From Gaiellales bacterium (GTDB lineage Bacteria > Actinomycetota > Thermoleophilia > Gaiellales > JAICJC01), in the NCBI GenBank assembly GCA_036403155.1, contig DASWRM010000036.1:1-57355 (forward strand): DNA of 57,355 nt, given 5' to 3'. Positions 1-57,355 of this stretch are shown here, in pieces. The notes under the pieces were generated by a model, which searched no databases, was not told where the DNA came from, and saw nothing but the letters and a program-made list of their open reading frames with translations. Numbering within the stretch: the first letter of the stretch is position 1; every line of letters starts with the position of its first letter. A program made the position numbers and the translations under genes.

Positions 1-2
1 CG

Positions 3-911
3 GCGTCGACGTTCGACGAGCCGTCCTTCGACGCAGCGCAGCCGTCCGAGCAGCCGGCCGAGCCGGTCTGGCACGAGCAGGCGGTCGCCGATGCGCACGC
101 CGACGGCGAGCAGGCCGCGGACGAGACGCACGAGGCGCAGGGGTCCGAGCAGGATCCCGCTCCGCAGGACGACGTCCCGGTGGCGGAGGGCGGCGGCCTG
201 GAGCACCACGAGGCGCAGGAGGCCTTCGAGGAGGCCGCCGACGAGCCCGCCGACGACGTCGAGCACGGACCCGTCGCGCACGAGCAGTTCCCCGAGCCGG
301 CCCTCGACCCGGTCGGCGAGACGCCGGCCGCGACGCTGCCCGAGGCAGTCGTGGCCGAGCGGCAGCCGGCCGACCTGGGCGGTCTGGCGGACGCCGTCGA
401 CCGCGCCATCGCGGCGCTCGAGGGCTTCGTCGGCAACGAGCTGCGCACCGTGCGCGAGGCGAGCCAGCTGGAGATGGAAGAGATCCACGCCGAGCGCCGG
501 CGGCTGATCGACGAGGCGGCCGACGCCGGCCGACGCCACATCGACGATGCGCGACGGCACGCGGATGGGATCATCGCCGAGGCCCAGCACCAGGCCGAGC
601 AGATGCGCGCACGGTTCGAGCAGGAGCTCCACGAGGAGCGCGAGCGCTTCGAGCAGGCGCTCGCCGACCGCGACGCCCAGGCGCAGGCCCGTGCTGCGGA
701 GACGCTGGCAGATGCGGAGGCCAGGCGACGGGAGGCCGACGAGCTCGTGGCCAGCGCTGCGCAGGCGCAGGCGGCGATGCTGGCCTCGTTCGAGCAGGCC
801 CGTGCCTCGCTGATCCAGGCGGCAGAGCGGACGCGGCTGGCGCCGCCCGCGGAGTTCGTGTCGTCTGACCACGAGGACGCGGATGAGCACGACGCCTCGG
901 CCGCAGCTTGA
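3..911 (+). CDS. Partial coiled-coil protein, DivIVA-like in style
   Basis: The reading frame is open from the first bases of the window, so the true start lies upstream. About the first 110 visible residues are acidic and low-complexity (Asp, Glu, Ala, Pro). From roughly base 400 to 850 there is a long Glu/Arg/Ala/Gln-rich stretch with heptad character, which should form an extended coiled coil. This architecture recalls DivIVA/SepIVA-type cell-pole or septum proteins, but no diagnostic N-terminal motif is visible, so the function stays unassigned. The stop overlaps the start of the HD-GYP-like gene by 29 bp, suggesting co-transcription. Confidence 0.6.
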   Translation, partial: ASTFDEPSFDAAQPSEQPAEPVWHEQAVADAHADGEQAADETHEAQGSEQDPAPQDDVPVAEGGGLEHHEAQEAFEEAADEPADDVEHGPVAHEQFPEPALDPVGETPAATLPEAVVAERQPADLGGLADAVDRAIAALEGFVGNELRTVREASQLEMEEIHAERRRLIDEAADAGRRHIDDARRHADGIIAEAQHQAEQMRARFEQELHEERERFEQALADRDAQAQARAAETLADAEARRREADELVASAAQAQAAMLASFEQARASLIQAAERTRLAPPAEFVSSDHEDADEHDASAAA

Positions 912-1914
912 TGCGCCCGTCGCACCGTTCCGCCTGACGCCCTCCGACGGCGGTACGCCCGTCACCATCGACGAGCTCGTCAGCACCGCTCCGGCGGTCC
1001 TGGCCCTGGTCGACGGCGGGCAGACCGACGACGCCCGCGCCGCGATGCTTCGCGAGCTGGGGCAGCGGATGGCCGGCTCGGACACGGGCGCCCGCCTCGT
1101 CCTCGTATCGCCCGGGGACTCCGCCCTCGGACGCCAGCTCTCTGTCGTGCGGGTGGCGGAATGGCTCACGGATCCCAAGGGCGACGCGGCGCGCGCGCTC
1201 GGCCTCCTCGCCGAACGCAAGCTCCGGCGGTCGCGCAGGGCGGACGGCCTGTTCGTGGTCGGCGAGCAGCGGATCCTGCGATTCGCGTTCAGCGTGCAGG
1301 AGCCCGGGCAGTGGGTGCCGGCCGGATTCGTCTGGTCACGCCTCGTGCGCCTGGGCAGCGCGAGCCCCGAGCCCGTACGGCGAGGCGCAGACCCCGGCGC
1401 TCCGGGCGAGGCGGAGCTCGACGCGCTGGTGCGGGAGGTGGGCCGCGCGCTCGGCCTGTCGCCGACGGAGCTGACGCAGCTGGCGACGGCGAGCCGCTTC
1501 CGCGACCTCGGCATGAGCGTCGTCCCGGACGAGATCATCACCAAGATCGGCCCGCTCACCGACGACGAGTGGGCGATCGTGCACCGCCACCCGGAGCGCT
1601 CCGCCGAGATGCTCGGCCCGAGCCCGCTCTTTGCCGCCGTCCGCGAGATCGTCCGGGCGAGCCACGAGCACGTCGACGGCAGCGGCTACCCCAACGGCCT
1701 GCGCGGTGACGACATCCCCCTTGGTGCACGGATCCTGCTCGCGGCCGAGGCGTACCTCGCGATCGCCACCGGCCGCAGCTACCACGAGCCCGGCCGGACG
1801 GTGGACGCGCTTGCCGAGCTGCGGGAGGGAGTCGGCACGCGCTACGACGCGCGTGTCGTGCATGCGATGGCCGAGGTCGTCGCCGGGGCGCCGGTCGCCG
1901 CCCGGACGGCCTGA
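883..1914 (+). CDS. Redoxin-like domain fused to a degenerate HD-GYP domain
   Basis: The protein is 343 aa. Residues 1-165 look like a peroxiredoxin/thioredoxin-type fold (opening PVAPFRLTPSDGG) but contain no cysteine, so peroxidase activity is not expected. Residues 190-340 resemble an HD-GYP phosphodiesterase domain: HRHP, SHEHVDGSGYPNGLRG and IPLGARIL are recognisable. The metal-binding HD of the usual HDIGK is replaced by RD in FRDLGM, and the later AD..DA motif reads AEAYLA. In active HD-GYP enzymes these residues bind the di-iron or tri-iron centre that hydrolyses cyclic di-GMP. I infer a catalytically impaired receptor or scaffold. The ATG at 883 overlaps the upstream gene. Confidence 0.75.
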   Translation: MSTTPRPQLDAPVAPFRLTPSDGGTPVTIDELVSTAPAVLALVDGGQTDDARAAMLRELGQRMAGSDTGARLVLVSPGDSALGRQLSVVRVAEWLTDPKGDAARALGLLAERKLRRSRRADGLFVVGEQRILRFAFSVQEPGQWVPAGFVWSRLVRLGSASPEPVRRGADPGAPGEAELDALVREVGRALGLSPTELTQLATASRFRDLGMSVVPDEIITKIGPLTDDEWAIVHRHPERSAEMLGPSPLFAAVREIVRASHEHVDGSGYPNGLRGDDIPLGARILLAAEAYLAIATGRSYHEPGRTVDALAELREGVGTRYDARVVHAMAEVVAGAPVAARTA

Positions 1915-1952
1915 GAGGTTTGCGCGGCGCCAAGGCCGGGCAGGTCAGCGGC

Positions 1953-2279
1953 ATGGACACCACACTGTGGATCATCGTGGCGGTGATCGTCGTGCTCGTC
2001 GTCCTGGCCGTCGCGGGGGCGCTGAAGCGCCGGCGCGACCAGGATCTGGCCGAGCGCCGCGTCGTCGCCGACGCCCACCGCGAGAACGCCGACCGCACCG
2101 ACCGCACGGCCGAGCAGGCGCGCGCGGACGCCGAGGAGAAGGCCCGGATCGCGGAGCAGGCGCGCCGAGAAGCCGAGTCGTCTGCACACACCGCCGAGCA
2201 GCAGGAAGCGGTCGCGTCGACCTCGCGGCAGAGGGCAGCCGAGATCGACCCTGACGTCGACGTCTCCGATCGCACGTAG
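1953..2279 (+). CDS. Small single-pass membrane protein with coiled coil
   Basis: I start at the ATG at 1953 (MDTTLWII) because the N-terminus then becomes a clean transmembrane helix (about residues 4-24). A TTG at 1920 in the same frame is possible but adds unlikely sequence. After the helix come a basic stop-transfer KRRRD and about 60 residues of Ala/Glu/Arg-rich heptads, then an acidic tail. The topology is N-out, with a cytoplasmic coiled coil. It follows the HD-GYP-like gene by 38 bp. No family is recognised. Confidence 0.65.
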   Translation: MDTTLWIIVAVIVVLVVLAVAGALKRRRDQDLAERRVVADAHRENADRTDRTAEQARADAEEKARIAEQARREAESSAHTAEQQEAVASTSRQRAAEIDPDVDVSDRT

Positions 2280-2334
2280 CGTACGAGCGATCCGCCGCGT
2301 TTGGGCCCCACCCGCCCCGGGGTAGGCGCGCGGC

Positions 2335-2496
2335 GTGACCCTGAAGACGTACATCCTTCGCACGGTGCCTCCCGCGAGTGGCTCCGCGTCGTCTCTGTCG
2401 ACCTGGGTGAAGATCCGCAACCGCCGCTCCGGTGCCGTGATCGCCCGGGAGCGCGCCGCAGACGACGGCCGCGACCGGCGCGACACGGGCTCCTGA
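2335..2496 (+). CDS. Possible 53-residue basic ORF
   Basis: A GTG at 2335 opens a 53-aa frame (MTLKTYILRT...) ending at TGA 2496. The codon pattern is GC-rich at third positions and the peptide is Arg-rich with a hydrophobic start. It fills the gap between the membrane protein and the GNAT gene. No ribosome-binding site or family is recognisable, so this may not be translated. Confidence 0.3.
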   Translation: MTLKTYILRTVPPASGSASSLSTWVKIRNRRSGAVIARERAADDGRDRRDTGS

Positions 2497-2515
2497 GCGG
2501 CATCGCGCCGCCCGG

Positions 2516-2521
2516 TAGGCT
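2516..2521 (+). promoter_or_regulatory. -10 box (TAGGCT) for the GNAT gene
   Basis: TAGGCT lies 9 bases before the GTG at 2531, and there is no Shine-Dalgarno. The expected transcript would have a leader of only two or three bases. It matches the pattern seen before several other genes in this window. Confidence 0.4.
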
Positions 2522-2530
2522 GCGCAAGTC

Positions 2531-3091
2531 GTGCTCTCCCCGAGCTACCCGATCGCGACCGGCCGCCTGCGCCTGCGGCCGCTGACCGCTGCGGATGCGG
2601 ATGCAGTCCACGAGATGGACTCGCGGGAGGACGTCACGCGCTGGCTCTATCACGGCCCGCGTACGCGCGCAGAGACCGAGGAGTGGCTCGGCATGCAGCT
2701 GGAGAAGACCCGCATCGAGCGTGAGGGGGACGGCTTGGTGCTCGCCGTCGAGCACGCCGGGCGGGGCGAGCTGCTGGGAACGGTCGTGCTGTTCCACCGC
2801 AGCGAGGAGCACCGCCAGGGCGAGATCGGCTTCGTCCTGCACCCGCGGCACCACGGCCACGGGTACGCATCCGAAGCGGCTCGGGAGATGCTGCGGCTGG
2901 GGTTCGACGGCCTTGGGCTGCACCGCATCGTCGGCCGTCTGGAGGCCCGGAACGAGGCGTCCGCCCGGCTGCTCGAGCGGCTCGGGATGCGCCGGGAGGC
3001 GCACCTCCGCGAGAACGAGTGGGTCAAGGGTGAGTGGCAGGACGAGGTGGTCTACGCGATGCTGGATCGCGAGTGGCGGACGCGCGCCTGA
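2531..3091 (+). CDS. GNAT family N-acetyltransferase (RimJ/RimL-like)
   Basis: A 186-aa cytosolic protein of the Acetyltransf_3 type. It opens with the typical strand TGRLRLRPLTAADADAV, has the acetyl-CoA loop region around GYASEAAREMLRLGF, and ends with the characteristic helix NEASARLLERLGM followed by EWVKGEWQDEVVYAML. The family transfers acetyl groups from acetyl-CoA to amines, often protein N-termini; the substrate here is unknown. The start is GTG. Its 3' end overlaps the next gene by 19 bp. Confidence 0.85.
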   Translation: MLSPSYPIATGRLRLRPLTAADADAVHEMDSREDVTRWLYHGPRTRAETEEWLGMQLEKTRIEREGDGLVLAVEHAGRGELLGTVVLFHRSEEHRQGEIGFVLHPRHHGHGYASEAAREMLRLGFDGLGLHRIVGRLEARNEASARLLERLGMRREAHLRENEWVKGEWQDEVVYAMLDREWRTRA

Positions 3092-4068
3092 CGATCGACG
3101 ACCCGGCGGCGGTGCGGGCAGTCGCGGGGATCGCACGCCATGCCGCCGCCGAGCCCGAGGGCGGCATCTCGATCCGCGCAGACGGCGACGATCTGGTGAT
3201 CGCCTCGCCCGGCGCGACCTCGCTGCTCGTCGCCCGGCTCCCTGCTCCGGCCGGCGCCGAATCCCTGCAGGGCACCTACGGGCCTCCCGATCCGCCGCCG
3301 AAGGCCGCGGACGGCGGAGCCGTGTCGTTCCGGCGATCGGCGCGGCGGCTCCAGATCGCGATCGGGGGCGAGCGGATGGCCCTGGACGCAACATCGTCCG
3401 ACGCGGTCGACGTCAGCTGGATCTGGCCCGCGGCGGAGCCTGCCGTCGAGGCGGTGGTCTCGCGCGACGCACTGCTCGAGGCGCTGCCCGGTGGCGAGGG
3501 CCGGCTGACGTTCTCCGGCGCCGACAAGCAGCTCGTGCTCGAGGCCGGGCGGACGGAACGGCGGCTGCCGCTCAAGAACCGGACGCGGCGCCGTAAGGAC
3601 GTCGGCGCGGCGGTGGCCTTCGATCAGCTGCGGCAGCTCGTGGAGGCGGGCGCCGCCGACGTATCCGTCGGGCTGGCGGAGCTACGGCCGCTGACGGTCG
3701 AGTCGGGTCCCGTGCGCGGGATGCTCGTCCGCGGCACGCCGATGCGGTGGCGGCCATCGGCCGACCATCCGGCGGGATCCCGTCCGCCGGCTCCGGCGGC
3801 ACCTGCCGAGCGCACGCGGGCGCGGGCTGCACCGCGCCCGGACCGCGACGCTGAGCGGCGTGCACGGGAGCAGGAGCAGGAGGCCCGGCGGCGCGCCCGG
3901 TCAGCCACCGCAGCCGTCGCGGCGATCGGGCGCGCGGTGTCGCAGGTCGACGCGGCGGCGAACGATGCCGCGCAGCTCGGCGACGATCGCGCGGTCGCTC
4001 GGCTCACCGAGGCGCGCGCCGCGCTGGACGACGCGGCGGCGCGCTTGCAGCGCCATCTCGACTCCTGA
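3073..4068 (+). CDS. Unknown protein with possible DnaN/PCNA-like clamp fold and basic coiled-coil tail
   Basis: I choose the GTG at 3073 (VADARLTIDD); an earlier GTG at 3034 would overlap the GNAT gene by 58 bp. The product is 331 aa. Residues 1-225 are beta-rich with two internally similar halves. The second half (from VVSRDALLEALPGG) resembles the last domain of bacterial beta clamps: helix FDQLRQLVEAG, a strand, RPLTVESG, then VRGMLVRGTPMRW, close to the conserved ...MPMR ending of DnaN. Residues 230-331 are Pro/Ala-rich, then a basic Arg/Glu coiled coil. Function is not known; the clamp resemblance is my inference from pattern alone and needs a profile search. Confidence 0.6.
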   Translation: MADARLTIDDPAAVRAVAGIARHAAAEPEGGISIRADGDDLVIASPGATSLLVARLPAPAGAESLQGTYGPPDPPPKAADGGAVSFRRSARRLQIAIGGERMALDATSSDAVDVSWIWPAAEPAVEAVVSRDALLEALPGGEGRLTFSGADKQLVLEAGRTERRLPLKNRTRRRKDVGAAVAFDQLRQLVEAGAADVSVGLAELRPLTVESGPVRGMLVRGTPMRWRPSADHPAGSRPPAPAAPAERTRARAAPRPDRDAERRAREQEQEARRRARSATAAVAAIGRAVSQVDAAANDAAQLGDDRAVARLTEARAALDDAAARLQRHLDS

Positions 4069-4080
4069 CCGTCTGCGCCA

Positions 4081-4086
4081 TAGAGT
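4081..4086 (+). promoter_or_regulatory. -10 box (TAGAGT), leaderless start
   Basis: TAGAGT is followed by six bases and then the GTG start of the MFS gene at 4093. No Shine-Dalgarno is present, so transcription probably begins at the start codon. Confidence 0.45.
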
Positions 4087-4092
4087 TGCGCG

Positions 4093-5748
4093 GTGAACCG
4101 CCTGCGGCTCGTGATGGGGGTGCTCGCCCTCGGTGTGCGGAACCGGGCGCTCCGCCGGGTGGAGCTGGCCTTCGCGGCGTTCAACGGCGCCGAATGGGGC
4201 GTCTGGGTCGCGATCCTCGTCTACGGGTACGGCCACGGCGGTGCGACGGGATCGGCTCTGATTGCGCTGGTGCAGCTCGTCCCGTCGGCGCTGCTGGCCC
4301 CGTCGCTCGCCTCGCTTGCCGACCGCCACCGCCCGGGGCGCGTGCTGCTCGCCGGCTACCTGGCCCAGTCGATCGCGATGGCGGCGGTGGCCGCCGCCAT
4401 CGCCGGGTCGGCCCCATCGCTGGTCGTGTTCGCCCTGGCGCCCCTCGTCAACCTCGCCGTCACGGTGCCGCGCCCGGCGCAGGCGGCACTGCTGCCGGCG
4501 CTCGTCACGACGCCGATCGAGCTGTCCGCATCCAACGTCATCTCCAGCTGGATGGAGAACCTCAGCGTCCTCGTCGCCCCGGCCGTGTGCGGGGTGCTGC
4601 TGGGAGCCGGCGGGCCGGAGCTCGCGATCGGTGCGATGAGCGCCCTGGCGCTCGGGGCGGCTGTGCTCGTGGCACCCCTGCCGGGGCCCGAGCCGATCGG
4701 CGCGGCCGACGAGGGCTCCGGCACGAGCGTCATGGCGGACGTCCGGGAGTCGGTCGCCGTGATCGCGGCCGATCCAGCGGCACGGCTGCTGGTCGGCCTG
4801 CTCGGCGCCCAGTTCGTTCTGATCGGCGCACTCGACCTGCTGTACGTGGTGCTGGCCATCTCCGTGCTCGGCATGGGGCAGTCGGGCGCCGGGTACCTGA
4901 ACGCCGCGTTCGGCGCCGGCGGCCTGGTCGGCGGCATGGTCACCGCCGCGCTTGTCGGCCGGCGCCATCTCGCCCCGCTGCTGGTGTGCGGGATCGCGGG
5001 AGCCGGCGCGGCGCTGGCGACGCTGGCAGCCCAGCCGAGCGTCGCCGCCGCCTTCGTGCTGCTTCCGGTGGCCGGCATCGGGCGCGCCGTCTTCGACGTC
5101 GCCGGCCGGACGCTGCTGCAGCGGGTGGCGCGCCCCGACATGCTGGCGCGGGTGTTCGGACTGCTCGAGTCGTTGATGAACGCCGGCCTGGCCGTCGGGT
5201 CACTGCTCGTGCCGCTGCTGATCGGGGCCAGCGGCCCGCGGGCCGCCCTCGCCGGCGCAGGCGGCCTCCTGATCCTGCTGATCGCAATCACCGGACGGCG
5301 GCTGCTGGGCGTGGACGCCTCGGCGGACGTCCCTGTGGTCGAGATCGCGCTCCTGCGATCGATCGCGCTGTTCGCCGCGCTGCCCGCGCCCGCGCTGGAG
5401 ACGCTCGGCCGTGCCCTGGAACCGCTCGAGGCGAGCGCGGGCACGGTCCTGATCCACCAGGGGGAGGAGGGCGACCGGTACTTCGCCATCGCGGACGGGT
5501 TGCTCGACGTGACGCGAAACGGCGCCCACGTCGCGCTGCTCGGCCGCGGCGAGGGCGTCGGCGAGATCGCACTGCTCGAGGACGTCCCGCGCACCGCGAC
5601 GGTGACCGTCCGTCAGGATGCGCGGCTCTATGCGCTCACCAAGGAGCCGTTCGTGCTGGCGCTGACCGGCCATCCGCCCGCCGTCCGCGCGGCGCGGCGG
5701 GTCGTCGCCGGCCGGCGGGACGAGCTGGTGGGGCTCGACGCCGGTTGA
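4093..5748 (+). CDS. MFS transporter fused to a C-terminal cyclic-nucleotide-binding domain
   Basis: 551 aa. Residues 20-405 carry about 12 hydrophobic segments of a major facilitator transporter, with a DRHRPGRVLLAG loop between helices 2 and 3. Residues 420-540 are a cNMP-binding (CAP_ED) domain: LIHQGEEGDRYFAIADG and the phosphate-binding-cassette motif GEIALLEDVPRTATV are clear. This suggests a permease (exporter or importer, substrate unknown) gated or sensed by a cyclic nucleotide at the cytoplasmic side. It is the last + strand gene before the converging formate dehydrogenase operon (6-bp gap). Confidence 0.88.
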   Translation: MNRLRLVMGVLALGVRNRALRRVELAFAAFNGAEWGVWVAILVYGYGHGGATGSALIALVQLVPSALLAPSLASLADRHRPGRVLLAGYLAQSIAMAAVAAAIAGSAPSLVVFALAPLVNLAVTVPRPAQAALLPALVTTPIELSASNVISSWMENLSVLVAPAVCGVLLGAGGPELAIGAMSALALGAAVLVAPLPGPEPIGAADEGSGTSVMADVRESVAVIAADPAARLLVGLLGAQFVLIGALDLLYVVLAISVLGMGQSGAGYLNAAFGAGGLVGGMVTAALVGRRHLAPLLVCGIAGAGAALATLAAQPSVAAAFVLLPVAGIGRAVFDVAGRTLLQRVARPDMLARVFGLLESLMNAGLAVGSLLVPLLIGASGPRAALAGAGGLLILLIAITGRRLLGVDASADVPVVEIALLRSIALFAALPAPALETLGRALEPLEASAGTVLIHQGEEGDRYFAIADGLLDVTRNGAHVALLGRGEGVGEIALLEDVPRTATVTVRQDARLYALTKEPFVLALTGHPPAVRAARRVVAGRRDELVGLDAG

Positions 5749-5754
5749 CCCGCC

Positions 5755-6624
5755 TCAGCCCGCGGAGATCCGCTCCGGCCGCGTGTAGATGTTGAACCGG
5801 TTCCCGCGGAGGAAGCCGACGAGCGTGATCCCGAACCGGCGGGCGGCATCCACTGCCAAGCTGGACGGCGCGGACACGGCGCAGACGACCGGGATGCCGG
5901 CCGTGGCCGCCTTCTGGACGATCTCGAAGCTCGACCGGCCCGAGACGAGCAGCAGGCGGTCCGAGAGCGGCAGACGGCCGGCGAGCAGCTCGCCTCCCAC
6001 CAGCTTGTCGACCGCGTTGTGGCGGCCCACGTCCTCGCGCAGCTCGGCCAGCGTGCCGTCGGTCGAGAACAGGGCCGCGGCATGCAGGCCCCCGGTGCGG
6101 TCGAACACCTCCTGCGCACTGCGAAGGCGGTCGGGCAGGCTCGTGATCACGTCGGCGGGCACGACCGGGCCGTCGCCGATCGGCGCGCAGTGCACGTCGA
6201 TCGCGTCCAGCGACGCCTTGCCGCACACCCCGCAGCTGGACGTTGCGTAGAAGTTGCGCTCGGCGCCGACGGGGTCGAGCGCGCGGCTGACGGCCACGCT
6301 GACCACGTTGTAGTGCTGCTCCTCGCGAGGCACCGCGCAGTAGCGGACGGTGCGCACCTCGTCCGGCCCGGCGATCAGCCCCTCCGTGTAGAGAAAGCCG
6401 ACGGCGAGCTCGAAATCACTGCCGGGCGTCCGCATCGTCACCGCGATCGTCCGTTGGTCGGCCCCCGGCTCCTCGACCCGGATCTCCATCGGCTCCTCGG
6501 TGGCGAGGCGGTCGCGCACCGACCGGGCGGAGCCGTCCTCGACCGTGACGATCCGTGCCCGCGTGGTGCTGGCCGGCCGTCGCGGGGCCGGGTCGATCAG
6601 CTGCTCGGCGGGTTCACTGCTCAT
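5755..6624 (-). CDS. fdhD: Formate dehydrogenase accessory sulfurtransferase FdhD
   Basis: 289 aa from the ATG at 6624; a longer frame to 6714 runs into the previous gene and is Arg/Ser-rich, so I reject it. FdhD moves sulfur from a cysteine desulfurase to the bis-MGD molybdenum cofactor, which activates formate dehydrogenase. The sulfur-carrying CGVCG motif (SSCGVCGKAS), the GRHNAVDKL segment and SGRSSFEIVQKA are all present. It is the last gene of the fdh operon and overlaps the DUF6457 gene by 11 bp. Confidence 0.95.
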   Translation of the reverse strand: MSSEPAEQLIDPAPRRPASTTRARIVTVEDGSARSVRDRLATEEPMEIRVEEPGADQRTIAVTMRTPGSDFELAVGFLYTEGLIAGPDEVRTVRYCAVPREEQHYNVVSVAVSRALDPVGAERNFYATSSCGVCGKASLDAIDVHCAPIGDGPVVPADVITSLPDRLRSAQEVFDRTGGLHAAALFSTDGTLAELREDVGRHNAVDKLVGGELLAGRLPLSDRLLLVSGRSSFEIVQKAATAGIPVVCAVSAPSSLAVDAARRFGITLVGFLRGNRFNIYTRPERISAG

Positions 6625-6877
6625 CGGCGGGTCGTCCCAGGACGTCTGCGAGGGCGCGGATGCGGGCGACGCGCGCCTGCGGGTCGCTCTCCTCCGCGAG
6701 GATCTGGCCAGCAAGGTAGCAGGTGAGCGGCGCGGCCCTGCGGTCGCCGCTGGTGTCGGCCACGGTCTTCGCCAGCCACAGCAGCGCGTCCGCCTCGTCG
6801 CGCGTCATGTCGTGCGCGCCGGTCGCCGCGGCGACCCGCGCGGTCATCGCCTCGTAGGGCTGGGGCCCCTCGCTCAC
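6614..6877 (-). CDS. DUF6457-type small protein in the formate dehydrogenase operon
   Basis: 87 aa, predicted cytosolic and helical. The segment LLWLAKTVADTSGDR with RAAPLTCYLAG matches the pattern I associate with DUF6457 proteins, which in actinobacteria sit beside molybdenum-cofactor and formate dehydrogenase genes. The molecular role is unknown. It overlaps the upstream Fe-S subunit gene by 4 bp and fdhD by 11 bp, so it belongs to the same transcript. Confidence 0.75.
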   Translation of the reverse strand: MSEGPQPYEAMTARVAAATGAHDMTRDEADALLWLAKTVADTSGDRRAAPLTCYLAGQILAEESDPQARVARIRALADVLGRPADEQ

Positions 6878-7812
6878 CCGCCGTCAGCGCGGTTCTGCAC
6901 GTACTGGAACCCGAACCGGCCCTTGACGCAGAGGTTACCGCTGGTGACGTCATGGTCGAGCGGCGAGGTGACCTTGACGATCGTATTGTCCTGCACGTGC
7001 AGCTCGAGCGTGCAGCCGACGCCGCAGTACGAGCAGATGGTGTCGGTGACCGTCTGCTCGTCCTCGCTCCACGTCCCCGCCTCGCGCATGTCGTACTCGC
7101 TCTTGAACATGAGCGCGCCCGTCGGGCACACGGCGATGCAGTTGCCGCAGTAGACGCAGGCCGAGTCCGGCAGCGGCGTCGCGAACTCGGTCGCAATCCG
7201 GGCGTCGAACCCGCGCCCTGCCACGGCGATGGCAAACGTGTTCTGCCAGTCCGATCCGCAGCCTTCGACGCACTTGTAGCAGAGGATGCACTTGGAGTAG
7301 TCGCGGACGTAGTTCTCGTTGTCGATCTTGACGGGCTGCGCGACGGTCGCAGCCGTCTGGCCGTCGCCGGGATCGTGGTGCCCGGCATGCGCGTGGTCGC
7401 GCTCACCCGAAGCGGCGGCGGGCGCCGGCGGGCCGTAGCGGTCGGGGCGCGCGCCGTAGTCGTCCATCCAGCCGTCGACCCGGCGGGTGGTCGAGAGGTC
7501 GACGCTCGAGCCCAGGAACTCGAGCACCATCTTCCGGCTGTGCTGGACGCGCTCGGTGTCGGTGCGCACGACCATGCCCTCCTCGACCTTGCGGGCGCAC
7601 GAGGGCACCAGCACGCGCGACCCCTCGACCTCGACCATGCACACGCGGCAGGCGTTGACGGGGGTGAGCGTGTCGCCGTAGCACAGCGTCGGAATGTCCA
7701 TCCCGCGCGAGCGGCAGGCGTCGAGGATCGTCGCGCCCTCGCGGACGCGGACCGGCTCGCCGTCGATCAGCACCTCGACGGTGCGGCGGATCTCCACGGG
7801 CGTGAGCGTCAT
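6874..7812 (-). CDS. Formate dehydrogenase Fe-S subunit: ferredoxin modules plus the detached N-terminal Fe4S4 domain of the alpha subunit
   Basis: 312 aa from ATG 7812. Domains in order: a NuoG-like [2Fe-2S] ferredoxin (residues 10-85; LCYGDTLTPVNACRVCMVEV), a His-containing linker, a two-cluster ferredoxin (CILCYKCVEGC and CVYCGNCIAVCPTG, about residues 165-240), and finally the molybdopterin-oxidoreductase Fe4S4 domain (CSYCGVGCTLE and GNLCVKGRFGFQY, about 258-307). In ordinary FdhA/FdsA proteins this last domain continues straight into the catalytic domain. Here the protein stops five residues later, and the catalytic part is a separate gene two genes upstream in the operon. The start overlaps the fdhB stop (ATGA). 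Confidence 0.9.
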   Translation of the reverse strand: MTLTPVEIRRTVEVLIDGEPVRVREGATILDACRSRGMDIPTLCYGDTLTPVNACRVCMVEVEGSRVLVPSCARKVEEGMVVRTDTERVQHSRKMVLEFLGSSVDLSTTRRVDGWMDDYGARPDRYGPPAPAAASGERDHAHAGHHDPGDGQTAATVAQPVKIDNENYVRDYSKCILCYKCVEGCGSDWQNTFAIAVAGRGFDARIATEFATPLPDSACVYCGNCIAVCPTGALMFKSEYDMREAGTWSEDEQTVTDTICSYCGVGCTLELHVQDNTIVKVTSPLDHDVTSGNLCVKGRFGFQYVQNRADGG

Positions 7813-9668
7813 GCGGCTCCTTGCGGTTCGAAGACGTGCAGCTGGCGGATGGCGGTGTCGACCGCGTTGGCGGCGGTCTGGCCGAGCCCGCAGATGGATG
7901 CGTCGCGCATGGCCTGGGCGATCTCGCCCAGGAGCGCGACCTCGTCCGCGACCGTGCCGCGCGGCCGGCCGGAGGCGAGCCGCAGCAGCGCCTCCTGCTG
8001 GCGCACGGTGCCGACCCGGCAGGGGACGCACTGGCCGCAGGACTCGTCACGGAAGAAGGCGGCGATGCGGAGCAGGATGGGCACGAGGTCAACGGTGTCG
8101 TCGAACACCATCACGACACCCGACCCGAGCGTCGCGCCGGCGGCGCGCGTCGCCTCGAAGGAGAGCTCGAGGTCGAGCGCGTCGGCACCGACGAAGCCGC
8201 CCGCCGCGCCGCCGAGCAGGATCGCCTTCAGCGGCCGGCCGGCGCGCACGCCTCCCGCCATCTCCAGCACGCTCCCCAGCGACACGCCGAACGGCACCTC
8301 GTACAGCCCCGGCCGCTCGATGCAGCCGGACAGGCACAGGAGCCGGGTGCCGGTCGACTGCTCGGTGCCGATGCGGGCGAAGGCGTCGCCGCCCTCGAGC
8401 ACGATGTCCAGGACGTTGATCAGGCTCTCGACGTTGTTGACGACCGTCGGCTTCCCGAACAGCCCGGCGTCGACGGGGAACGGCGGCTTGTTCCGCGGCT
8501 CGCCGCGGAGCCCCTCGATCGAGTTGAAGAGCGCGGTCTCCTCGCCGCAGATATAGGCGCCTGCGCCCTTTCGCAGCTCGATGTCGAAGCGGACGCCGTG
8601 GCCCATGACGTCGTCGCCGAGCATGCCCCACTGCCGCGCCTGCGTGACCGCCTCGGTCAGTCGCCGCCACGCCAGCGGGTACTCGCCGCGCAGGTAGATG
8701 TAGCCGTGCTCGGCGCCCACGGCGAAGCCGGTGATGACCAGCGCTTCGATCAGCGCGAACGGGTCGCTCTCGATGACGACGCGATCCTTGAAGGTGCCGG
8801 GCTCGGACTCGTCAGCGTTGCAGACGACGAAATGCGGGCGCGCCGGATTGCGGGCGACGGCCTCCCACTTGCGGCCGGTGGGGAAGGCGGCGCCACCGCG
8901 GCCGAGCAGCTTGGAGTCCGTCATCTCCCTGATGACGCCGGCCGGCCCGATCTCGAGAGCGCGGCGCAATGCCTGGAAGCCTCCGGCGTTGCGGTAGCTC
9001 TCGAGGCTGGAGGGGTCGACGACGCCAACGCGACGGAGCAGCCGCAGCGACCCGGGATCGCTCTCGCGCTGCGGGACGATCGTCCCGGTCGCGGCCGGCT
9101 CTCCGCCGGACAGGGCCGCCAGGACGTCGTCCACGGACGCGGGCGCCACGGAGCGCTCCTCGGCGTCCTCACCGGCGCGGGTCACCAGCACGGCCGGCGC
9201 CTGCTCGCAGAGCCCCAGGCACGGGCTCTCCAGCCAGGTGGCCGAGCCCTCGCCGGTCGGCGTGCCGGCGCCGCCCACCCGCTCCTCGAGGTTCGCCACG
9301 AGCTCCGCGCTACCGCGGCACATGCAGGCGATGTCGGTGCAGACGTGGGCAACGGTGGCGGGGCGCGGCTCGAGCGCGAACAGCGCGTAGAAGCTGGCGA
9401 CGCCGTACGCCTCGGCCGGCGGGATCGTGAGGCGCCGGCAGACGTATCCCAGCGCGCCGGGGCTGATCCAGCCGGCTCGCGCCTGCACCTCGTGAAGCAC
9501 CGGCAGCAGGAGATGACGGCGGCCGCGGGCCTCGTGCCCTCCGAGCGCGGACTGCGAATCGTCGCCGCGGCGGCCGCCCTCCCATGACGAGCGGGGCGGG
9601 CCGAGCAGCGCGTCGACCGCCGCGCGCTCTGCCTCGGTCGGCTCCTCGGATGTGAGGCGGAGATCCAC
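7809..9668 (-). CDS. fdhB: NAD-dependent formate dehydrogenase diaphorase subunit, NuoE-NuoF fusion
   Basis: 619 aa. Residues 45-165 are a thioredoxin-like [2Fe-2S] NuoE domain (CTDIACMCRG and ESPCLGLCEQAPA). Residues 215-600 are NuoF: the FMN/NADH-binding GRGGAAFPTGRKWEAV, NADESEPGTFKDR and GAGAYICGEETALFNS, then the [4Fe-4S] motif SCGQCVPCRVG. It passes electrons from formate oxidation to NAD+ (or back) in the cytoplasm. It lies 6 bp after fdhA and overlaps the Fe-S subunit by 4 bp. FdsB and HoxF-type proteins have the same layout. Confidence 0.92.
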   Translation of the reverse strand: MDLRLTSEEPTEAERAAVDALLGPPRSSWEGGRRGDDSQSALGGHEARGRRHLLLPVLHEVQARAGWISPGALGYVCRRLTIPPAEAYGVASFYALFALEPRPATVAHVCTDIACMCRGSAELVANLEERVGGAGTPTGEGSATWLESPCLGLCEQAPAVLVTRAGEDAEERSVAPASVDDVLAALSGGEPAATGTIVPQRESDPGSLRLLRRVGVVDPSSLESYRNAGGFQALRRALEIGPAGVIREMTDSKLLGRGGAAFPTGRKWEAVARNPARPHFVVCNADESEPGTFKDRVVIESDPFALIEALVITGFAVGAEHGYIYLRGEYPLAWRRLTEAVTQARQWGMLGDDVMGHGVRFDIELRKGAGAYICGEETALFNSIEGLRGEPRNKPPFPVDAGLFGKPTVVNNVESLINVLDIVLEGGDAFARIGTEQSTGTRLLCLSGCIERPGLYEVPFGVSLGSVLEMAGGVRAGRPLKAILLGGAAGGFVGADALDLELSFEATRAAGATLGSGVVMVFDDTVDLVPILLRIAAFFRDESCGQCVPCRVGTVRQQEALLRLASGRPRGTVADEVALLGEIAQAMRDASICGLGQTAANAVDTAIRQLHVFEPQGAA

Positions 9669-9674
9669 GGGGCG

Positions 9675-11612
9675 CTACCGGGCGGGCACGGCCGCCGCCG
9701 GCCGGTCGTGGCGCTCGCGCACCGTGAGCTTCTCCACCCTGATCGCGGCCGCCTTGAACTCTGCCGTGCCGGACTTGGGATCCGTGGCCTCGATGGTGAG
9801 GACGTTCGTCTCGACCTGGTCGGGGAAGTGCAGGGTCATGAACGCAAGGCCGGCCCTCAGCGATGCGTCGATGCGAACGGGAGCGGTGACCGATCCGCGG
9901 CGCGAGCTGACCAGCACCTCCTCGCCGTCGGCGACGCCGAGGCGCTCGCAGTCCTCCGGAGACAGGTCGAGCGACTCGCCCCGCCGCAGCGGCGAGGTGT
10001 AGCCGCCGCTCTGCACGCCGGTGTTGTACGAGTCGAGGCGCCGGCCGGTGGTGAGACGGATCGGGAAGTCGTCGTCGAGCTCGTCGACCGGAAGCTCGTG
10101 CAGGACGACGTTGAACGGAGCGCGGGCGCCGGTGACCGGGTCGTCCCAGAGCCTGCCGTGGAGGAACGGGGAACCGGTGTCCTCCTCGTCGGTGCACGGC
10201 CACTGCACGCCGCCCAGCCGCTCCAGCTTCTCGTAGCTCATGCCGGCGTGCATCGGGGACAGCGAGCGCAGCTCGTTCCAGACCTGCTCGGCGCTCTCGT
10301 AGCGCCAGTCGTGGCCGAGCCGGCGGGCGATCTCGCAGACGATCTCGATGTCGTCACGGGCCTGGCCGGGCGGGTCGAGCGCCTTGCGGACGCGCTGGAC
10401 GCGGCGCTCGCTGTTCGTGACGGTGCCCTCGGACTCGCACCAGCTGGCCGACGCGGGGAGCACGACATCCGCGAGCTCAGCCGTCTTGGTCAGGAAGATG
10501 TCCTGGACGACGAGGTGGTCGAGGCTCTCGAGCAGGTGCCTGGTGTGCTTCGCGTCGGCCTCGGACTGCGCCGGGTTCTCGCCGACGACGTACGCCGCTC
10601 GCAGCTCGCCGCGCTCGATCGCCTGGAACATCTGCGTCAGGTGCCAGCCGTAGCGCGGCAGGATGGAGGCACCCCACGCCTGCTCGAAGCGGGCGCGCGC
10701 GGCGTGATCGGCCTCGATGTCCTGGAACCCGGGCAGCTTGTTCGGGATGGCGCCCATGTCGCCGCCTCCCTGCACGTTGTTCTGGCCGCGCAGCGGGTTC
10801 AGGCCTGAGCCGTAGCGGCCGACGTGGCCGGTGAGGAGGGCGAGGTTGATCAGCGAGAAGACGTTGTCCACCGCGTTGTGATGCTCGGTGATGCCGAGCG
10901 TCCAGCAGATCATGGCGCGGTCGGCGCGGCCGTAGGCATGGGCGGCCTCCCGGATCAGCTCGGCGGGGACGCCGGTCTCCCGCTCACCGCGCTCGAGCGT
11001 CCACTCCTCGACGCTGGCCGCGTACTCGTCAAAGCCGGTCGTCGCGCGGTCGATGAACTCGCGGTTGTGGAGCCCCTCGTGGATGATCTCGCGCGCCATC
11101 GTGTTGGAAAGCGCGATGTCCGTGCCCACGTCGATTCCCAGCCAGCCGTCGGCCCACTGGGCCGAGCTCGTCCGCCGGGGATCGACGACGTACAGGCGCG
11201 CGCCGTTGTTCACCGCCTTGAGGACGTGATGGAAGAAGATCGGATGGGTTTCGCGGGCGTTCGACCCCCACAGCAGGATCAGGTCGGTCTCCCTGACCTC
11301 CTCGTAGGAGCTCGTGCCGCCCCCGGCCCCGAACACTGTCGCCAGACCGACGACGCTTGGTGCGTGTCAGGTGCGGTTGCAGCTGTCGACGTTGTTCGAG
11401 CCCATGACGGCGCGCGTGAACTTCTGAGTGACGAAGTTCACCTCGTTGGTCGCCTTGGAGCAGCTGAACAGGCCGAACGCTGCCGGGCCGGCCTCGCGGG
11501 CGGTGCGAAAGCCGTCGGCGGCGCGGTCGAGCGCCTCCTCCCAGGTCGCCGTCCGCAGCGCGCCGTTCTCGCGCACCAGGGGCTCGGTCAGTCGGGTCAG
11601 TTGTGGTCGCAT
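9675..11612 (-). CDS. fdhA: Formate dehydrogenase catalytic subunit, selenocysteine-containing (UGA read-through)
   Basis: 645 aa if the TGA at 11367-11369 (codon 82) is read as selenocysteine. Upstream coding ends NNVDSCNRT, and coding resumes in the same frame as HAPSVVGLATVFGAGGG, exactly where formate dehydrogenases have Sec or Cys as the molybdenum ligand. A SECIS-like hairpin follows. Later residues match the bis-MGD oxidoreductase core (LLWGSNARETHPI, LRGQNNVQGGGDMGA, MTLHFPDQVETNVLTIEATDP). The N-terminal Fe4S4 domain is missing and is encoded at 6874-7812. The start is ATG 11612 (MRPQLTRL) with a near-perfect ribosome-binding site GGAGGAGGTGAT just upstream. An automatic annotation would probably call this two broken genes. 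Confidence 0.9.
11338..11354 (-). promoter_or_regulatory. SECIS-like hairpin after the fdhA UGA
   Basis: On the minus strand GUCG, a bulged U and C lead into the loop GGUCUG, closed by G and CGAC. The GGUCUG begins 18 bases after the UGA, the same spacing and loop sequence I recall for the Escherichia coli fdhF SECIS, which also has a bulged U just below the loop. This is the element SelB recognises to recode UGA. Confidence 0.75.
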
Positions 11613-11831
11613 GTGTCCATCACCTCCTCCCGCACGGTCGCAGGGACGCAGGCGTCCGGACGCGCGGGACGCCAGGGAATCATTGCCGAGACTCGCCCGC
11701 CAGTAAAGTGGACCGGCCCCCACAGTGCGGGCGCCCGCGCTGGGCGGGGCACCATGCCGGCGGGCGGAGGGGTCATGCGAGGCGTGCCTCCCACCCCGCG
11801 GATGCGACCGCCCCGTGACGCTTCCCCCAAT

Positions 11832-11851
11832 TATTGGAGACCAAGTCGTTC
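11832..11851 (+). repeat. Direct repeat copy 1 (TATTGGAGACCAAGTCGTTC)
   Basis: Identical 20-mer to 11962-11981, 130 bp away. Both copies are preceded by CCCGTGACGCT and followed by a variant of CACAGGCG, so the repeat unit is about 50 bp and imperfect. It contains a small inverted repeat, TTGG-aga-CCAA. Confidence 0.7.
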
Positions 11852-11931
11852 ACAGGCGTCGTTGCATCCCCGTGACGTCGCGCGACCTGAACGGGGTCTC
11901 GCGATACCCCTCGGGCCGCATGGCTCCGTGT

Positions 11932-11948
11932 GTCACGGCCCCCGTGAC
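11932..11948. promoter_or_regulatory. Inverted repeat GTCACGG-CCC-CCGTGAC
   Basis: A perfect 7-bp palindrome with a 3-base spacer between the two direct repeats. It could be the operator of a dimeric regulator of the fdh operon. The CCGTGAC half-site recurs at about 11813 and 11870. Confidence 0.4.
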
Positions 11949-11961
11949 GCTGCGCGCCATG

Positions 11962-11981
11962 TATTGGAGACCAAGTCGTTC
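11962..11981 (+). repeat. Direct repeat copy 2 (TATTGGAGACCAAGTCGTTC)
   Basis: Second identical copy of the 20-mer at 11832-11851, farther from fdhA and closer to tRNA-Phe. Confidence 0.7.
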
Positions 11982-11990
11982 CAGGCGAGC

Positions 11991-12006
11991 GTGACGGGCC
12001 TGTCAC
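11991..12006. promoter_or_regulatory. Inverted repeat GTGAC-GGGCCT-GTCAC
   Basis: A 5-bp palindrome with a 6-base spacer just beyond repeat copy 2. It uses the same GTGAC/GTCAC half-sites as the palindrome at 11932-11948 but in the other order. Confidence 0.3.
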
Positions 12007-12119
12007 GGGTTCGCGGTTGATGGGCCCGCCGCGTCACAGGCGGGAACGAGGCAGGGCGACGTCTGCCGCTTGGGGCTGACCCGGCCGATGTGCTCGATCT
12101 GCCGGTCAGCCGTCATCGA

Positions 12120-12192
12120 TGGCGAGGGGCAGAGTCGAACTGCCGACACCGCGATTTTCAGTCGCGTGCTCTACCAACTGAGCTACCTCGCC
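12120..12192 (-). tRNA. tRNA-Phe (GAA)
   Basis: The minus strand folds into a complete cloverleaf: acceptor GGCGAGG/CCTCGCC, D arm GCTC..GAGC, anticodon stem CGCGA/TCGCG with loop CTGAAAA (anticodon GAA), T arm GGCAG-TTCGACT-CTGCC, discriminator A. CCA is not encoded. Confidence 0.97.
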
Positions 12193-12216
12193 GCGGGCGA
12201 CAGTGTACCGGCAAAG

Positions 12217-12259
12217 GAACGGCCTCCGGGACGGTGCTACCGCTCCGCGAAGGCCGTTC
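12217..12259. terminator. Long hairpin between the heme operon and tRNA-Phe
   Basis: GAACGGCCT at 12217-12225 pairs perfectly with AGGCCGTTC at 12251-12259 around a 25-base loop. It lies after the last gene of the 12.3-20.5 kb operon and before tRNA-Phe. There is no T-run, so it may instead be a processing or attenuation structure. Confidence 0.35.
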
Positions 12260-12313
12260 TGTACCCGGCATCCCACCACGTCCGGCGGCCCGCGTCAAGG
12301 GCCGCTCGCGGGC

Positions 12314-13132
12314 TCACGCGCCGGCCGGCTCGAAGTCGATGGTCATCGTGTCGAGCGGATCCGCCTCGACCAGCTCCGCGGCATTTCCGCGGTTGATCGC
12401 AACCGAGAGACGCTGCTCGGAGTCCTCGTAGAGCACCAGCTCGCCGCGCTCGACGTCGGCGAACGTGAGCGCGCACATGGCGTAGTACCGGTCGTCGCGA
12501 TGCGCCAGCTCGACCCTCCGGCCGCTCTCGAACAGCCCGTCGACGTCCGCGAGCTCCGCCGAGAGCTGGATGTTCCCGAAGCGGTCGATCTGCTGCACCG
12601 CGGCCGTCAGCACCGACCCCTCCACCGACGCCGCGAGCTCCTGCAACCGCACGAGCTCACCCGGGTCGATGCGATGGCCCAGCCGGTCGGGGTCGAGCCC
12701 GGCCGCCAGATGACCCGACACCGGTGAGAACACGTCCCGGCCGTGGAACGTCCGCGAGACGGCCGGCAGCATGTACCGCGACTCGGTGATCTCGACGGCC
12801 AGCTCGATCCCGCCGCTGGCCTCCGCGGCGGCGATCAGCAACCCGTTGTCCGGGCCGACGAACAGCCGCCCGTCGGCGGCACGCAGGCAGATCGCCCGGC
12901 GCTCCGACCCGACGCCAGGATCGACGACCGCCATGTGGACGCCGACGGGCAGGTAGGGGATCGACCCGGCGAGGACGCGCGCGCCCTGCCCGACGGACTG
13001 CGGCTGGATGCCGTGGCCGAGGTGGATCACCTCCGCGTCGGGGCACGTGCGCACGATCACGCCGTGGCAGATGCCGACGAAGGGGTCGGACGACCCGAAG
13101 TCCGACAGAAAGGTGACGACCGGCCTGGTCAC
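12314..13132 (-). CDS. SAM hydroxide adenosyltransferase (DUF62 family)
   Basis: 272 aa, GTG start. The family (related to fluorinase and chlorinase) hydrolyses S-adenosylmethionine to adenosine and methionine using a water activated by an Asp-Arg-His set. Visible signatures are VTFLSDFGSSDPFVG at the N-terminus, VDPGVGSERRAI, FVGPDNGLL and TFHGRDVFSPV, with a C-terminal barrel domain containing DRFGNIQLS. It overlaps the cobA/hemD stop (GTGA) and is the last gene of the operon. The context, directly after a SAM-dependent methyltransferase domain, may mean SAM turnover control; that is inference. Confidence 0.92.
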   Translation of the reverse strand: MTRPVVTFLSDFGSSDPFVGICHGVIVRTCPDAEVIHLGHGIQPQSVGQGARVLAGSIPYLPVGVHMAVVDPGVGSERRAICLRAADGRLFVGPDNGLLIAAAEASGGIELAVEITESRYMLPAVSRTFHGRDVFSPVSGHLAAGLDPDRLGHRIDPGELVRLQELAASVEGSVLTAAVQQIDRFGNIQLSAELADVDGLFESGRRVELAHRDDRYYAMCALTFADVERGELVLYEDSEQRLSVAINRGNAAELVEADPLDTMTIDFEPAGA

Positions 13133-14574
13133 GCGCTCAAGGGTAGTGCGGCCGCTGCCAGCACCGCCCGCACCAGCCCGTCCACGTCGTGCGGGTCTGC
13201 CTCGACCAGCGGCTCGATCCCGTGCGCGCGCAGCGCCTCGCTCGTCACCGGCCCGATCGAGACCGAACGCAGCCGGCGGGCGCCGTCGCCGGGCAGCGCA
13301 GCCACCAGGTTGTCCACCGTCGACGAGGACGTGAAGGTGACGAGATCGGCGGCGGCGACCGCCGCGCCGTCCACAGGCTCGCGCACCGTGCGGTAGACGT
13401 GCAGGACGTCGACGTCGGCGCCGCCCTCCCGGAGCCCGTCGGGCAGCGCTGGCCGAGCGCCCTCCGCGGTCGCGACGAGCACCCGCTTTCCGCGCACGTC
13501 GCCGAGCGCGGGCACCATCGCATCGGACACCGCCTGCTCCGGCACGACGTCCGCAACGATGCCGCGTCGCCGCAGCGCCTCCGCCGTCGCCCGCCCGACG
13601 GCAGCCACGGTCACTCCGTGCAGCGCACGCACGTCGCCGTCCAGCAGCCGCTCGACGCCGTTACCGCTGGTCACGCAGACAACGTCGTAGGCCGAGAGGT
13701 CCGGCCGGTCGAACGGCAGCGGCTCGATCGCGATGGCCGGCGCCTCGACGACGTCCGCACCGAGGTCGGCGAGGCGGGCCGCCAGCGCACTCGCCTGCGG
13801 CCGCGCCCGGGTGACGACCACCGTCCGGCCGAACAGCGGCCGGCGCTCGTACCATGCGAGCCGCTCGTGGAGCGCAGCAACCGCGCCGACCAGCGTGATG
13901 GCCGGTGCCGGGAGCCCCGCGGCGGCCTCGGCGATCTCGGCCAGCGGCGCGGCGACCGTCCGCTGGTTCGGCCGCGTCCCGTGCGAGATGACCGCTGCCG
14001 GCGTGTCCGGCGCCATCCCGTGCTCGATCAGTCGCGCCGTGTTGGCCGCGAGCGACCGGACGCCCATCAGGAAGACCACCGTGCCCGGCGTCGCGGCGAG
14101 CGATGGCCAGTCGACGTCGCTCGACTCCTTGTCCGGGTCCTCGTGGCCCGTCACCACAGTCACCTGCGCCGCCATCCCGCGCTGCGTGACCGGGATCCCG
14201 GCGTACGCGGGCACCGCGTAGGCGGACGAGATCCCCGGAACCACCTCCCACGGGATCCCCGCCGCCTCCAGCGCGAGCGCCTCCTCGCCCCCGCGGCCGA
14301 AGATGAACGGGTCGCCGCCCTTCAGCCGCACCACGCTGTCCCAGCGCCCGCCCAGCTCGACCAGCACGTCGTTGATCTGCGCCTGCGTCAGCGCATGGCG
14401 GTTCGGCTCCTTGCCGGCGTAGATGCGCTCTGCCCCCGGGGCTGCCAGCGCGACGATGCGCGGGTCTGCGAGCCTGTCGTACACGAGCGCGTCGCACCGC
14501 TCGAGCAGCTCGCGGCCCCGCACGGTGAGCAGACCGGGATCGCCGGGGCCGGCTCCGACCAGGTACACCGTCAC
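13129..14574 (-). CDS. cobA/hemD: Uroporphyrinogen-III C-methyltransferase / uroporphyrinogen-III synthase fusion
   Basis: 481 aa. I start at GTG 14574 (VTVYLVGAGPGDPGLLT), which overlaps the hemC stop as GTGA. Residues 1-245 are CobA/SUMT: GAGPGDPGLLT, YAGKEPNRHALTQ, RLKGGDPFIFGRGGEE and VTQRGMA are typical. Residues 255-481 are HemD, which closes and inverts ring D of hydroxymethylbilane to uroporphyrinogen III (TSGNGVERLL, TFTSSSTVDNL, IGPVTSEALRAHG). The fusion makes uroporphyrinogen III and can divert it to precorrin-2/sirohydrochlorin. Confidence 0.95.
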   Translation of the reverse strand: MTVYLVGAGPGDPGLLTVRGRELLERCDALVYDRLADPRIVALAAPGAERIYAGKEPNRHALTQAQINDVLVELGGRWDSVVRLKGGDPFIFGRGGEEALALEAAGIPWEVVPGISSAYAVPAYAGIPVTQRGMAAQVTVVTGHEDPDKESSDVDWPSLAATPGTVVFLMGVRSLAANTARLIEHGMAPDTPAAVISHGTRPNQRTVAAPLAEIAEAAAGLPAPAITLVGAVAALHERLAWYERRPLFGRTVVVTRARPQASALAARLADLGADVVEAPAIAIEPLPFDRPDLSAYDVVCVTSGNGVERLLDGDVRALHGVTVAAVGRATAEALRRRGIVADVVPEQAVSDAMVPALGDVRGKRVLVATAEGARPALPDGLREGGADVDVLHVYRTVREPVDGAAVAAADLVTFTSSSTVDNLVAALPGDGARRLRSVSIGPVTSEALRAHGIEPLVEADPHDVDGLVRAVLAAAALPLSA

Positions 14575-15329
14575 GGCGCCAGCCACGAGCGGAGCCGCAG
14601 CTCCCCGTCCTCGTGCCATGCGTGGGCCGCCACCGGCACGGTGCAGCCGCCTCCCAGCTCGGCGACCCGTGCCCGCTCGGCGGCGAGCTGCTCGTGGGAC
14701 GGCCGATGGTCGAGCGCGGCCACCAGATGCCCCTCGCCCGTCCGCACCTGCAGGGCCAGCGCACCCTGCCCCGCCTCGGGCACGAAGTGGGCGGGATCGA
14801 AGAGGAAGGCGATCCGCTCGCGTAGCCCCAGCCGGATCAAGCCGGCGGCGGCGAGCACGATGGCATCGGCCTCGCCAGCGTCCAGCTTCCGCAGCCGCGT
14901 GTCGACGTTGCCCCGCAGCGGCACGACGTCGATGTCGGGCCGCAGGTGGGCGAGCAGCGCCGCCCGGCGCGCCGACGACGTGCCGATCCTGGCGCCGGGC
15001 GGGATCTCATCCAGCGAGGCGTGCGGCCCGCAGCAGGCGTCCCGCGGATCCTCGCGCTCGGGAACGGCGGCGATCTCCAGCCCGCCCGGCAGGTCGCCCG
15101 TCAGGTCCTTGGCGCTGTGAACGGCCACGTCGACCCGGCCGTCGAGCAGCGCGTGCTCGATCTCGCGGGTGAAGACGGCGCGCCCGTCGCCGATCCGGTC
15201 GAACCGCTCGCCGGGGTTCCGGTCGCCCGCCGTCTCGATCACCACCAGCTCGGCGTCCTCCAGCCGTTCCGCCACCCACCGTGCCTGTGCGGTCGCGAGC
15301 GCGCTGCCGCGCGTCCCGATCCGGATCAC
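14571..15329 (-). CDS. hemC: Hydroxymethylbilane synthase (porphobilinogen deaminase), short C-terminus
   Basis: 252 aa from GTG 15329 (VIRIGTRGSALATAQA), which overlaps the hemA stop as GTGA. It polymerises four porphobilinogens using a dipyrromethane cofactor. SAKDLTGDLP, GTSSARRAALL, LRGNVDTRLRKLD and the cofactor-binding cysteine in ELGGGCTVPVAAH are present. The family is usually about 300 aa: here domain 3 stops soon after the cysteine (ending LRLRSWLAP) and lacks roughly the last 50 residues. There is no room for them because cobA starts at the stop. Either a minimal domain 3 suffices or activity is altered. Confidence 0.92.
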   Translation of the reverse strand: MIRIGTRGSALATAQARWVAERLEDAELVVIETAGDRNPGERFDRIGDGRAVFTREIEHALLDGRVDVAVHSAKDLTGDLPGGLEIAAVPEREDPRDACCGPHASLDEIPPGARIGTSSARRAALLAHLRPDIDVVPLRGNVDTRLRKLDAGEADAIVLAAAGLIRLGLRERIAFLFDPAHFVPEAGQGALALQVRTGEGHLVAALDHRPSHEQLAAERARVAELGGGCTVPVAAHAWHEDGELRLRSWLAP

Positions 15330-16585
15330 CGCGGGCCGAGGCCGAACAGCTCGGTCACCGTCTCGAGATGCGCCGCGTCGGCGTTCTCGGCGGCCAGCTC
15401 CTTGAGCCGCACCGTCGGGCGGTGGAGCAGCTTGTTCAGCATGCTTCGGGTCAGCCGGTCGAGCCGCTCGCGGTCGGCCGGGGAGAGGCTCTCCCACCGG
15501 CCGTCCATCCGCTCCAGCTCGTCGCGGCGGATCTGCTCGGCCAGCGCCCGCAGCTGTGTGATCGCGGGGACGACCTCGAGCGCCGCGAGCCAGCGCCGGA
15601 ACTCGGCGGCCTGCTCGCCGACGATCGCGTAGGCCTGCGCGGCCTCCACCTGCCGCAGGCCGATGTTGCGCAGCACGGTCTCCTCGAGGTCGTCGAGATT
15701 GACCAGCGTCACGCCCTCGATGTCCGCGACCGCCGGGTCGATGTCCCGCGGAAGTGCGAGATCGACGAGCACCCTGCGCCCCGGCGGGACGTCCGCCGCC
15801 CGGATCACATGCTCGTCCGAGAGCGTCGAGCTGACGACCACGTCCGCGGCCGCGACGCCGGCCGCAAGATCCGCGAGCGCGACCACCGAGCCATCGAACC
15901 GCTCCGCCAGCGCGGTGGCCCGCTCCCGGCTGCGGTTGGCGACGGCAATCCCCACCGATGCGCGTGACGAGAGGTTCTGCGCCACCAGCTCGGCCACCTT
16001 GCCGGCGCCGACGATCAGCACCGAGGCGCCCTCCAGCGCGTCGCCGAGCCGCTCGCGCACGAGCTCCGACGCCACCGAGGCCACCGACGCGTTCGACCGC
16101 CCGATCGCCGTCTCGTGGCGCACGCGCTTGCCCGCCTCGAGCGCCTCGTGGAACAGCCGGTTCGAGACCGTCCCGGTCGACCCCATGTCGAGCGCGTGCC
16201 CGTACGCTTCGCGGATCTGGGCCAGGATCTGCGCCTCGCCCGGCACCAGCGAGTCCAGGCCGCCCGCCACCTCAAACAGGTGCTCCGCGGCGTCGCCGCC
16301 CTCCCGCACGTAGAGCAGCGGCGCAATGTCGTCCTCGCTGCGGTGCGCGTACTCGGCAAGGCGGCGCAGCGCCGCCGCCCGCATCGCCTCCGAATCGGCG
16401 CCGACCATGTACAGCTCGCAGCGGTTGCAGGTCGAGAGGCCGACCGCCTCGATCACCGCATCCTCGGCGATCACCGACTCGATCAGGCGGCGGCCGTGCG
16501 CCTGTGCGGCCAGCTGCTCGCGGACCGAGATCGGCGCATGCCGATGGCTCGTGCCGACCAGCAGGAGATGCACCGGGTCAGGCAT
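15326..16585 (-). CDS. hemA: Glutamyl-tRNA reductase
   Basis: 419 aa, normal length. It reduces the glutamate of charged tRNA-Glu to glutamate-1-semialdehyde, the first step of C5 heme synthesis. The catalytic cysteine lies in STCNRCELY. GTSHRHAPISVRE, PGEAQILAQIREAY and the NADPH-binding VLIVGAGKVAELVA follow, with the C-terminal dimerisation helices (LTRSMLNKLLHRPT). The ATG at 16585 overlaps the ccmD stop by 8 bp. hemL and hemB are not in the window. Confidence 0.97.
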   Translation of the reverse strand: MPDPVHLLLVGTSHRHAPISVREQLAAQAHGRRLIESVIAEDAVIEAVGLSTCNRCELYMVGADSEAMRAAALRRLAEYAHRSEDDIAPLLYVREGGDAAEHLFEVAGGLDSLVPGEAQILAQIREAYGHALDMGSTGTVSNRLFHEALEAGKRVRHETAIGRSNASVASVASELVRERLGDALEGASVLIVGAGKVAELVAQNLSSRASVGIAVANRSRERATALAERFDGSVVALADLAAGVAAADVVVSSTLSDEHVIRAADVPPGRRVLVDLALPRDIDPAVADIEGVTLVNLDDLEETVLRNIGLRQVEAAQAYAIVGEQAAEFRRWLAALEVVPAITQLRALAEQIRRDELERMDGRWESLSPADRERLDRLTRSMLNKLLHRPTVRLKELAAENADAAHLETVTELFGLGPR

Positions 16586-16742
16586 CGCCCGCCGCCCCGG
16601 TCTCGAGCAGCCCCGCGATCTCGTCCAGCTGGCGCTCCAGCCGGCCCAGCTTGGCGTTCAGGATCGCGATGTAGGCGAGGGTCACGACCCAGGCCAGCCC
16701 GTAGACGGCGGCGACGTACTTGACCGCCGTCTCGTCGATCAC
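16578..16742 (-). CDS. ccmD: Small CcmD-like heme exporter protein
   Basis: 54 aa from GTG 16742 (VIDETAVKYV), overlapping the ccmC stop as GTGA. One transmembrane helix (about residues 10-30, AAVYGLAWVVTLAYIAIL) is followed by a charged cytoplasmic coil. Size, topology and position after ccmC fit CcmD, which helps release heme-loaded CcmE from CcmABC. Sequence similarity in this family is weak, so the call rests largely on context. Confidence 0.7.
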   Translation of the reverse strand: MIDETAVKYVAAVYGLAWVVTLAYIAILNAKLGRLERQLDEIAGLLETGAAGDA

Positions 16743-17452
16743 GCCCGCGCCTCGGCGAGCCTGCGGATGGTGCGCAGACGGTCGTCGATGCGCTTGCCGC
16801 GGAGCTCGACCAGGTACATCGTCACCGCCAGCATTGCCATCGCCGCCACCGCCACCAGGAACGTCGCGAACATGCTGCCGTCCATGTTCGCACCGTGCTC
16901 GTTGAAGGTGATTGGATGGATCAGGTCGTTGGTCTGGGCGACGTGGACGCCGATCACCGACAGCGGGATCAGGCCGACACCGAGCAGGGCGTAGACCGCG
17001 GAGTACGTCGCGCGCCGGTCGCCGGCCTCCACCGAGAAGCGCAGCATGAAGTACGCGCAGTAGAACAGGAAGATGATCAGGAACGTGGTCAGCTGGGTGT
17101 CGCCCCAGACCCACCACTTCCCCCACGAGACGTTGGCCCAGATCGACCCCGTCGCGAGCGTGAGCGAGCCGAAGACCACGCCGAGGTGCATCGGCACGTA
17201 GCTCTTCAGGTCGAGCGAGGGGTCTCGCCGCCACAGATAGCGCGCAGCATTCACGGCCGCCCAGGCGAACAGGCCGTACGTCGTGATCGCGATCGGCACG
17301 TGGAAGTAGAAGATCCGCTGCGAGTAGCCCTGGTCGGCGTCCGTGGGCACGTAGAAGAAGATCATCGCGAGGGCCGCGGCCATCAGCGCCGCGGCAGCCA
17401 TGGCCGCGGCGGTCGCCCCATCGGGTCGGGCTCTGCGCGAGCCGATCACCAT
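16739..17452 (-). CDS. ccmC: Cytochrome c biogenesis protein CcmC
   Basis: 237 aa from ATG 17452 (MVIGSRRARP). It has six membrane segments and the tryptophan-rich periplasmic loop SWGKWWVWGDTQLTTF that presents heme to CcmE. The usual WD before the RLT-like segment reads WGDTQLT here, a departure from the common WxWDxRLT. Candidate heme-ligand histidines lie in FYFHVPIA and VIGVHVAQTNDLIHP. It sits 4 bp after ccmB, in a ccmABCD block. Confidence 0.9.
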   Translation of the reverse strand: MVIGSRRARPDGATAAAMAAAALMAAALAMIFFYVPTDADQGYSQRIFYFHVPIAITTYGLFAWAAVNAARYLWRRDPSLDLKSYVPMHLGVVFGSLTLATGSIWANVSWGKWWVWGDTQLTTFLIIFLFYCAYFMLRFSVEAGDRRATYSAVYALLGVGLIPLSVIGVHVAQTNDLIHPITFNEHGANMDGSMFATFLVAVAAMAMLAVTMYLVELRGKRIDDRLRTIRRLAEARA

Positions 17453-17456
17453 TGCC

Positions 17457-18134
17457 TCAATCCTCCACGACGTACTCGAAAAGCGCCCAGCCCAGGAGCC
17501 CGAAGATCGTATCATAGAGACCCAGGAACCCAAGCCCATGGGAGGCCTGAAACCCGCCTGTTTGCGGGGGAATCGTGTCGACCGTCACCCGCACGGCGAC
17601 TGTCACGAGCGGGAGTGCGAAGGGCAGGAACATCACGGGCAGGAGCACCTCCCGGGCGCGCACGTGCGTCGCAAGCCCCGCGAGCAGCGCGCCCAGCATC
17701 GCAACCCCCAGATCGGCCAGCAGCAGGGCCGCGATCAGCACCCAGAGGTCCGGCGACCGGCCTTCCTGGAGGAAGAACAGCCAGAACAGCGGGACGGCGA
17801 GCGCCTGCGTGAGCGCGAGGAACAGCAGCGTCGCCGTCGCGCGGGCCGCCCAGATCGCCGCGCGGTCGGCCGGCGTGGAGAGCAGCCCGTCCCAGATGCC
17901 GTGCTCGCGCTCCTGCGCGAAGCTGCGGACGAGCGCCAGCATCGAGCTGAAGACGACCACCACCCACAGCATGCCGGTTGCGGCGCGCGTTCCGCCGACC
18001 TGCGTCTCGCCGCCGAGGCCGAAGCGGATCAGCACCATCGTGCCGAGCACGAACGCGAGCATGGCGGGCACCAGCTCCCGTCCCCGCCACTCGAGCAGCA
18101 GATCCTTGCGCAGCAGGGCGCGGTACGCCGTCAC
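17457..18134 (-). CDS. ccmB: Heme exporter permease CcmB
   Basis: 225 aa, GTG start, with six hydrophobic segments. It opens with RALLRKDLLLEWRGRE, has the FSSMLALVRSFAQEREHG loop characteristic of CcmB, and RAREVLLPVMFLPFALPL near the C-terminus. It is the membrane partner of CcmA in the ABC complex that works with CcmC. The start overlaps the ccmA stop by 4 bp. Confidence 0.92.
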   Translation of the reverse strand: MTAYRALLRKDLLLEWRGRELVPAMLAFVLGTMVLIRFGLGGETQVGGTRAATGMLWVVVVFSSMLALVRSFAQEREHGIWDGLLSTPADRAAIWAARATATLLFLALTQALAVPLFWLFFLQEGRSPDLWVLIAALLLADLGVAMLGALLAGLATHVRAREVLLPVMFLPFALPLVTVAVRVTVDTIPPQTGGFQASHGLGFLGLYDTIFGLLGWALFEYVVED

Positions 18135-18763
18135 GCCAGCCGGCCTTCGGCCAGGTGCACACGGCGGGATGCGATGCCGCCGAACCAGTCCGGCTCGTGG
18201 GTCGCGATCACCGCCGTGCCGCCGTGCTCTGCCAGCAGCGTGCGCAGGCGCTCGCGGCCGTCGGCGTCGAGGCCGGTGGTGGGTTCGTCGAGCAGCAGGA
18301 TCGACGGCCCGTGCAGAACGGCCCGGGCGATCGCGAGGCGCTGCCGCATGCCGCGGGACAGCTCGGAGACGAGGTCGCGGCGGCGGCGCGCCAGCCCGAC
18401 GCGGTCGAGGGCGTCGCCGACGCTGCCGGACGGCACGCCCTGCAGCGAGGCGTAGAGCGCCAGGTTCTCGCCGACGGTCAGGCCGGGATAGACGAGTGGC
18501 TCGTGGCCCAGGTAGCCCACCAGCGCGCGAACCGGCCTCGCCTCGCGCGGCAGGTCGCGGCCGTCGATGCGGAGGCTGCCCCCGTGCGGGCGGAGCACCG
18601 TGGCGAGCATGCGCAGGAGCGTCGTCTTTCCGGCGCCGTTGCCACCGGTCAGAAGCACCCGCTCGCCCGGCTCGATCACGAGCGTGACGCCGTCCACGGC
18701 GAGGCGCTCGCCGTAGCGGCGCGTCACGGCATCGCAGCGGACAGCCGGCTCAGGCGAGGACAT
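18131..18763 (-). CDS. ccmA: Heme exporter ATP-binding protein CcmA
   Basis: 210 aa ABC ATPase. Walker A TGGNGAGKTTLLRML, signature LSRGMRQRLAIARAV and Walker B SILLLDEPTTGLD are intact, and the H-loop is in VIATHEP. It powers release of heme-bound CcmE. It overlaps the 3' end of the UbiA gene by 14 bp. Confidence 0.93.
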   Translation of the reverse strand: MSSPEPAVRCDAVTRRYGERLAVDGVTLVIEPGERVLLTGGNGAGKTTLLRMLATVLRPHGGSLRIDGRDLPREARPVRALVGYLGHEPLVYPGLTVGENLALYASLQGVPSGSVGDALDRVGLARRRRDLVSELSRGMRQRLAIARAVLHGPSILLLDEPTTGLDADGRERLRTLLAEHGGTAVIATHEPDWFGGIASRRVHLAEGRLA

Positions 18764-19607
18764 CGGCCAGCACCCCGGCCAGGAAGACGACCGAGATGAC
18801 GCCGTTCAGCGTGAAGAAGGCGACGTTGACCCGTGACAGGTCGTCGGGATGGACGATCGAGTTCTCGTAGCCGAGCAGCGCCGCGACCGCCGCGAGGCCG
18901 AGGTAGTAGAGCGGGCCCAGCCCGAGGTGCACCCCCACGCCGATCAGGAGCGCGACGGCGATCAGATGGGCGACACGCGTGACCATCAGCGCCGGCCCGA
19001 TGCCGAAGCGCACCGGCAGCGAATGCAGGCCCTCACGACGGTCGAACTCGACGTCGGTCGTCGCGTAGATGACGTCGAATCCACCGATCCAGAGCGTCAC
19101 CACGGCCCACAGCATGAACGGCGCCACGTCGGCGTCGCCGGTAACGGCGAGCCACGCTCCGAGCGGCGCGAGACCGGTCGACAGGCCGAGCGCGAGGTGG
19201 CACAGCCACGTGAACCGCTTGGTGTACGGGTAGATGACGAAGAGGACGACCGGGATCGGCCACAGCAGGCGAACGACCGGGTCGAGCTGCCATGCGGCCG
19301 CGAGGAACACCGCAAGGGCGGCCACGCAGAATGCGACCACGTGCGCTCGGGAGAGCAGGCCGGCGGGCAGCTCGCGGGCAGCGGTGCGCGGGTTGCGGGC
19401 GTCGATCTCTGCGTCGATCAGGCGGTTCAGCGCCATCGCCAGGCTCCGGGCGCCGACCATGGCCAGCGTCACCCAGCCGAGCGTCGCGGCGGAGGGCACA
19501 TCGCCGATCGAGAGGATGGCGCCCACGAACGCGAACGGCAGCGCGAACACCGTGTGCTCGAACTTGACCAGCGACACGAACCGTCGAGCGGTGACGACGG
19601 TGCTCAC
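18750..19607 (-). CDS. UbiA-family prenyltransferase, probably menaquinone MqnP-type
   Basis: 285 aa from GTG 19607, overlapping the moaB stop as GTGA. About eight membrane helices are present. The two Asp-rich prenyl-diphosphate motifs are visible: NRLIDAEIDARNPRT and DVIYATTDVEFDRREGLHS. UbiA-like enzymes attach polyprenyl tails to aromatic quinone precursors. In actinobacteria using the futalosine route the matching enzyme is MqnP, and the respiratory gene context (ccm, hem) supports a quinone role, but the aromatic substrate cannot be read from sequence. Confidence 0.85.
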   Translation of the reverse strand: MSTVVTARRFVSLVKFEHTVFALPFAFVGAILSIGDVPSAATLGWVTLAMVGARSLAMALNRLIDAEIDARNPRTAARELPAGLLSRAHVVAFCVAALAVFLAAAWQLDPVVRLLWPIPVVLFVIYPYTKRFTWLCHLALGLSTGLAPLGAWLAVTGDADVAPFMLWAVVTLWIGGFDVIYATTDVEFDRREGLHSLPVRFGIGPALMVTRVAHLIAVALLIGVGVHLGLGPLYYLGLAAVAALLGYENSIVHPDDLSRVNVAFFTLNGVISVVFLAGVLADVLA

Positions 19608-20080
19608 GGGTGCTCCGTCGGGCGCGAGGTGAGCAGCGCGACCCCGTGCCCGAGCGCCGGGGCGACGACATCGAAGCACTCCGCGCAGGCGCGCGGGCTG
19701 CCGGGGAAGTTGACGATCAGGGTGGTGCCGCGAATGCCGCTGCTGCCCCGCGAGAGCAGGCCGTGCGGCGATGCCCGGCGCGACGCCTCGCGCATCGCTT
19801 CGTCCAGGCCCGGGGTGGGGCGCTCGACGGTTGCGGCGGTGGCCTCCGGCGTGACGTCGCGCGGCGCGAACCCGGTGCCGCCGGTGGTGAGCACCAGCTC
19901 CGCCCGCTCGGCGAGCTGCTCCAGCGCGCGGACGATGGCGTCGCGGTCGTCGGGCACGGTGCGTCGCTCGACCAGCTCGAAGCCCGCCGCCGCCGCCCGG
20001 TCGGCGAGCACCTGCCCGCTCGCGTCGTCCCGCGTGCCCGCCGCGACGCCGTCGGACACGGTCAGCACGGCCGCCCTCAC
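19604..20080 (-). CDS. moaB: Molybdenum cofactor biosynthesis protein MoaB/MogA
   Basis: 158 aa. The molybdopterin-binding signature [17 protein letters not shown] is clear, as are the N-terminal [15 protein letters not shown] and NFPGSPRA. The family adenylylates molybdopterin before metal insertion. It overlaps moaC by 4 bp. Its presence fits the formate dehydrogenase encoded nearby, which needs bis-MGD cofactor. Confidence 0.93.
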
Positions 20081-20523
20081 CCCGGCCGCCGCCAGTGCCC
20101 CGACTTGCCGCCCTCCTTCTCCACCAGCTGGGCGCCGTCGATGGTGATCGCCGGGTCGATGCCCTTGGTCATGTCGTAGACGGTCAGCGCAGCGACGAGC
20201 ACGGCCGTCAGCGCCTCCATCTCGACACCCGTCTGTGCGGTGGTCTCGGCGGCCGCCGTGATGGCGACGCCGGTGTCATCCAGCTCGGGGGTGACGTCGA
20301 CGCGGGTGAGCGGAAGGGGGTGGCACAGCGGGACGATGTCGGGGGTGCGCTTGGCGGCCATGATCCCCGCGACGCGCGCGACGGCCAGCACGTCGCCCTT
20401 CGGCAGGGTGCCGGCGCGGATGCGCGCGCGGACGTCCTCTCCCATGCCGACGTGCGCGGTGGCAACGGCCCGGCGCCTGGTCACGGGCTTGCCCCCGACG
20501 TCGATCATGCGGATCTCGGACAT
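20077..20523 (-). CDS. moaC: Cyclic pyranopterin monophosphate synthase MoaC
   Basis: 148 aa from ATG 20523. It converts the MoaA product to cyclic pyranopterin monophosphate. Motifs: [53 protein letters not shown] and DMTKGID. It is the first gene of the 8-kb operon reaching down to 12314. A TAGACT box 7 bases upstream suggests a leaderless start. Confidence 0.96.
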
Positions 20524-20530
20524 CGGCGGA

Positions 20531-20536
20531 AGTCTA
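20531..20536 (-). promoter_or_regulatory. moaC: -10 box (TAGACT) for the moaC-hem operon
   Basis: TAGACT is followed by seven bases and the ATG of moaC, with no Shine-Dalgarno. This would place the start site within a base or two of the start codon for the whole operon. Confidence 0.45.
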
Positions 20537-20668
20537 CGGGGGCGGCGACGGCCGCGGTTCAGCGTGTGCGCTCCGCGGCGTCGACCAGGGTCACGCCGAG
20601 GCAGCGCGCTTGCAACGTGCGGCACGATATGCAACGCTCGCGCGACCATCCGCTCCAACGGAGGCCTC

Positions 20669-20839
20669 ATGCGCCGCTTGAACGGCATGGTGTACATGGG
20701 GACAGGCTCGTCGGGCGCCCACGCCATCCACGACACGGGCAAGGCCGTCTTCGACTCCGACGGCAATCTGCTCAAGCTGGCCGGGCCGCACACCGTCCTG
20801 TCCGGCGGCGTCCAGCCGTTCTGCCAGGCGCTGCGCTAG
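20669..20839 (+). CDS. Small 56-residue protein of unknown function
   Basis: ATG 20669 is preceded by GGAGG with four bases of spacing, a good ribosome-binding site. The product begins [20 protein letters not shown] and ends with [15 protein letters not shown]. It is Gly-rich, with one cysteine and no membrane segment. It is divergent from moaC and ends just before a bidirectional terminator, which supports it as a real transcription unit. No family recognised. Confidence 0.5.
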
Positions 20840-20864
20840 CCCGCAGCCGGCCGGGTCGCGGTCG

Positions 20865-20903
20865 CGGGTGAAAAAAAGGTGCCAGGCAGTTTTTTTTCAC
20901 CCG
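20865..20903. terminator. Bidirectional terminator with A/T-rich stem
   Basis: CGGGTG plus seven A at 20865-20877 pairs with seven T plus CACCCG at 20891-20903 around the loop GGTGCCAGGCAGT. T-runs occur on both strands. It separates the converging small ORF (+) and the VOC gene (-), and the VOC stop codon lies inside its right arm. Confidence 0.8.
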
Positions 20904-21265
20904 GGCGCGAGCAGCTCCAGCCGGTTGCCGAACGGATCGGTGACGTGGAACCGCTCAGTGTCCGCAATGTCGCTGTCCCAGGCGACGCGGTGGCCCGCCG
21001 CCGCCAGCCGCGCCGCCAGCTCGTGCAGCGCAGCCGAGGAGTCGGCGCGCAGAGCGGGGTGCGCTTTCGCCGCCGGCACGAAGGGCTCGGCCACGCCCAC
21101 GTGCAGCTGCTGCCCGCCGGCCGCGAACCAGCAGCCGCCGCGCGCCGCAAGCGCCGGCGGCTTTGCGAGCTCCTGGAGCCCGAGCACCCCTCCGTAGAAC
21201 GCGCGCGCCAGATCCTCGCAGCCAGGCGGCGCCGCCACCTGGACATGGTCGATGCCCGCGATCAC
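20897..21265 (-). CDS. VOC/glyoxalase-fold protein
   Basis: 122 aa from GTG 21265, overlapping the otsA stop as GTGA. Two beta-alpha-beta-beta-beta repeats of the vicinal-oxygen-chelate fold: opening IDHVQVAAPPG, ARAFYGGVLGLQEL, then QLHVGVAEPF and closing FHVTDPFGNRLELLAPG. Such proteins include glyoxalases, dioxygenases and resistance proteins; the substrate is unknown. The stop codon is part of the terminator stem. Confidence 0.85.
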   Translation of the reverse strand: MIAGIDHVQVAAPPGCEDLARAFYGGVLGLQELAKPPALAARGGCWFAAGGQQLHVGVAEPFVPAAKAHPALRADSSAALHELAARLAAAGHRVAWDSDIADTERFHVTDPFGNRLELLAPG

Positions 21266-22713
21266 GCTTCGACCGGTCGCAGCTCCGCGAGGTCGCTCAG
21301 CTGCGCGTCGATCCAGCGCGTGATGTCGTGGGCGCGCACATGCCCGCGCAGCCCCTCGATACGCTCGCGACGCTCGGTCTGGTGCATGGTCAGCGCCTGG
21401 TAGATCGCATCCGCCTGCTGCTGGATGTCGAACGGATTCACGGACAGCGCCCACGGCGCCAGCTCCTCGTGCGATCCCGCGTTTTCGGAGAGGATCAGCA
21501 CGCCGTCGCGCTCGTTGACCAGCGGCGCCTCCTTGGCCACGAGGTTCATGCCGTCGAAGATGGCGTTGACGAGCAGGACGTCGTACGCCCTGTACGCGGC
21601 CACCGCCTGCGGGAAGTTGTCCGAGATGCGCAGGTCGACCGGCGTCCACATCCCGGTCATGTACCAGCGGTCGTTGACCTCGCGGACGGCCCGCTGGATC
21701 GCGCCCACGTACTCGGCGTACTCCGGGATGTCGGCGCGCGAGGGATCGAGCAGCGCGAGCATCGTCACCCGCCCGCGCCATTCGCTGTGCTGTGACAGGA
21801 ACAGGTCGAACGCCCGCAGGCCGCGCACCACGTTCTTCGACGGGTCCGTGCGGTCGACGCGCAGGATCATCTTCTCGGGCCGCGCGACCTCGATCGAGGC
21901 CTCGAGGTCGCGAACCTCGGGCGTGCCGGCGAGCCGCTCGAACTCCGCCGGATCGACCGAGATCGGGTAGCTGCGCACCTTGACCTCGCGCCCGCGGAAC
22001 TGCACCGTGCAGTTCACGAAGTCCACCTCGCCGTCGGTCAGCTCGTCGCAGCAGTGGAGGAACGCCCGCACGTAGCGCGTCGTGTGCAGCCCGACGATGT
22101 CGCAGTGGAGCATCGACTCGTGGATCGCCGTCCTGATCCCGGCCGGCAGGATCCGCCAGTAGTCGGGCATCGGCCACGGGATGTGCGTGAAGTGCTGGAT
22201 CAGCGCATCCGGCACCCGGTTGCGGATGCCCCCCGGCACCATGAACAGCTGGTAGTCGTGCACCATCACGATCGGCCGTCGGCCCTCGCCCGACTCGATC
22301 TCGGCCGCGACCGCCTCGGCGAAGCGGTCGTTGACGGGCAGGTAGCCCGCCTCCCAGGCCAGCCGGATGTTGCGGTCGACGTCGGGCTCCAGGCTGAGGC
22401 CCCACAGGTAGTGGTGGAGGAACCACAGCGTCGGGTTGGCGAAGACGTTGTAGTAGCGGTCGTACTCCTCACGGTCGTGCCTGACGAGGTGCAGCCTGAG
22501 GTTGCCGTCCGTGTACGGGCCCTCGTCGGCGACCTCGGCATCTCCGTCCGTGAGTGCACTCGCGACCCAGGTCAGCGGCCGCTGCGACGTCAGCGCCGAG
22601 AGCGCGGTGACCAGCCCGCCACCGCCGCGCCTGGCCGTCCGGGAGCCGTCCGCACCCGTCTCGAAGCGGGTCGGCCCGCGGTTGGAGACGATCAGGAGGG
22701 GAGCGTCGTCCAT
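21262..22713 (-). CDS. otsA: Trehalose-6-phosphate synthase (GT20)
   Basis: 483 aa, cytosolic. It joins UDP/ADP-glucose and glucose-6-phosphate to trehalose-6-phosphate. GT20 features: LLIVSNRGP at the start, GGGGLVTAL, VHDYQLFMVP, HIPWPMPDYWRILP, RVDRTDPSKNVVRGL and FDGMNLVAKEAPLVNE. It is normal length. No otsB phosphatase lies in the window. A TAGCCT box 7 bases before the ATG suggests a leaderless promoter of its own after treT. Confidence 0.93.
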   Translation of the reverse strand: MDDAPLLIVSNRGPTRFETGADGSRTARRGGGGLVTALSALTSQRPLTWVASALTDGDAEVADEGPYTDGNLRLHLVRHDREEYDRYYNVFANPTLWFLHHYLWGLSLEPDVDRNIRLAWEAGYLPVNDRFAEAVAAEIESGEGRRPIVMVHDYQLFMVPGGIRNRVPDALIQHFTHIPWPMPDYWRILPAGIRTAIHESMLHCDIVGLHTTRYVRAFLHCCDELTDGEVDFVNCTVQFRGREVKVRSYPISVDPAEFERLAGTPEVRDLEASIEVARPEKMILRVDRTDPSKNVVRGLRAFDLFLSQHSEWRGRVTMLALLDPSRADIPEYAEYVGAIQRAVREVNDRWYMTGMWTPVDLRISDNFPQAVAAYRAYDVLLVNAIFDGMNLVAKEAPLVNERDGVLILSENAGSHEELAPWALSVNPFDIQQQADAIYQALTMHQTERRERIEGLRGHVRAHDITRWIDAQLSDLAELRPVEA

Positions 22714-22720
22714 GGCACGA

Positions 22721-22726
22721 AGGCTA
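22721..22726 (-). promoter_or_regulatory. otsA: -10 box (TAGCCT) for otsA
   Basis: TAGCCT, seven bases, then ATG 22713; no Shine-Dalgarno. It lies in the 78-bp gap after treT, so otsA and its VOC neighbour may have their own promoter. Confidence 0.4.
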
Positions 22727-22791
22727 GATGATCCCTTTCACGACGACGGGTCATGCCCGCCCGCGCCCCGCCTCACTCCCCGGTCTCAGCC

Positions 22792-24066
22792 TCAGACGCG
22801 CGCGCGGTGAAAATCGAGCTCGACCTGCTCGCCGTCGAAGTGGTGCATCAGCGCCAGCCAGTCGCGCACGAGCCGCGGGGTCAGGAACCGCCGGCGGACG
22901 TGCTCCTTGCCGCGGCGCGCCATCGCACTGGCGTCCGCCGGGTCGGCGAGGATCTCGAGGGCCCGCTCCGCGCAGCCGTGCGGCGAGTCGACGAGGTGGC
23001 CGGTAACCCGGTCCTCGATCTGCGTCGTGATGCCGCCGACGTTGCCGCCGATCATCGGCCGCGCCTTCCACAGCGCCTCGGACACGGTCAGCCCGAATCC
23101 CTCCTTGATCGACTTCTGGATGCACACCGCGGCGTGCACCTGGAACGCGTTCACCTCGACCGCCCCGACGTTGTTGAGGTTGCTGAGGATGTGGACATCG
23201 GTGTCCTCGCCGGCGAGCGCGACCGTCTGGTTGTAGTACTCCCACCCCTCCGGGTCGTCGTGCGCCATCGAGCCGACGAGCGCGAGCTGCATGTCCGGAT
23301 GCTCGCGCTTGACCTCGCGGTAGGCCTCGATCACGCCGGCCGGGTCCTTCCACGGGTCGAACCGCGACACCTGCAGCATCATCGGCCGGTTGGCGTCGAT
23401 GCCGAACTGGTCGACGATGTAGGCGGCATCCTCCGCCGCCAGCGCCATGTTCTTCGGCGCGAGCGGATCGATCGCCGGCGGCCAGATCACCGCTCGGTCG
23501 ACGCCCGGCGTGCTCGGCACGTACTCGTGCATGTGGAAGACCGTCGCGTCGTACGATGCGATCGACGGCAGCAGGAACTCGAGCACGTCGGGATTCGGCT
23601 CCGAGAGGTCGATGTGGCAGCGCCACACCCACCGCGGCCGCGACGTCTGCACCATCGAGCGGATCGCGACCGGCTGGGGGTCGTGGACGACGATCATGTC
23701 CCACTCGTCCGCATCCGTCAGCGCCTCGGCGTTGAGCTCGTTGTAGCGGGTGAACACCTCCCGCTGGTCGGAGGTCAGACCCGTGGGGTTGCCCTGCAGC
23801 GCGTTGTGGATCGTCTTGGTGACATCGAAGAACTCGTCGCGCCCGTGGATCACCCGCCACTCGGTCTCGATGCCGACGTCATTCAGGAGCGGTATCAGCG
23901 TGTACTGGATCTCGGCCACCCCGCCGCCGAATGCGGTGGCCGAGAGGTGGAGCATGCGGCGGCCCTGCAGAGGCTCCGCAAGCGAGCGGATCTCGTCGGC
24001 GAGCGACCGTCCGACGATCGAGGCGTAGTCCGCCAGGTTCTTGTGTCCCACGTTGACCCGTTGCAT
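22792..24066 (-). CDS. treT: Trehalose synthase TreT-type glycosyltransferase (GT4)
   Basis: 424 aa from ATG 24066 (MQRVNVGHKNLADYASIVG). The N-terminus, LHLSATAFGGGVAEIQYTL, IETEWRVIHG, FFDVTKTIHNALQG and the GT4 motif SIKEGFGLTVSEALWK match trehalose glycosyltransferring synthases, which reversibly join NDP-glucose and glucose to trehalose. Adjacent otsA gives a second route from phosphorylated glucose. Other GT4 activities cannot be excluded. Confidence 0.82.
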   Translation of the reverse strand: MQRVNVGHKNLADYASIVGRSLADEIRSLAEPLQGRRMLHLSATAFGGGVAEIQYTLIPLLNDVGIETEWRVIHGRDEFFDVTKTIHNALQGNPTGLTSDQREVFTRYNELNAEALTDADEWDMIVVHDPQPVAIRSMVQTSRPRWVWRCHIDLSEPNPDVLEFLLPSIASYDATVFHMHEYVPSTPGVDRAVIWPPAIDPLAPKNMALAAEDAAYIVDQFGIDANRPMMLQVSRFDPWKDPAGVIEAYREVKREHPDMQLALVGSMAHDDPEGWEYYNQTVALAGEDTDVHILSNLNNVGAVEVNAFQVHAAVCIQKSIKEGFGLTVSEALWKARPMIGGNVGGITTQIEDRVTGHLVDSPHGCAERALEILADPADASAMARRGKEHVRRRFLTPRLVRDWLALMHHFDGEQVELDFHRARV

Positions 24067-24074
24067 GGAAGCGG

Positions 24075-24080
24075 ACCCTA
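24075..24080 (-). promoter_or_regulatory. treT: -10 box (TAGGGT) for treT
   Basis: TAGGGT, eight bases, then ATG 24066, with no Shine-Dalgarno. Confidence 0.4.
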
Positions 24081-24116
24081 CCAACCGTGCCCCACGGCGG
24101 ACGCGGGCAACGGCTG

Positions 24117-25280
24117 CTACAGGGGCCGGACGCCGAGCGTCACATCGACGGTGCGGGTGCTGCCCCCGCGGATGACGCGCAGGTGCAGCACCTGCCCCGG
24201 GTCGGCCTCCGCCACCAGGCGGATGAACTCGTCGGACGAGGCGACGGGGTGCCCGTCCTCGCTCACGATCACGTCGCCGCCGGCGCGTATGGTGGCCCCC
24301 TGGAACTGCTGCGGCGAGCCGCCGGCCTGCAGGCCGGCGCGGTCGGCGGGACCGTTCGGGCTCACCTCGACGACGAGCGCACCGCGTCGCGTCCCCAGGT
24401 TGAAGCGGTCCGCGAGCGCGGGTGTGATCGTGCTCAGCCGCACGCCGATCCACCCGTACGCCACCTTGCCGGTCGCGACCAGCTGCTCGAGCGAGCGCTT
24501 CGCGAGGTCGATCGGCACGGCGAAGCCGACGCCCTCGCCGCCGCCGCTGGTGGTCTGGATCTGTGCGTTGATGCCGATCACCTGCCCGGCGGCGTCGAAC
24601 AGCGGCCCGCCGGAGTTGCCGTGGTTGATCGCCGCATCGGTCTGGATGGCACCCGGGATCGCGAACCCCGTGCCGCTCGAGAGCGAGCGGTTGATCGCCG
24701 ACACCACGCCGACCGACAGCGAGCCGGCCTCGAGGAACGGGCTGCCGATCGCGGCCACCGGCTGGCCCACCCGCGCGGCGGCCGAGTCGCCGAGCGGCAC
24801 GGGCGCGATCGGGTCGGTCGTGTCGTGCACGCGGATCACCGCGACGTCCGAGAAGAGGTCGTACCCGACCATGCTGGCCGGCACCTGGTTGCCGTTCGCA
24901 AAGCGGACGTAGATCTGGTCTGCGCCCTTCACGTCCTTGGGATCGACGTTGTCGTCCGCCGAGTTCGTGACGACGTGGGCGTTCGTCATGATCAGCCCGT
25001 CCTTGCTGACGATGAAGCCGCTGCCGCCGGCCTCGCTCGAGCCGAACACCGAGGTGATGGTGACGACCCCCTCGACGCGCGCCCGGTAGATCGCACCGGC
25101 GTCGAACCCCGTGCCGGTCGCGGTGGCGTGCACCGGCTGGACGGTCGCCGCGCCGGCCGAGATGACGGTTTGGGTGCCGTCGAACGCCCCGCTGGACGAG
25201 GCGACGGCGAGCGTGACGAGAGCCGCCGCGATGCCCGCGACGAATCCCGCCACGGCTGCAATTGCGGCTGGGCGCTGCAC
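24117..25280 (-). CDS. HtrA/DegP-like membrane-anchored serine protease
   Basis: 387 aa, GTG start. One N-terminal transmembrane helix (residues 5-28), a trypsin-like domain (about 70-275) with the triad His in TNAHVV, Asp in FSDVAVIRV and Ser in HGNSGGPLF, then a PDZ domain (285-385; YGWIGVRL, GPADRAGLQAGG). It acts outside the membrane on misfolded or signalling proteins. It follows a two-component pair, a common arrangement for envelope-stress systems. A TAACCT box overlapping the kinase stop suggests an extra leaderless promoter. Confidence 0.93.
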   Translation of the reverse strand: MQRPAAIAAVAGFVAGIAAALVTLAVASSSGAFDGTQTVISAGAATVQPVHATATGTGFDAGAIYRARVEGVVTITSVFGSSEAGGSGFIVSKDGLIMTNAHVVTNSADDNVDPKDVKGADQIYVRFANGNQVPASMVGYDLFSDVAVIRVHDTTDPIAPVPLGDSAAARVGQPVAAIGSPFLEAGSLSVGVVSAINRSLSSGTGFAIPGAIQTDAAINHGNSGGPLFDAAGQVIGINAQIQTTSGGGEGVGFAVPIDLAKRSLEQLVATGKVAYGWIGVRLSTITPALADRFNLGTRRGALVVEVSPNGPADRAGLQAGGSPQQFQGATIRAGGDVIVSEDGHPVASSDEFIRLVAEADPGQVLHLRVIRGGSTRTVDVTLGVRPL

Positions 25281-25286
25281 GCCGGA

Positions 25287-25292
25287 AGGTTA
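25287..25292 (-). promoter_or_regulatory. -10 box (TAACCT) for the HtrA gene
   Basis: TAACCT, six bases, then GTG 25280. The TAA is also the stop codon of the kinase gene. Confidence 0.4.
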
Positions 25293-26678
25293 GCCCTGCT
25301 CGGCCTCCGGTTCGGCTGGGAGGGTGAGCGCGAACCGCGTCTCGGCGTCGGAGCTGACCAGCTCGAGGTGGCCGTCCATGCGCTCCGCCAGCTCGCGCGC
25401 GATCGCGAGCCCGAGGCCGCTGCCCGACGCGGTCGTGCCCTCTCCACGGTAGAAACGCTCGAACAGGTGCCGCGCGCTTTCGGGGTCGATGCCGCGACCC
25501 TCGTCCGCGACCTCGAGGCGCACCACCCCGTCCTCCGCCGTGACCGCGACGCGCACCTCCGTGCCGTCGGGGTTGTGGCGGATCGCGTTGTCCAGAAGCG
25601 CGCGGCCGATCTGCTGGACGCGCTGCTCGTCACCGACCGCATTGGGCAGGTCGGACGGCGGCCGGACGAGCGAGATGCGGCTGCCGTGCCCAGCCGCCAG
25701 GCCGCGGAACTCCCGCACCAGGCCGCGGGCCGCCGACGCCATGTCGATCGGCTCGTGCTCGACGTCGAAGGCGCCGGCATCGAGCCGCGAGAGATCCAGC
25801 AGGTCGGTCGCCAGCTTGGTCAGGCGCGTCACCTGCTCGCGCATCTGGCGCAGGAAGGCGGCCTGCGTCTCGTCGTCCAGGTCCTCGTCGTCGAGCAGCT
25901 CCATGAAGCCGCTGAGCGTGAAGAGGGGCGTGCGCAGCTCGTGCGAGGCGTTGGCGACGAACTCCTTGCGGACGCGGTCGGCCCGGTCGAGACGGACCTG
26001 CATCAGGTCGAACGCGCGTGCCAGCTGCCCGAGCTCGTCCGGGCTGGGGTCGCCGATCGGGATGCCGAACTCGCCGAGGGCGATCCGCTGCGCTCCCTGC
26101 TCCAGCCTGGACAGCCGCAGCGTGACGGCGTAGGCCGACGCCCATCCGACGAGGGAGGCGACGAGCAGCGCCAGGCCCGTGGCGATCAGGATCCGGCGCT
26201 CGACCAGGTCGGCCGTGTCGTCCACGTCGCGCACGGGCTGCGTGAGGACGACGAGGCCGGACCGGCGCACGGTGAACGCGACCATCAGCCGGCCGTTGCT
26301 CCGGCGGCTCGCGAACCCGTTGGCCACCGCCTGCCTGACGACGGGGTCGTCGATGTCGACGATCGCTCCCTCGCTGAGCGGTGTGGAGATCACGGTCGCG
26401 CCGTCCAGCTGGAACACCGCGACGGTCGCATTCGCCAGCCGCTGGATCCTGTTGACGGTCCTGCGCGTGGACGGAGAGGCGAACTGGTCGCTGCTGATCT
26501 GGCGGTTCAGGATCCGGTCCCTGGCCTGCTCGCTGCGAGCCGTGTGCTGCAGTCGCGCCATGCGGTCGGAGATCAGGTTCTGGCGGAGCGAGGGCACCAC
26601 GTACAGGAACACCACGCCCATGGCGGTCGCGACGACGGCCGCCAGCACCAGGATCAGGCGCAGGCGGAGCGATCTCAC
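25290..26678 (-). CDS. Two-component sensor histidine kinase
   Basis: 462 aa from GTG 26678, overlapping the regulator stop as GTGA. Two membrane helices (about 8-28 and 160-180) flank an extracytoplasmic sensor. A HAMP segment follows, then HisKA with the phospho-accepting His in ASHELRTPLFTLSGF, and a HATPase domain (DNAIRHNPDGTE, DEGRGIDPESARHLFERFY, GSGLGLAIARELAE). It pairs with the response regulator upstream and probably controls the HtrA protease downstream. Confidence 0.93.
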   Translation of the reverse strand: MRSLRLRLILVLAAVVATAMGVVFLYVVPSLRQNLISDRMARLQHTARSEQARDRILNRQISSDQFASPSTRRTVNRIQRLANATVAVFQLDGATVISTPLSEGAIVDIDDPVVRQAVANGFASRRSNGRLMVAFTVRRSGLVVLTQPVRDVDDTADLVERRILIATGLALLVASLVGWASAYAVTLRLSRLEQGAQRIALGEFGIPIGDPSPDELGQLARAFDLMQVRLDRADRVRKEFVANASHELRTPLFTLSGFMELLDDEDLDDETQAAFLRQMREQVTRLTKLATDLLDLSRLDAGAFDVEHEPIDMASAARGLVREFRGLAAGHGSRISLVRPPSDLPNAVGDEQRVQQIGRALLDNAIRHNPDGTEVRVAVTAEDGVVRLEVADEGRGIDPESARHLFERFYRGEGTTASGSGLGLAIARELAERMDGHLELVSSDAETRFALTLPAEPEAEQG

Positions 26679-27391
26679 GGCGCCGACGCCGGCGCGTCGC
26701 GAAAGCGGTATCCCGCGCCGCGCACGGTGAGGATGTACGACGGGTCCGCCGGGTCGCGCTCCAGCTTCTCGCGGAGGTGGCGGATGTGCACGTCGATGGT
26801 GCGCGGCTCGCGGTAGGCCGACCCGCCCCAGACCGACTCGAGCAGGGCCTGCCGGCTGTACACGCGCCCGGGGTGCGTCGCGAGCGTCCGCAGCACCTCG
26901 AACTCGACGTACGTCAGCTGGACCGCTTCGCCGTCGACCTGCACCGTGCGCTTGGCCGGCTCGATCATCAGACCGTCGACCGAGATCGAGTCCTCGCCGA
27001 ACGGCCTGCGCTCGGAGAGCAGCGTCGCGCGGCGGAGCATCGCCCGGATCCTGCTTCGGAACTCGCGGATCGAGAACGGCTTGGTGATGTAGTCGTCGGC
27101 GCCCAGCTCGAGCCCGAGCACCTTGTCCACCTCGTCGTCCCGCGCGGTCAGCATGATGATGGGAACCGCCGAGGTCGTCCGGAGCCGGCGGCAGACCTCG
27201 AGGCCGTCCATCTTGGGGAGCATGACGTCGAGCACCACCAGATCGACGGGCGTTTCGGAGAACCGCTGGAGCGCCTCCTCCCCGTCCCGCGCCGACACCA
27301 CGCGGTAGCCCTCCCGCTCGAGGGGGAACGTGAGCAGCTTCTGGATCGATTCCTCGTCGTCGACGAGCAGAATCGTGGCCTGGGTCGCCAT
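26675..27391 (-). CDS. OmpR/PhoB-family response regulator
   Basis: 238 aa from ATG 27391 (MATQATILLVDDEES). The receiver domain has DDEE, phospho-acceptor Asp in LDVMLPKMDG, Thr in MLTARDD and Lys in ITKPFS. The C-terminal winged helix (QLTYVEFEVLRTLATHPG, RTIDVHIRHLREKLE, VRGAGYRF) binds DNA. A TACCAT box six bases before ATG indicates a leaderless transcript divergent from the 27447 gene. Partner kinase is the next gene. Confidence 0.95.
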   Translation of the reverse strand: MATQATILLVDDEESIQKLLTFPLEREGYRVVSARDGEEALQRFSETPVDLVVLDVMLPKMDGLEVCRRLRTTSAVPIIMLTARDDEVDKVLGLELGADDYITKPFSIREFRSRIRAMLRRATLLSERRPFGEDSISVDGLMIEPAKRTVQVDGEAVQLTYVEFEVLRTLATHPGRVYSRQALLESVWGGSAYREPRTIDVHIRHLREKLERDPADPSYILTVRGAGYRFRDAPASAP

Positions 27392-27397
27392 GCGCCA

Positions 27398-27403
27398 ATG
27401 GTA
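27398..27403 (-). promoter_or_regulatory. -10 box (TACCAT) for the response regulator
   Basis: TACCAT, six bases, then ATG 27391, with no Shine-Dalgarno. Confidence 0.45.
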
Positions 27404-27435
27404 GTTCCGTGGGCGGTTGCGGACCGCAGCCGTGC

Positions 27436-27441
27436 TATAAG
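27436..27441 (+). promoter_or_regulatory. -10 box (TATAAG), leaderless start
   Basis: TATAAG, five bases, then GTG 27447. It is the closest to a consensus -10 among the leaderless candidates here. Confidence 0.5.
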
Positions 27442-27446
27442 GGCGC

Positions 27447-29186
27447 GTGCCGCGCCGCGCCGCCACATCACGCCGGCCGCTGGTCTCGTGGCCGCTCTAC
27501 CGCCTGCTCGCCGTGGTCGCCCTGGTGCCCGTGCTGGTCGCCGCGCTCACCGTGCGAGAGCCCTCGCTGCCGCCGCCGCCGGCGCAGCCGCTGGCCCCGT
27601 TCGACGGCGGAGCAGCGGCCACCACCGCGGCGGCGATGCTCACGCTGCCGAAGCAGCGCAACGGGCGCGAGCCCGGCCGAGGCGGCGACCTGGCCGCCGC
27701 CGGCTGGATCGCGGAGCAGCTCGGCGCGGCGGGCTGCCGGGTGTCCACGCAGACGTTCGCCGCCGATCTGCCAGGACGCCCGAACGTTCCGATGACGAAC
27801 GTGATCGGCTACCTGCCGGGCCGGCGCTCGGATCTCGTCGCCGTGGTCGCGCACCACGACGGCATCGGAACGGGTGTGGACGACAACGCAGCAGCGGTCG
27901 GCGTGATGGTGGAGCTGGCGCGCGAGCTCCAGCCCCTGGCGCGCGAGCGCGGACTGCTGTTCCTGTCGACCGACGGCGGGACGACGGGCGGACAGGGCGC
28001 CGCCTACTTCGCCGGGCACTCGCCGTTCGCCTCGCGCGTCTCGGCCGCCGTCGTGCTCGACTCTCTGGCCGCGCCCTCCGGCACCCCGCTTCGCATCGTG
28101 ATCCGCCCGGACACGGTGCGCGGCACGTCCCCCACGCTCTTTCGCACCACCCGCGCCGTGGTCGCGCGCGTGACCGGCCGGCCGCCGATCGTGCCGGGGC
28201 TGCTGGATCAGCTGTCCGGTCTCGCCGTGCCCTACGCGCTCGGCGAACAGGGGCCGCTGCTGGCGCGCGGCGTGCCCGCCCTCACGCTCACGGCCGGCCC
28301 CCCGCCGGATCCGGGCGCCGCCATCACGAGCCTCGATTCCGGGCAGCTCGGCAGCGCGGGCACGGCAATGCTGAACCTGGTCGCCCAGCTGGACTCGGCG
28401 TCCACGATCGAGCCGGCCGGGCGGCCGGACGTCTTTCTCGGCACCCGGACGATGCAGGGCTGGCTCGCCGAGACGGCGCTGGTCGCGCTGTTCGCACCGG
28501 CACTGGTGACCGTGCTGGACATGACGGCGCGGTGCCGCCGGCGGCGGATACCGCTTGCTCCGGCAGCGTCCGCCCTGACATGGCGCGCGGCCGGCTGGGG
28601 AACGTTCCTGGTGGCGCTCTGGCTGCTGCCGGTGCTCCCCGGCGGCCTCGCTTCGGGACTGGACGTCGCGCCGCGGCCGGCCGACATCGGCATCGGCTGG
28701 AGCGGGATCGCGCTCGCCGCCGCGGCCGGCCTGCTCGTGTGGCGGTTCGCCGGACGTCCGCGCCTGCTGCCGGTCACACCCGTGTCGGGGGCCGATCGCA
28801 CGGGCGGCCTGGTCGCCGGCATGCTCGGCCTCGCCTTCGCCGCCACGCTGCTGGTCGCCGTGAACCCGTTCGCCCTCATCCTCGTCCTTCCGGCAGCGCA
28901 CGTGTGGCTGCTGCTGCCGGCGGCCGCGCGGCTGGGCCGGCGCTTCATGCTGGCCGTCTACGCGTTCGGGTTCACCGGCCCGGCGCTGCTGATCGTCGAG
29001 TACGCCACCCGGTTCCACCTCGGCGCATCGACCCCGCGCGCGCTGCTCGCGATGACGGCGAGCGGCTACCTGTCGCCCGTCGTGGCCACCTGCCTGGTGC
29101 TCGCGGCTGCCTCGGCGGCGCAGGTGGGGGCGGTGATCGCGGGCCGCTACGCACCTGCACATGAGCCAAAACACGGGTATAACTGA
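27447..29186 (+). CDS. M28-peptidase-like membrane protein with a degenerate active site
   Basis: 579 aa, GTG start. One N-terminal helix, then an M28-like extracytoplasmic domain (residues 60-320): VAVVAHHDGIG and GVDDNAAAVGVMVELAREL correspond to the zinc-ligand His and Asp segments. Where M28 enzymes have the EE general-base motif this protein reads STDGGTTGGQGA, so the catalytic Glu is missing. Residues 335-575 contain about six to seven membrane helices. It may be a binding or scaffold protein rather than a peptidase. The 3' end overlaps the sortase gene. Confidence 0.75.
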   Translation: MPRRAATSRRPLVSWPLYRLLAVVALVPVLVAALTVREPSLPPPPAQPLAPFDGGAAATTAAAMLTLPKQRNGREPGRGGDLAAAGWIAEQLGAAGCRVSTQTFAADLPGRPNVPMTNVIGYLPGRRSDLVAVVAHHDGIGTGVDDNAAAVGVMVELARELQPLARERGLLFLSTDGGTTGGQGAAYFAGHSPFASRVSAAVVLDSLAAPSGTPLRIVIRPDTVRGTSPTLFRTTRAVVARVTGRPPIVPGLLDQLSGLAVPYALGEQGPLLARGVPALTLTAGPPPDPGAAITSLDSGQLGSAGTAMLNLVAQLDSASTIEPAGRPDVFLGTRTMQGWLAETALVALFAPALVTVLDMTARCRRRRIPLAPAASALTWRAAGWGTFLVALWLLPVLPGGLASGLDVAPRPADIGIGWSGIALAAAAGLLVWRFAGRPRLLPVTPVSGADRTGGLVAGMLGLAFAATLLVAVNPFALILVLPAAHVWLLLPAAARLGRRFMLAVYAFGFTGPALLIVEYATRFHLGASTPRALLAMTASGYLSPVVATCLVLAAASAAQVGAVIAGRYAPAHEPKHGYN

Positions 29187-29934
29187 GTCGATGGCCACGC
29201 GCACGATGGCGGAGGGCACGGCCGCCGGCCGCGGTGCCCGGCGGCTTCGCCGCCTCTCGAACCTGCTGATCGCTGCGGGGGTCGCCGTGATCCTCTACGC
29301 CGGGCTGATCCTCGCCTGGGGCGATCCCGTCACGTGGCTCTGGGCCCACTGGCAGCAGCGTGCCCTGACGAGCCAGTTCCACAACGAGCAGAAGCTGTTC
29401 GAGCTGCGGACGCCGCCGCCCGACGACAGCGGCGCACTGGCCGGCATCCGGGGCGACGCCGTTGCGTTCAAGCACTCGCTGAAGGAGGGCCACGCCTTCG
29501 GGCGGCTGACGATCGGCCGCATCGGACTCTCCAAGGTGGTCGTCGTCCAGGGGACGACGGCGGGCATCGATGCCGACCTCAGCAAGGGGCCGGGGCACTA
29601 TCTGAACACCTCGTTCCCGGGAATGGGATCGACGGTGGCGATCGCCGGTCACCGCACGACCTTCGGCGCCTGGTTCCGGCACATCGACGACATCCGCGAC
29701 GGCGACGCGATCAACCTCGAGATGCCCTATGCGACCTTCCACTACCGCGTCCAGAAGCACAGGGTCGTGGCGAACACCGACTGGGGCATCATCGCGCCGC
29801 AGGGCTACGACCGGCTGGTGCTGTCGGCGTGCCACCCCCTGTATTCGGCGTCCCAGCGCTGGGTGGTGTTCGCGCGCGCCGTCTCGGTGACGCTGCCGGG
29901 ACCGAACGGCCGCACCGTCCCGATCCCAGGCTAG
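29161..29934 (+). CDS. Class E sortase
   Basis: 257 aa. One N-terminal membrane helix (about residues 35-55), then the sortase barrel. All catalytic residues are visible: His in IAGHRTTFGAWF, Cys in VLSACHPLYSAS and Arg in SQRWVVFAR. It cleaves sorting signals and links surface proteins to the cell wall or to each other. I keep the ATG at 29161, but ATG 29191 (MATRTMAEG) would avoid the 26-bp overlap with the M28-like gene. It contrasts with the Cys-to-Ser sortase-like protein at 46169-47404. Confidence 0.9.
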   Translation: MSQNTGITESMATRTMAEGTAAGRGARRLRRLSNLLIAAGVAVILYAGLILAWGDPVTWLWAHWQQRALTSQFHNEQKLFELRTPPPDDSGALAGIRGDAVAFKHSLKEGHAFGRLTIGRIGLSKVVVVQGTTAGIDADLSKGPGHYLNTSFPGMGSTVAIAGHRTTFGAWFRHIDDIRDGDAINLEMPYATFHYRVQKHRVVANTDWGIIAPQGYDRLVLSACHPLYSASQRWVVFARAVSVTLPGPNGRTVPIPG

Positions 29935-31109
29935 AGCGGCAGGTACTCGACCGGCTCGCCGGCGTCCAGGCTGCCGTCACCGGCCGGGATCAGGGCGATC
30001 GCGTCGGCCGTCGCAGCGTGGGCGATCAGGTGCGAGTCCTGGGCGCGCTGGGGGTGCAGCACGGGCCCGGAGCCGTCCGTGCCGAGGCCGCAGCGCACGG
30101 CGTGGTCGCGGGTCGCCAGGCGGCGGACCGGCTCCGCGAGGCGGGCCACCGGGCGCGGCCGAGGTGTGGCGCCGGTCATCGCCTCCAGCGCCGCGCGCAC
30201 GAACAGCTCGAAGCAGACCACGCTCGAGACCGGGTTGCCGGGCAGGCCGAACACCAGCGTGCCGTCCTCGGCGGCGCCGAACCAGAGCGGCTTGCCCGGC
30301 TTGTGCCGCACCTGCCAGAACACCTCCCGCACACCGAGCTCCGCCAGGGCGGGCTTCACATAGTCGTGCGGCCCGACCGACACGCCGCCCGAGGACACGA
30401 CGACGTCGCACGCAGCGAGAGCTTCGGCGAAGGCACGCCGCGTCGCGTCCAGGTCGTCGGACACGGTCGCCGTCGCCGTCACCTCGCCGCCGGCGCGCAC
30501 GGCCTGCGCGGCGACCGCGACGGTGTTGGACTCGTAGATCTGGCCCGGGGCGAGCGGCTGTCCCGGCCGCACCAGCTCGCTGCCCGTTGCGATGACGGCG
30601 ATGCGGGGCCGGCGCGCCACCTCCACCTCGGCCACGCCCGCGGCCGCGATCGCGGCGAGGCCCGCCGGACGCAGCACCGTGCCGCGTGACGCGACCACCT
30701 CACCCGCCGACACGTCGCCGCCGGCCGGGCGGATCGCGGCACCCGCACGCGGCCGCTCGGCGATCAGCCCGCCCTCCTCGCGCGCGTCCTCGATCGGCAC
30801 CACTGCGTCCGCGCCCTCGGGCACCGGCCCGCCGGTCGCGATACCCGCGGCCGTGCCCGAGGCGAGCGTCCGGGGGGCATCGCCCGCGGCGATGCGGAAC
30901 GCGACCGGGACGGGAGCCCCGCCGAGGTCGGCCGCCCGCACGGCATAGCCGTCCATCGCGGACGTGGCGAACGGGGGCAGGCTCACCGCCGCCCGCACGT
31001 CGGAGAGCAGCACGCGTCCGGACAGCTCCCAGCCGAGCGGCTCGGTGACGCGGCGGGGCTCCGGGCTGGCGCGCCGGATCTGCTCGAGCGCTTCGGGGAC
31101 CGAGAGCAC
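29931..31109 (-). CDS. moeA: Molybdopterin molybdenumtransferase MoeA
   Basis: 392 aa, GTG start. It inserts molybdate into adenylylated molybdopterin. LPPFATSAMDGYAVRAAD, IATGSELVRPGQPL, SSGGVSVGPHDYVKPAL and VFGLPGNPVSSVVCFE are family signatures. It completes the cofactor genes of the window (moaB, moaC, fdhD) although located away from them. Converging 3' ends with the sortase gene overlap by 4 bp. A TAGCCT box 6 bases upstream suggests its own leaderless promoter. Confidence 0.95.
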   Translation of the reverse strand: MLSVPEALEQIRRASPEPRRVTEPLGWELSGRVLLSDVRAAVSLPPFATSAMDGYAVRAADLGGAPVPVAFRIAAGDAPRTLASGTAAGIATGGPVPEGADAVVPIEDAREEGGLIAERPRAGAAIRPAGGDVSAGEVVASRGTVLRPAGLAAIAAAGVAEVEVARRPRIAVIATGSELVRPGQPLAPGQIYESNTVAVAAQAVRAGGEVTATATVSDDLDATRRAFAEALAACDVVVSSGGVSVGPHDYVKPALAELGVREVFWQVRHKPGKPLWFGAAEDGTLVFGLPGNPVSSVVCFELFVRAALEAMTGATPRPRPVARLAEPVRRLATRDHAVRCGLGTDGSGPVLHPQRAQDSHLIAHAATADAIALIPAGDGSLDAGEPVEYLPL

Positions 31110-31115
31110 GGCGGG

Positions 31116-31121
31116 AGGCTA
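31116..31121 (-). promoter_or_regulatory. moeA: -10 box (TAGCCT) for moeA
   Basis: TAGCCT, six bases, then GTG 31109; it lies in the 13-bp gap after the penicillin-binding protein gene. Confidence 0.4.
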
Positions 31122-31122
31122 G

Positions 31123-33303
31123 CTAGGTGGTCGGGGGCGGGCCGCCGCTGCCGCCGCCGTTCCCGCCGCCGTTGCCGCCGGAACCGCCGCCGTTGCCGCC
31201 GCCGGAACCGTTCGACGTGCCGCCCCCGCCCGATCCGCCGCCGCAGTGCGTGGTGCAGGGCACGTACGACGGGAACTGCGAGTGGAACGGCACCCACGCC
31301 ACCGGGTGGCGCGGCAGCGGCCACGACGACACCGGCGGGAACTTCTTCGGCTGGAGCGCGAACGCCTTCTCCATGTACGTCCGCCAGATCGTCGCCGGGA
31401 TGTCACCGCCGAAGGGCGTGTGGCCGTTCAGGTTCGTGAGCGTGATCTCGCCCTTCGGATAGCCCATCCACACGCAGGTCGTCAGGTTGGGCGTGTAGCC
31501 GCAGAACCACGCGTCCTTGTAGTCGTTGGTCGTGCCGGTCTTGCCGGACTCGACCCGCCCGTCGGGGAACTGCGCCGTCGCCGCCGCCGTGCCGCAGCAG
31601 ATGGGGCCCTCGAGCACCTTGTTCGCCTCGTAGGCGACGCCGTCGGACAGCACGCGGCGGCCCGGATTCGGGTACGTGTCGAGCGTCCTGCCGCTCGCGA
31701 TGCTGCCCACGCTCGTGACGAACTGCGGCGTGTGGCGGATGCCGTTGCCGGCGAGCGTGGAGTAGGCCGCCGCCATCCAGAGCGGCGACACGGGGCTGAC
31801 GCCGAGCGTGATGGAGGGGTACGGCGCGAGCTCGACCGACTGCGGAATGCCCATCTTGTGCGCCGTGGCGACGATCGACTGGGCGCCGAGGTCGATCGCC
31901 AGCCGCGCGAAGACGGTGTTGTCAGAGGCGGCCGTCGCGTCCGCGATGGTACGGGGGGCGTTCAGCTCCTCGCTGTCGGATGCGGTGTCGACGACCCACG
32001 GGTTGCTCGGCCCGAGCGCCGTGTTCGGGAACAGGTAGGAAAGGTGGGCGGACAGCTCGCTGGTCGTCTGCGGGTCGTAGCCGTCCGCGATCGAGGTGAC
32101 GAGCGTGAACATCTTGAAGGTCGAGCCGACCTGCCGGTAGGCCTCGGCCGGGATGTTGAACTGCGACTTCTTGCTGAACGGCACGGAGGCGTCCATGGCG
32201 AGCACCTGGCCGTTGCGCGGGTCGATCGAGACCAGCGCGGCGGCGGGCGCCCCCGACCAGTTCATCATCGTCTTCAGGGTCGTGTGCGCCGCCTGCTGGA
32301 GATGGGGGTCGAGCGTCGTGCGGATCGCCAGGCCGCCCTTGCGGACGGTCTGGTGCCCGAGCTTGTCCTCCATGGTCTGGCGCACCCAGGCGACGAAGTA
32401 CCCGTTGTCCCCGCCCGTCTCGTCGAGGTACCTGCCCGGGTGCGTGCCGAGCGGCGACGAGGCGGCCCGGTCGTACTGCTCCCGCGTGATGTCGCCCTGG
32501 GCGAGCATGGCCGCCAGCACCTCATTCCGCCGCGCCTTCGCCGCCGCCCTGTTCGAGAGCGGGTTGTAGGTGATCGGATTCTGCGGCAGGCCCGCCAGCA
32601 CAGCCGCCTGACGGAGGTTCAGCTGCTTGCAGTGGACGTCGAAGTACCGGAGGGCGGCCGCCTCGCAGCCGTACGTGACGGCGCCGTAGGGCACCACATT
32701 CAGGTACTCGGTCAGGATGCGGTCCTTCGACCACGAGTCGGCCATCTGCATGGCCAGGTAGGCCTCACGGATCTTGCGCGTGAACGACTGCTCGTCCGAG
32801 AGGTAGAGGTTGCGGACGAGCTGCTGCTCCAGGGTGGACGCCCCCTGCTGGATCGACCCCGCCTGGACGTTGTCGAGCACCGCGCGCACGATGCCCTGGT
32901 AGTCCAGGCCGCCGTGGTCGTAGAAGCGCTTGTCCTCGATGTCCACCGTCGCCGCCTTCAGCCAGGGTGAGATCCTGTCGCTGGGCACGGGCGTGCGGTT
33001 CTCGGTGGACGAGATCGTTTCGAGCAGGTTGCCGTTGCGGTCGAAGATCTGCGAGTTGATGCCGGGCGGGTCGGGCTTCAGGGTGTCGATCGACACCCCG
33101 GCGAGCGTGTCGTGGACGAAGATCGCCCCCGCCACGGCGCCGGACGCGAGCACGAGGACGACCGCCACGGCCAGCGACACGGCGAGCGTCACGAGCATCG
33201 ACCGGCGGCTGCGCCGGCGCTCGACGTTCCGGCGCTTGCGCCGCTTGGCGGCGACATGAGCGAGCACGTCGTCGTACGAGCCACGCCGGTCGCGCTGGGT
33301 CAC
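31123..33303 (-). CDS. Class A penicillin-binding protein (transglycosylase-transpeptidase)
   Basis: 726 aa from GTG 33303, overlapping the mscS stop as GTGA. A basic cytoplasmic tail is followed by one membrane helix (about residues 35-60). The GT51 glycosyltransferase domain has its catalytic Glu in VDIEDKRFYDHGGLDY and QGASTLEQQLVRNLYL. The transpeptidase domain has SxxK (GSTFKMFT), SDN (ASDNTVFA) and KTG (ESGKTGTTND). It polymerises and cross-links peptidoglycan. The last 40 residues are almost pure Gly/Ser/Asn, an unusual low-complexity tail. Confidence 0.95.
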   Translation of the reverse strand: MTQRDRRGSYDDVLAHVAAKRRKRRNVERRRSRRSMLVTLAVSLAVAVVLVLASGAVAGAIFVHDTLAGVSIDTLKPDPPGINSQIFDRNGNLLETISSTENRTPVPSDRISPWLKAATVDIEDKRFYDHGGLDYQGIVRAVLDNVQAGSIQQGASTLEQQLVRNLYLSDEQSFTRKIREAYLAMQMADSWSKDRILTEYLNVVPYGAVTYGCEAAALRYFDVHCKQLNLRQAAVLAGLPQNPITYNPLSNRAAAKARRNEVLAAMLAQGDITREQYDRAASSPLGTHPGRYLDETGGDNGYFVAWVRQTMEDKLGHQTVRKGGLAIRTTLDPHLQQAAHTTLKTMMNWSGAPAAALVSIDPRNGQVLAMDASVPFSKKSQFNIPAEAYRQVGSTFKMFTLVTSIADGYDPQTTSELSAHLSYLFPNTALGPSNPWVVDTASDSEELNAPRTIADATAASDNTVFARLAIDLGAQSIVATAHKMGIPQSVELAPYPSITLGVSPVSPLWMAAAYSTLAGNGIRHTPQFVTSVGSIASGRTLDTYPNPGRRVLSDGVAYEANKVLEGPICCGTAAATAQFPDGRVESGKTGTTNDYKDAWFCGYTPNLTTCVWMGYPKGEITLTNLNGHTPFGGDIPATIWRTYMEKAFALQPKKFPPVSSWPLPRHPVAWVPFHSQFPSYVPCTTHCGGGSGGGGTSNGSGGGNGGGSGGNGGGNGGGSGGPPPTT

Positions 33304-33968
33304 TTGACGACCGCCGGGTCGACGTCGCCGAACACGCCCTCGTCCGCCAGCCGGGAGAGCGAGCGCTCGCGCAGCCACGCGGCGGTGGCCGCGGCCGTCG
33401 CGGGGTCGGGAACCCAGACGCCGACCGAGAAGACGGCGCCGGTCTCGGTCAGGTCGGACACCGACACCCCCGGATCCGGGCGGTCGCCCATGCGGCCGGG
33501 CGCGAGGGCGACCAGCTCCCCCAGCACCTCCCGGACGCGGCCCGCGTCAGCGGTCAGCGGCACGGTGACGCGCAGCTGGGCCAGGCTGACCGCGTCGATC
33601 AGCGTGTGGTTGGTCACGCGCGAGTTCGCGAGCTCCTCGTTGGGGATCAGCACACGCCTATTGTCCGCGGTTCGCAGCCGCGTGTATGTGAGGCCGATGT
33701 CCTCGACCTGGCCCTCCACGTCGCCCAGCTGCACACGGTCGCCGAGCCGCACGGGCTGGTTGATCGCGATCATCACGCCCGCCACGAAGTTGGCCAGGGT
33801 CGAGCGCGCCGCGAACCCGACGGCCAGCCCGATCACGGCCGACGAGGCGAACACCGTCTGCGCGTACGCGCGCGTCGACGGGATGTTGAACAGCACGGCG
33901 CCGATCGCCAGCACGAGAATCACTGCGGACGCGATCCTGCGGAGCAGTCGGTACCGCGTCTGCAGCAT
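33300..33968 (-). CDS. MscS-family mechanosensitive channel
   Basis: 222 aa from ATG 33968. The pore-lining helix and MscS core are visible: AVIGLAVGFAARSTLANFVA, NQPVRLGDRVQLGDVEGQVE, RRVLIPNEELANS. The frame stays open and hydrophobic upstream to about 34094 (encoding a further membrane helix, TLWIVDWLLV) but has no ATG/GTG/TTG there. A CTG at 34094 is the best candidate, so the true protein may be about 42 residues longer. It releases solutes on hypo-osmotic shock. Confidence 0.88.
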   Translation of the reverse strand: MLQTRYRLLRRIASAVILVLAIGAVLFNIPSTRAYAQTVFASSAVIGLAVGFAARSTLANFVAGVMIAINQPVRLGDRVQLGDVEGQVEDIGLTYTRLRTADNRRVLIPNEELANSRVTNHTLIDAVSLAQLRVTVPLTADAGRVREVLGELVALAPGRMGDRPDPGVSVSDLTETGAVFSVGVWVPDPATAAATAAWLRERSLSRLADEGVFGDVDPAVVK

Positions 33969-34083
33969 CGCCTGGTCCGCGGCCGGCAGGCGCTCGGAGA
34001 ACCGGCGGCCGTAGCGGACCAGCAGCCAGTCGACGATCCACAGCGTCAGGAGACCGCCGCCGGCGATCGCAATCGTCGGCCAG

Positions 34084-34536
34084 TTATCGCTCAGCCACTC
34101 GCCCGTCGTAGATCACCTTTCCGGAGGCGAAGTCGATCAGACCGACGGTCACGGCCGGCCCGTCGCGGCCTCGCCGTCCCGTCACCTTCCACACTAGCCG
34201 TGAGTTCGTCGGCACCTCCGCGCTCCCCTGCAATGTCCGCAGACGCACGCGCCGGTCGGGGAGCCACAGCAGCGCTACCCGTTCCGGGCGCAGCGTGCCG
34301 TCGTCGAACGTCCTCAGCGCGATCCTCCGCGCGGCGGCCGGGTCGTCCGCCGCAGCGCCCCCCCGCTCGCGGGCGACTTCGACCACGAAACGCCACCCAT
34401 CGAGGGGGTGCGAGAGGAAGTCGACGGGCTCACCGGGACCGGTCGAACGGCGGGCCAGCTCGGCCGGCACGTAGACCACGGCGCCGACCACGACCACGGC
34501 CAGAAAGGCCCAGAACAACCAGCTTCGACGGCGCAC
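34084..34536 (-). CDS. Single-pass membrane protein of unknown function
   Basis: 150 aa from GTG 34536 (VRRRSWLFWAFLAVVVVG). One N-terminal helix (residues 5-25) with a basic N-terminus, then an exported, probably beta-rich domain with DFLSHPLDGWRFVVEV, ALLWLPDRRVRL and LIDFASGKVIYDG. The 3' end runs into the possible extended start of mscS. The start has a TACTGT box six bases upstream that overlaps the -10 of the divergent gene. No family recognised. Confidence 0.7.
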   Translation of the reverse strand: MRRRSWLFWAFLAVVVVGAVVYVPAELARRSTGPGEPVDFLSHPLDGWRFVVEVARERGGAAADDPAAARRIALRTFDDGTLRPERVALLWLPDRRVRLRTLQGSAEVPTNSRLVWKVTGRRGRDGPAVTVGLIDFASGKVIYDGRVAER

Positions 34537-34542
34537 CGGCGA

Positions 34543-34548
34543 ACAGTA
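34543..34548 (-). promoter_or_regulatory. -10 box (TACTGT), overlapping a divergent -10
   Basis: TACTGT, six bases, then GTG 34536. It shares two base pairs (34547-34548) with the + strand TACAAT box, so the two promoters cannot both be occupied at once. Confidence 0.45.
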
Positions 34549-34552
34549 CAAT
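34547..34552 (+). promoter_or_regulatory. -10 box (TACAAT) for the substrate-binding protein gene
   Basis: TACAAT, eight bases, then ATG 34561. The entire divergent intergenic space is 24 bp. Confidence 0.5.
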
Positions 34553-34560
34553 CGCGCCGC

Positions 34561-35472
34561 ATGCCGACCCGCCTGACCCTGCTCGCCGCGCTCGCGCTCC
34601 TGTGCGCATCGTGCGGGTTCAAGTCGGAACCGACGGGCCTTCTGGCCGCCTACCCGCAGACGGTGCGCGACGCGATCGGCCACGAGGTGCGCATCGACGC
34701 GGCGCCCCACAAGATCGTCTCCCTCGACCCAGGCATGACCGCGGCGATGTACGCCATCGGTGCAGACCGCCTGCTCGTCGGGCGCAGCGGCCTGGAGACC
34801 TACCCGAAGAAGGCGCTTCACCTTCCCGTGATGGTGAAGGACGGCAAGCCGGACGCTCGCGCGATCGCGACGGCAGGCCCGGACGTCGTGCTCGTGCCGT
34901 CCTCGATGGCACCCACCGTGGGGGATGTGGACGCGCTGCAGCGCAAGGTGGCGGCCGTGGTGTACGTGGTGGGCGGCAGGTCAGTGGCCCAGGTCGAGAA
35001 CGACATCACCGAGCTCGGGCTGATCACGAACCACCCGTCCGCCAGCCGGACGATTGCGGCCGGGATGCAGAACGCGGTGCGGCGGATCCACGCTGCCGTG
35101 GCAGGCGAGCCGCCGGTACGGGCGTTCGTCGACCTCGGCTTCGCCTACACCATCGAGCGGGGCAGCATGGCGTCCGATCTCCTGCGGCTCGCGGGCGGCG
35201 CGAACGTCGCGGCGGAGCTCGACCCGGCGCAGCGGGTGACCGGCGCTCAGCTGGCCACGCTCGCGCCCGAGGTCTACATATCGGTCGGCGACACGGGCGC
35301 CACGCTGAAGCAGCTCGCCCACCGCACGGCCACGGCACATATCCCCGCGGTGACCGGCAAGCGGGTGGTCAGCCTGCCCGGCGGGGTGCTCAGGGAGGAT
35401 GGCCCACGGGTCACGGCCGCGCTCGCCCGCATCGCGCGGATCCTGCACCCGGACGCCCGCATCCAGGGATGA
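34561..35472 (+). CDS. Periplasmic-binding lipoprotein, BtuF/FecB-like
   Basis: 303 aa from ATG 34561. A signal peptide ends in LLCASCGFK, a plausible lipobox with Cys18. The helical-backbone metal/siderophore/cobalamin binding fold is indicated by GHEVRIDAAPHKIVSLDPGM, DVVLVPSSM and GKRVVSLPGG. Such proteins deliver iron complexes or corrinoids to an ABC permease, but none is adjacent. The next gene overlaps (ATGA). Confidence 0.8.
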   Translation: MPTRLTLLAALALLCASCGFKSEPTGLLAAYPQTVRDAIGHEVRIDAAPHKIVSLDPGMTAAMYAIGADRLLVGRSGLETYPKKALHLPVMVKDGKPDARAIATAGPDVVLVPSSMAPTVGDVDALQRKVAAVVYVVGGRSVAQVENDITELGLITNHPSASRTIAAGMQNAVRRIHAAVAGEPPVRAFVDLGFAYTIERGSMASDLLRLAGGANVAAELDPAQRVTGAQLATLAPEVYISVGDTGATLKQLAHRTATAHIPAVTGKRVVSLPGGVLREDGPRVTAALARIARILHPDARIQG

Positions 35473-36131
35473 CGCGCTACCGGGCGGTGCTGTTCGACGC
35501 CTTCGGCACGCTGATCCGGCTCGACCGCCCGTCGGAGCGGCTGATCCGGGCGGTCCACGACCGGTTCGGCCGCAAGGTGTCGCCCGGGGACGCACGGGCG
35601 GCCGTGCGTGCAGAAATCGAGCACTACGCCGCCCACTGCGGGTCGGCCCGCGACGAGCGCACGGTCTCCGAGCTGCGCTTGCAGTGCGCCGCGCTGTTGG
35701 CCGCCCGTCTCGGCCTCGAGCTCACCGCCGGTCAGTCGCTCGCCCTGCTCGACGACGCGATCGTGCTGCGCCCCTACCCGGACGCCGCGCGCGCGCTGGA
35801 CGGCGTGCGCCGCGCCGGGCTGGCGGCGGCGGTCGTGTCCAATGGCGACTGGTCGCTCGGTGAGACGCTTCGCGGCGCCGCCCTGACGGTCGACGCGGTG
35901 GTCGACTCGGCCACCGCCCGCGCCGCGAAGCCGGATCCGGCGATCTTCCTCCGGGCCCTCGACCTGCTGGGCGTCGGCGCCTCCGAGGCGCTGCACGTAG
36001 GCGACTCCGACGAGACCGACGGGGCGGGGGCGGCCGCCGCAGGCATCGACGTGGTCATCCTCGACCGGAGCCCAACGCCCAGGCCGGGGACGATCGGCTC
36101 GCTGGACGACCTCGCGGGGCGGCTCCTGTGA
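35469..36131 (+). CDS. HAD-superfamily hydrolase
   Basis: 220 aa. The haloacid-dehalogenase motifs are in order: motif I LFDAFGTLIRL (nucleophile Asp), motif II VVSNGDWS, motif III Lys in ARAAKPDPAIF, motif IV HVGDSDETDGAGAAAAG. A helical cap lies between motifs I and II. Probably a small-molecule phosphatase; the substrate is unknown. It overlaps both neighbours by 4 bp. Confidence 0.9.
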   Translation: MTRYRAVLFDAFGTLIRLDRPSERLIRAVHDRFGRKVSPGDARAAVRAEIEHYAAHCGSARDERTVSELRLQCAALLAARLGLELTAGQSLALLDDAIVLRPYPDAARALDGVRRAGLAAAVVSNGDWSLGETLRGAALTVDAVVDSATARAAKPDPAIFLRALDLLGVGASEALHVGDSDETDGAGAAAAGIDVVILDRSPTPRPGTIGSLDDLAGRLL

Positions 36132-36793
36132 ACGAGCGGGACGGCCCGCGCATCTCGCCGCTCTGGCTGATCGCACCCGCGCTGCTGATCGTCTCGAACG
36201 TCGTCCTCCTGAACACCGCGTCCACCACGTCGACGCGCAACGGCGTGTACCGGCCCTCGGTGGTCGCGGGCGCGCTCGTGTCCGCGGCGGTGTTCGGCGG
36301 CTATGCCCTAGTGGCCGCGCGCGCGTCCCGGGTGCCCGTGCGCGAGGCGCTCGCGCTTCGCCGGCCCCGCCCGAGGTCGCGGCCGGGGCTGCTCGTGGCC
36401 GGGGCGGTCGTCGGCATCTCGGCCGTCAGCCTGGCTCTGGAGCCGTTTCTCCACGGCGACCGCGACCAGGGCCTGACGCCCACCCGCGGACCGCACGGCG
36501 GTGAGTGGGCAACGCTCGCGGCGGCGCTGGTCGTGCTCGGCGTGGTCGTGCCGCTCTGCGAGGAGCTGCTCTTCCGCGGGCTGGGATTCGCGGCACTCGG
36601 GCGCTATGCCGTGCCCGGCAGCGCCATCGGCTTCGCGCTCGCGCACGGACTGCTGGCCCTGATCGTCCCCGTCCTCGTCGCCGGGATCGTCCTCGCCGAG
36701 CTGCGGCGGCGGACGGCGTCGCTCTGGCCAGTCGTCGCAACGCATGCGACGATCAACCTGGTCGGCATCGTGCTCGCGCTCCTCACCGTGTGA
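36128..36793 (+). CDS. CPBP-family intramembrane metalloprotease
   Basis: 221 aa, GTG start, with about six membrane helices. The CAAX/Abi motifs are present: CEELLFRG (EExxxR), FALAHGLLALIV and a final VVATHATINLVG. Bacterial members process membrane proteins or peptides and some act in bacteriocin self-immunity. The target here is unknown. Confidence 0.88.
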   Translation: MNERDGPRISPLWLIAPALLIVSNVVLLNTASTTSTRNGVYRPSVVAGALVSAAVFGGYALVAARASRVPVREALALRRPRPRSRPGLLVAGAVVGISAVSLALEPFLHGDRDQGLTPTRGPHGGEWATLAAALVVLGVVVPLCEELLFRGLGFAALGRYAVPGSAIGFALAHGLLALIVPVLVAGIVLAELRRRTASLWPVVATHATINLVGIVLALLTV

Positions 36794-36808
36794 GCGGAGC
36801 GCAGGGCG

Positions 36809-36814
36809 TAGACT
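36809..36814 (+). promoter_or_regulatory. -10 box (TAGACT) for chorismate mutase
   Basis: TAGACT is followed by nine bases and ATG 36824, so the leader would be two or three bases. Confidence 0.4.
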
Positions 36815-36823
36815 GGCGCGACC

Positions 36824-37114
36824 ATGGACCCGTCCGCCGATCCCACCGTCGCCGAGTTCCGCGATCGCATCGGCGCGGTCGACGCCGACATCCTGAACGC
36901 GGTGAACCGCCGGGTGGAGCTGGTCTCCCAGCTGCACGCCCACAAGCGGGCGCACGGCTATCCGATGATCGACGCCGACCGCGAACGCCGCCTGATCGCG
37001 TCGCTGGCAGAGGCGAACCCAGGCCCACTCTCGAACGAGCGGCTGGCGGAGCTGTACCGCCTGCTGCTCGAGATCTGCACCGGAGAGGCCGCGCGCCTGG
37101 CCGGGCAGGTCTGA
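36824..37114 (+). CDS. Chorismate mutase, AroQ class
   Basis: 96 aa, all-helical. FRDRIGAVDADILNAVNRRVELV, the K in AHKRAHGYP and DADRERRLIASL match stand-alone AroQ enzymes, which convert chorismate to prephenate for Phe/Tyr synthesis. A TAGACT box 9 bases before the ATG suggests a near-leaderless start. Confidence 0.88.
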   Translation: MDPSADPTVAEFRDRIGAVDADILNAVNRRVELVSQLHAHKRAHGYPMIDADRERRLIASLAEANPGPLSNERLAELYRLLLEICTGEAARLAGQV

Positions 37115-37125
37115 CCGCACACGTA

Positions 37126-37135
37126 CGGATATCCG
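37126..37135. promoter_or_regulatory. Palindrome CGGATATCCG
   Basis: A perfect 10-bp palindrome in the 104-bp gap between chorismate mutase and the ABC exporter genes. It may be an operator. Confidence 0.3.
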
Positions 37136-37145
37136 AACCACGAAC

Positions 37146-37175
37146 GCGGGATAGCCCGCGGGCGGTTGCCGCCCG
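37146..37175 (+). promoter_or_regulatory. Two mutually exclusive hairpins in the ABC exporter leader
   Basis: GCGGG-atag-CCCGC (37146-37159) and CGGGCGG-ttg-CCGCCCG (37159-37175) share the base at 37159 and end about 32 bases before the ribosome-binding site. The second could be a weak terminator for chorismate mutase; together they could form a switch. Confidence 0.3.
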
Positions 37176-37218
37176 AGCACGAGAGGATGCACCCGACATG
37201 CGAACCCAGGAGGACATC

Positions 37219-37974
37219 GTGACCACGCCCGTCGAACCGCCCGCGGCAGACGTGGTCGTCGCCGCACATGACGTCACCCGCATCTACGGCGAGGGCGACG
37301 CCCTCGTCCACGCCCTTCGCGGCATCGACCTCGACATCCCGCGCGGCCAGTTCACCGCCGTGATGGGCCCGTCCGGCTCCGGCAAGTCGACGCTCATGCA
37401 CATCCTCGCCGGCCTCGACCGCCCGACATCCGGCAGCGTCCGGATCGAGGGCGAGGAGATCACCGCGATGGGCGACCAGGAGCTGACGCTCCTGCGCCGG
37501 CGGCACATCGGGTTCATCTTCCAGTTCTTCAACCTGCTGCCCATGCTCACCGCAGAGGAGAACATCGTGCTGCCGCTGCGCATCTCCGGGCGGTCGGTGG
37601 AGCGGGAATGGATCGACGAGGTGATCGGCAAGGTCGGCCTCGCCGACCGGCGCACCCACCGCCCGGCGCAGCTCTCGGGCGGCCAGCAGCAGCGGGTCGC
37701 CATCGCGCGCGGCCTCGTCTCCCGGCCGACGGTCATGTTCGCCGACGAGCCGACCGGCAACCTCGACTCGACCACGAGCGAGGAGATCCTGAACCTGATC
37801 CGCGAGGCGGTCGAGTCCTACGGGCAGACGACGCTCATGGTCACGCACGACGCGCGGGCGTCCGCCATGGCTGACCGCATCGTGTTTCTGGCCGACGGCC
37901 TGATCGTGCGCGACCAGGGCCGCGCCAGCGCGCAGGACGTGCTCGCGGCGATGGCCGAGGTGGCCGGGGCATGA
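37219..37974 (+). CDS. ABC transporter ATP-binding protein, LolD/MacB type
   Basis: 251 aa from GTG 37219, chosen because AGGAGG lies five bases upstream; an in-frame ATG at 37198 has a poorer site. Walker [17 protein letters not shown]-loop FIFQFFNLLP, signature [15 protein letters not shown], Walker B VMFADEPTGNLD and VTHDARASAMAD are intact. It drives the FtsX-type permease encoded next (ATGA overlap). The pair probably acts on lipoproteins, peptides or cell-wall enzymes rather than nutrient import. Confidence 0.93.
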   Translation: MTTPVEPPAADVVVAAHDVTRIYGEGDALVHALRGIDLDIPRGQFTAVMGPSGSGKSTLMHILAGLDRPTSGSVRIEGEEITAMGDQELTLLRRRHIGFIFQFFNLLPMLTAEENIVLPLRISGRSVEREWIDEVIGKVGLADRRTHRPAQLSGGQQQRVAIARGLVSRPTVMFADEPTGNLDSTTSEEILNLIREAVESYGQTTLMVTHDARASAMADRIVFLADGLIVRDQGRASAQDVLAAMAEVAGA

Positions 37975-40811
37975 TCGGCGTCGCCCTCCGCGGGCTCCTC
38001 GGCCGCAAGACGCGCGCGGTGCTGACGGCCATCTCGATCGTGCTGGGCACGGCGATGATCACCGGGACGTTCATCGTGCGCGACCAGATCACGGGCGCGT
38101 TCCAGGAGATCCTCGGCAACGAGCTCTCGAAGACGGACGTCCTGCTCTCGAAGCAGACCGCGTTCACCAGCGACCAGGGCGCCCAGGCCGGCCCGCTGCC
38201 GGCCTCGCTGATCGGTCAGGTTGCGAGGGTGCCGGGCGTGGCCAAGGCCGAGGGCCAGGTTCAGGCGCTGGGCGCGCTGGTCGTCAAGGGCTCGTACGCC
38301 GGCTCCAAGACGGGCGCACCCAGCTTCGTGCTGTCGGCGCTCTCGAGCACCTTCGATCCCTACAGGTACTCGCAGGGACACGAGCCGCAGGCCTCGGGGC
38401 AGGTCGTGGTCAACTCCAAGCTGGCCGACGACGAGCACCTGCGCATCGGACAGCACGTCCAGCTGGCGACGGCCGTGGGTCTGCGACCCGTGACCATCGT
38501 GGGCGTGTTCAAGCTCGGCACGGCCTCCACGATCGGCGGCGCGACGATCGTCGGCACGACCTTCGACGACGCCCAGCAGTGGTTCGACCGGGTCGGGCGC
38601 ACGTCGACGATCTCGGTCAAGGCCGACCCGGGCGTCAGCCCGACGCAGCTGAAGCGGCGGCTGATCGCCGCCGTGCCGCACGACGTCAAGGTGCAGACCG
38701 GGCCCGAGGCGGCCGCCGAGCAGGCACAGCAGACCTCGAGCGGCATCACCGACTTCCTGACGCCGCTGCTGCTCGCCTTCGCCGGCGCCACCGTCTTTGC
38801 CGGTGCCTTCATCATCTTCAATACGTTTGCGATCACGGTCGCGCAGCGCACGCGTGAGTTCGCGATGCTGCGGACGATCGGCGCGAGCCGGCGCCAGGTG
38901 CTGCGCTCCGTGCTGCTCGAGGCGCTCCTGATCGGGCTGCTTGCGTCGGTGTCCGGGATCGTTGCCGGAATCGGGTTCGCCAAGCTGCTGGACGTGGCAT
39001 TCGACGCGGTCGGGTTCGGCCTGCCGACGGCGCCGATCCACCTCGGCCTGCTCACCGTCGCGCTCCCGCTCGCCGTCGGCACCACGGTCGCGATCCTCGC
39101 CGCGATCGGGCCGGCGTTCCGCGCAACCCGGGTGCCGCCGATCGCAGCGCTGCGGGAGGGAGCGGAGCTGCCGCCGTCGGCGCTCGCCCGTCACGCGACC
39201 GTCATCTCCTCGGCGCTCGGCCTGGTGGGCCTGGGCAGCATCGTCGACGGCGTCTTCAACAAGGGCAGCGTGGTGCACGCGGTGTCCGGCCTCGGCTCGA
39301 CGGCGAGCATCCTGATCAGCATGGCGGGCGGCGCGATCTTCTGCTTCCTCGCCGTCGCGATCCTCTCGTCCCACATCGTCCAGCCGCTGGCACAGGTGAT
39401 CGGCGCGCCGCTGGCCTTCCTGATCCGCATCGGCGACGCGGTCGGAGCGGTCGTGCAGCGTATCCCCTACATCGGCCACGGCTGGTACCTCGTGCGACGG
39501 ACGGTCTCCTACCTGCTCGCGCTGCTGCTGTTCCTGCTGCTGGGCGGCATGGTCGCGGGCGTGCTCAGCCTCGTCGCCAAGCCGCTCGGGCTGGTTGCAG
39601 GGGTGATTGCGCTCGTCATCGCGATCGTCGCCGTCGCGCGCATCTGGCGGCGCAGCGAGACGGAGTGGCCGCCGGAGCAGCCCTCGCCGCTGACCAGCCA
39701 GCTCGCGCGGGAGAACACCGCCCGCAACCCAGGCCGCACGGCGGTCACCTCGTCATCGCTGATGATCGGCGTCGCCCTCGTCGTCTTCGTCGCCGTGTTC
39801 GTCAACGGCTTCAAGGACTCGTTCCTGGGGGCGCTCGACAACTCGGTCAGCAGCGACCTGATCATCCAGTCCAACAGCTTCTCGGCGATCCCCAAGGAAG
39901 CTGTGCCGGCGCTGCAGGCCGTGCCGCAGGTCGAGACGGCCACCGGCGTGCAGTTCACCGAGGCACGGATCAACAACGGCGGGACGGACACGGTGAACGG
40001 GATCGACCCGGGCGACATCAACCAGGTCTACCGCTTCAACTGGCAGAAGGGGTCGGACGCCGTGCTCGGCAGATTCCAGGGCAACAAGGCGCTGGTCGAG
40101 GAGCAGTTCGCCAAGTCGCACAACCTCGACATCGGCAGCCGGTTCCGCCTCACGAGCATCGAGGGAACGAAGCTGACCCTCACGGTGGCCGGCCAGTACA
40201 AGGATCCGAACCTGATGCCCGGCGTCACCATCCCGGCCGATACGTTCGACACCTGGACGACGAACAACGATCCGGCCCTGATCCTCGCCACCTTCCGGCC
40301 CGACGTCAGCACGGCCGACGGCAAAGCGGCCGCGAAGCAGGCGCTGAGGCAGTTCCCGGTTGCGGAGGTGCGGACGAACGCGGAGTACAAGTCGAACATC
40401 CAGGATCAGGTAAACGGCTTCCTGTACTTCCTCTACGTGCTGCTCGCGATGATCGGCATCATCTCGCTGGTCGGCATCATCAACACGCTGGCGCTGTCGG
40501 TGTTCGAGCGGACGCGGGAGATCGGGATGCTGCGGGCCGTCGGGACGACCCGGCGGCAGCTGCGCCGGACGGTGCGCTACGAGAGCGTGATCACGTCGGT
40601 GATCGGCGGGCTGCTCGGCGTCGCCGTCGGGCTCGTGTTCGGCTGGATCCTGACGAAGGGCCTGAGCGACCAGGGCATCAAGTTCTCGGTGCCGGTCTCG
40701 TTCATCATCGTCGTGCTGATCGTGGCGGCCCTCGCGGGCGTCGTGGCGGCGATCATGCCGGCCCGCCGCGCGGCGCGGCTCGACGTGCTCGAGGCGCTGC
40801 AGTACGAATGA
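37971..40811 (+). CDS. FtsX/MacB-like ABC permease
   Basis: 946 aa. An N-terminal helix, a large periplasmic domain (about residues 45-255), membrane helices around 258-390, more hydrophobic segments at 440-560, a second extracellular domain (about 600-810), and a last FtsX core (820-940) with LARTIGASRRQVLRS-like and MLRAVGTTRRQLRRTV repeats (the first reads MLRTIGASRRQVLRSV). The duplicated FtsX cores show a tandem-domain permease working with one ATPase dimer. It ends 82 bp from the converging cysA. Confidence 0.92.
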   Translation: MIGVALRGLLGRKTRAVLTAISIVLGTAMITGTFIVRDQITGAFQEILGNELSKTDVLLSKQTAFTSDQGAQAGPLPASLIGQVARVPGVAKAEGQVQALGALVVKGSYAGSKTGAPSFVLSALSSTFDPYRYSQGHEPQASGQVVVNSKLADDEHLRIGQHVQLATAVGLRPVTIVGVFKLGTASTIGGATIVGTTFDDAQQWFDRVGRTSTISVKADPGVSPTQLKRRLIAAVPHDVKVQTGPEAAAEQAQQTSSGITDFLTPLLLAFAGATVFAGAFIIFNTFAITVAQRTREFAMLRTIGASRRQVLRSVLLEALLIGLLASVSGIVAGIGFAKLLDVAFDAVGFGLPTAPIHLGLLTVALPLAVGTTVAILAAIGPAFRATRVPPIAALREGAELPPSALARHATVISSALGLVGLGSIVDGVFNKGSVVHAVSGLGSTASILISMAGGAIFCFLAVAILSSHIVQPLAQVIGAPLAFLIRIGDAVGAVVQRIPYIGHGWYLVRRTVSYLLALLLFLLLGGMVAGVLSLVAKPLGLVAGVIALVIAIVAVARIWRRSETEWPPEQPSPLTSQLARENTARNPGRTAVTSSSLMIGVALVVFVAVFVNGFKDSFLGALDNSVSSDLIIQSNSFSAIPKEAVPALQAVPQVETATGVQFTEARINNGGTDTVNGIDPGDINQVYRFNWQKGSDAVLGRFQGNKALVEEQFAKSHNLDIGSRFRLTSIEGTKLTLTVAGQYKDPNLMPGVTIPADTFDTWTTNNDPALILATFRPDVSTADGKAAAKQALRQFPVAEVRTNAEYKSNIQDQVNGFLYFLYVLLAMIGIISLVGIINTLALSVFERTREIGMLRAVGTTRRQLRRTVRYESVITSVIGGLLGVAVGLVFGWILTKGLSDQGIKFSVPVSFIIVVLIVAALAGVVAAIMPARRAARLDVLEALQYE

Positions 40812-40893
40812 CGTTGAACGCGATAGCGCGCGCACCGCGCGACCGCGCACTCCTCGAAGCGAGCTCCGCCCGACGGCGGCGAAGCGAGCGCCC

Positions 40894-41862
40894 TCAGGCC
40901 GGCTCCGGCTCCGCGAACCGGCGGGCGGCGCGCGGCCGCACGAACACCGAGCTGCCCTGCTCGATCCCGAGCTCGGCCGCTTCGCCGCGCGTGAGCTGAG
41001 CGGTCAGCTGCTCGCCGCTGTCGAGCGCCAGGATCACGCGCACCTCGAAACCGAGGTGGACGACGCGCTCGACGACGGCCGACTGCGTGGTGCCGTTGGG
41101 AGCGTGGCGGATCTCGATGTCGTGCGGTCTGACGAGCGCATCGCCCAGCTCGCTGACCGGGCCGACGAAGCTCATCACGAACCGGTTCACCGGATGCTCG
41201 TACAGCTCGCGCGGCGGGCCCTCCTGCTCGATCCGGCCCTTGTGCATGACGACGACCGAGTCGGCCACCTCCATCGCCTCCTCCTGGTCGTGCGTGACGA
41301 TCACGGTCGTCACGTGCACCTCGTCGTGCAGCCGGCGCAGCCACTCGCGCAGGTCCTTGCGGACGCGTGCGTCGAGCGCGCCGAACGGCTCATCCAGGAG
41401 CAGCACCTCCGGCTCAACCGCCAGCGCACGGGCCAGCGCCATGCGCTGGCGCTGGCCACCGGAGAGCTGCGAGGGGTACCGGTCGCCGAGGCCGTCCAGG
41501 TGGACGAGCTCGATCAGCTCCGCCACGCGGCGGCGGATCTCGGCCTTCGGCCGCTTCCGGATCTCGAGGCCGAACGCGATGTTCTTCGCCACCGTCATGT
41601 GCTTGAACGCGGCGTAGTGCTGGAACACGAAGCCGACGTCGCGGCGGTGCGCCGGCAGCCGGGACACATCGCGGCCGTTCAGGCTGACGGACCCGGTATC
41701 CGGCTCCTCCAGCCCGGCGATGACGCGGAGCAGCGTCGACTTGCCGCTGCCCGAAGGACCGAGCAGGGCCGTCAGGGAGCCGTCCGGGATCTCGAGTGAG
41801 ACGTCGTCCAGCGCGACGAAATCGCCGAACCTCTTGGTCACGTTGAGTGCGGTGATCGCCAT
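40894..41862 (-). CDS. cysA: Sulfate/thiosulfate ABC transporter ATP-binding protein
   Basis: 322 aa from ATG 41862. Walker [18 protein letters not shown]-loop [17 protein letters not shown], signature [15 protein letters not shown] and Walker [21 protein letters not shown] match CysA. A C-terminal regulatory domain ([10 protein letters not shown] onwards) follows. It energises uptake with CysT/CysW. It lies 5 bp after cysW in a sbp-cysT-cysW-cysA operon. Confidence 0.94.
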
Positions 41863-41867
41863 GGTGC

Positions 41868-42659
41868 CTATGCCTCCGAACGCGGTTTGAACAGGGTCAT
41901 CAGCAGCACGGTGGCGAGCGCGATCATCGCGAGCACCACGGACACCGAGTAGGCGCCCTGCTTGTCGAAGCTCTCGTAGGAGCGGGACACGTAGACGGTG
42001 GCCGACTCCGAGCCGCCGATCACGTTGCCCGAGACGACGGCCACGGCGCCGTACTCGCCGATCGCCCGTGCCGTCGTCAGGATCACGCCGTAGATGACGC
42101 CCCAGCGAATGGCCGGCAGCGTGATGCGGCGAAACGTCGTGAACGCGCCGGCGCCGAGCGTGGCGGCCGCCTGCTCCTGCTCCTGCCCGATCTCTCTGAG
42201 CACCGGCATCACCTCGCGGGCGACGAACGGCAGCGATACGAACATCGTCGCCAGCACCATGCCGGGCAGCGAGAAGATCACCGTGATTCCCTGCTGCGCC
42301 AGGTCGGAGCCGAACCAGCCGGTCTCGCCGTAGGTCAGGATCAGCGCCAGGCCGACGACGACCGGCGAGAGCGCGAACGGCAGGGCGAGGATCGCATTGA
42401 CCACCGTCGCGCCCGGGAACCGGTGGCGCACGAGCATGATCGCGATGACGATCCCAAACAGCGTGTTCAGCGGCACGACGATGGCGGCGATCTCGACCGT
42501 CAGCCGCAGCGCGTGCACCGCGTCGGGCTGGCTGATCGCCGTCCAGAACGGGCTGAAGCCGTCCTTGAAGGTGTGCCACAGGATCATGCCGACGGGCACG
42601 ACCAGGAGCAGTCCCAGGTAGCCGAGCGCGACGATGCGCAGGCCCCATCTAGCGATCAT
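41868..42659 (-). CDS. cysW: Sulfate ABC transporter permease CysW
   Basis: 263 aa with six membrane helices. The EAA loop ([20 protein letters not shown]) that contacts CysA and the ending [16 protein letters not shown] are typical of CysW. It overlaps cysT by 11 bp. Confidence 0.93.
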
Positions 42660-43479
42660 GACGCGCCCCCCATCGCTGCAGCAGGCTGATGCCGATCAGG
42701 ATCAGCAGCGCGATCGCGAGCAGCAGGATCGAGATCGCCGCCGCGCCGGCGGGATCGTCGCTCTCGATCCGCCCCCGGATCAGCACCGGAACGACCTGCG
42801 TCTTGAACGGCACGTTGCCCGAGATCAGCACCACCGAGCCGTATTCGCCGAGCGCCTTCGCGAACGCGAGAGCGCCGCCCGACAGGATCGCCGGCAGGAG
42901 GTTCGGCAGGACGATGCGCCGGAACGCGGTCACCGGGCGGGCACCGAGCGAGGCCGCCGCATGCTCCATCTCGCGGTCGAGCTCGAGCAGCACCGGCTGG
43001 ACGCTGCGCACCACGAACGGCAGCGTCTCGAACATCAGCGCCAGGATGATGCCCGCCCGGGTGTACGCGACGTTGATGCCTACGGGCGAGCCCTGCCCGT
43101 AGAGCAGGAGCAGCACCACGCCGACCACGATCGTCGGCAGCGCGAACGGCAGGTCGACCAGGGCGTTGACCACTCCCTTGCCGACGAAGTCGTCCCGGAC
43201 GAGCACCCAGGCCAGGATCGTCCCGAACACGCCGTTCAGGACGACGACCGCCAGTGCGACGCCGATCGACAGCTTCAGCGCCGCCTCCGCGTCCGGCGCC
43301 CGGATCGCGTGCAGGAAGCCGCTCGCGCCGGTGGCGTGCGCCTGCCAGGCCAGCGCGGCCAGGGGCAGGAGCACGATCAGGCTGAGGTACAGCACCGCCG
43401 TCCCCGCCGCCAGCCCGGGGAGGGCGGCGGCGGGGTTGACGGAGCCTGCGCGTGGAGCGCTAGCTGCTGGTCGAGACAC
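42649..43479 (-). CDS. cysT: Sulfate ABC transporter permease CysT
   Basis: 276 aa from GTG 43479; a TTG one codon earlier is also possible. Six helices, EAA loop AASLGARPVTAFRRIVLPNL, and AKALGEYGSVVLISGN. It forms the membrane channel with CysW. Its start overlaps the end of the binding-protein gene by 20 bp. Confidence 0.92.
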   Translation of the reverse strand: MSRPAASAPRAGSVNPAAALPGLAAGTAVLYLSLIVLLPLAALAWQAHATGASGFLHAIRAPDAEAALKLSIGVALAVVVLNGVFGTILAWVLVRDDFVGKGVVNALVDLPFALPTIVVGVVLLLLYGQGSPVGINVAYTRAGIILALMFETLPFVVRSVQPVLLELDREMEHAAASLGARPVTAFRRIVLPNLLPAILSGGALAFAKALGEYGSVVLISGNVPFKTQVVPVLIRGRIESDDPAGAAAISILLLAIALLILIGISLLQRWGARHDR

Positions 43480-44470
43480 CAATCGACTGCTCCACCTTGG
43501 CCATGATCCCCTTCTCAGGATCGAAGAAGTCCGTCATGACCTTGTCCCATCCGCCCACGTCGTCGATCGTGAACTCCTGCGACGGGGTCGGGAAGGAGTA
43601 CTTGCCGGTGACGCCGGAGACGACCGGCCGGTAGCCGTTGTCCGCCCAGATCTTCTGCGCGGCCGGCGTGTAGAGGTACTGCAGGAACTTCTGCGCGGCC
43701 GGCGGCGCGTCCTTCGTGACCGCGGCGACCGTCTCGATCTTGATCGTCTGGTCGGGGATCACGTAGTCGACGTCGGCGCCCTTCGACTGCGCGCGGATGG
43801 CCTCGTTCTCGTACGACAGGAGCACGTCGCCCTTGCCGTTCGTGAACGTGGTCAGCGCGTCGGCGGCGCTGTCGTCCTGCACCGGCACCTGCTTGAACAG
43901 CTGAAACAGGAACTGCTTTGCCTGCGCGGGCGTCTTGCCCTCCTTCAGCTGGGCTCCGTACGCCGCCATGACGTTCCAGCGAGCGCCGCCCGAGGTGAAC
44001 GGGTTGGGCGTGATCACCTCGACGCCCGGCTTCAGCAGGTCGTCCCAGGTGTGGATGCCCTTGGGGTTGCCCTTGCGGACGACGAAGCTCACCACCGAGT
44101 CGACCAGCGCGCCGTGGTACTGGTTCTGATCCCAGCTGGCCGCGACCTTGCCGTCGTCGACCAGCCGCTGGACGTCCGGCTGCAACGCGAAGTGGACGAA
44201 GTCGGCTCCCTGGCCGGCATCGACCGCGCGGCTCTGGGCGCCTGACGGTCCGTAGGACTGCGAGAAGCTCACGTCCTTGCCGGCGGCGGTCTGGTTGAAC
44301 GCCGAGATCAGGGCCGCATACGCGTCAGCGGGCGTCGAGTAGGCGACCAGCTCGATCTTGCTCGACGAGCCGCCTCCGCCGCTGCTGGAGCTGCTGCCGC
44401 CGCACCCGGCCGCGACCAGGACGGCCGCCACGAGCGCGAGTGCGAACGCCCGTATTTGTATTCTATACAA
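43460..44470 (-). CDS. sbp: Sulfate-binding lipoprotein
   Basis: 336 aa if translation starts at TTG 44470 (LYRIQIRAF...), preceded by AAAGGGGA. An in-frame ATG at 44506 lies upstream of the predicted transcription start and would add a charged 12-residue leader. The signal peptide ends at a classic lipobox LVAAGC, then a Ser/Gly linker. The mature domain resembles Sbp/CysP (YSTPADAYAALI, NPFTSGGARWNVMAAYG, VVRKGNPKGIHTWDDLLKPG). It binds sulfate or thiosulfate for CysTWA. Confidence 0.9.
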   Translation of the reverse strand: MYRIQIRAFALALVAAVLVAAGCGGSSSSSGGGGSSSKIELVAYSTPADAYAALISAFNQTAAGKDVSFSQSYGPSGAQSRAVDAGQGADFVHFALQPDVQRLVDDGKVAASWDQNQYHGALVDSVVSFVVRKGNPKGIHTWDDLLKPGVEVITPNPFTSGGARWNVMAAYGAQLKEGKTPAQAKQFLFQLFKQVPVQDDSAADALTTFTNGKGDVLLSYENEAIRAQSKGADVDYVIPDQTIKIETVAAVTKDAPPAAQKFLQYLYTPAAQKIWADNGYRPVVSGVTGKYSFPTPSQEFTIDDVGGWDKVMTDFFDPEKGIMAKVEQSIGVSTSS

Positions 44471-44507
44471 CTTGTCCCCTTTGTCTATTGACTTTGTTGA
44501 CTTCATC

Positions 44508-44536
44508 AAAGTACCCTTGGACCGCTGAATCGTCAA
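44508..44536 (-). promoter_or_regulatory. sbp: Sigma-70-type promoter of the sulfate operon
   Basis: TTGACG and TACTTT (minus strand) are separated by 17 bases. The start site would fall near 44501, downstream of the ATG at 44506, which supports the TTG 44470 start. The leader contains the direct repeats AAGTCAAC and AAGTCAATA, possible operator half-sites. Confidence 0.6.
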
Positions 44537-44566
44537 GCGGGAACTGAACAAGGGAGCTAGTGGCCA

Positions 44567-44863
44567 GTGCGCGAGCACGTGATCGGAACGAACCTACGGC
44601 ACCTCGTCGGCATGCACGATCTGCTGCAGCGCGAGGTCGCGGCCTACGTCGGGCTTTCCCCACAAGGTCTGTGGAATATCTTGAACGGCCGCTCCGAGCC
44701 GAGGTCGCGCACCGTCCGCGACTGCGCTCACGCGTTCGGCATCACGATCGACGATCTCTTCTCGGACACCGGCACGTGCCTGCGCGCGGCTGCCCGAAGC
44801 TACGAGCGCGCGCCGATCAGGTCGCTGGCCGACCCGACCCTCGCGAACGGCACCGCCGGCTGA
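44567..44863 (+). CDS. XRE-type helix-turn-helix regulator
   Basis: 98 aa, GTG start. Residues 8-65 form a Cro/C1-type HTH: LQREVAAYVGLSPQGLWNIL is the DNA-binding pair of helices, and HAFGITIDDLF closes the domain. It is divergent from the sulfate transport operon with a shared AT-rich 96-bp promoter region, so it may regulate that operon. A possible + promoter is TTGACT with TACCCT 18 bases on. Its stop lies 2 bp from the converging stop of the lysozyme-like gene. Confidence 0.8.
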   Translation: MREHVIGTNLRHLVGMHDLLQREVAAYVGLSPQGLWNILNGRSEPRSRTVRDCAHAFGITIDDLFSDTGTCLRAAARSYERAPIRSLADPTLANGTAG

Positions 44864-44865
44864 CG

Positions 44866-45780
44866 TCACGACCCGGCGTAGGCCGGGTAGTCCTGCCGCA
44901 CGGCTGCCAGCACGCCGGTCACGTACGCGCCGCCGGCGCAGCCCCTGCACCAGTTGGAGGCGTTGATCGCCTGCGCCGTGACGGCCGGGTCGGCGCACCG
45001 GCGCAGGCGGTACAGGATCCAGCCGTACCCCTGGCTGTCGTAGCCCCCCTGCAGGGTGGCCACGGTGGCGGCCAGCCCCGACTCCAGCGAGGGGTAGTTC
45101 CGCACGCCGACGGTGTTGAAGGAGGTGGCTCCCGGGGCGGCGAGCGTCGTCGCAAGCGGGTTGAACGCGGCGCCGGTGTTCTCGGCCGTCTGCCAGGTCA
45201 CCAGGGCCAGCAGGTTGTTTCCGCAGACCGGCGCCTGCACGGTGCGCAGGAGCGCGGCCGCCCATGCCTCCCGGGTCGCGTTCGAGCCGCCCGCCGATCC
45301 CGGCACGGCGCCGCGCAGGGCATCGACCAGCGCAAGCTCCCGCCGCCGCTCCTCCTTCGCGCTGTCGAGCCGGCGCTGGAGGGTTGTGAGCTGGGGCAGC
45401 GCACGCTCGGCGGCCGCCCGCCGCTGCTCCGCGTGCAGCCGACGCTCGGCCGCGTCGACCGCCGCCCCGATGGCCAGCCGCTCGCGCATCTGGTCGACGT
45501 AGGCGCCGTCGCCGAGCGCCGGCATCCGAGCCCCGGCCACCCGCGCCTGGAGCCGCGAGAGGCGGTCCGCCGCTCGCTGCAGCCGCGAGGCGCTGCTCGC
45601 GACGGCGGACCGCTGCGCCGCCACGGCGGCGCGGTCGTCGTGCACCCGGGCGGTCAGCGCGCCGGCGCGCTCGATCGCCTGCCACAGCGTCGGAGCGTCG
45701 TCCGCGGAGGCGCGCGCCGTCCCGGCGGTGAGCCCCAGCACGGCCGCGATCGCCGCCACGGCGACCACGCGGGCGGTCAC
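44866..45780 (-). CDS. Secreted coiled-coil protein with lysozyme-like C-terminal domain
   Basis: 304 aa from GTG 45780, overlapping the lipoprotein stop as GTGA. Signal peptide (AAIAAVLGLTAGTARASA), then a long coiled coil (about residues 30-170), then a C-terminal domain with WQTAENTGAAFNPLATT, FNTVGVRNYPSLESGLAA and TLQGGYDSQGYGWILYRLRR. That second pattern recalls lysozyme-superfamily domains of actinobacterial and phage cell-wall hydrolases. I infer a peptidoglycan-binding or -cleaving surface protein. Four Cys in the domain could form disulfides. It is the last gene of the extended pst operon. Confidence 0.7.
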   Translation of the reverse strand: MTARVVAVAAIAAVLGLTAGTARASADDAPTLWQAIERAGALTARVHDDRAAVAAQRSAVASSASRLQRAADRLSRLQARVAGARMPALGDGAYVDQMRERLAIGAAVDAAERRLHAEQRRAAAERALPQLTTLQRRLDSAKEERRRELALVDALRGAVPGSAGGSNATREAWAAALLRTVQAPVCGNNLLALVTWQTAENTGAAFNPLATTLAAPGATSFNTVGVRNYPSLESGLAATVATLQGGYDSQGYGWILYRLRRCADPAVTAQAINASNWCRGCAGGAYVTGVLAAVRQDYPAYAGS

Positions 45781-46172
45781 GGTGAGGCGCCCTCGACGGA
45801 GGAGACCTGCAGCCGTCCCTGCACCGAGCCGACGTGGTAGGTGAGGCTGAGCGGCAGCTTCGGCGTGTACCGGAAGACGCCACCCGGCTCGATCGGCCCC
45901 GACCGCACGGCCTGATGGTCGAACGCCACACGTTGCGTCGACCCCGAGACGTTCCGGAACACGATCGGCTTGCCGACCAGCGACACGAGCCACAGCGGCC
46001 GCACGCCGCTACCGGTGATCAGCACGGTCTGGCCGGTGTCGAAGTTGGGATCGATCCGCGCCGACGTTGCCGCCGGCGTGGAGGGCGGCCGCACGTCGGT
46101 GCCTGCGGCGCTCGAGCCCCCGCATCCGGCGGCGGCAGCCGCCAGCGCCAGGATGCAGACGGCGCGGATCAC
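45777..46172 (-). CDS. Cupredoxin-like lipoprotein of unknown function
   Basis: 131 aa from GTG 46172, overlapping the sortase-like stop as GTGA. A signal peptide with lipobox AAAAGC is followed by a Ser/Thr/Pro linker and a 90-residue beta-rich domain (VGKPIVFRNVSGSTQRVAF, GPIEPGGVFRYTPKLPLSL) like a cupredoxin sandwich. The two His and no Cys in the mature domain do not give a type-1 copper site. Role unknown; context suggests a cell-surface component. Confidence 0.65.
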   Translation of the reverse strand: MIRAVCILALAAAAAGCGGSSAAGTDVRPPSTPAATSARIDPNFDTGQTVLITGSGVRPLWLVSLVGKPIVFRNVSGSTQRVAFDHQAVRSGPIEPGGVFRYTPKLPLSLTYHVGSVQGRLQVSSVEGASP

Positions 46173-47404
46173 AGCGTCCCCGGAAGGAACCGGCTGAGGT
46201 TCTGGTACACGAGGTAGAGCAGCATGAGCAGCGGGGGCGTGGTCACGAGGTGCGCGGCCATCCGCGGCCACGCACGGTAGGCTCGGACGGCGCCGACGGT
46301 CAGGCCGGCGAGGGCCGCGAGCCAGATCAGCGCCAGGTACAGCCCCGCGACGTCGCCGCTCGTCCCGAGCTCGTCCGACGACGCGGCAGCCGGCGGCCGC
46401 GTGGCGACGGCAAGCGGGTCTCCCTTCAGCGTCGCGGTCACGGCCCGGCGGTCGCTGCCGAAGGCGGAGGCCGAGGTGACCAGCGTCAGCCGGCTGTCGC
46501 TGCTCGGCCCGACTACGTCGGGCTCACCGGGCTTCACCACGGCCACGCCCGTGACCGTGTAGGTGAAGTGTCCCTGGCCCGTCAGCACGTCGATCGTGTC
46601 ACCCTCGGCGAGCCGGCCGATGTCCGCGAACGGGCCGCCGTAGGTGAGCCGGTGGCCGACGACGACGGCGTTGCCGAACTCCCCCGGGAGCGGCGAGCTG
46701 GGCAGGTGGCCGGGCCCCTGCTTCAGATCCTCGGGCGAGCTGCCCTGCACGACCACCTGTTCGAGCCCGATCGCCGGGATGCGCACGACCGCCACGGGGC
46801 CATTCTCGACCGGTGTGTCGGGTGCGTCGAACTGGCCGGCGGCCAGCCGCTGCTGGAACGTCGACAGCAGCACTCGCTGGCTGCGGCGCTCGAGCTGCCC
46901 GGTGTAGACGAACTCGTAGGCGATGAACAGCGCCACCGCGAGGCTCAACGCCACGAGCGCGGTGCCGGCGATGCGGAGCAGCTGCGCCGGCTCGGGCGCC
47001 GCGCGGGCGAACGCCCCCGGCGCGGCGGGGACCGCGCCTGCCCCTACCGCGGCCGGAGCGGGAGCCGGGACGGCCGGCGCGCCGGCGCTCACGGCGTTGA
47101 GCCGCCGCCGCTCGCGCTCGGCCAGCTCGTCGATCACCTCGCGTATCCGCCCGGCAGCCTCCGCGAGCCGCTGACGCTGGTCGTCGGTCACGGCCGCCGG
47201 CTGGGCGTCGCGCGCGAGGCGCTCGAGCGACAGCGCAAGGCTGGCCATCATCAGATCGTCGTCCGTTCCCTGGGGCTGCTCGGGCTTCGCGAGCCCGCGC
47301 TCCAGCACGCTCACGCCCACCGCGATGCGCCGCAGAGCGTGCTCGGGCTCGTCGCCCTCATCCGGCGGCGACAGCAGCAGCATGCGCTCCTGCTCCGCGC
47401 TCAT
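46169..47404 (-). CDS. Sortase-like membrane protein with catalytic Cys replaced by Ser
   Basis: 411 aa from ATG 47404, overlapping the upstream stop as ATGA. A long cytoplasmic helical region (1-135), a membrane helix (about 143-168), a sortase domain (about 195-320) and two or three C-terminal helices. PIENGPVAV-like N-terminal strand, GPGHLPSSPLPGEFGNAVVV and the His in VVGHRLTYGG fit class E/F sortases. Where these have TLxTC the sequence is RLTLVTSASAFGSDRRAV: Cys is Ser while the Arg is kept. Probably not a classical transpeptidase; perhaps a binder or a serine variant. Confidence 0.8.
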   Translation of the reverse strand: MSAEQERMLLLSPPDEGDEPEHALRRIAVGVSVLERGLAKPEQPQGTDDDLMMASLALSLERLARDAQPAAVTDDQRQRLAEAAGRIREVIDELAERERRRLNAVSAGAPAVPAPAPAAVGAGAVPAAPGAFARAAPEPAQLLRIAGTALVALSLAVALFIAYEFVYTGQLERRSQRVLLSTFQQRLAAGQFDAPDTPVENGPVAVVRIPAIGLEQVVVQGSSPEDLKQGPGHLPSSPLPGEFGNAVVVGHRLTYGGPFADIGRLAEGDTIDVLTGQGHFTYTVTGVAVVKPGEPDVVGPSSDSRLTLVTSASAFGSDRRAVTATLKGDPLAVATRPPAAASSDELGTSGDVAGLYLALIWLAALAGLTVGAVRAYRAWPRMAAHLVTTPPLLMLLYLVYQNLSRFLPGTL

Positions 47405-49266
47405 CGCGCCCACCTCCAGAAGCCGGCCGCGTGCCGCACGGTGCCGGCGAGCCCACCGCCGCCGGTGCCGGAGGCGCCGAGCAGCATCAGGCCGCCGATC
47501 AGGCCGAGCCCGCCGATCGCGATCAGCGACGGGAGCACGAGCCGCCCGGCCGATGCTGCCAGCGTGGCCGACGGAAGCCCCGTCGCTGTTCCGTTCGACG
47601 ATCCGCCGGCGCCCTTCCCGCCGCCCGGCGCGTCGCCCGGGTCGGGCGGCGGCGCCGTGCCGAGGTCAGGTGGTGTGATGCCGCCGGTGTAGGGGGCGCC
47701 GCCGCCATCGGTACCGCCGCCGGGCCCGGTGCCGCCACCGCCGCCGACCACCGGCGTCGTGCCGGGGATCTGGTCGACGATCCCCTCGGTGGCGGCGACG
47801 AGCGACTTCGGCAGCGGCAGGTAGCCTCCCGGAATGCGGGTGCGGCCCGCCGTGACTGCGTAGTGCAGGAAGCCGCGCAGCGTCGTCCCGGTCGCGTCCG
47901 AGATGCCCGACGTGGGTGCGGTCAGGTACGAGACGAACGGCATCGGGTACGCCTTGGGATCCTTCGTCGCGTAGTCCGGCTCGAGCAGCCCGTCCGAGCC
48001 CTTGGCTGCGTGGTGGAGGGCGGCGGTGATGGCGGCCGGCGTGGCCTTGACGAACTTCCCGGCGGCGTTCTGGATGCGAGCGACGGGAAGCCCGTAGTAC
48101 GCCGCCTCGCTGGAGTCGACGAAGCCGATGTAGCCGTCGCTGAAGTAGTCGTTGTTGTTCTGCACGGTGACCGGGTCGGCGATCGCATCGGCCAGCGCGT
48201 CGCCCCCGACGATGCCCGCGTTCTGGGTGACGTAGTTGAGGGGGTAGTCCGTGCCGGCGCCGGGCCAGTCGGATGGAAGGCCGGCTCCGCCCTCCGCACT
48301 CAGCCACGACGTGAACTCGAGGTTCGCGACCGAGTGGTCTCCGCGGACGAGCGGGCGCACCAGCGGCGGGAACACGTGGCCCGGGTTGAGCGCGTTGATC
48401 TCGGGGTCGGTGTGCCAGTTGCTGATCTGCCCGGTGAAGATCTTCGCCACCAGCTCGGGCGTCAGCTTCAGATTCGTGACCTGGGATCCGGGGGCAGCGT
48501 GCTCGGGGTCCTGGTCGAATATCTTGTAGGCCACCACGAGCGCGGACGCCGTCACCGGCGCATAGGAGAAGCTCTTGCCTGCCGACTGCAGCTGCGAGAG
48601 CTGATCCGCGCTGAACGGCTCGCCCGTCACCGCGAAGTCGTTCAGCCCCTTGACGAAGTTGTCCATGCCGTCCGGCGAGTTCGCGGGGATGTAGTTGACG
48701 CCGAGGCGCGCGGGCGGCTGACAGATCTGGACGCCCCAGTCGAACATGGCATGGTTGGCCTGGTTGGCACCCCCGCCCGAGAGCGCGGCCCCGCGCGGCT
48801 TCGGGCAGCCGCTCGGCGTCCGGGCGAAGTGCAGCGGGCGCAGGATGCCCGGATGCAACGAGGACCCCGAGAAGACCCCCAGCGTGCACGGGCGCGAGAT
48901 GTCACAGTGGAACGTCGATCCGCTCTCGCTTCGCACCTCGCCCTCCGAGACGTGCTGGTAGAGGGTGCCGGAGCCGTGTCCGTTCGTGAACCCGGGGTCG
49001 GAGTAGATCGCGGTGCAGTCGCGCGCGACCTTGGTCGGATGGGCGGTGCACTGGCGGAAGAAGACCACCTGGTTCGGGACGACGTGCCGCCAGGTGATCT
49101 TGACGAACTGGTTGTCGCCGAGACCCGTCGACGGATGCACGGTCACGGCGCCGACGCCGTACACCGAGTCGCGGACGCCGTGGCGCCCGGCGATCGCGTT
49201 GGACGCGAGAGCGATGAAGATGCCGGCCGCCAGCGGCGCGACCACGAGCAGGCGGCGCCTACGCAT
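47401..49266 (-). CDS. PstS-like phosphate-binding protein with Ig-like N-terminal domain and C-terminal membrane anchor
   Basis: 621 aa from ATG 49266. Signal peptide, then an Ig-like beta domain (about residues 35-150; VTVHPSTGLGDNQFVKITW with paired Cys) like neocarzinostatin-type domains, then a PBP-like domain of the PstS type ([39 protein letters not shown]). A Gly/Pro-rich linker and a C-terminal helix (LPSLIAIGGLGLIGGLMLL) would anchor it in the membrane. Much longer than PstS (about 350 aa). I see no sortase LPxTG or LAxTG motif. Confidence 0.8.
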   Translation of the reverse strand: MRRRRLLVVAPLAAGIFIALASNAIAGRHGVRDSVYGVGAVTVHPSTGLGDNQFVKITWRHVVPNQVVFFRQCTAHPTKVARDCTAIYSDPGFTNGHGSGTLYQHVSEGEVRSESGSTFHCDISRPCTLGVFSGSSLHPGILRPLHFARTPSGCPKPRGAALSGGGANQANHAMFDWGVQICQPPARLGVNYIPANSPDGMDNFVKGLNDFAVTGEPFSADQLSQLQSAGKSFSYAPVTASALVVAYKIFDQDPEHAAPGSQVTNLKLTPELVAKIFTGQISNWHTDPEINALNPGHVFPPLVRPLVRGDHSVANLEFTSWLSAEGGAGLPSDWPGAGTDYPLNYVTQNAGIVGGDALADAIADPVTVQNNNDYFSDGYIGFVDSSEAAYYGLPVARIQNAAGKFVKATPAAITAALHHAAKGSDGLLEPDYATKDPKAYPMPFVSYLTAPTSGISDATGTTLRGFLHYAVTAGRTRIPGGYLPLPKSLVAATEGIVDQIPGTTPVVGGGGGTGPGGGTDGGGAPYTGGITPPDLGTAPPPDPGDAPGGGKGAGGSSNGTATGLPSATLAASAGRLVLPSLIAIGGLGLIGGLMLLGASGTGGGGLAGTVRHAAGFWRWAR

Positions 49267-50758
49267 CGATGCCGCCTCCCGGCGTGCGGCGGCGGGCGGC
49301 CATGCCGAGCGGTCCCAGCAGGATCGCCAGCAGCACCACGACCGGCACCAGCGTCGACGGGGCGGCGGCACGGCGCAGCGACTTCGCCTCGTCCAGCGCC
49401 GTCACGTAGGCGGCGCGCTTCTGGCCGTCCGTCAGCGTCGCCACCGAGAGGCCGGCCGGCTGCCCGAGCGCCGCGGACACCGCCGGGTCGGTGACGTTGG
49501 AGCCGCCCTTCGCGGTCTTCCCGCTCGTCTTCCCGCTCGACGGCGTCGTCGAGGAACCGCTCGGCACGTCGGTGCCTCCGCCGCTGCTGGTGCCGGTCGG
49601 CCCCGGGCTGCCGCCATAGCCCTTTCCCGTGATCGTGGGGTTCGGGCACGCGGTAGCGGTCAGGGGTGGCGGCGCCGGCGCCCCCGGGATCCGCCGGACG
49701 GCCTGGAACACCGCCTTGACGAGGTTCGGCGAGAGCGGCGAGTACCCAAGCGGAGCCGCCTCCTGCTGCCCTGCACAGGCGATGTAGATGATCCACTTGC
49801 CGAGCACCGCGCCCTTTGCCGGGCTGAAGCCGCTCGTCTGGGTGATCAGGTAGCTGTAGCTGGCGAGCGGATAGGCATTCGCCTCGGGAGCGTTGTAGAC
49901 GCCCAGAAGGTTCTGGGTGAGGTCCCGGTTCAGCGTGGCATGCTTCAGGGCCACCGCGACGTTGACCGACGACGGGGCGGCGTAGTTGCCGCTCGCGTTC
50001 CTGATGAACGCCGGGACCATCGAGTGCTCGTAGACGTAGCCCGCCTCGACGTAGCCGATGCTCCCCTGACCCACCGAGCTGTTCGAGATGTAGTTCGCCA
50101 TGCCGTCGGATCCCCGCACCGCGACGACGCCCTGCCAGTTCGGCCAGAACTGCACCGGGAGGGTCAGGTTGTTCGCCGCGGCGAAGGGGTTCCAGATCGA
50201 CGCCGCCTCGTGCGCGAGGTAGTCCGCCAGCTTGGCGGACGTCCCCGAGCCGTCCGACCGGATGACGGGCTGGAGGTGTTCGTTGGGGAGCGCCAGCCCG
50301 GGGTTGTCCGCCTTGATGGCCGGGTCGTTCCAGTTCGAGATCTGCCCGGTGAAGATCTTCGCGACCGTCGAGGGTGACAGCCGCAGGTTGTTGACCTGGT
50401 GCCCCGATGCGTCACGGAGGTTGTACATGACCGCGGTGCCGCCGGCGACGTCGGGGAGGTACTGGTAGGACTTGTGCTCCTGCCGCAGCTGGTTCACCTC
50501 GTCGGGCAGGAAGGGGATCTCGGACGCGGCGAAATCGACCTGGTTGATGATGAAGAACTGTCGTCCTGCGGTGGAGCCGGAGCCCTGGTAGTTGATGCTG
50601 AGGCCCTGTCGCGACGCATCGGCCCGCCACTGGTCGAGCGCGATCTGCACCCAGGTGGAGCCGGCCCCGGTGATGGTCGGCCCGCTGGCGCTCGCGCTGC
50701 CGGCGGGCAGGAGCACCAGAACGGCGGACAGCGCCGCGAGGATGCCCGCCCGCCTCAC
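49259..50758 (-). CDS. PstS-like phosphate-binding protein with C-terminal membrane anchor
   Basis: 499 aa from GTG 50758, overlapping the pstB stop as GTGA. Signal peptide, then a PstS domain: [47 protein letters not shown] and the phosphate-loop-like [12 protein letters not shown] are excellent matches. After residue 375 come a Ser/Gly/Lys-rich linker, a short Ala-rich helix and a C-terminal membrane helix with basic end ([20 protein letters not shown]). It may capture phosphate at the membrane surface and hand it to PstSCA. Confidence 0.88.
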
Positions 50759-51588
50759 CCGAACCGCCCCTGCACGTAGTCCGCCGTGCGCGGGTCGGTC
50801 GGAGCGCCGAACATCCGCTCGGTGGTGCCGATCTCGACGATCCGGCCGGGCTCGTTCTCGCCGGCGAGGAAGAAGGCGCAATCGGAGCTGACCCGCTGGG
50901 CCTGCTGCATGTTGTGGGTGACGATGACGATCGTCACGTGCGGCGAGAGATCCAGGATCGTCTCCTCGATCCGCCGGGTCGACGTCGGGTCGAGCGCCGA
51001 GCAGGGCTCGTCCATCAGCAGCACCTCCGGGCGCACCGCGAGCGCCCGCGCGATGCACAACCGCTGCTGCTGGCCGCCGGACAGCGCACCGCCGGGGTGG
51101 CCGAGCCGGTTCTTGACCTCGTTCCAGAGGCCCGCTCGGGTCAGGCACTCCTCGACCAGCGCGTCGTCGCGGCGCACCCGCTTGCCGCTCAGGCTGAGGC
51201 CGGAGACGACGTTCTGGTAGATGCTCATCGCGGGGAAGGGGTTGGGCTTCTGGAACACCATGCCGACGCGGCGGCGCACCTCGATCGGACGGCGGCCGGG
51301 CGCGTAGATGTCCTCGCCGTCGAGCAGCACGGCGCCGCCGAGGGACGCCCCGGGGACGAGCTCGTGCATCCGGTTGAGGATGCGCAGGAAGGTCGACTTG
51401 CCACAGCCGGAGGGGCCGATCAGCGCCGTCACGGTGCGGGCGGGCATGCGCAGTGACACGCGCTCGAGCACCTTGTGGCCGCCGAACCAGGCGCTGACCG
51501 TGTCGGCGCGTATGTCACCGGTCTCCAGCGCCGGTGCGGCCGCAACGGCGGCGCCGGGCAGCTCGATCGTCTCGGTCGGTGCGCTCAT
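50755..51588 (-). CDS. pstB: Phosphate ABC transporter ATP-binding protein
   Basis: 277 aa from ATG 51588. Walker [21 protein letters not shown]-loop [19 protein letters not shown], signature [15 protein letters not shown] and Walker [17 protein letters not shown] are the standard PstB sequences; [13 protein letters not shown] carries the H-loop. It starts 14 bp after pstA. Confidence 0.97.
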
Positions 51589-51602
51589 GTCGTCGGTTCC
51601 TC

Positions 51603-52727
51603 TCAGCTCTCGGTCGTGGCGGCCGCGATCCGGCGGCTGGACGCGCGCGCCGCGCTCCAGCCGATCAGGCGGGCCAGGGTGAACAGGATCAGCACAAGCA
51701 GCATCAGCACGAACGCACCGGCCCAGGCCCGGGCCTGCACGTTTGCGGAGGAGCTCTCCGTGACCTGCTTGTAGATGTAGAGGGGCAGCGCCGCCTGGGC
51801 GCCTGAGAACGGGTTCCCGTTCATCGCGAACGCGCCGAACGCCGTCGCGATCAGCGGCGCCGTCTCGCCGATCGCCCGCGCCACGCCCAGGATCACGGAG
51901 GTGATCAGGCCGCTGCGCGCCGTCGGCAGGACGACCGACCAGGTCGTGCGCCACTCGCTCCCGCCGAGCGCGAGCGAGGCCTCGCGAAGCCCATCGGGGA
52001 CGAGCCGCAGCACCTCCTCGGAGGTGCGGGTGATGATCGGGAGCATGGAGATCGAGATCGCGAGCGACGCGGCGAAGCCCGACCACGAGAACGCGCTCAC
52101 CCACACCGCGTACACGAACAGGCCGGCGAGGATCGTCGGCACGCCGTTCATGGCGTCGATGAAGATGCGCACCGGCCGCTGGAGCGGGCCGCCGATCTCG
52201 TTCAGGAAGATCGCGCAAAGGAAGCCGAGGGGCACGGACATGACCACGGCCAGGCCGACCTGCTCGAGCGTGCCGACGATGGCGTGCTCCGCCCCGCCCT
52301 TCGTGGCAGGGTCGAGCGGGCCGATCGCAGCCTGCGTCTCCGTGAAGAAGTTGAGGTGGATGCCGCCGACGCCGCGCTTGACCAGGTAGCCGAGGATCAG
52401 CACGAGCGGCACGACCATCGCCAGGCCGGCGGTGAAGACGATCACCGCCATCACGCGGTCGCTCGCCAGCATGGGGCCGTCCAGCTGCCGGACGACGACG
52501 TAGTAGACCGCGATGAACGCGCCGTACCACGCGAGGCCGAGCTCGGCGGGCGACGAGAACTGGAGCACCTGCGTGAGCGCCAGCCACATGATGGCGAAGC
52601 CGGAGAGCGCCGAGCCCGCGAGTGCGGCGGCGTCGCCGGCGCCGAACGTGCTGACGCGGGTGCGGCCGTCGCTCGCCATGGACCGGTCGGACGCCCCGGC
52701 CGGCAGCGCGGGCGCGTGCACCGCCAT
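51603..52727 (-). CDS. pstA: Phosphate ABC transporter permease PstA
   Basis: 374 aa from ATG 52727, whose A is also the last base of the pstC stop (TGATG). Longer than usual PstA (about 290 aa) because of an N-terminal extension with two extra hydrophobic segments (residues 30-75). The core has [25 protein letters not shown], the EAA-like [19 protein letters not shown] and [11 protein letters not shown]. Confidence 0.94.
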
Positions 52728-53710
52728 CAGATCTCCACCCCGGCGCCGGAACGCGACCGCCGGATGATCTCGGAGGCGCCGATGTTGACGACCAGCGTGG
52801 ACGCGTAGAGCACCAGGCCGGCCCCCATCAGGGCGGGCAGGCCGTACTTCGCGTCGGCGTCGCCGAAGCGGTTGGCGATGTGCGCGCCGATCGTGTTGCC
52901 GCCCGTCTCGAGGACGTGCGGTGAGATCCGGAACGCGGCGCTGAGGAGGATCGCAACCGAGATCGACTCGCCCATCGCACGGCCGAGCGCGAGCATCGAC
53001 CCGCCGACGATTCCTCCGCGGCCGAACGGGATGACGACGGTGCGGATCATCCGCCACCGGCTGCTGCCGAGCGCGAGGGCGGCCTCCTTCTCGCCGGGCG
53101 GCGTCTGCGAGAACACCTCGCGCATCACGGCCGTGGCGGTCGGCGTGAGCATCAGCGCCACCACGACGCCGGAGAGAAACGGAGACTGTGAGAAGTACGG
53201 CCCGTCGGGAGCCGAGAAGATGGGGATGAAGCCGAGGTTGTCCGTCAGCCACTGCGAGACGCCGAGCAGGTGGGGCTGGAGGAAGAAGAAGCCCCAGATG
53301 CCATAGATCAGGCTGGGGACGGCCGCCAGCAGGTCGAGCACCGTGACGAGCGGCGCCCGCAGCCGCGGGGCGACGTATTCGGTCAGGCACAGCGCGGTGA
53401 GAAGCGACACCGGCACCGCGAGCACCAGCGCGATCACCGCCAGCGCGAATGTCCCGTAGAGCAGCGCGGCCACACCGGTGTGGTGCGGGACGGCCGGGTT
53501 CCAGTCCGTGGTGGTGAAGAAGCTGAGGCCGTTCTCCCGGAACGTCGGAACGGCGCGAAGCAGCAGGAACAGCCCGATCAGGAAGAGCAGGACGAGCGTG
53601 ACCAGCCCCGCCCCCCCGGCCACGAGACGGAAGGCGCGGTCTGCGCGCGTCCGCTCGGGCCGGATGGGGCGCGGGATGTCCGCGCTGATGATGTCCTGGG
53701 CTACCGCCAT
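52727..53710 (-). CDS. pstC: Phosphate ABC transporter permease PstC
   Basis: 327 aa with six membrane helices. [35 protein letters not shown], the EAA-like [19 protein letters not shown] and [14 protein letters not shown] are typical of PstC. It lies 34 bp after pstS and shares one base with pstA. Confidence 0.95.
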
Positions 53711-53744
53711 CGGGGCTGTTCCTGCGTGCGTCGCCAGCTGCCGG

Positions 53745-54935
53745 CTAGGAGTGGGTGGTGAGCCGGCACCAGTTGGTCAAGGTCGTGCCACCGCCGGTGG
53801 CGCCCGAAGGCAGCGCGGCGAAGCCGTACTTCTTGATCGTGTTCTGGATCTCGGTGTGGTAGGCCACACCGGTGGTCGGGTCCTTCACGTGAACCGACGT
53901 GCCCTGCTTGCACAGCCAGCCGTTCTCACCGACGTAGGCGACCGTGGCGGCCGACGCGGGAGACGCGTTGCCGCACTTGTTGCCGTTGGCCGGATCGCCG
54001 GCGCAGAACACGTTGTAGAGGAACCGGCCGAACGGGAAGCTCCCGTTGCCGATCGTGGTCAGGTTCGGGATGACGCCGTCGATGGCGCCGAGCCCGCTGC
54101 CGGCCGGCTTGGCCTTGTACCGCTCCGTCCACGAGCCGACGGACACCGGCACGATCGCGTTCTTCAGATCGGCCGCGGCGATCTCCGAGTTGTTCGTCTG
54201 GTGGATCGCCTTGGCATTGCAGCTGGTGCTGCTGCCGCCGCCCAGCGAGAGGTACCAGAACTTGCTGGTTCCGTACTGGGGGAGGATCGTGTAGACCTTG
54301 ATCGCGGCGTTGGCACCGCCCACCTGGTTCCAGTTGGTGATCGTGCAGTTGACGAAGATGCCCTGGAGCTGGGCCGTCGTCAGGCACAGCCCGGTGACGC
54401 CGTTGCAGGCACCGGAGGTGTTGTGCATGTTGGCGACCGCGGAGCCGGTGGCGCCCGGGAAGGCCTCCCAGGTGACCGCATCGCGCGCGAACGCCACGAA
54501 GTGCAGGCCGGTGCAGTTCGTCGCCGAGTACGGCGACGTCTGGCGAGCGTAGTCCACGTGGGCAACGCCGGCCAGGCCCTGCGAGCAGATCTGGTTGACG
54601 CCGGCACCGCCGCCGATCGGGTAGTTCTCGGTGATGACGTCGTGGTTCTTGTCCTCGGTGGTGACGTCCGGATTCGCCGGATCGGTCACGCAGGACTGGT
54701 CGAGCGGCTGGGTGCCGCTCGGCGCGATCACGTTACAGCCGGGACTCTGGTTGTAGAGCGTGTCGAGCGCGGAGTTGACGTGATACATCACGTCGGAGCC
54801 GCTGCCGACCACCACGGTCGGCGTCGTCGCCGAGGCGACCGACACGGCCGTGGCCGAGACGCCGGCCACGAGCGCCGCCATGAGCGCAAAGCGGCGCAGT
54901 CGGCGGCCGCGTCGCGGCCGCGTGAGCGTGTTCAT
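53745..54935 (-). CDS. pstS: Phosphate ABC transporter substrate-binding protein PstS
   Basis: 396 aa from ATG 54935. A basic signal region and Ala/Val-rich signal peptide end near SVASA. The mature domain opens TVVVGSGSDVMYHVNSALD and contains CTITNWNQVGG, HQTNNSEIAAADLKNAI, and a C-terminal VAYVGENGWLCKQG. Ten or more Cys suggest several disulfides. It diverges from textbook PstS at the phosphate loop, so ligand identity is by context. It is the first gene of the operon. Confidence 0.88.
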   Translation of the reverse strand: MNTLTRPRRGRRLRRFALMAALVAGVSATAVSVASATTPTVVVGSGSDVMYHVNSALDTLYNQSPGCNVIAPSGTQPLDQSCVTDPANPDVTTEDKNHDVITENYPIGGGAGVNQICSQGLAGVAHVDYARQTSPYSATNCTGLHFVAFARDAVTWEAFPGATGSAVANMHNTSGACNGVTGLCLTTAQLQGIFVNCTITNWNQVGGANAAIKVYTILPQYGTSKFWYLSLGGGSSTSCNAKAIHQTNNSEIAAADLKNAIVPVSVGSWTERYKAKPAGSGLGAIDGVIPNLTTIGNGSFPFGRFLYNVFCAGDPANGNKCGNASPASAATVAYVGENGWLCKQGTSVHVKDPTTGVAYHTEIQNTIKKYGFAALPSGATGGGTTLTNWCRLTTHS

Positions 54936-55021
54936 TGAAGACGTACCTCGCTGATGGATGGATACGGAGCGGGGGCGTCCCGCGCGGGACGGTATTCCCC
55001 TTTTGTCGACCGACTTCATGG

Positions 55022-55049
55022 AGATTACTGGTGGTTCAGAGGCCGTCAA
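55022..55049 (-). promoter_or_regulatory. pstS: Sigma-70-type promoter of the pst operon
   Basis: TTGACG at 55044-55049 and TAATCT at 55022-55027 (minus strand), spacer 16 bases. The predicted transcript would have a leader of about 80 bases before pstS. GTTGACG and CTGAACC in this stretch could be PhoP half-sites, but I cannot assign a PHO box with confidence. Confidence 0.5.
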
Positions 55050-55322
55050 CCCTGGGACGTTGGCACCGGCGAGTGGGACGGATGCTGCATGGTTGTGCGG
55101 AATCGCAGAGGGAGCGAGCCGCTTCCATCCGAGCCGCTGGAAACGCCAGCCGCGGGCCGCTGGGCGCGATTTTCTCGTCGAGTGTTAAGGTGGCGTTGCG
55201 CACGGGGGCACACGCGCGGGCTATGCCGGTCCCGTGCGAAAGCCGCGGGGGCGGCCATGCGTCCGGCGAAGCGCCCGTGCACCGGGCGCGGTATCCTGCC
55301 GGTCTGGCCGTCGGCCATCCCA
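55050..55322. other. Intergenic region between the pst promoter and tRNA-Val
   Basis: About 270 bp. I see no convincing gene, terminator or repeat in it; frames across it lack family patterns. Confidence 0.5.
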
Positions 55323-55395
55323 GGGCGCATAGCTCAGCTGGGAGAGCGTCCGCTTCACGCGCGGAAGGTCACAGGTTCGAGCCCTGTTGCGCCCA
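55323..55395 (+). tRNA. tRNA-Val (CAC)
   Basis: Complete cloverleaf: acceptor GGGCGCA/TGCGCCC, D arm GCTC..GAGC, anticodon stem TCCGC/GCGGA with loop TTCACGC (anticodon CAC), T arm ACAGG-TTCGAGC-CCTGT, discriminator A. CCA is not encoded. Confidence 0.97.
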
Positions 55396-56419
55396 TGATT
55401 CCCCTCAACCATGCGGGTTTACGAGACGGACGAAGGGGTTCGAAACTGCGTCGCTAGCAGGTATAGCGTAGCGGATTGACGCCGTTGAGAGCACCGAACG
55501 CTTCCACAAAGCTACCGCCGCGGCGTCGATCCCGCCCATGATCCCGCCCATGAGGCGGGCGTTCGGCGCACGAATCTTCCGATGGCAAAGGCCAAGCGTC
55601 TCTAACGGAATCCAACCGTTGAGAAGTGGCCCGAGCCGATGTCCGGGAACAGCGTCGGCAGATCGCGCAGATGCAGGACGATCTCTATCCGGAGCCACAT
55701 GCGTCCCAGACCCGCCATAGCACTCACGTACGGCAGACCTATCCGGGGAAGTAGAAGAACGAGCCGCTCGCGCCGAGCGTTATGTGGTGGCTCGCGTCGC
55801 CGCTAACCCACGCGGGCTGCGCCTAGGCGGCGGGGCGAAGGCCGAGCTCGCGGTAGATGGCACAGTTGTAGCTCAGGCGGTGTTGCCCCGTGATGACGCC
55901 GAGACGGCGGATCGCTCGTTGTGTTCCTCGGTGATGTAGCCCTGATGACGCTCGAACCCATAGTCGGGGTGCTCAGCTGCGACCCTGTCCATCAGCTCGT
56001 CTCGTGTCGCTTTGGCGACGACCGAGGCGGCTGCGACCGCGGCGGAGGTTTCGTCGCCTCGCACCAGCTCGGTCGTGGCATGCCGACTGTCGGGGGCGGC
56101 GGCAGACCCGTCGGTGAAGCAAACGTCCGGTGTCGGCTCGAGTGGCGACACCGTTTCTCGCAGCGCGCGCAGGCAGGAAAATGGAGCTAGTCGGTCACTA
56201 TTCGAACCGCTTAGCGGCCACCACTTTGGCTTAGATAAGCCGGAAATCAAGTAGCCTTGACTGCGGATCGTGCTGTTTGCATTCCATTACGTGACACATT
56301 GGCGGAACGATCCTCTGTGCACTTGCGTCGCTCACGACCCGAAATCGCTCGCGGACCCGCGGACAGCCCCTCACCCGCGCAGGGCGATCCCGGCCGCGCC
56401 AACGAGATTACGCCATGGC
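55396..56419. other. Degraded gene-poor region after tRNA-Val
   Basis: About 1 kb with lower GC and no intact recognisable gene. It holds a tandem 12-bp duplication (GATCCCGCCCAT twice, about 55529-55552), a 42-codon GTG frame at 55626-55754 of no known family, and an RNase HII remnant. It looks like decayed or transferred DNA. Confidence 0.55.
55823..56130 (-). pseudogene. RNase HII (rnhB) remnant, N-terminally truncated and frameshifted
   Basis: The minus strand encodes VCFTDG, then [40 protein letters not shown] and [11 protein letters not shown], which is the second half of RNase HII. At about 55912 the frame must shift by one base to continue as [15 protein letters not shown] up to TAG at 55823. 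The first half, with the catalytic DE residues, is absent upstream. The unshifted frame runs to 55873 and would end [10 protein letters not shown] conclude a decayed gene fragment. Confidence 0.75.
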
Positions 56420-56451
56420 ATGCGGGCCCGCTTTCGCGGGGCCCGCATTTT
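56420..56451. terminator. Strong GC hairpin with T-tract
   Basis: ATGCGGGCCC (56420-56429) pairs with GGGCCCGCAT (56439-56448), loop GCTTTCGCG, followed by TTT on the + strand. It lies 7 bp beyond the stop of the minus-strand secreted protein gene, so it probably ends that transcript and any + strand read-through. Confidence 0.65.
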
Positions 56452-56458
56452 GGCGCTG

Positions 56459-56782
56459 CTACTCCTGACCCTGGAACTGGTGGTCGGCGTTGCTGTTGGC
56501 GGGCTCGTCGGCGTGGCCGCCGGGCCCGTCGTTGCCGGACACCTCGGAGCCGGAGCTCTCGCCACCCGTCTCGGCGGCCGTCGCCTTGGCGGCGGCGTCG
56601 GGCGTGGTCTGATCGCCGGACTGGATGTTGTCGGTGTCAGGTGACGCCGACTCCGCCGCCTTTACCTGCGCGTGCTTGACCGGCGCGGAACCGCCGCCGG
56701 TCGAGGCGTAGGCGACGCCGCCGGCGGTTAGTGCCGACGACACCGCCAGTACTGCGGCTGCCTTCATCAGATTCGGTCGCAT
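56459..56782 (-). CDS. Small secreted acidic protein
   Basis: 107 aa. ATG 56782 is preceded by AAGGAGG with good spacing. The signal peptide runs to about residue 26 (KAAAVLAVSSALTAGGVAYA). The mature part is hydrophilic and low-complexity, rich in Asp, Glu, Ser, Ala, Gly and Gln, with no Cys; probably disordered. It is divergent from an OmpR-type regulator and may be its target or a signal partner. No family recognised. Confidence 0.75.
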   Translation of the reverse strand: MRPNLMKAAAVLAVSSALTAGGVAYASTGGGSAPVKHAQVKAAESASPDTDNIQSGDQTTPDAAAKATAAETGGESSGSEVSGNDGPGGHADEPANSNADHQFQGQE

Positions 56783-56851
56783 GTGGTGCCTCCTTCGTTG
56801 TTGTTGATGACGTGCACCAGCAGCACCGTAGGAGGCCGACCTGAATCGGTG

Positions 56852-56879
56852 ATGAGAGAGCCGCTCATCAGGCTCTCAT
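56852..56879. promoter_or_regulatory. Inverted repeat in the divergent promoter region
   Basis: ATGAGAG (56852-56858) mirrors CTCTCAT (56873-56879), with AGCC/GGCT inside. GCTCATC and GCTCTCATG also read as direct repeats, a common layout for OmpR-family binding sites. It sits 35 bp before the regulator start. Confidence 0.45.
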
Positions 56880-56913
56880 GCCATTTTCAGGTTGGGCTGC
56901 GACGGTTTACATC

Positions 56914-57355
56914 ATGCGGGTGCTGGTCGTTGAGGATGAGGTGAAGATGGCTGCGCTGCTTCGCCGTGGCCTGATCGAGGACGGCCACTTGGTCGAGGTG
57001 GCCGGCGACGGTGAGACGGCCGTGGCGATGGCGCGGGCCACGGAGTACGACGCGATCGTGCTGGATGTGATGCTGCCGCGTCTGGACGGCTTCAGCGCGT
57101 GCCGCCGGATCCGGGAGGCAGGCGTCTGGACCGGCGTGCTGATGCTGACGGCGCGCGATTCGGTGCAGGATCGTGTGTCGGGACTCGATTGCGGTGCGGA
57201 CGACTACCTGGTCAAGCCCTTCTCGTTCAGCGAGCTGCTGGCCCGCCTGCGTGCACTCGCCCGCCGCGGCGGCCAGCCGCGGCCAACCCAGCTAGTGGTG
57301 GACGACTTGGTGCTCGATCCCGCCAGCCGCCGGGTCTGGCGTGGCGAGACCGAGA
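56914..57355 (+). CDS. OmpR-family response regulator (partial, cut by window end)
   Basis: 147 complete codons from ATG 56914. The receiver domain has VVEDEVKMAALLRRGL, phospho-acceptor Asp in VLDVMLPRLDGF, Thr in MLTARDSVQDR and Lys in YLVKPFSFSELLAR. The start of the winged-helix domain (VVDDLVLDPASRRVWRG) is visible before the window ends. A histidine kinase is expected next. It probably autoregulates through the inverted repeat and may control the divergent secreted protein. Confidence 0.95.
   Translation, partial: MRVLVVEDEVKMAALLRRGLIEDGHLVEVAGDGETAVAMARATEYDAIVLDVMLPRLDGFSACRRIREAGVWTGVLMLTARDSVQDRVSGLDCGADDYLVKPFSFSELLARLRALARRGGQPRPTQLVVDDLVLDPASRRVWRGETE

Follow-up and report, generated by a model that had tools for sequence, protein, structure and literature searches.

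Clamps with two domains per chain are known from archaea. They also occur in eukaryotes and in some bacteriophages, and the bacterial clamps are described as dimers with three domains per chain (PMC9690074). The two-domain chains of PCNA and of phage T4 gp45 form trimeric rings (PMC9690074). A different solution is represented by HSV-1 UL42 and HCMV UL44, which are reported as non-ring processivity factors of herpesviruses (PMC10653895, PMC9690074); a high positive charge has been noted for clamps of this type (PMC9690074). Finally, a clamp fold has been predicted for the poxvirus late transcription factor 1 (vaccinia G8R), a protein tied to late transcription (PMC2674943). A keyword-limited search of the literature returned no report of a two-domain or second bacterial clamp protein of the kind described below.

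The window, i.e. the whole stretch of 57,355 nucleotides that was analysed, belongs to a genome of 3.2 Mb in 79 contigs. Near its start it contains a gene for a clamp-like protein of 331 amino acids, which overlaps a gene annotated as a GNAT acetyltransferase. The gene pair and the parts of the protein are as follows:

2531..3091, plus strand: GNAT acetyltransferase gene (PF13302, Pfam E 4.1e-35), overlapping the clamp-like gene by 19 nt
3073..4068, plus strand: clamp-like gene, 331 aa, from the inferred GTG start to the stop at 4068
3073..3426, plus strand: N half, residues 1-118, predicted clamp-fold domain (AlphaFold, Foldseek, VIA-align)
3427..3753, plus strand: C half, residues 119-227, putative second clamp domain (low-pLDDT models, weak phmmer similarity)
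3574..3600, plus strand: basic loop KNRTRRRKD, residues 168-176, within the C half (8 of 9 residues identical in the sister species)
3754..3846, plus strand: linker rich in Pro, Ala and Arg, residues 228-258, net charge +3 (from the sequence)
3847..4065, plus strand: tail, residues 259-331, net charge 0 (helical or coiled-coil by eye)

The open reading frame at 3073-4068 is a real coding gene. Its GC content by codon position (0.83/0.61/0.87 over the whole frame) looks coding, with less typical values in the tail (0.89/0.67/0.83). A longer frame beginning with GTG at 3034 is also open, and in-frame upstream starts are present in both species that carry the gene; GTG 3073 was preferred because the GTG of the sister species has an identical 19-nt overlap with the stop of the GNAT gene, and it is therefore the probable start. 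The GNAT and clamp-like genes may be translationally coupled.

The boundaries between the halves (1-118 and 119-227) are our own division of the protein. An earlier note on this DNA had described two beta-rich halves of about 110 residues followed by a basic tail. The two halves stand, but the models contain helices as well as strands, and the basic character applies to the linker but not to residues 259-331, which are neutral and are probably helical or coiled-coil as judged from their sequence. The clamp-like part as a whole has a net charge of 0, with an acidic N half and a C half of +4. The end of the C half, RPLTVESG...VRGMLVRGTPMRW, is strongly conserved in the sister species.

The structure of residues 1-230 was predicted with AlphaFold from an alignment of two sequences, giving a mean pLDDT of 58 and a pTM of 0.55; the block means for residues 1-110 were 70-87 and most of residues 114-230 fell below 50. 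Searching this model against 350,542 PDB chains with Foldseek returned 1189 matches up to E 10, 13 of them at E <= 0.001, the best having an E of 2.7e-4 and a probability of 1.00. All of the best 50 of these 1189 matches (50/50) were beta clamps or complexes and fusions holding one, many of them repeats of the same few proteins. The TM-scores of 0.31-0.39 (query) and the rmsd of 9-12 A indicate that the complete two-half arrangement is not reproduced. In the top VIA-align alignment (Z 8.6, 115 residues, 3.3 A) residues 1-117 were superposed on residues 131-255 of a beta clamp, which we take to be domain 2, and the 50 rows listed were all clamps or clamp-holding complexes, including DnaN, PCNA, 9-1-1 and the HSV-1 polymerase. 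For the whole model a Z of at least 8 was reached in 5 of 995 chains, which is modest; since values below 8 are common in this type of comparison, weight was placed on the uniformity of the list. The top match in BFVD was a phage DnaN (E 1.7e-5), and among the 50 matches listed there were more phage clamps, viral PCNAs, herpesvirus processivity factors and some unnamed proteins. On the strength of this model the N half probably has a clamp fold. A canonical clamp domain has a second helix that is longer than that of the N half, which is very short in the AlphaFold model (H62-65).

The C half was modelled as a helix, three strands, a helix and two strands in the joint model, at low pLDDT, and as a helix, three strands, a helix and three strands when modelled alone (pLDDT 42.6). 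This order of helices and strands is that of a clamp domain. Searched alone with Foldseek, the C half had no match at E <= 0.001: Cas1 came first, at E 0.17, and DnaN took five of the 50 listed rows, with E 0.99-1.4 and alignments of 31-37 columns. In VIA-align no chain reached Z 5 and one PCNA row had a Z of 2.8. The Cas1, ribosomal, Hsp90 and FtsH-type matches of the C half were not taken as relatives because their scores are non-significant. Between the N and C halves themselves no similarity was detected by hhalign (E 0.63). Residues 119-227 are most likely a putative second clamp domain, as suggested by their length, their order of elements and a weak phmmer match to DnaN (see below), and the presence of two clamp domains in the protein is likely. 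The divergent clamp fold proposed in the earlier note is thus supported by prediction for the N half, with its fairly confident model and its clamp matches, and is no more than putative for the C half; comparing a predicted structure with DnaN and PCNA was the check that the note had suggested.

A model built on so shallow an alignment could also mislead, the protein in that case having some other, unrelated alpha/beta fold and a helical tail. Only two sequences were available, the C half is unreliable and alone had no significant match, the TM-scores are low, and neither a family match nor DnaN in the profile search was obtained. The pLDDT of residues 1-110 and the uniformly clamp-type rows of both Foldseek and VIA-align speak against an artefact, and a phmmer search with residues 1-230 independently placed DnaN first, weakly and through a stretch lying mainly in the C half. 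We consider such an artefact unlikely.

At the level of sequence, no family of Pfam or NCBIfam was matched up to E 10, the DnaN and PCNA profiles included, and PADLOC gave no match up to 0.01. Three weak matches in PHROGs (E 0.1-3.3) all fell in the linker and tail. With residues 1-230 as the query, phmmer returned five matches up to E 10 among 177,635 PDB sequences, with Caulobacter DnaN in first and second place (E 0.022 and 0.024) and RstA next (0.09); the best single stretch had an E of 0.73. The best-aligned part, LPGGEGRLTFSGADKQLVLEAGRTERRLPL, belongs mainly to the C half and was paired with the second part of what, going by its domain boundary, is presumably DnaN domain 1. With the full protein DnaN came second and third, at E 0.11. 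A two-sequence profile gave three matches to the PDB sequences, none of them DnaN, and the sister protein gave no phmmer match in the same set.

For a comparison closer to the organism, 30 aligned DnaN sequences of the order were used. The hhalign probability was at most 5.2% and non-significant. When columns were shuffled (100 shuffles for each comparison), two of the 12 comparisons had no shuffle scoring as high, and the other ten had 3-29; the two were those of the full length and of the C half, both with DnaN domain 1, over 33-34 columns. The earlier note had also seen in the end of the C half a resemblance to the end of DnaN, which did not hold up, as 11 of 100 shuffles scored as high in the comparison of the C half with DnaN domain 3. 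HMMs of the order DnaN gave 0 to 3.7 bits in HMMER; scores as high were reached by 0.6-23% of 5000 shuffles and by 5-154 of 2349 ORFs, both proteins ranking towards the top of the shuffles but not standing out. The sequence link to DnaN is thus suggestive at best. The approximately 227 residues ahead of the linker leave room for two domains and not for the three per chain of DnaN, and as no family profile is matched either, we place the protein outside the DnaN and PCNA families, as a variant on the clamp fold.

The same genome contains a canonical DnaN of 363 aa, whose gene adjoins a recF-like ORF on another contig and is the only one in the genome with PF02768. Since this normal DnaN is retained beside the recF-like ORF, the clamp-like protein is not the replicative clamp. 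Between the two species DnaN is 88.7% identical and the clamp-like protein 55-58%, so that the latter changes much faster. It could be imagined that the clamp-like protein binds its own DnaN or the partners of DnaN and competes with them, as a decoy, an inhibitor or a subunit of a heteromeric clamp; the earlier note had thought of an inhibitor, a decoy or a repair-specific clamp. The clamp fold of the N half found by Foldseek and VIA-align would fit such a role, as would the motif PMRW ahead of the linker, which by eye resembles the PMRL-type ending known for DnaN (the genome's own DnaN ends in MPIRLPS); however, there is no significant sequence link to the DnaN of the order, and the identities given above show no shared pace of change. 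We regard competition with DnaN as quite improbable.

The one convincing relative comes from another species of the genus (contig JAICYJ010000003.1 of Thermoleophilia bacterium LS_ISSM_2_bin.20, a MAG), and is 55% identical overall. Identity is 58-58.6% in the clamp-like part, 69% in the C half and 43.5% in the linker and tail (92 codons). In the clamp-like part the differences by codon position are 0.28/0.25/0.43, third positions differing most, and in the tail 0.46/0.45/0.55, which points to weaker constraint. The dN/dS values (NG86) of 0.35/0.61 for the clamp part, 0.70/1.03 for the tail, 0.32/0.79 for the GNAT gene and 0.23/0.81 for the HD gene can be taken only as rough estimates, given the divergence and the GC bias. 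Among the neighbours, the GNAT proteins are 60.9% and the HD proteins 69.8% identical between the two species; the clamp-like gene therefore diverges about like the GNAT gene and more than the HD gene.

The upstream genes (DivIVA-like, HD and GNAT) are common to both species, as is the 19-nt overlap; the two species do not share the small ORF at 1920-2279 or the genes downstream. No replication or repair gene was seen among the neighbours inspected. The first ORF of the window (3-911, plus strand) encodes a coiled-coil protein that is DivIVA-like by eye and has no Pfam match over the cut-off; it is open to the start of the window and of the contig and is thus probably cut. The relative at the sister locus (L004, 12603-13790) has the N-terminal repeats FSLTPTGYNPEEVD. 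The next gene in the window encodes an HD_5 domain protein (883-1914, plus strand); among the matches listed for it, those that cover the N-terminal part come mainly from the same family, with one partial exception (G098). Downstream of the clamp-like gene are an MFS transporter with a C-terminal cyclic-nucleotide-binding domain (4093-5748, plus strand; PF07690 E 3e-17, PF00027 E 6e-14) and, on the minus strand, an FdhD-like gene and then formate dehydrogenase or NADH-dehydrogenase-like genes (5755-11723, ORFs by eye).

The possible coupling with the GNAT gene raises another explanation, in which the clamp fold has been turned to a role unrelated to DNA, e.g. as a partner of the acetyltransferase or a scaffold for it. 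The 19-nt overlap in both species, the similar divergence of the two products (58.6% for the clamp part and 60.9% for GNAT), the acidic N half and its short second helix would all be compatible with this prediction. In the genome counts given from here on the genome of the window itself is included. Searching the 129 genomes of the order for relatives of the GNAT gave 19 matches, spread over 18 genomes, and 17 of these matches lie outside the genus. Downstream of 15 of the 17 no clamp-like ORF was detected (best HMM score 6.2 bits); those of two genomes (G041 and G088) were left out, two of the stretches are short (L110 and L115) and one begins inside the GNAT gene (L119). These 15 loci indicate that the GNAT does not need the clamp-like protein; a role of this kind is predicted with little confidence and we hold it to be unlikely.

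Convincing relatives of the clamp-like protein itself were limited to two of the 129 genomes of the order, with weak matches in seven more (E 0.003-0.075). Among the weak matches of the order, one locus (L006) has no ORF of 200 aa or more and another (L008) holds ordinary proteins by eye. In the class, the full profile gave two convincing genomes of 399 and a third at E 0.0085, matched at profile positions 221-317, i.e. in the linker and tail; with the C half as the query there were again two of 399, and 13 more genomes with partial stretches at E 4e-4 to 0.0098. A sample of the phylum contained one convincing genome of 396 (the sister genome did not appear) and 15 more at E 0.001-0.037, and in a second order none of 232 genomes was convincing, 14 having matches at E 0.001-0.048. 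Eighteen weak loci from the phylum sample and the second order (L083-L100) were followed up: their best 15 ORFs scored 13.8-20.3 bits, and the eight inspected resemble, by eye, unrelated proteins or translations in the wrong frame. As these large runs scored no more than 4-12 candidates for each genome listed, remote relatives may have escaped them.

Three genomes of the same family contained no clamp-like protein at E 10, and the fetched DNA at their loci orthologous to the HD gene contained no clamp-like gene (tblastn best E 3.1). A first scan of database genome contigs was without a match and a second found the sister species only. Scans of viral contigs, each based on two short peptide patterns, found none. 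Phages and plasmids gave no match up to E 10 in protein mode, and the nine plasmid records obtained in DNA mode were all confined to the GNAT part of the query. Among the genomes searched, the clamp-like protein thus appears in two species of one genus.

Compared with the known clamps, the protein shares with bacterial DnaN the best fold matches of its N half and, in a stretch of its C half, a weak similarity to the Caulobacter protein, but it differs in having two halves of about 227 residues together instead of three domains, in the absence of a Pfam match, in its additional linker and tail and in the separate canonical DnaN of the genome. With PCNA and gp45 it has in common a two-domain length, and a PCNA123 heterotrimer and human 9-1-1 were among the 50 VIA-align rows; unlike them it has no Pfam match and continues behind the clamp part for about 100 residues, as linker and tail. 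Length and order of elements fit two domains, of which the N half alone has a confident model. Three HSV-1 polymerase or replication entries, whose chains are presumably UL42, appeared in the VIA-align rows (Z 7.0-7.2), and herpesvirus processivity factors were among the BFVD matches listed; in contrast to UL42 and UL44, however, the clamp part has a net charge of 0, and no sequence relation was seen. Set against the basic face of UL42-type factors, this neutral part includes a C half of +4 with the basic loop, these being charges of whole parts and not of surfaces. The crocodilepox late transcription factor 1 was also among the BFVD matches listed, but vaccinia G8R is viral and no sequence relation to it was seen.

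The account that we prefer, tentatively and at slightly less than an even chance, is that of a lineage-restricted accessory protein with a clamp fold, a Pro/Arg-rich linker and a probably helical tail, acting as a scaffold for DNA or for partners; its fold is fairly likely and its function is what we infer from it. The clamp part would serve as a platform for DNA or for partners in the replisome or in repair, with the conserved basic loop KNRTRRRKD of the C half as a candidate contact, and the flexible basic linker together with the helical tail may allow self-association or the reaching and binding of partners. By analogy with PCNA and gp45, three chains could assemble into a ring of six domains; alternatively, the protein might work as a clamp without forming a ring, as some herpesvirus factors do. 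That the clamp part carries no net charge speaks against an electrostatic mode like that of UL42, and a second helix as short as that of the N half speaks against an ordinary helix-lined ring; both features call for caution. The acidic N half and the lack of replication or repair genes among the neighbours inspected also count against this account. The predicted scaffold role at DNA or the replisome is, taken by itself, rather doubtful. More speculative still is a genus-specific, chromosomal auxiliary clamp of two domains, ring-shaped or open, which would work beside the normal DnaN with its helical tail and would have arisen by extreme divergence or by acquisition.

If such an auxiliary clamp were real, it would be a bacterial analogue of the division of labour seen between PCNA and 9-1-1 or with UL42. 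A second, two-domain clamp in a bacterium would ask whether bacteria have dedicated non-replicative clamps, and it would also raise the question of how a clamp fold persists once the resemblance in sequence is lost.
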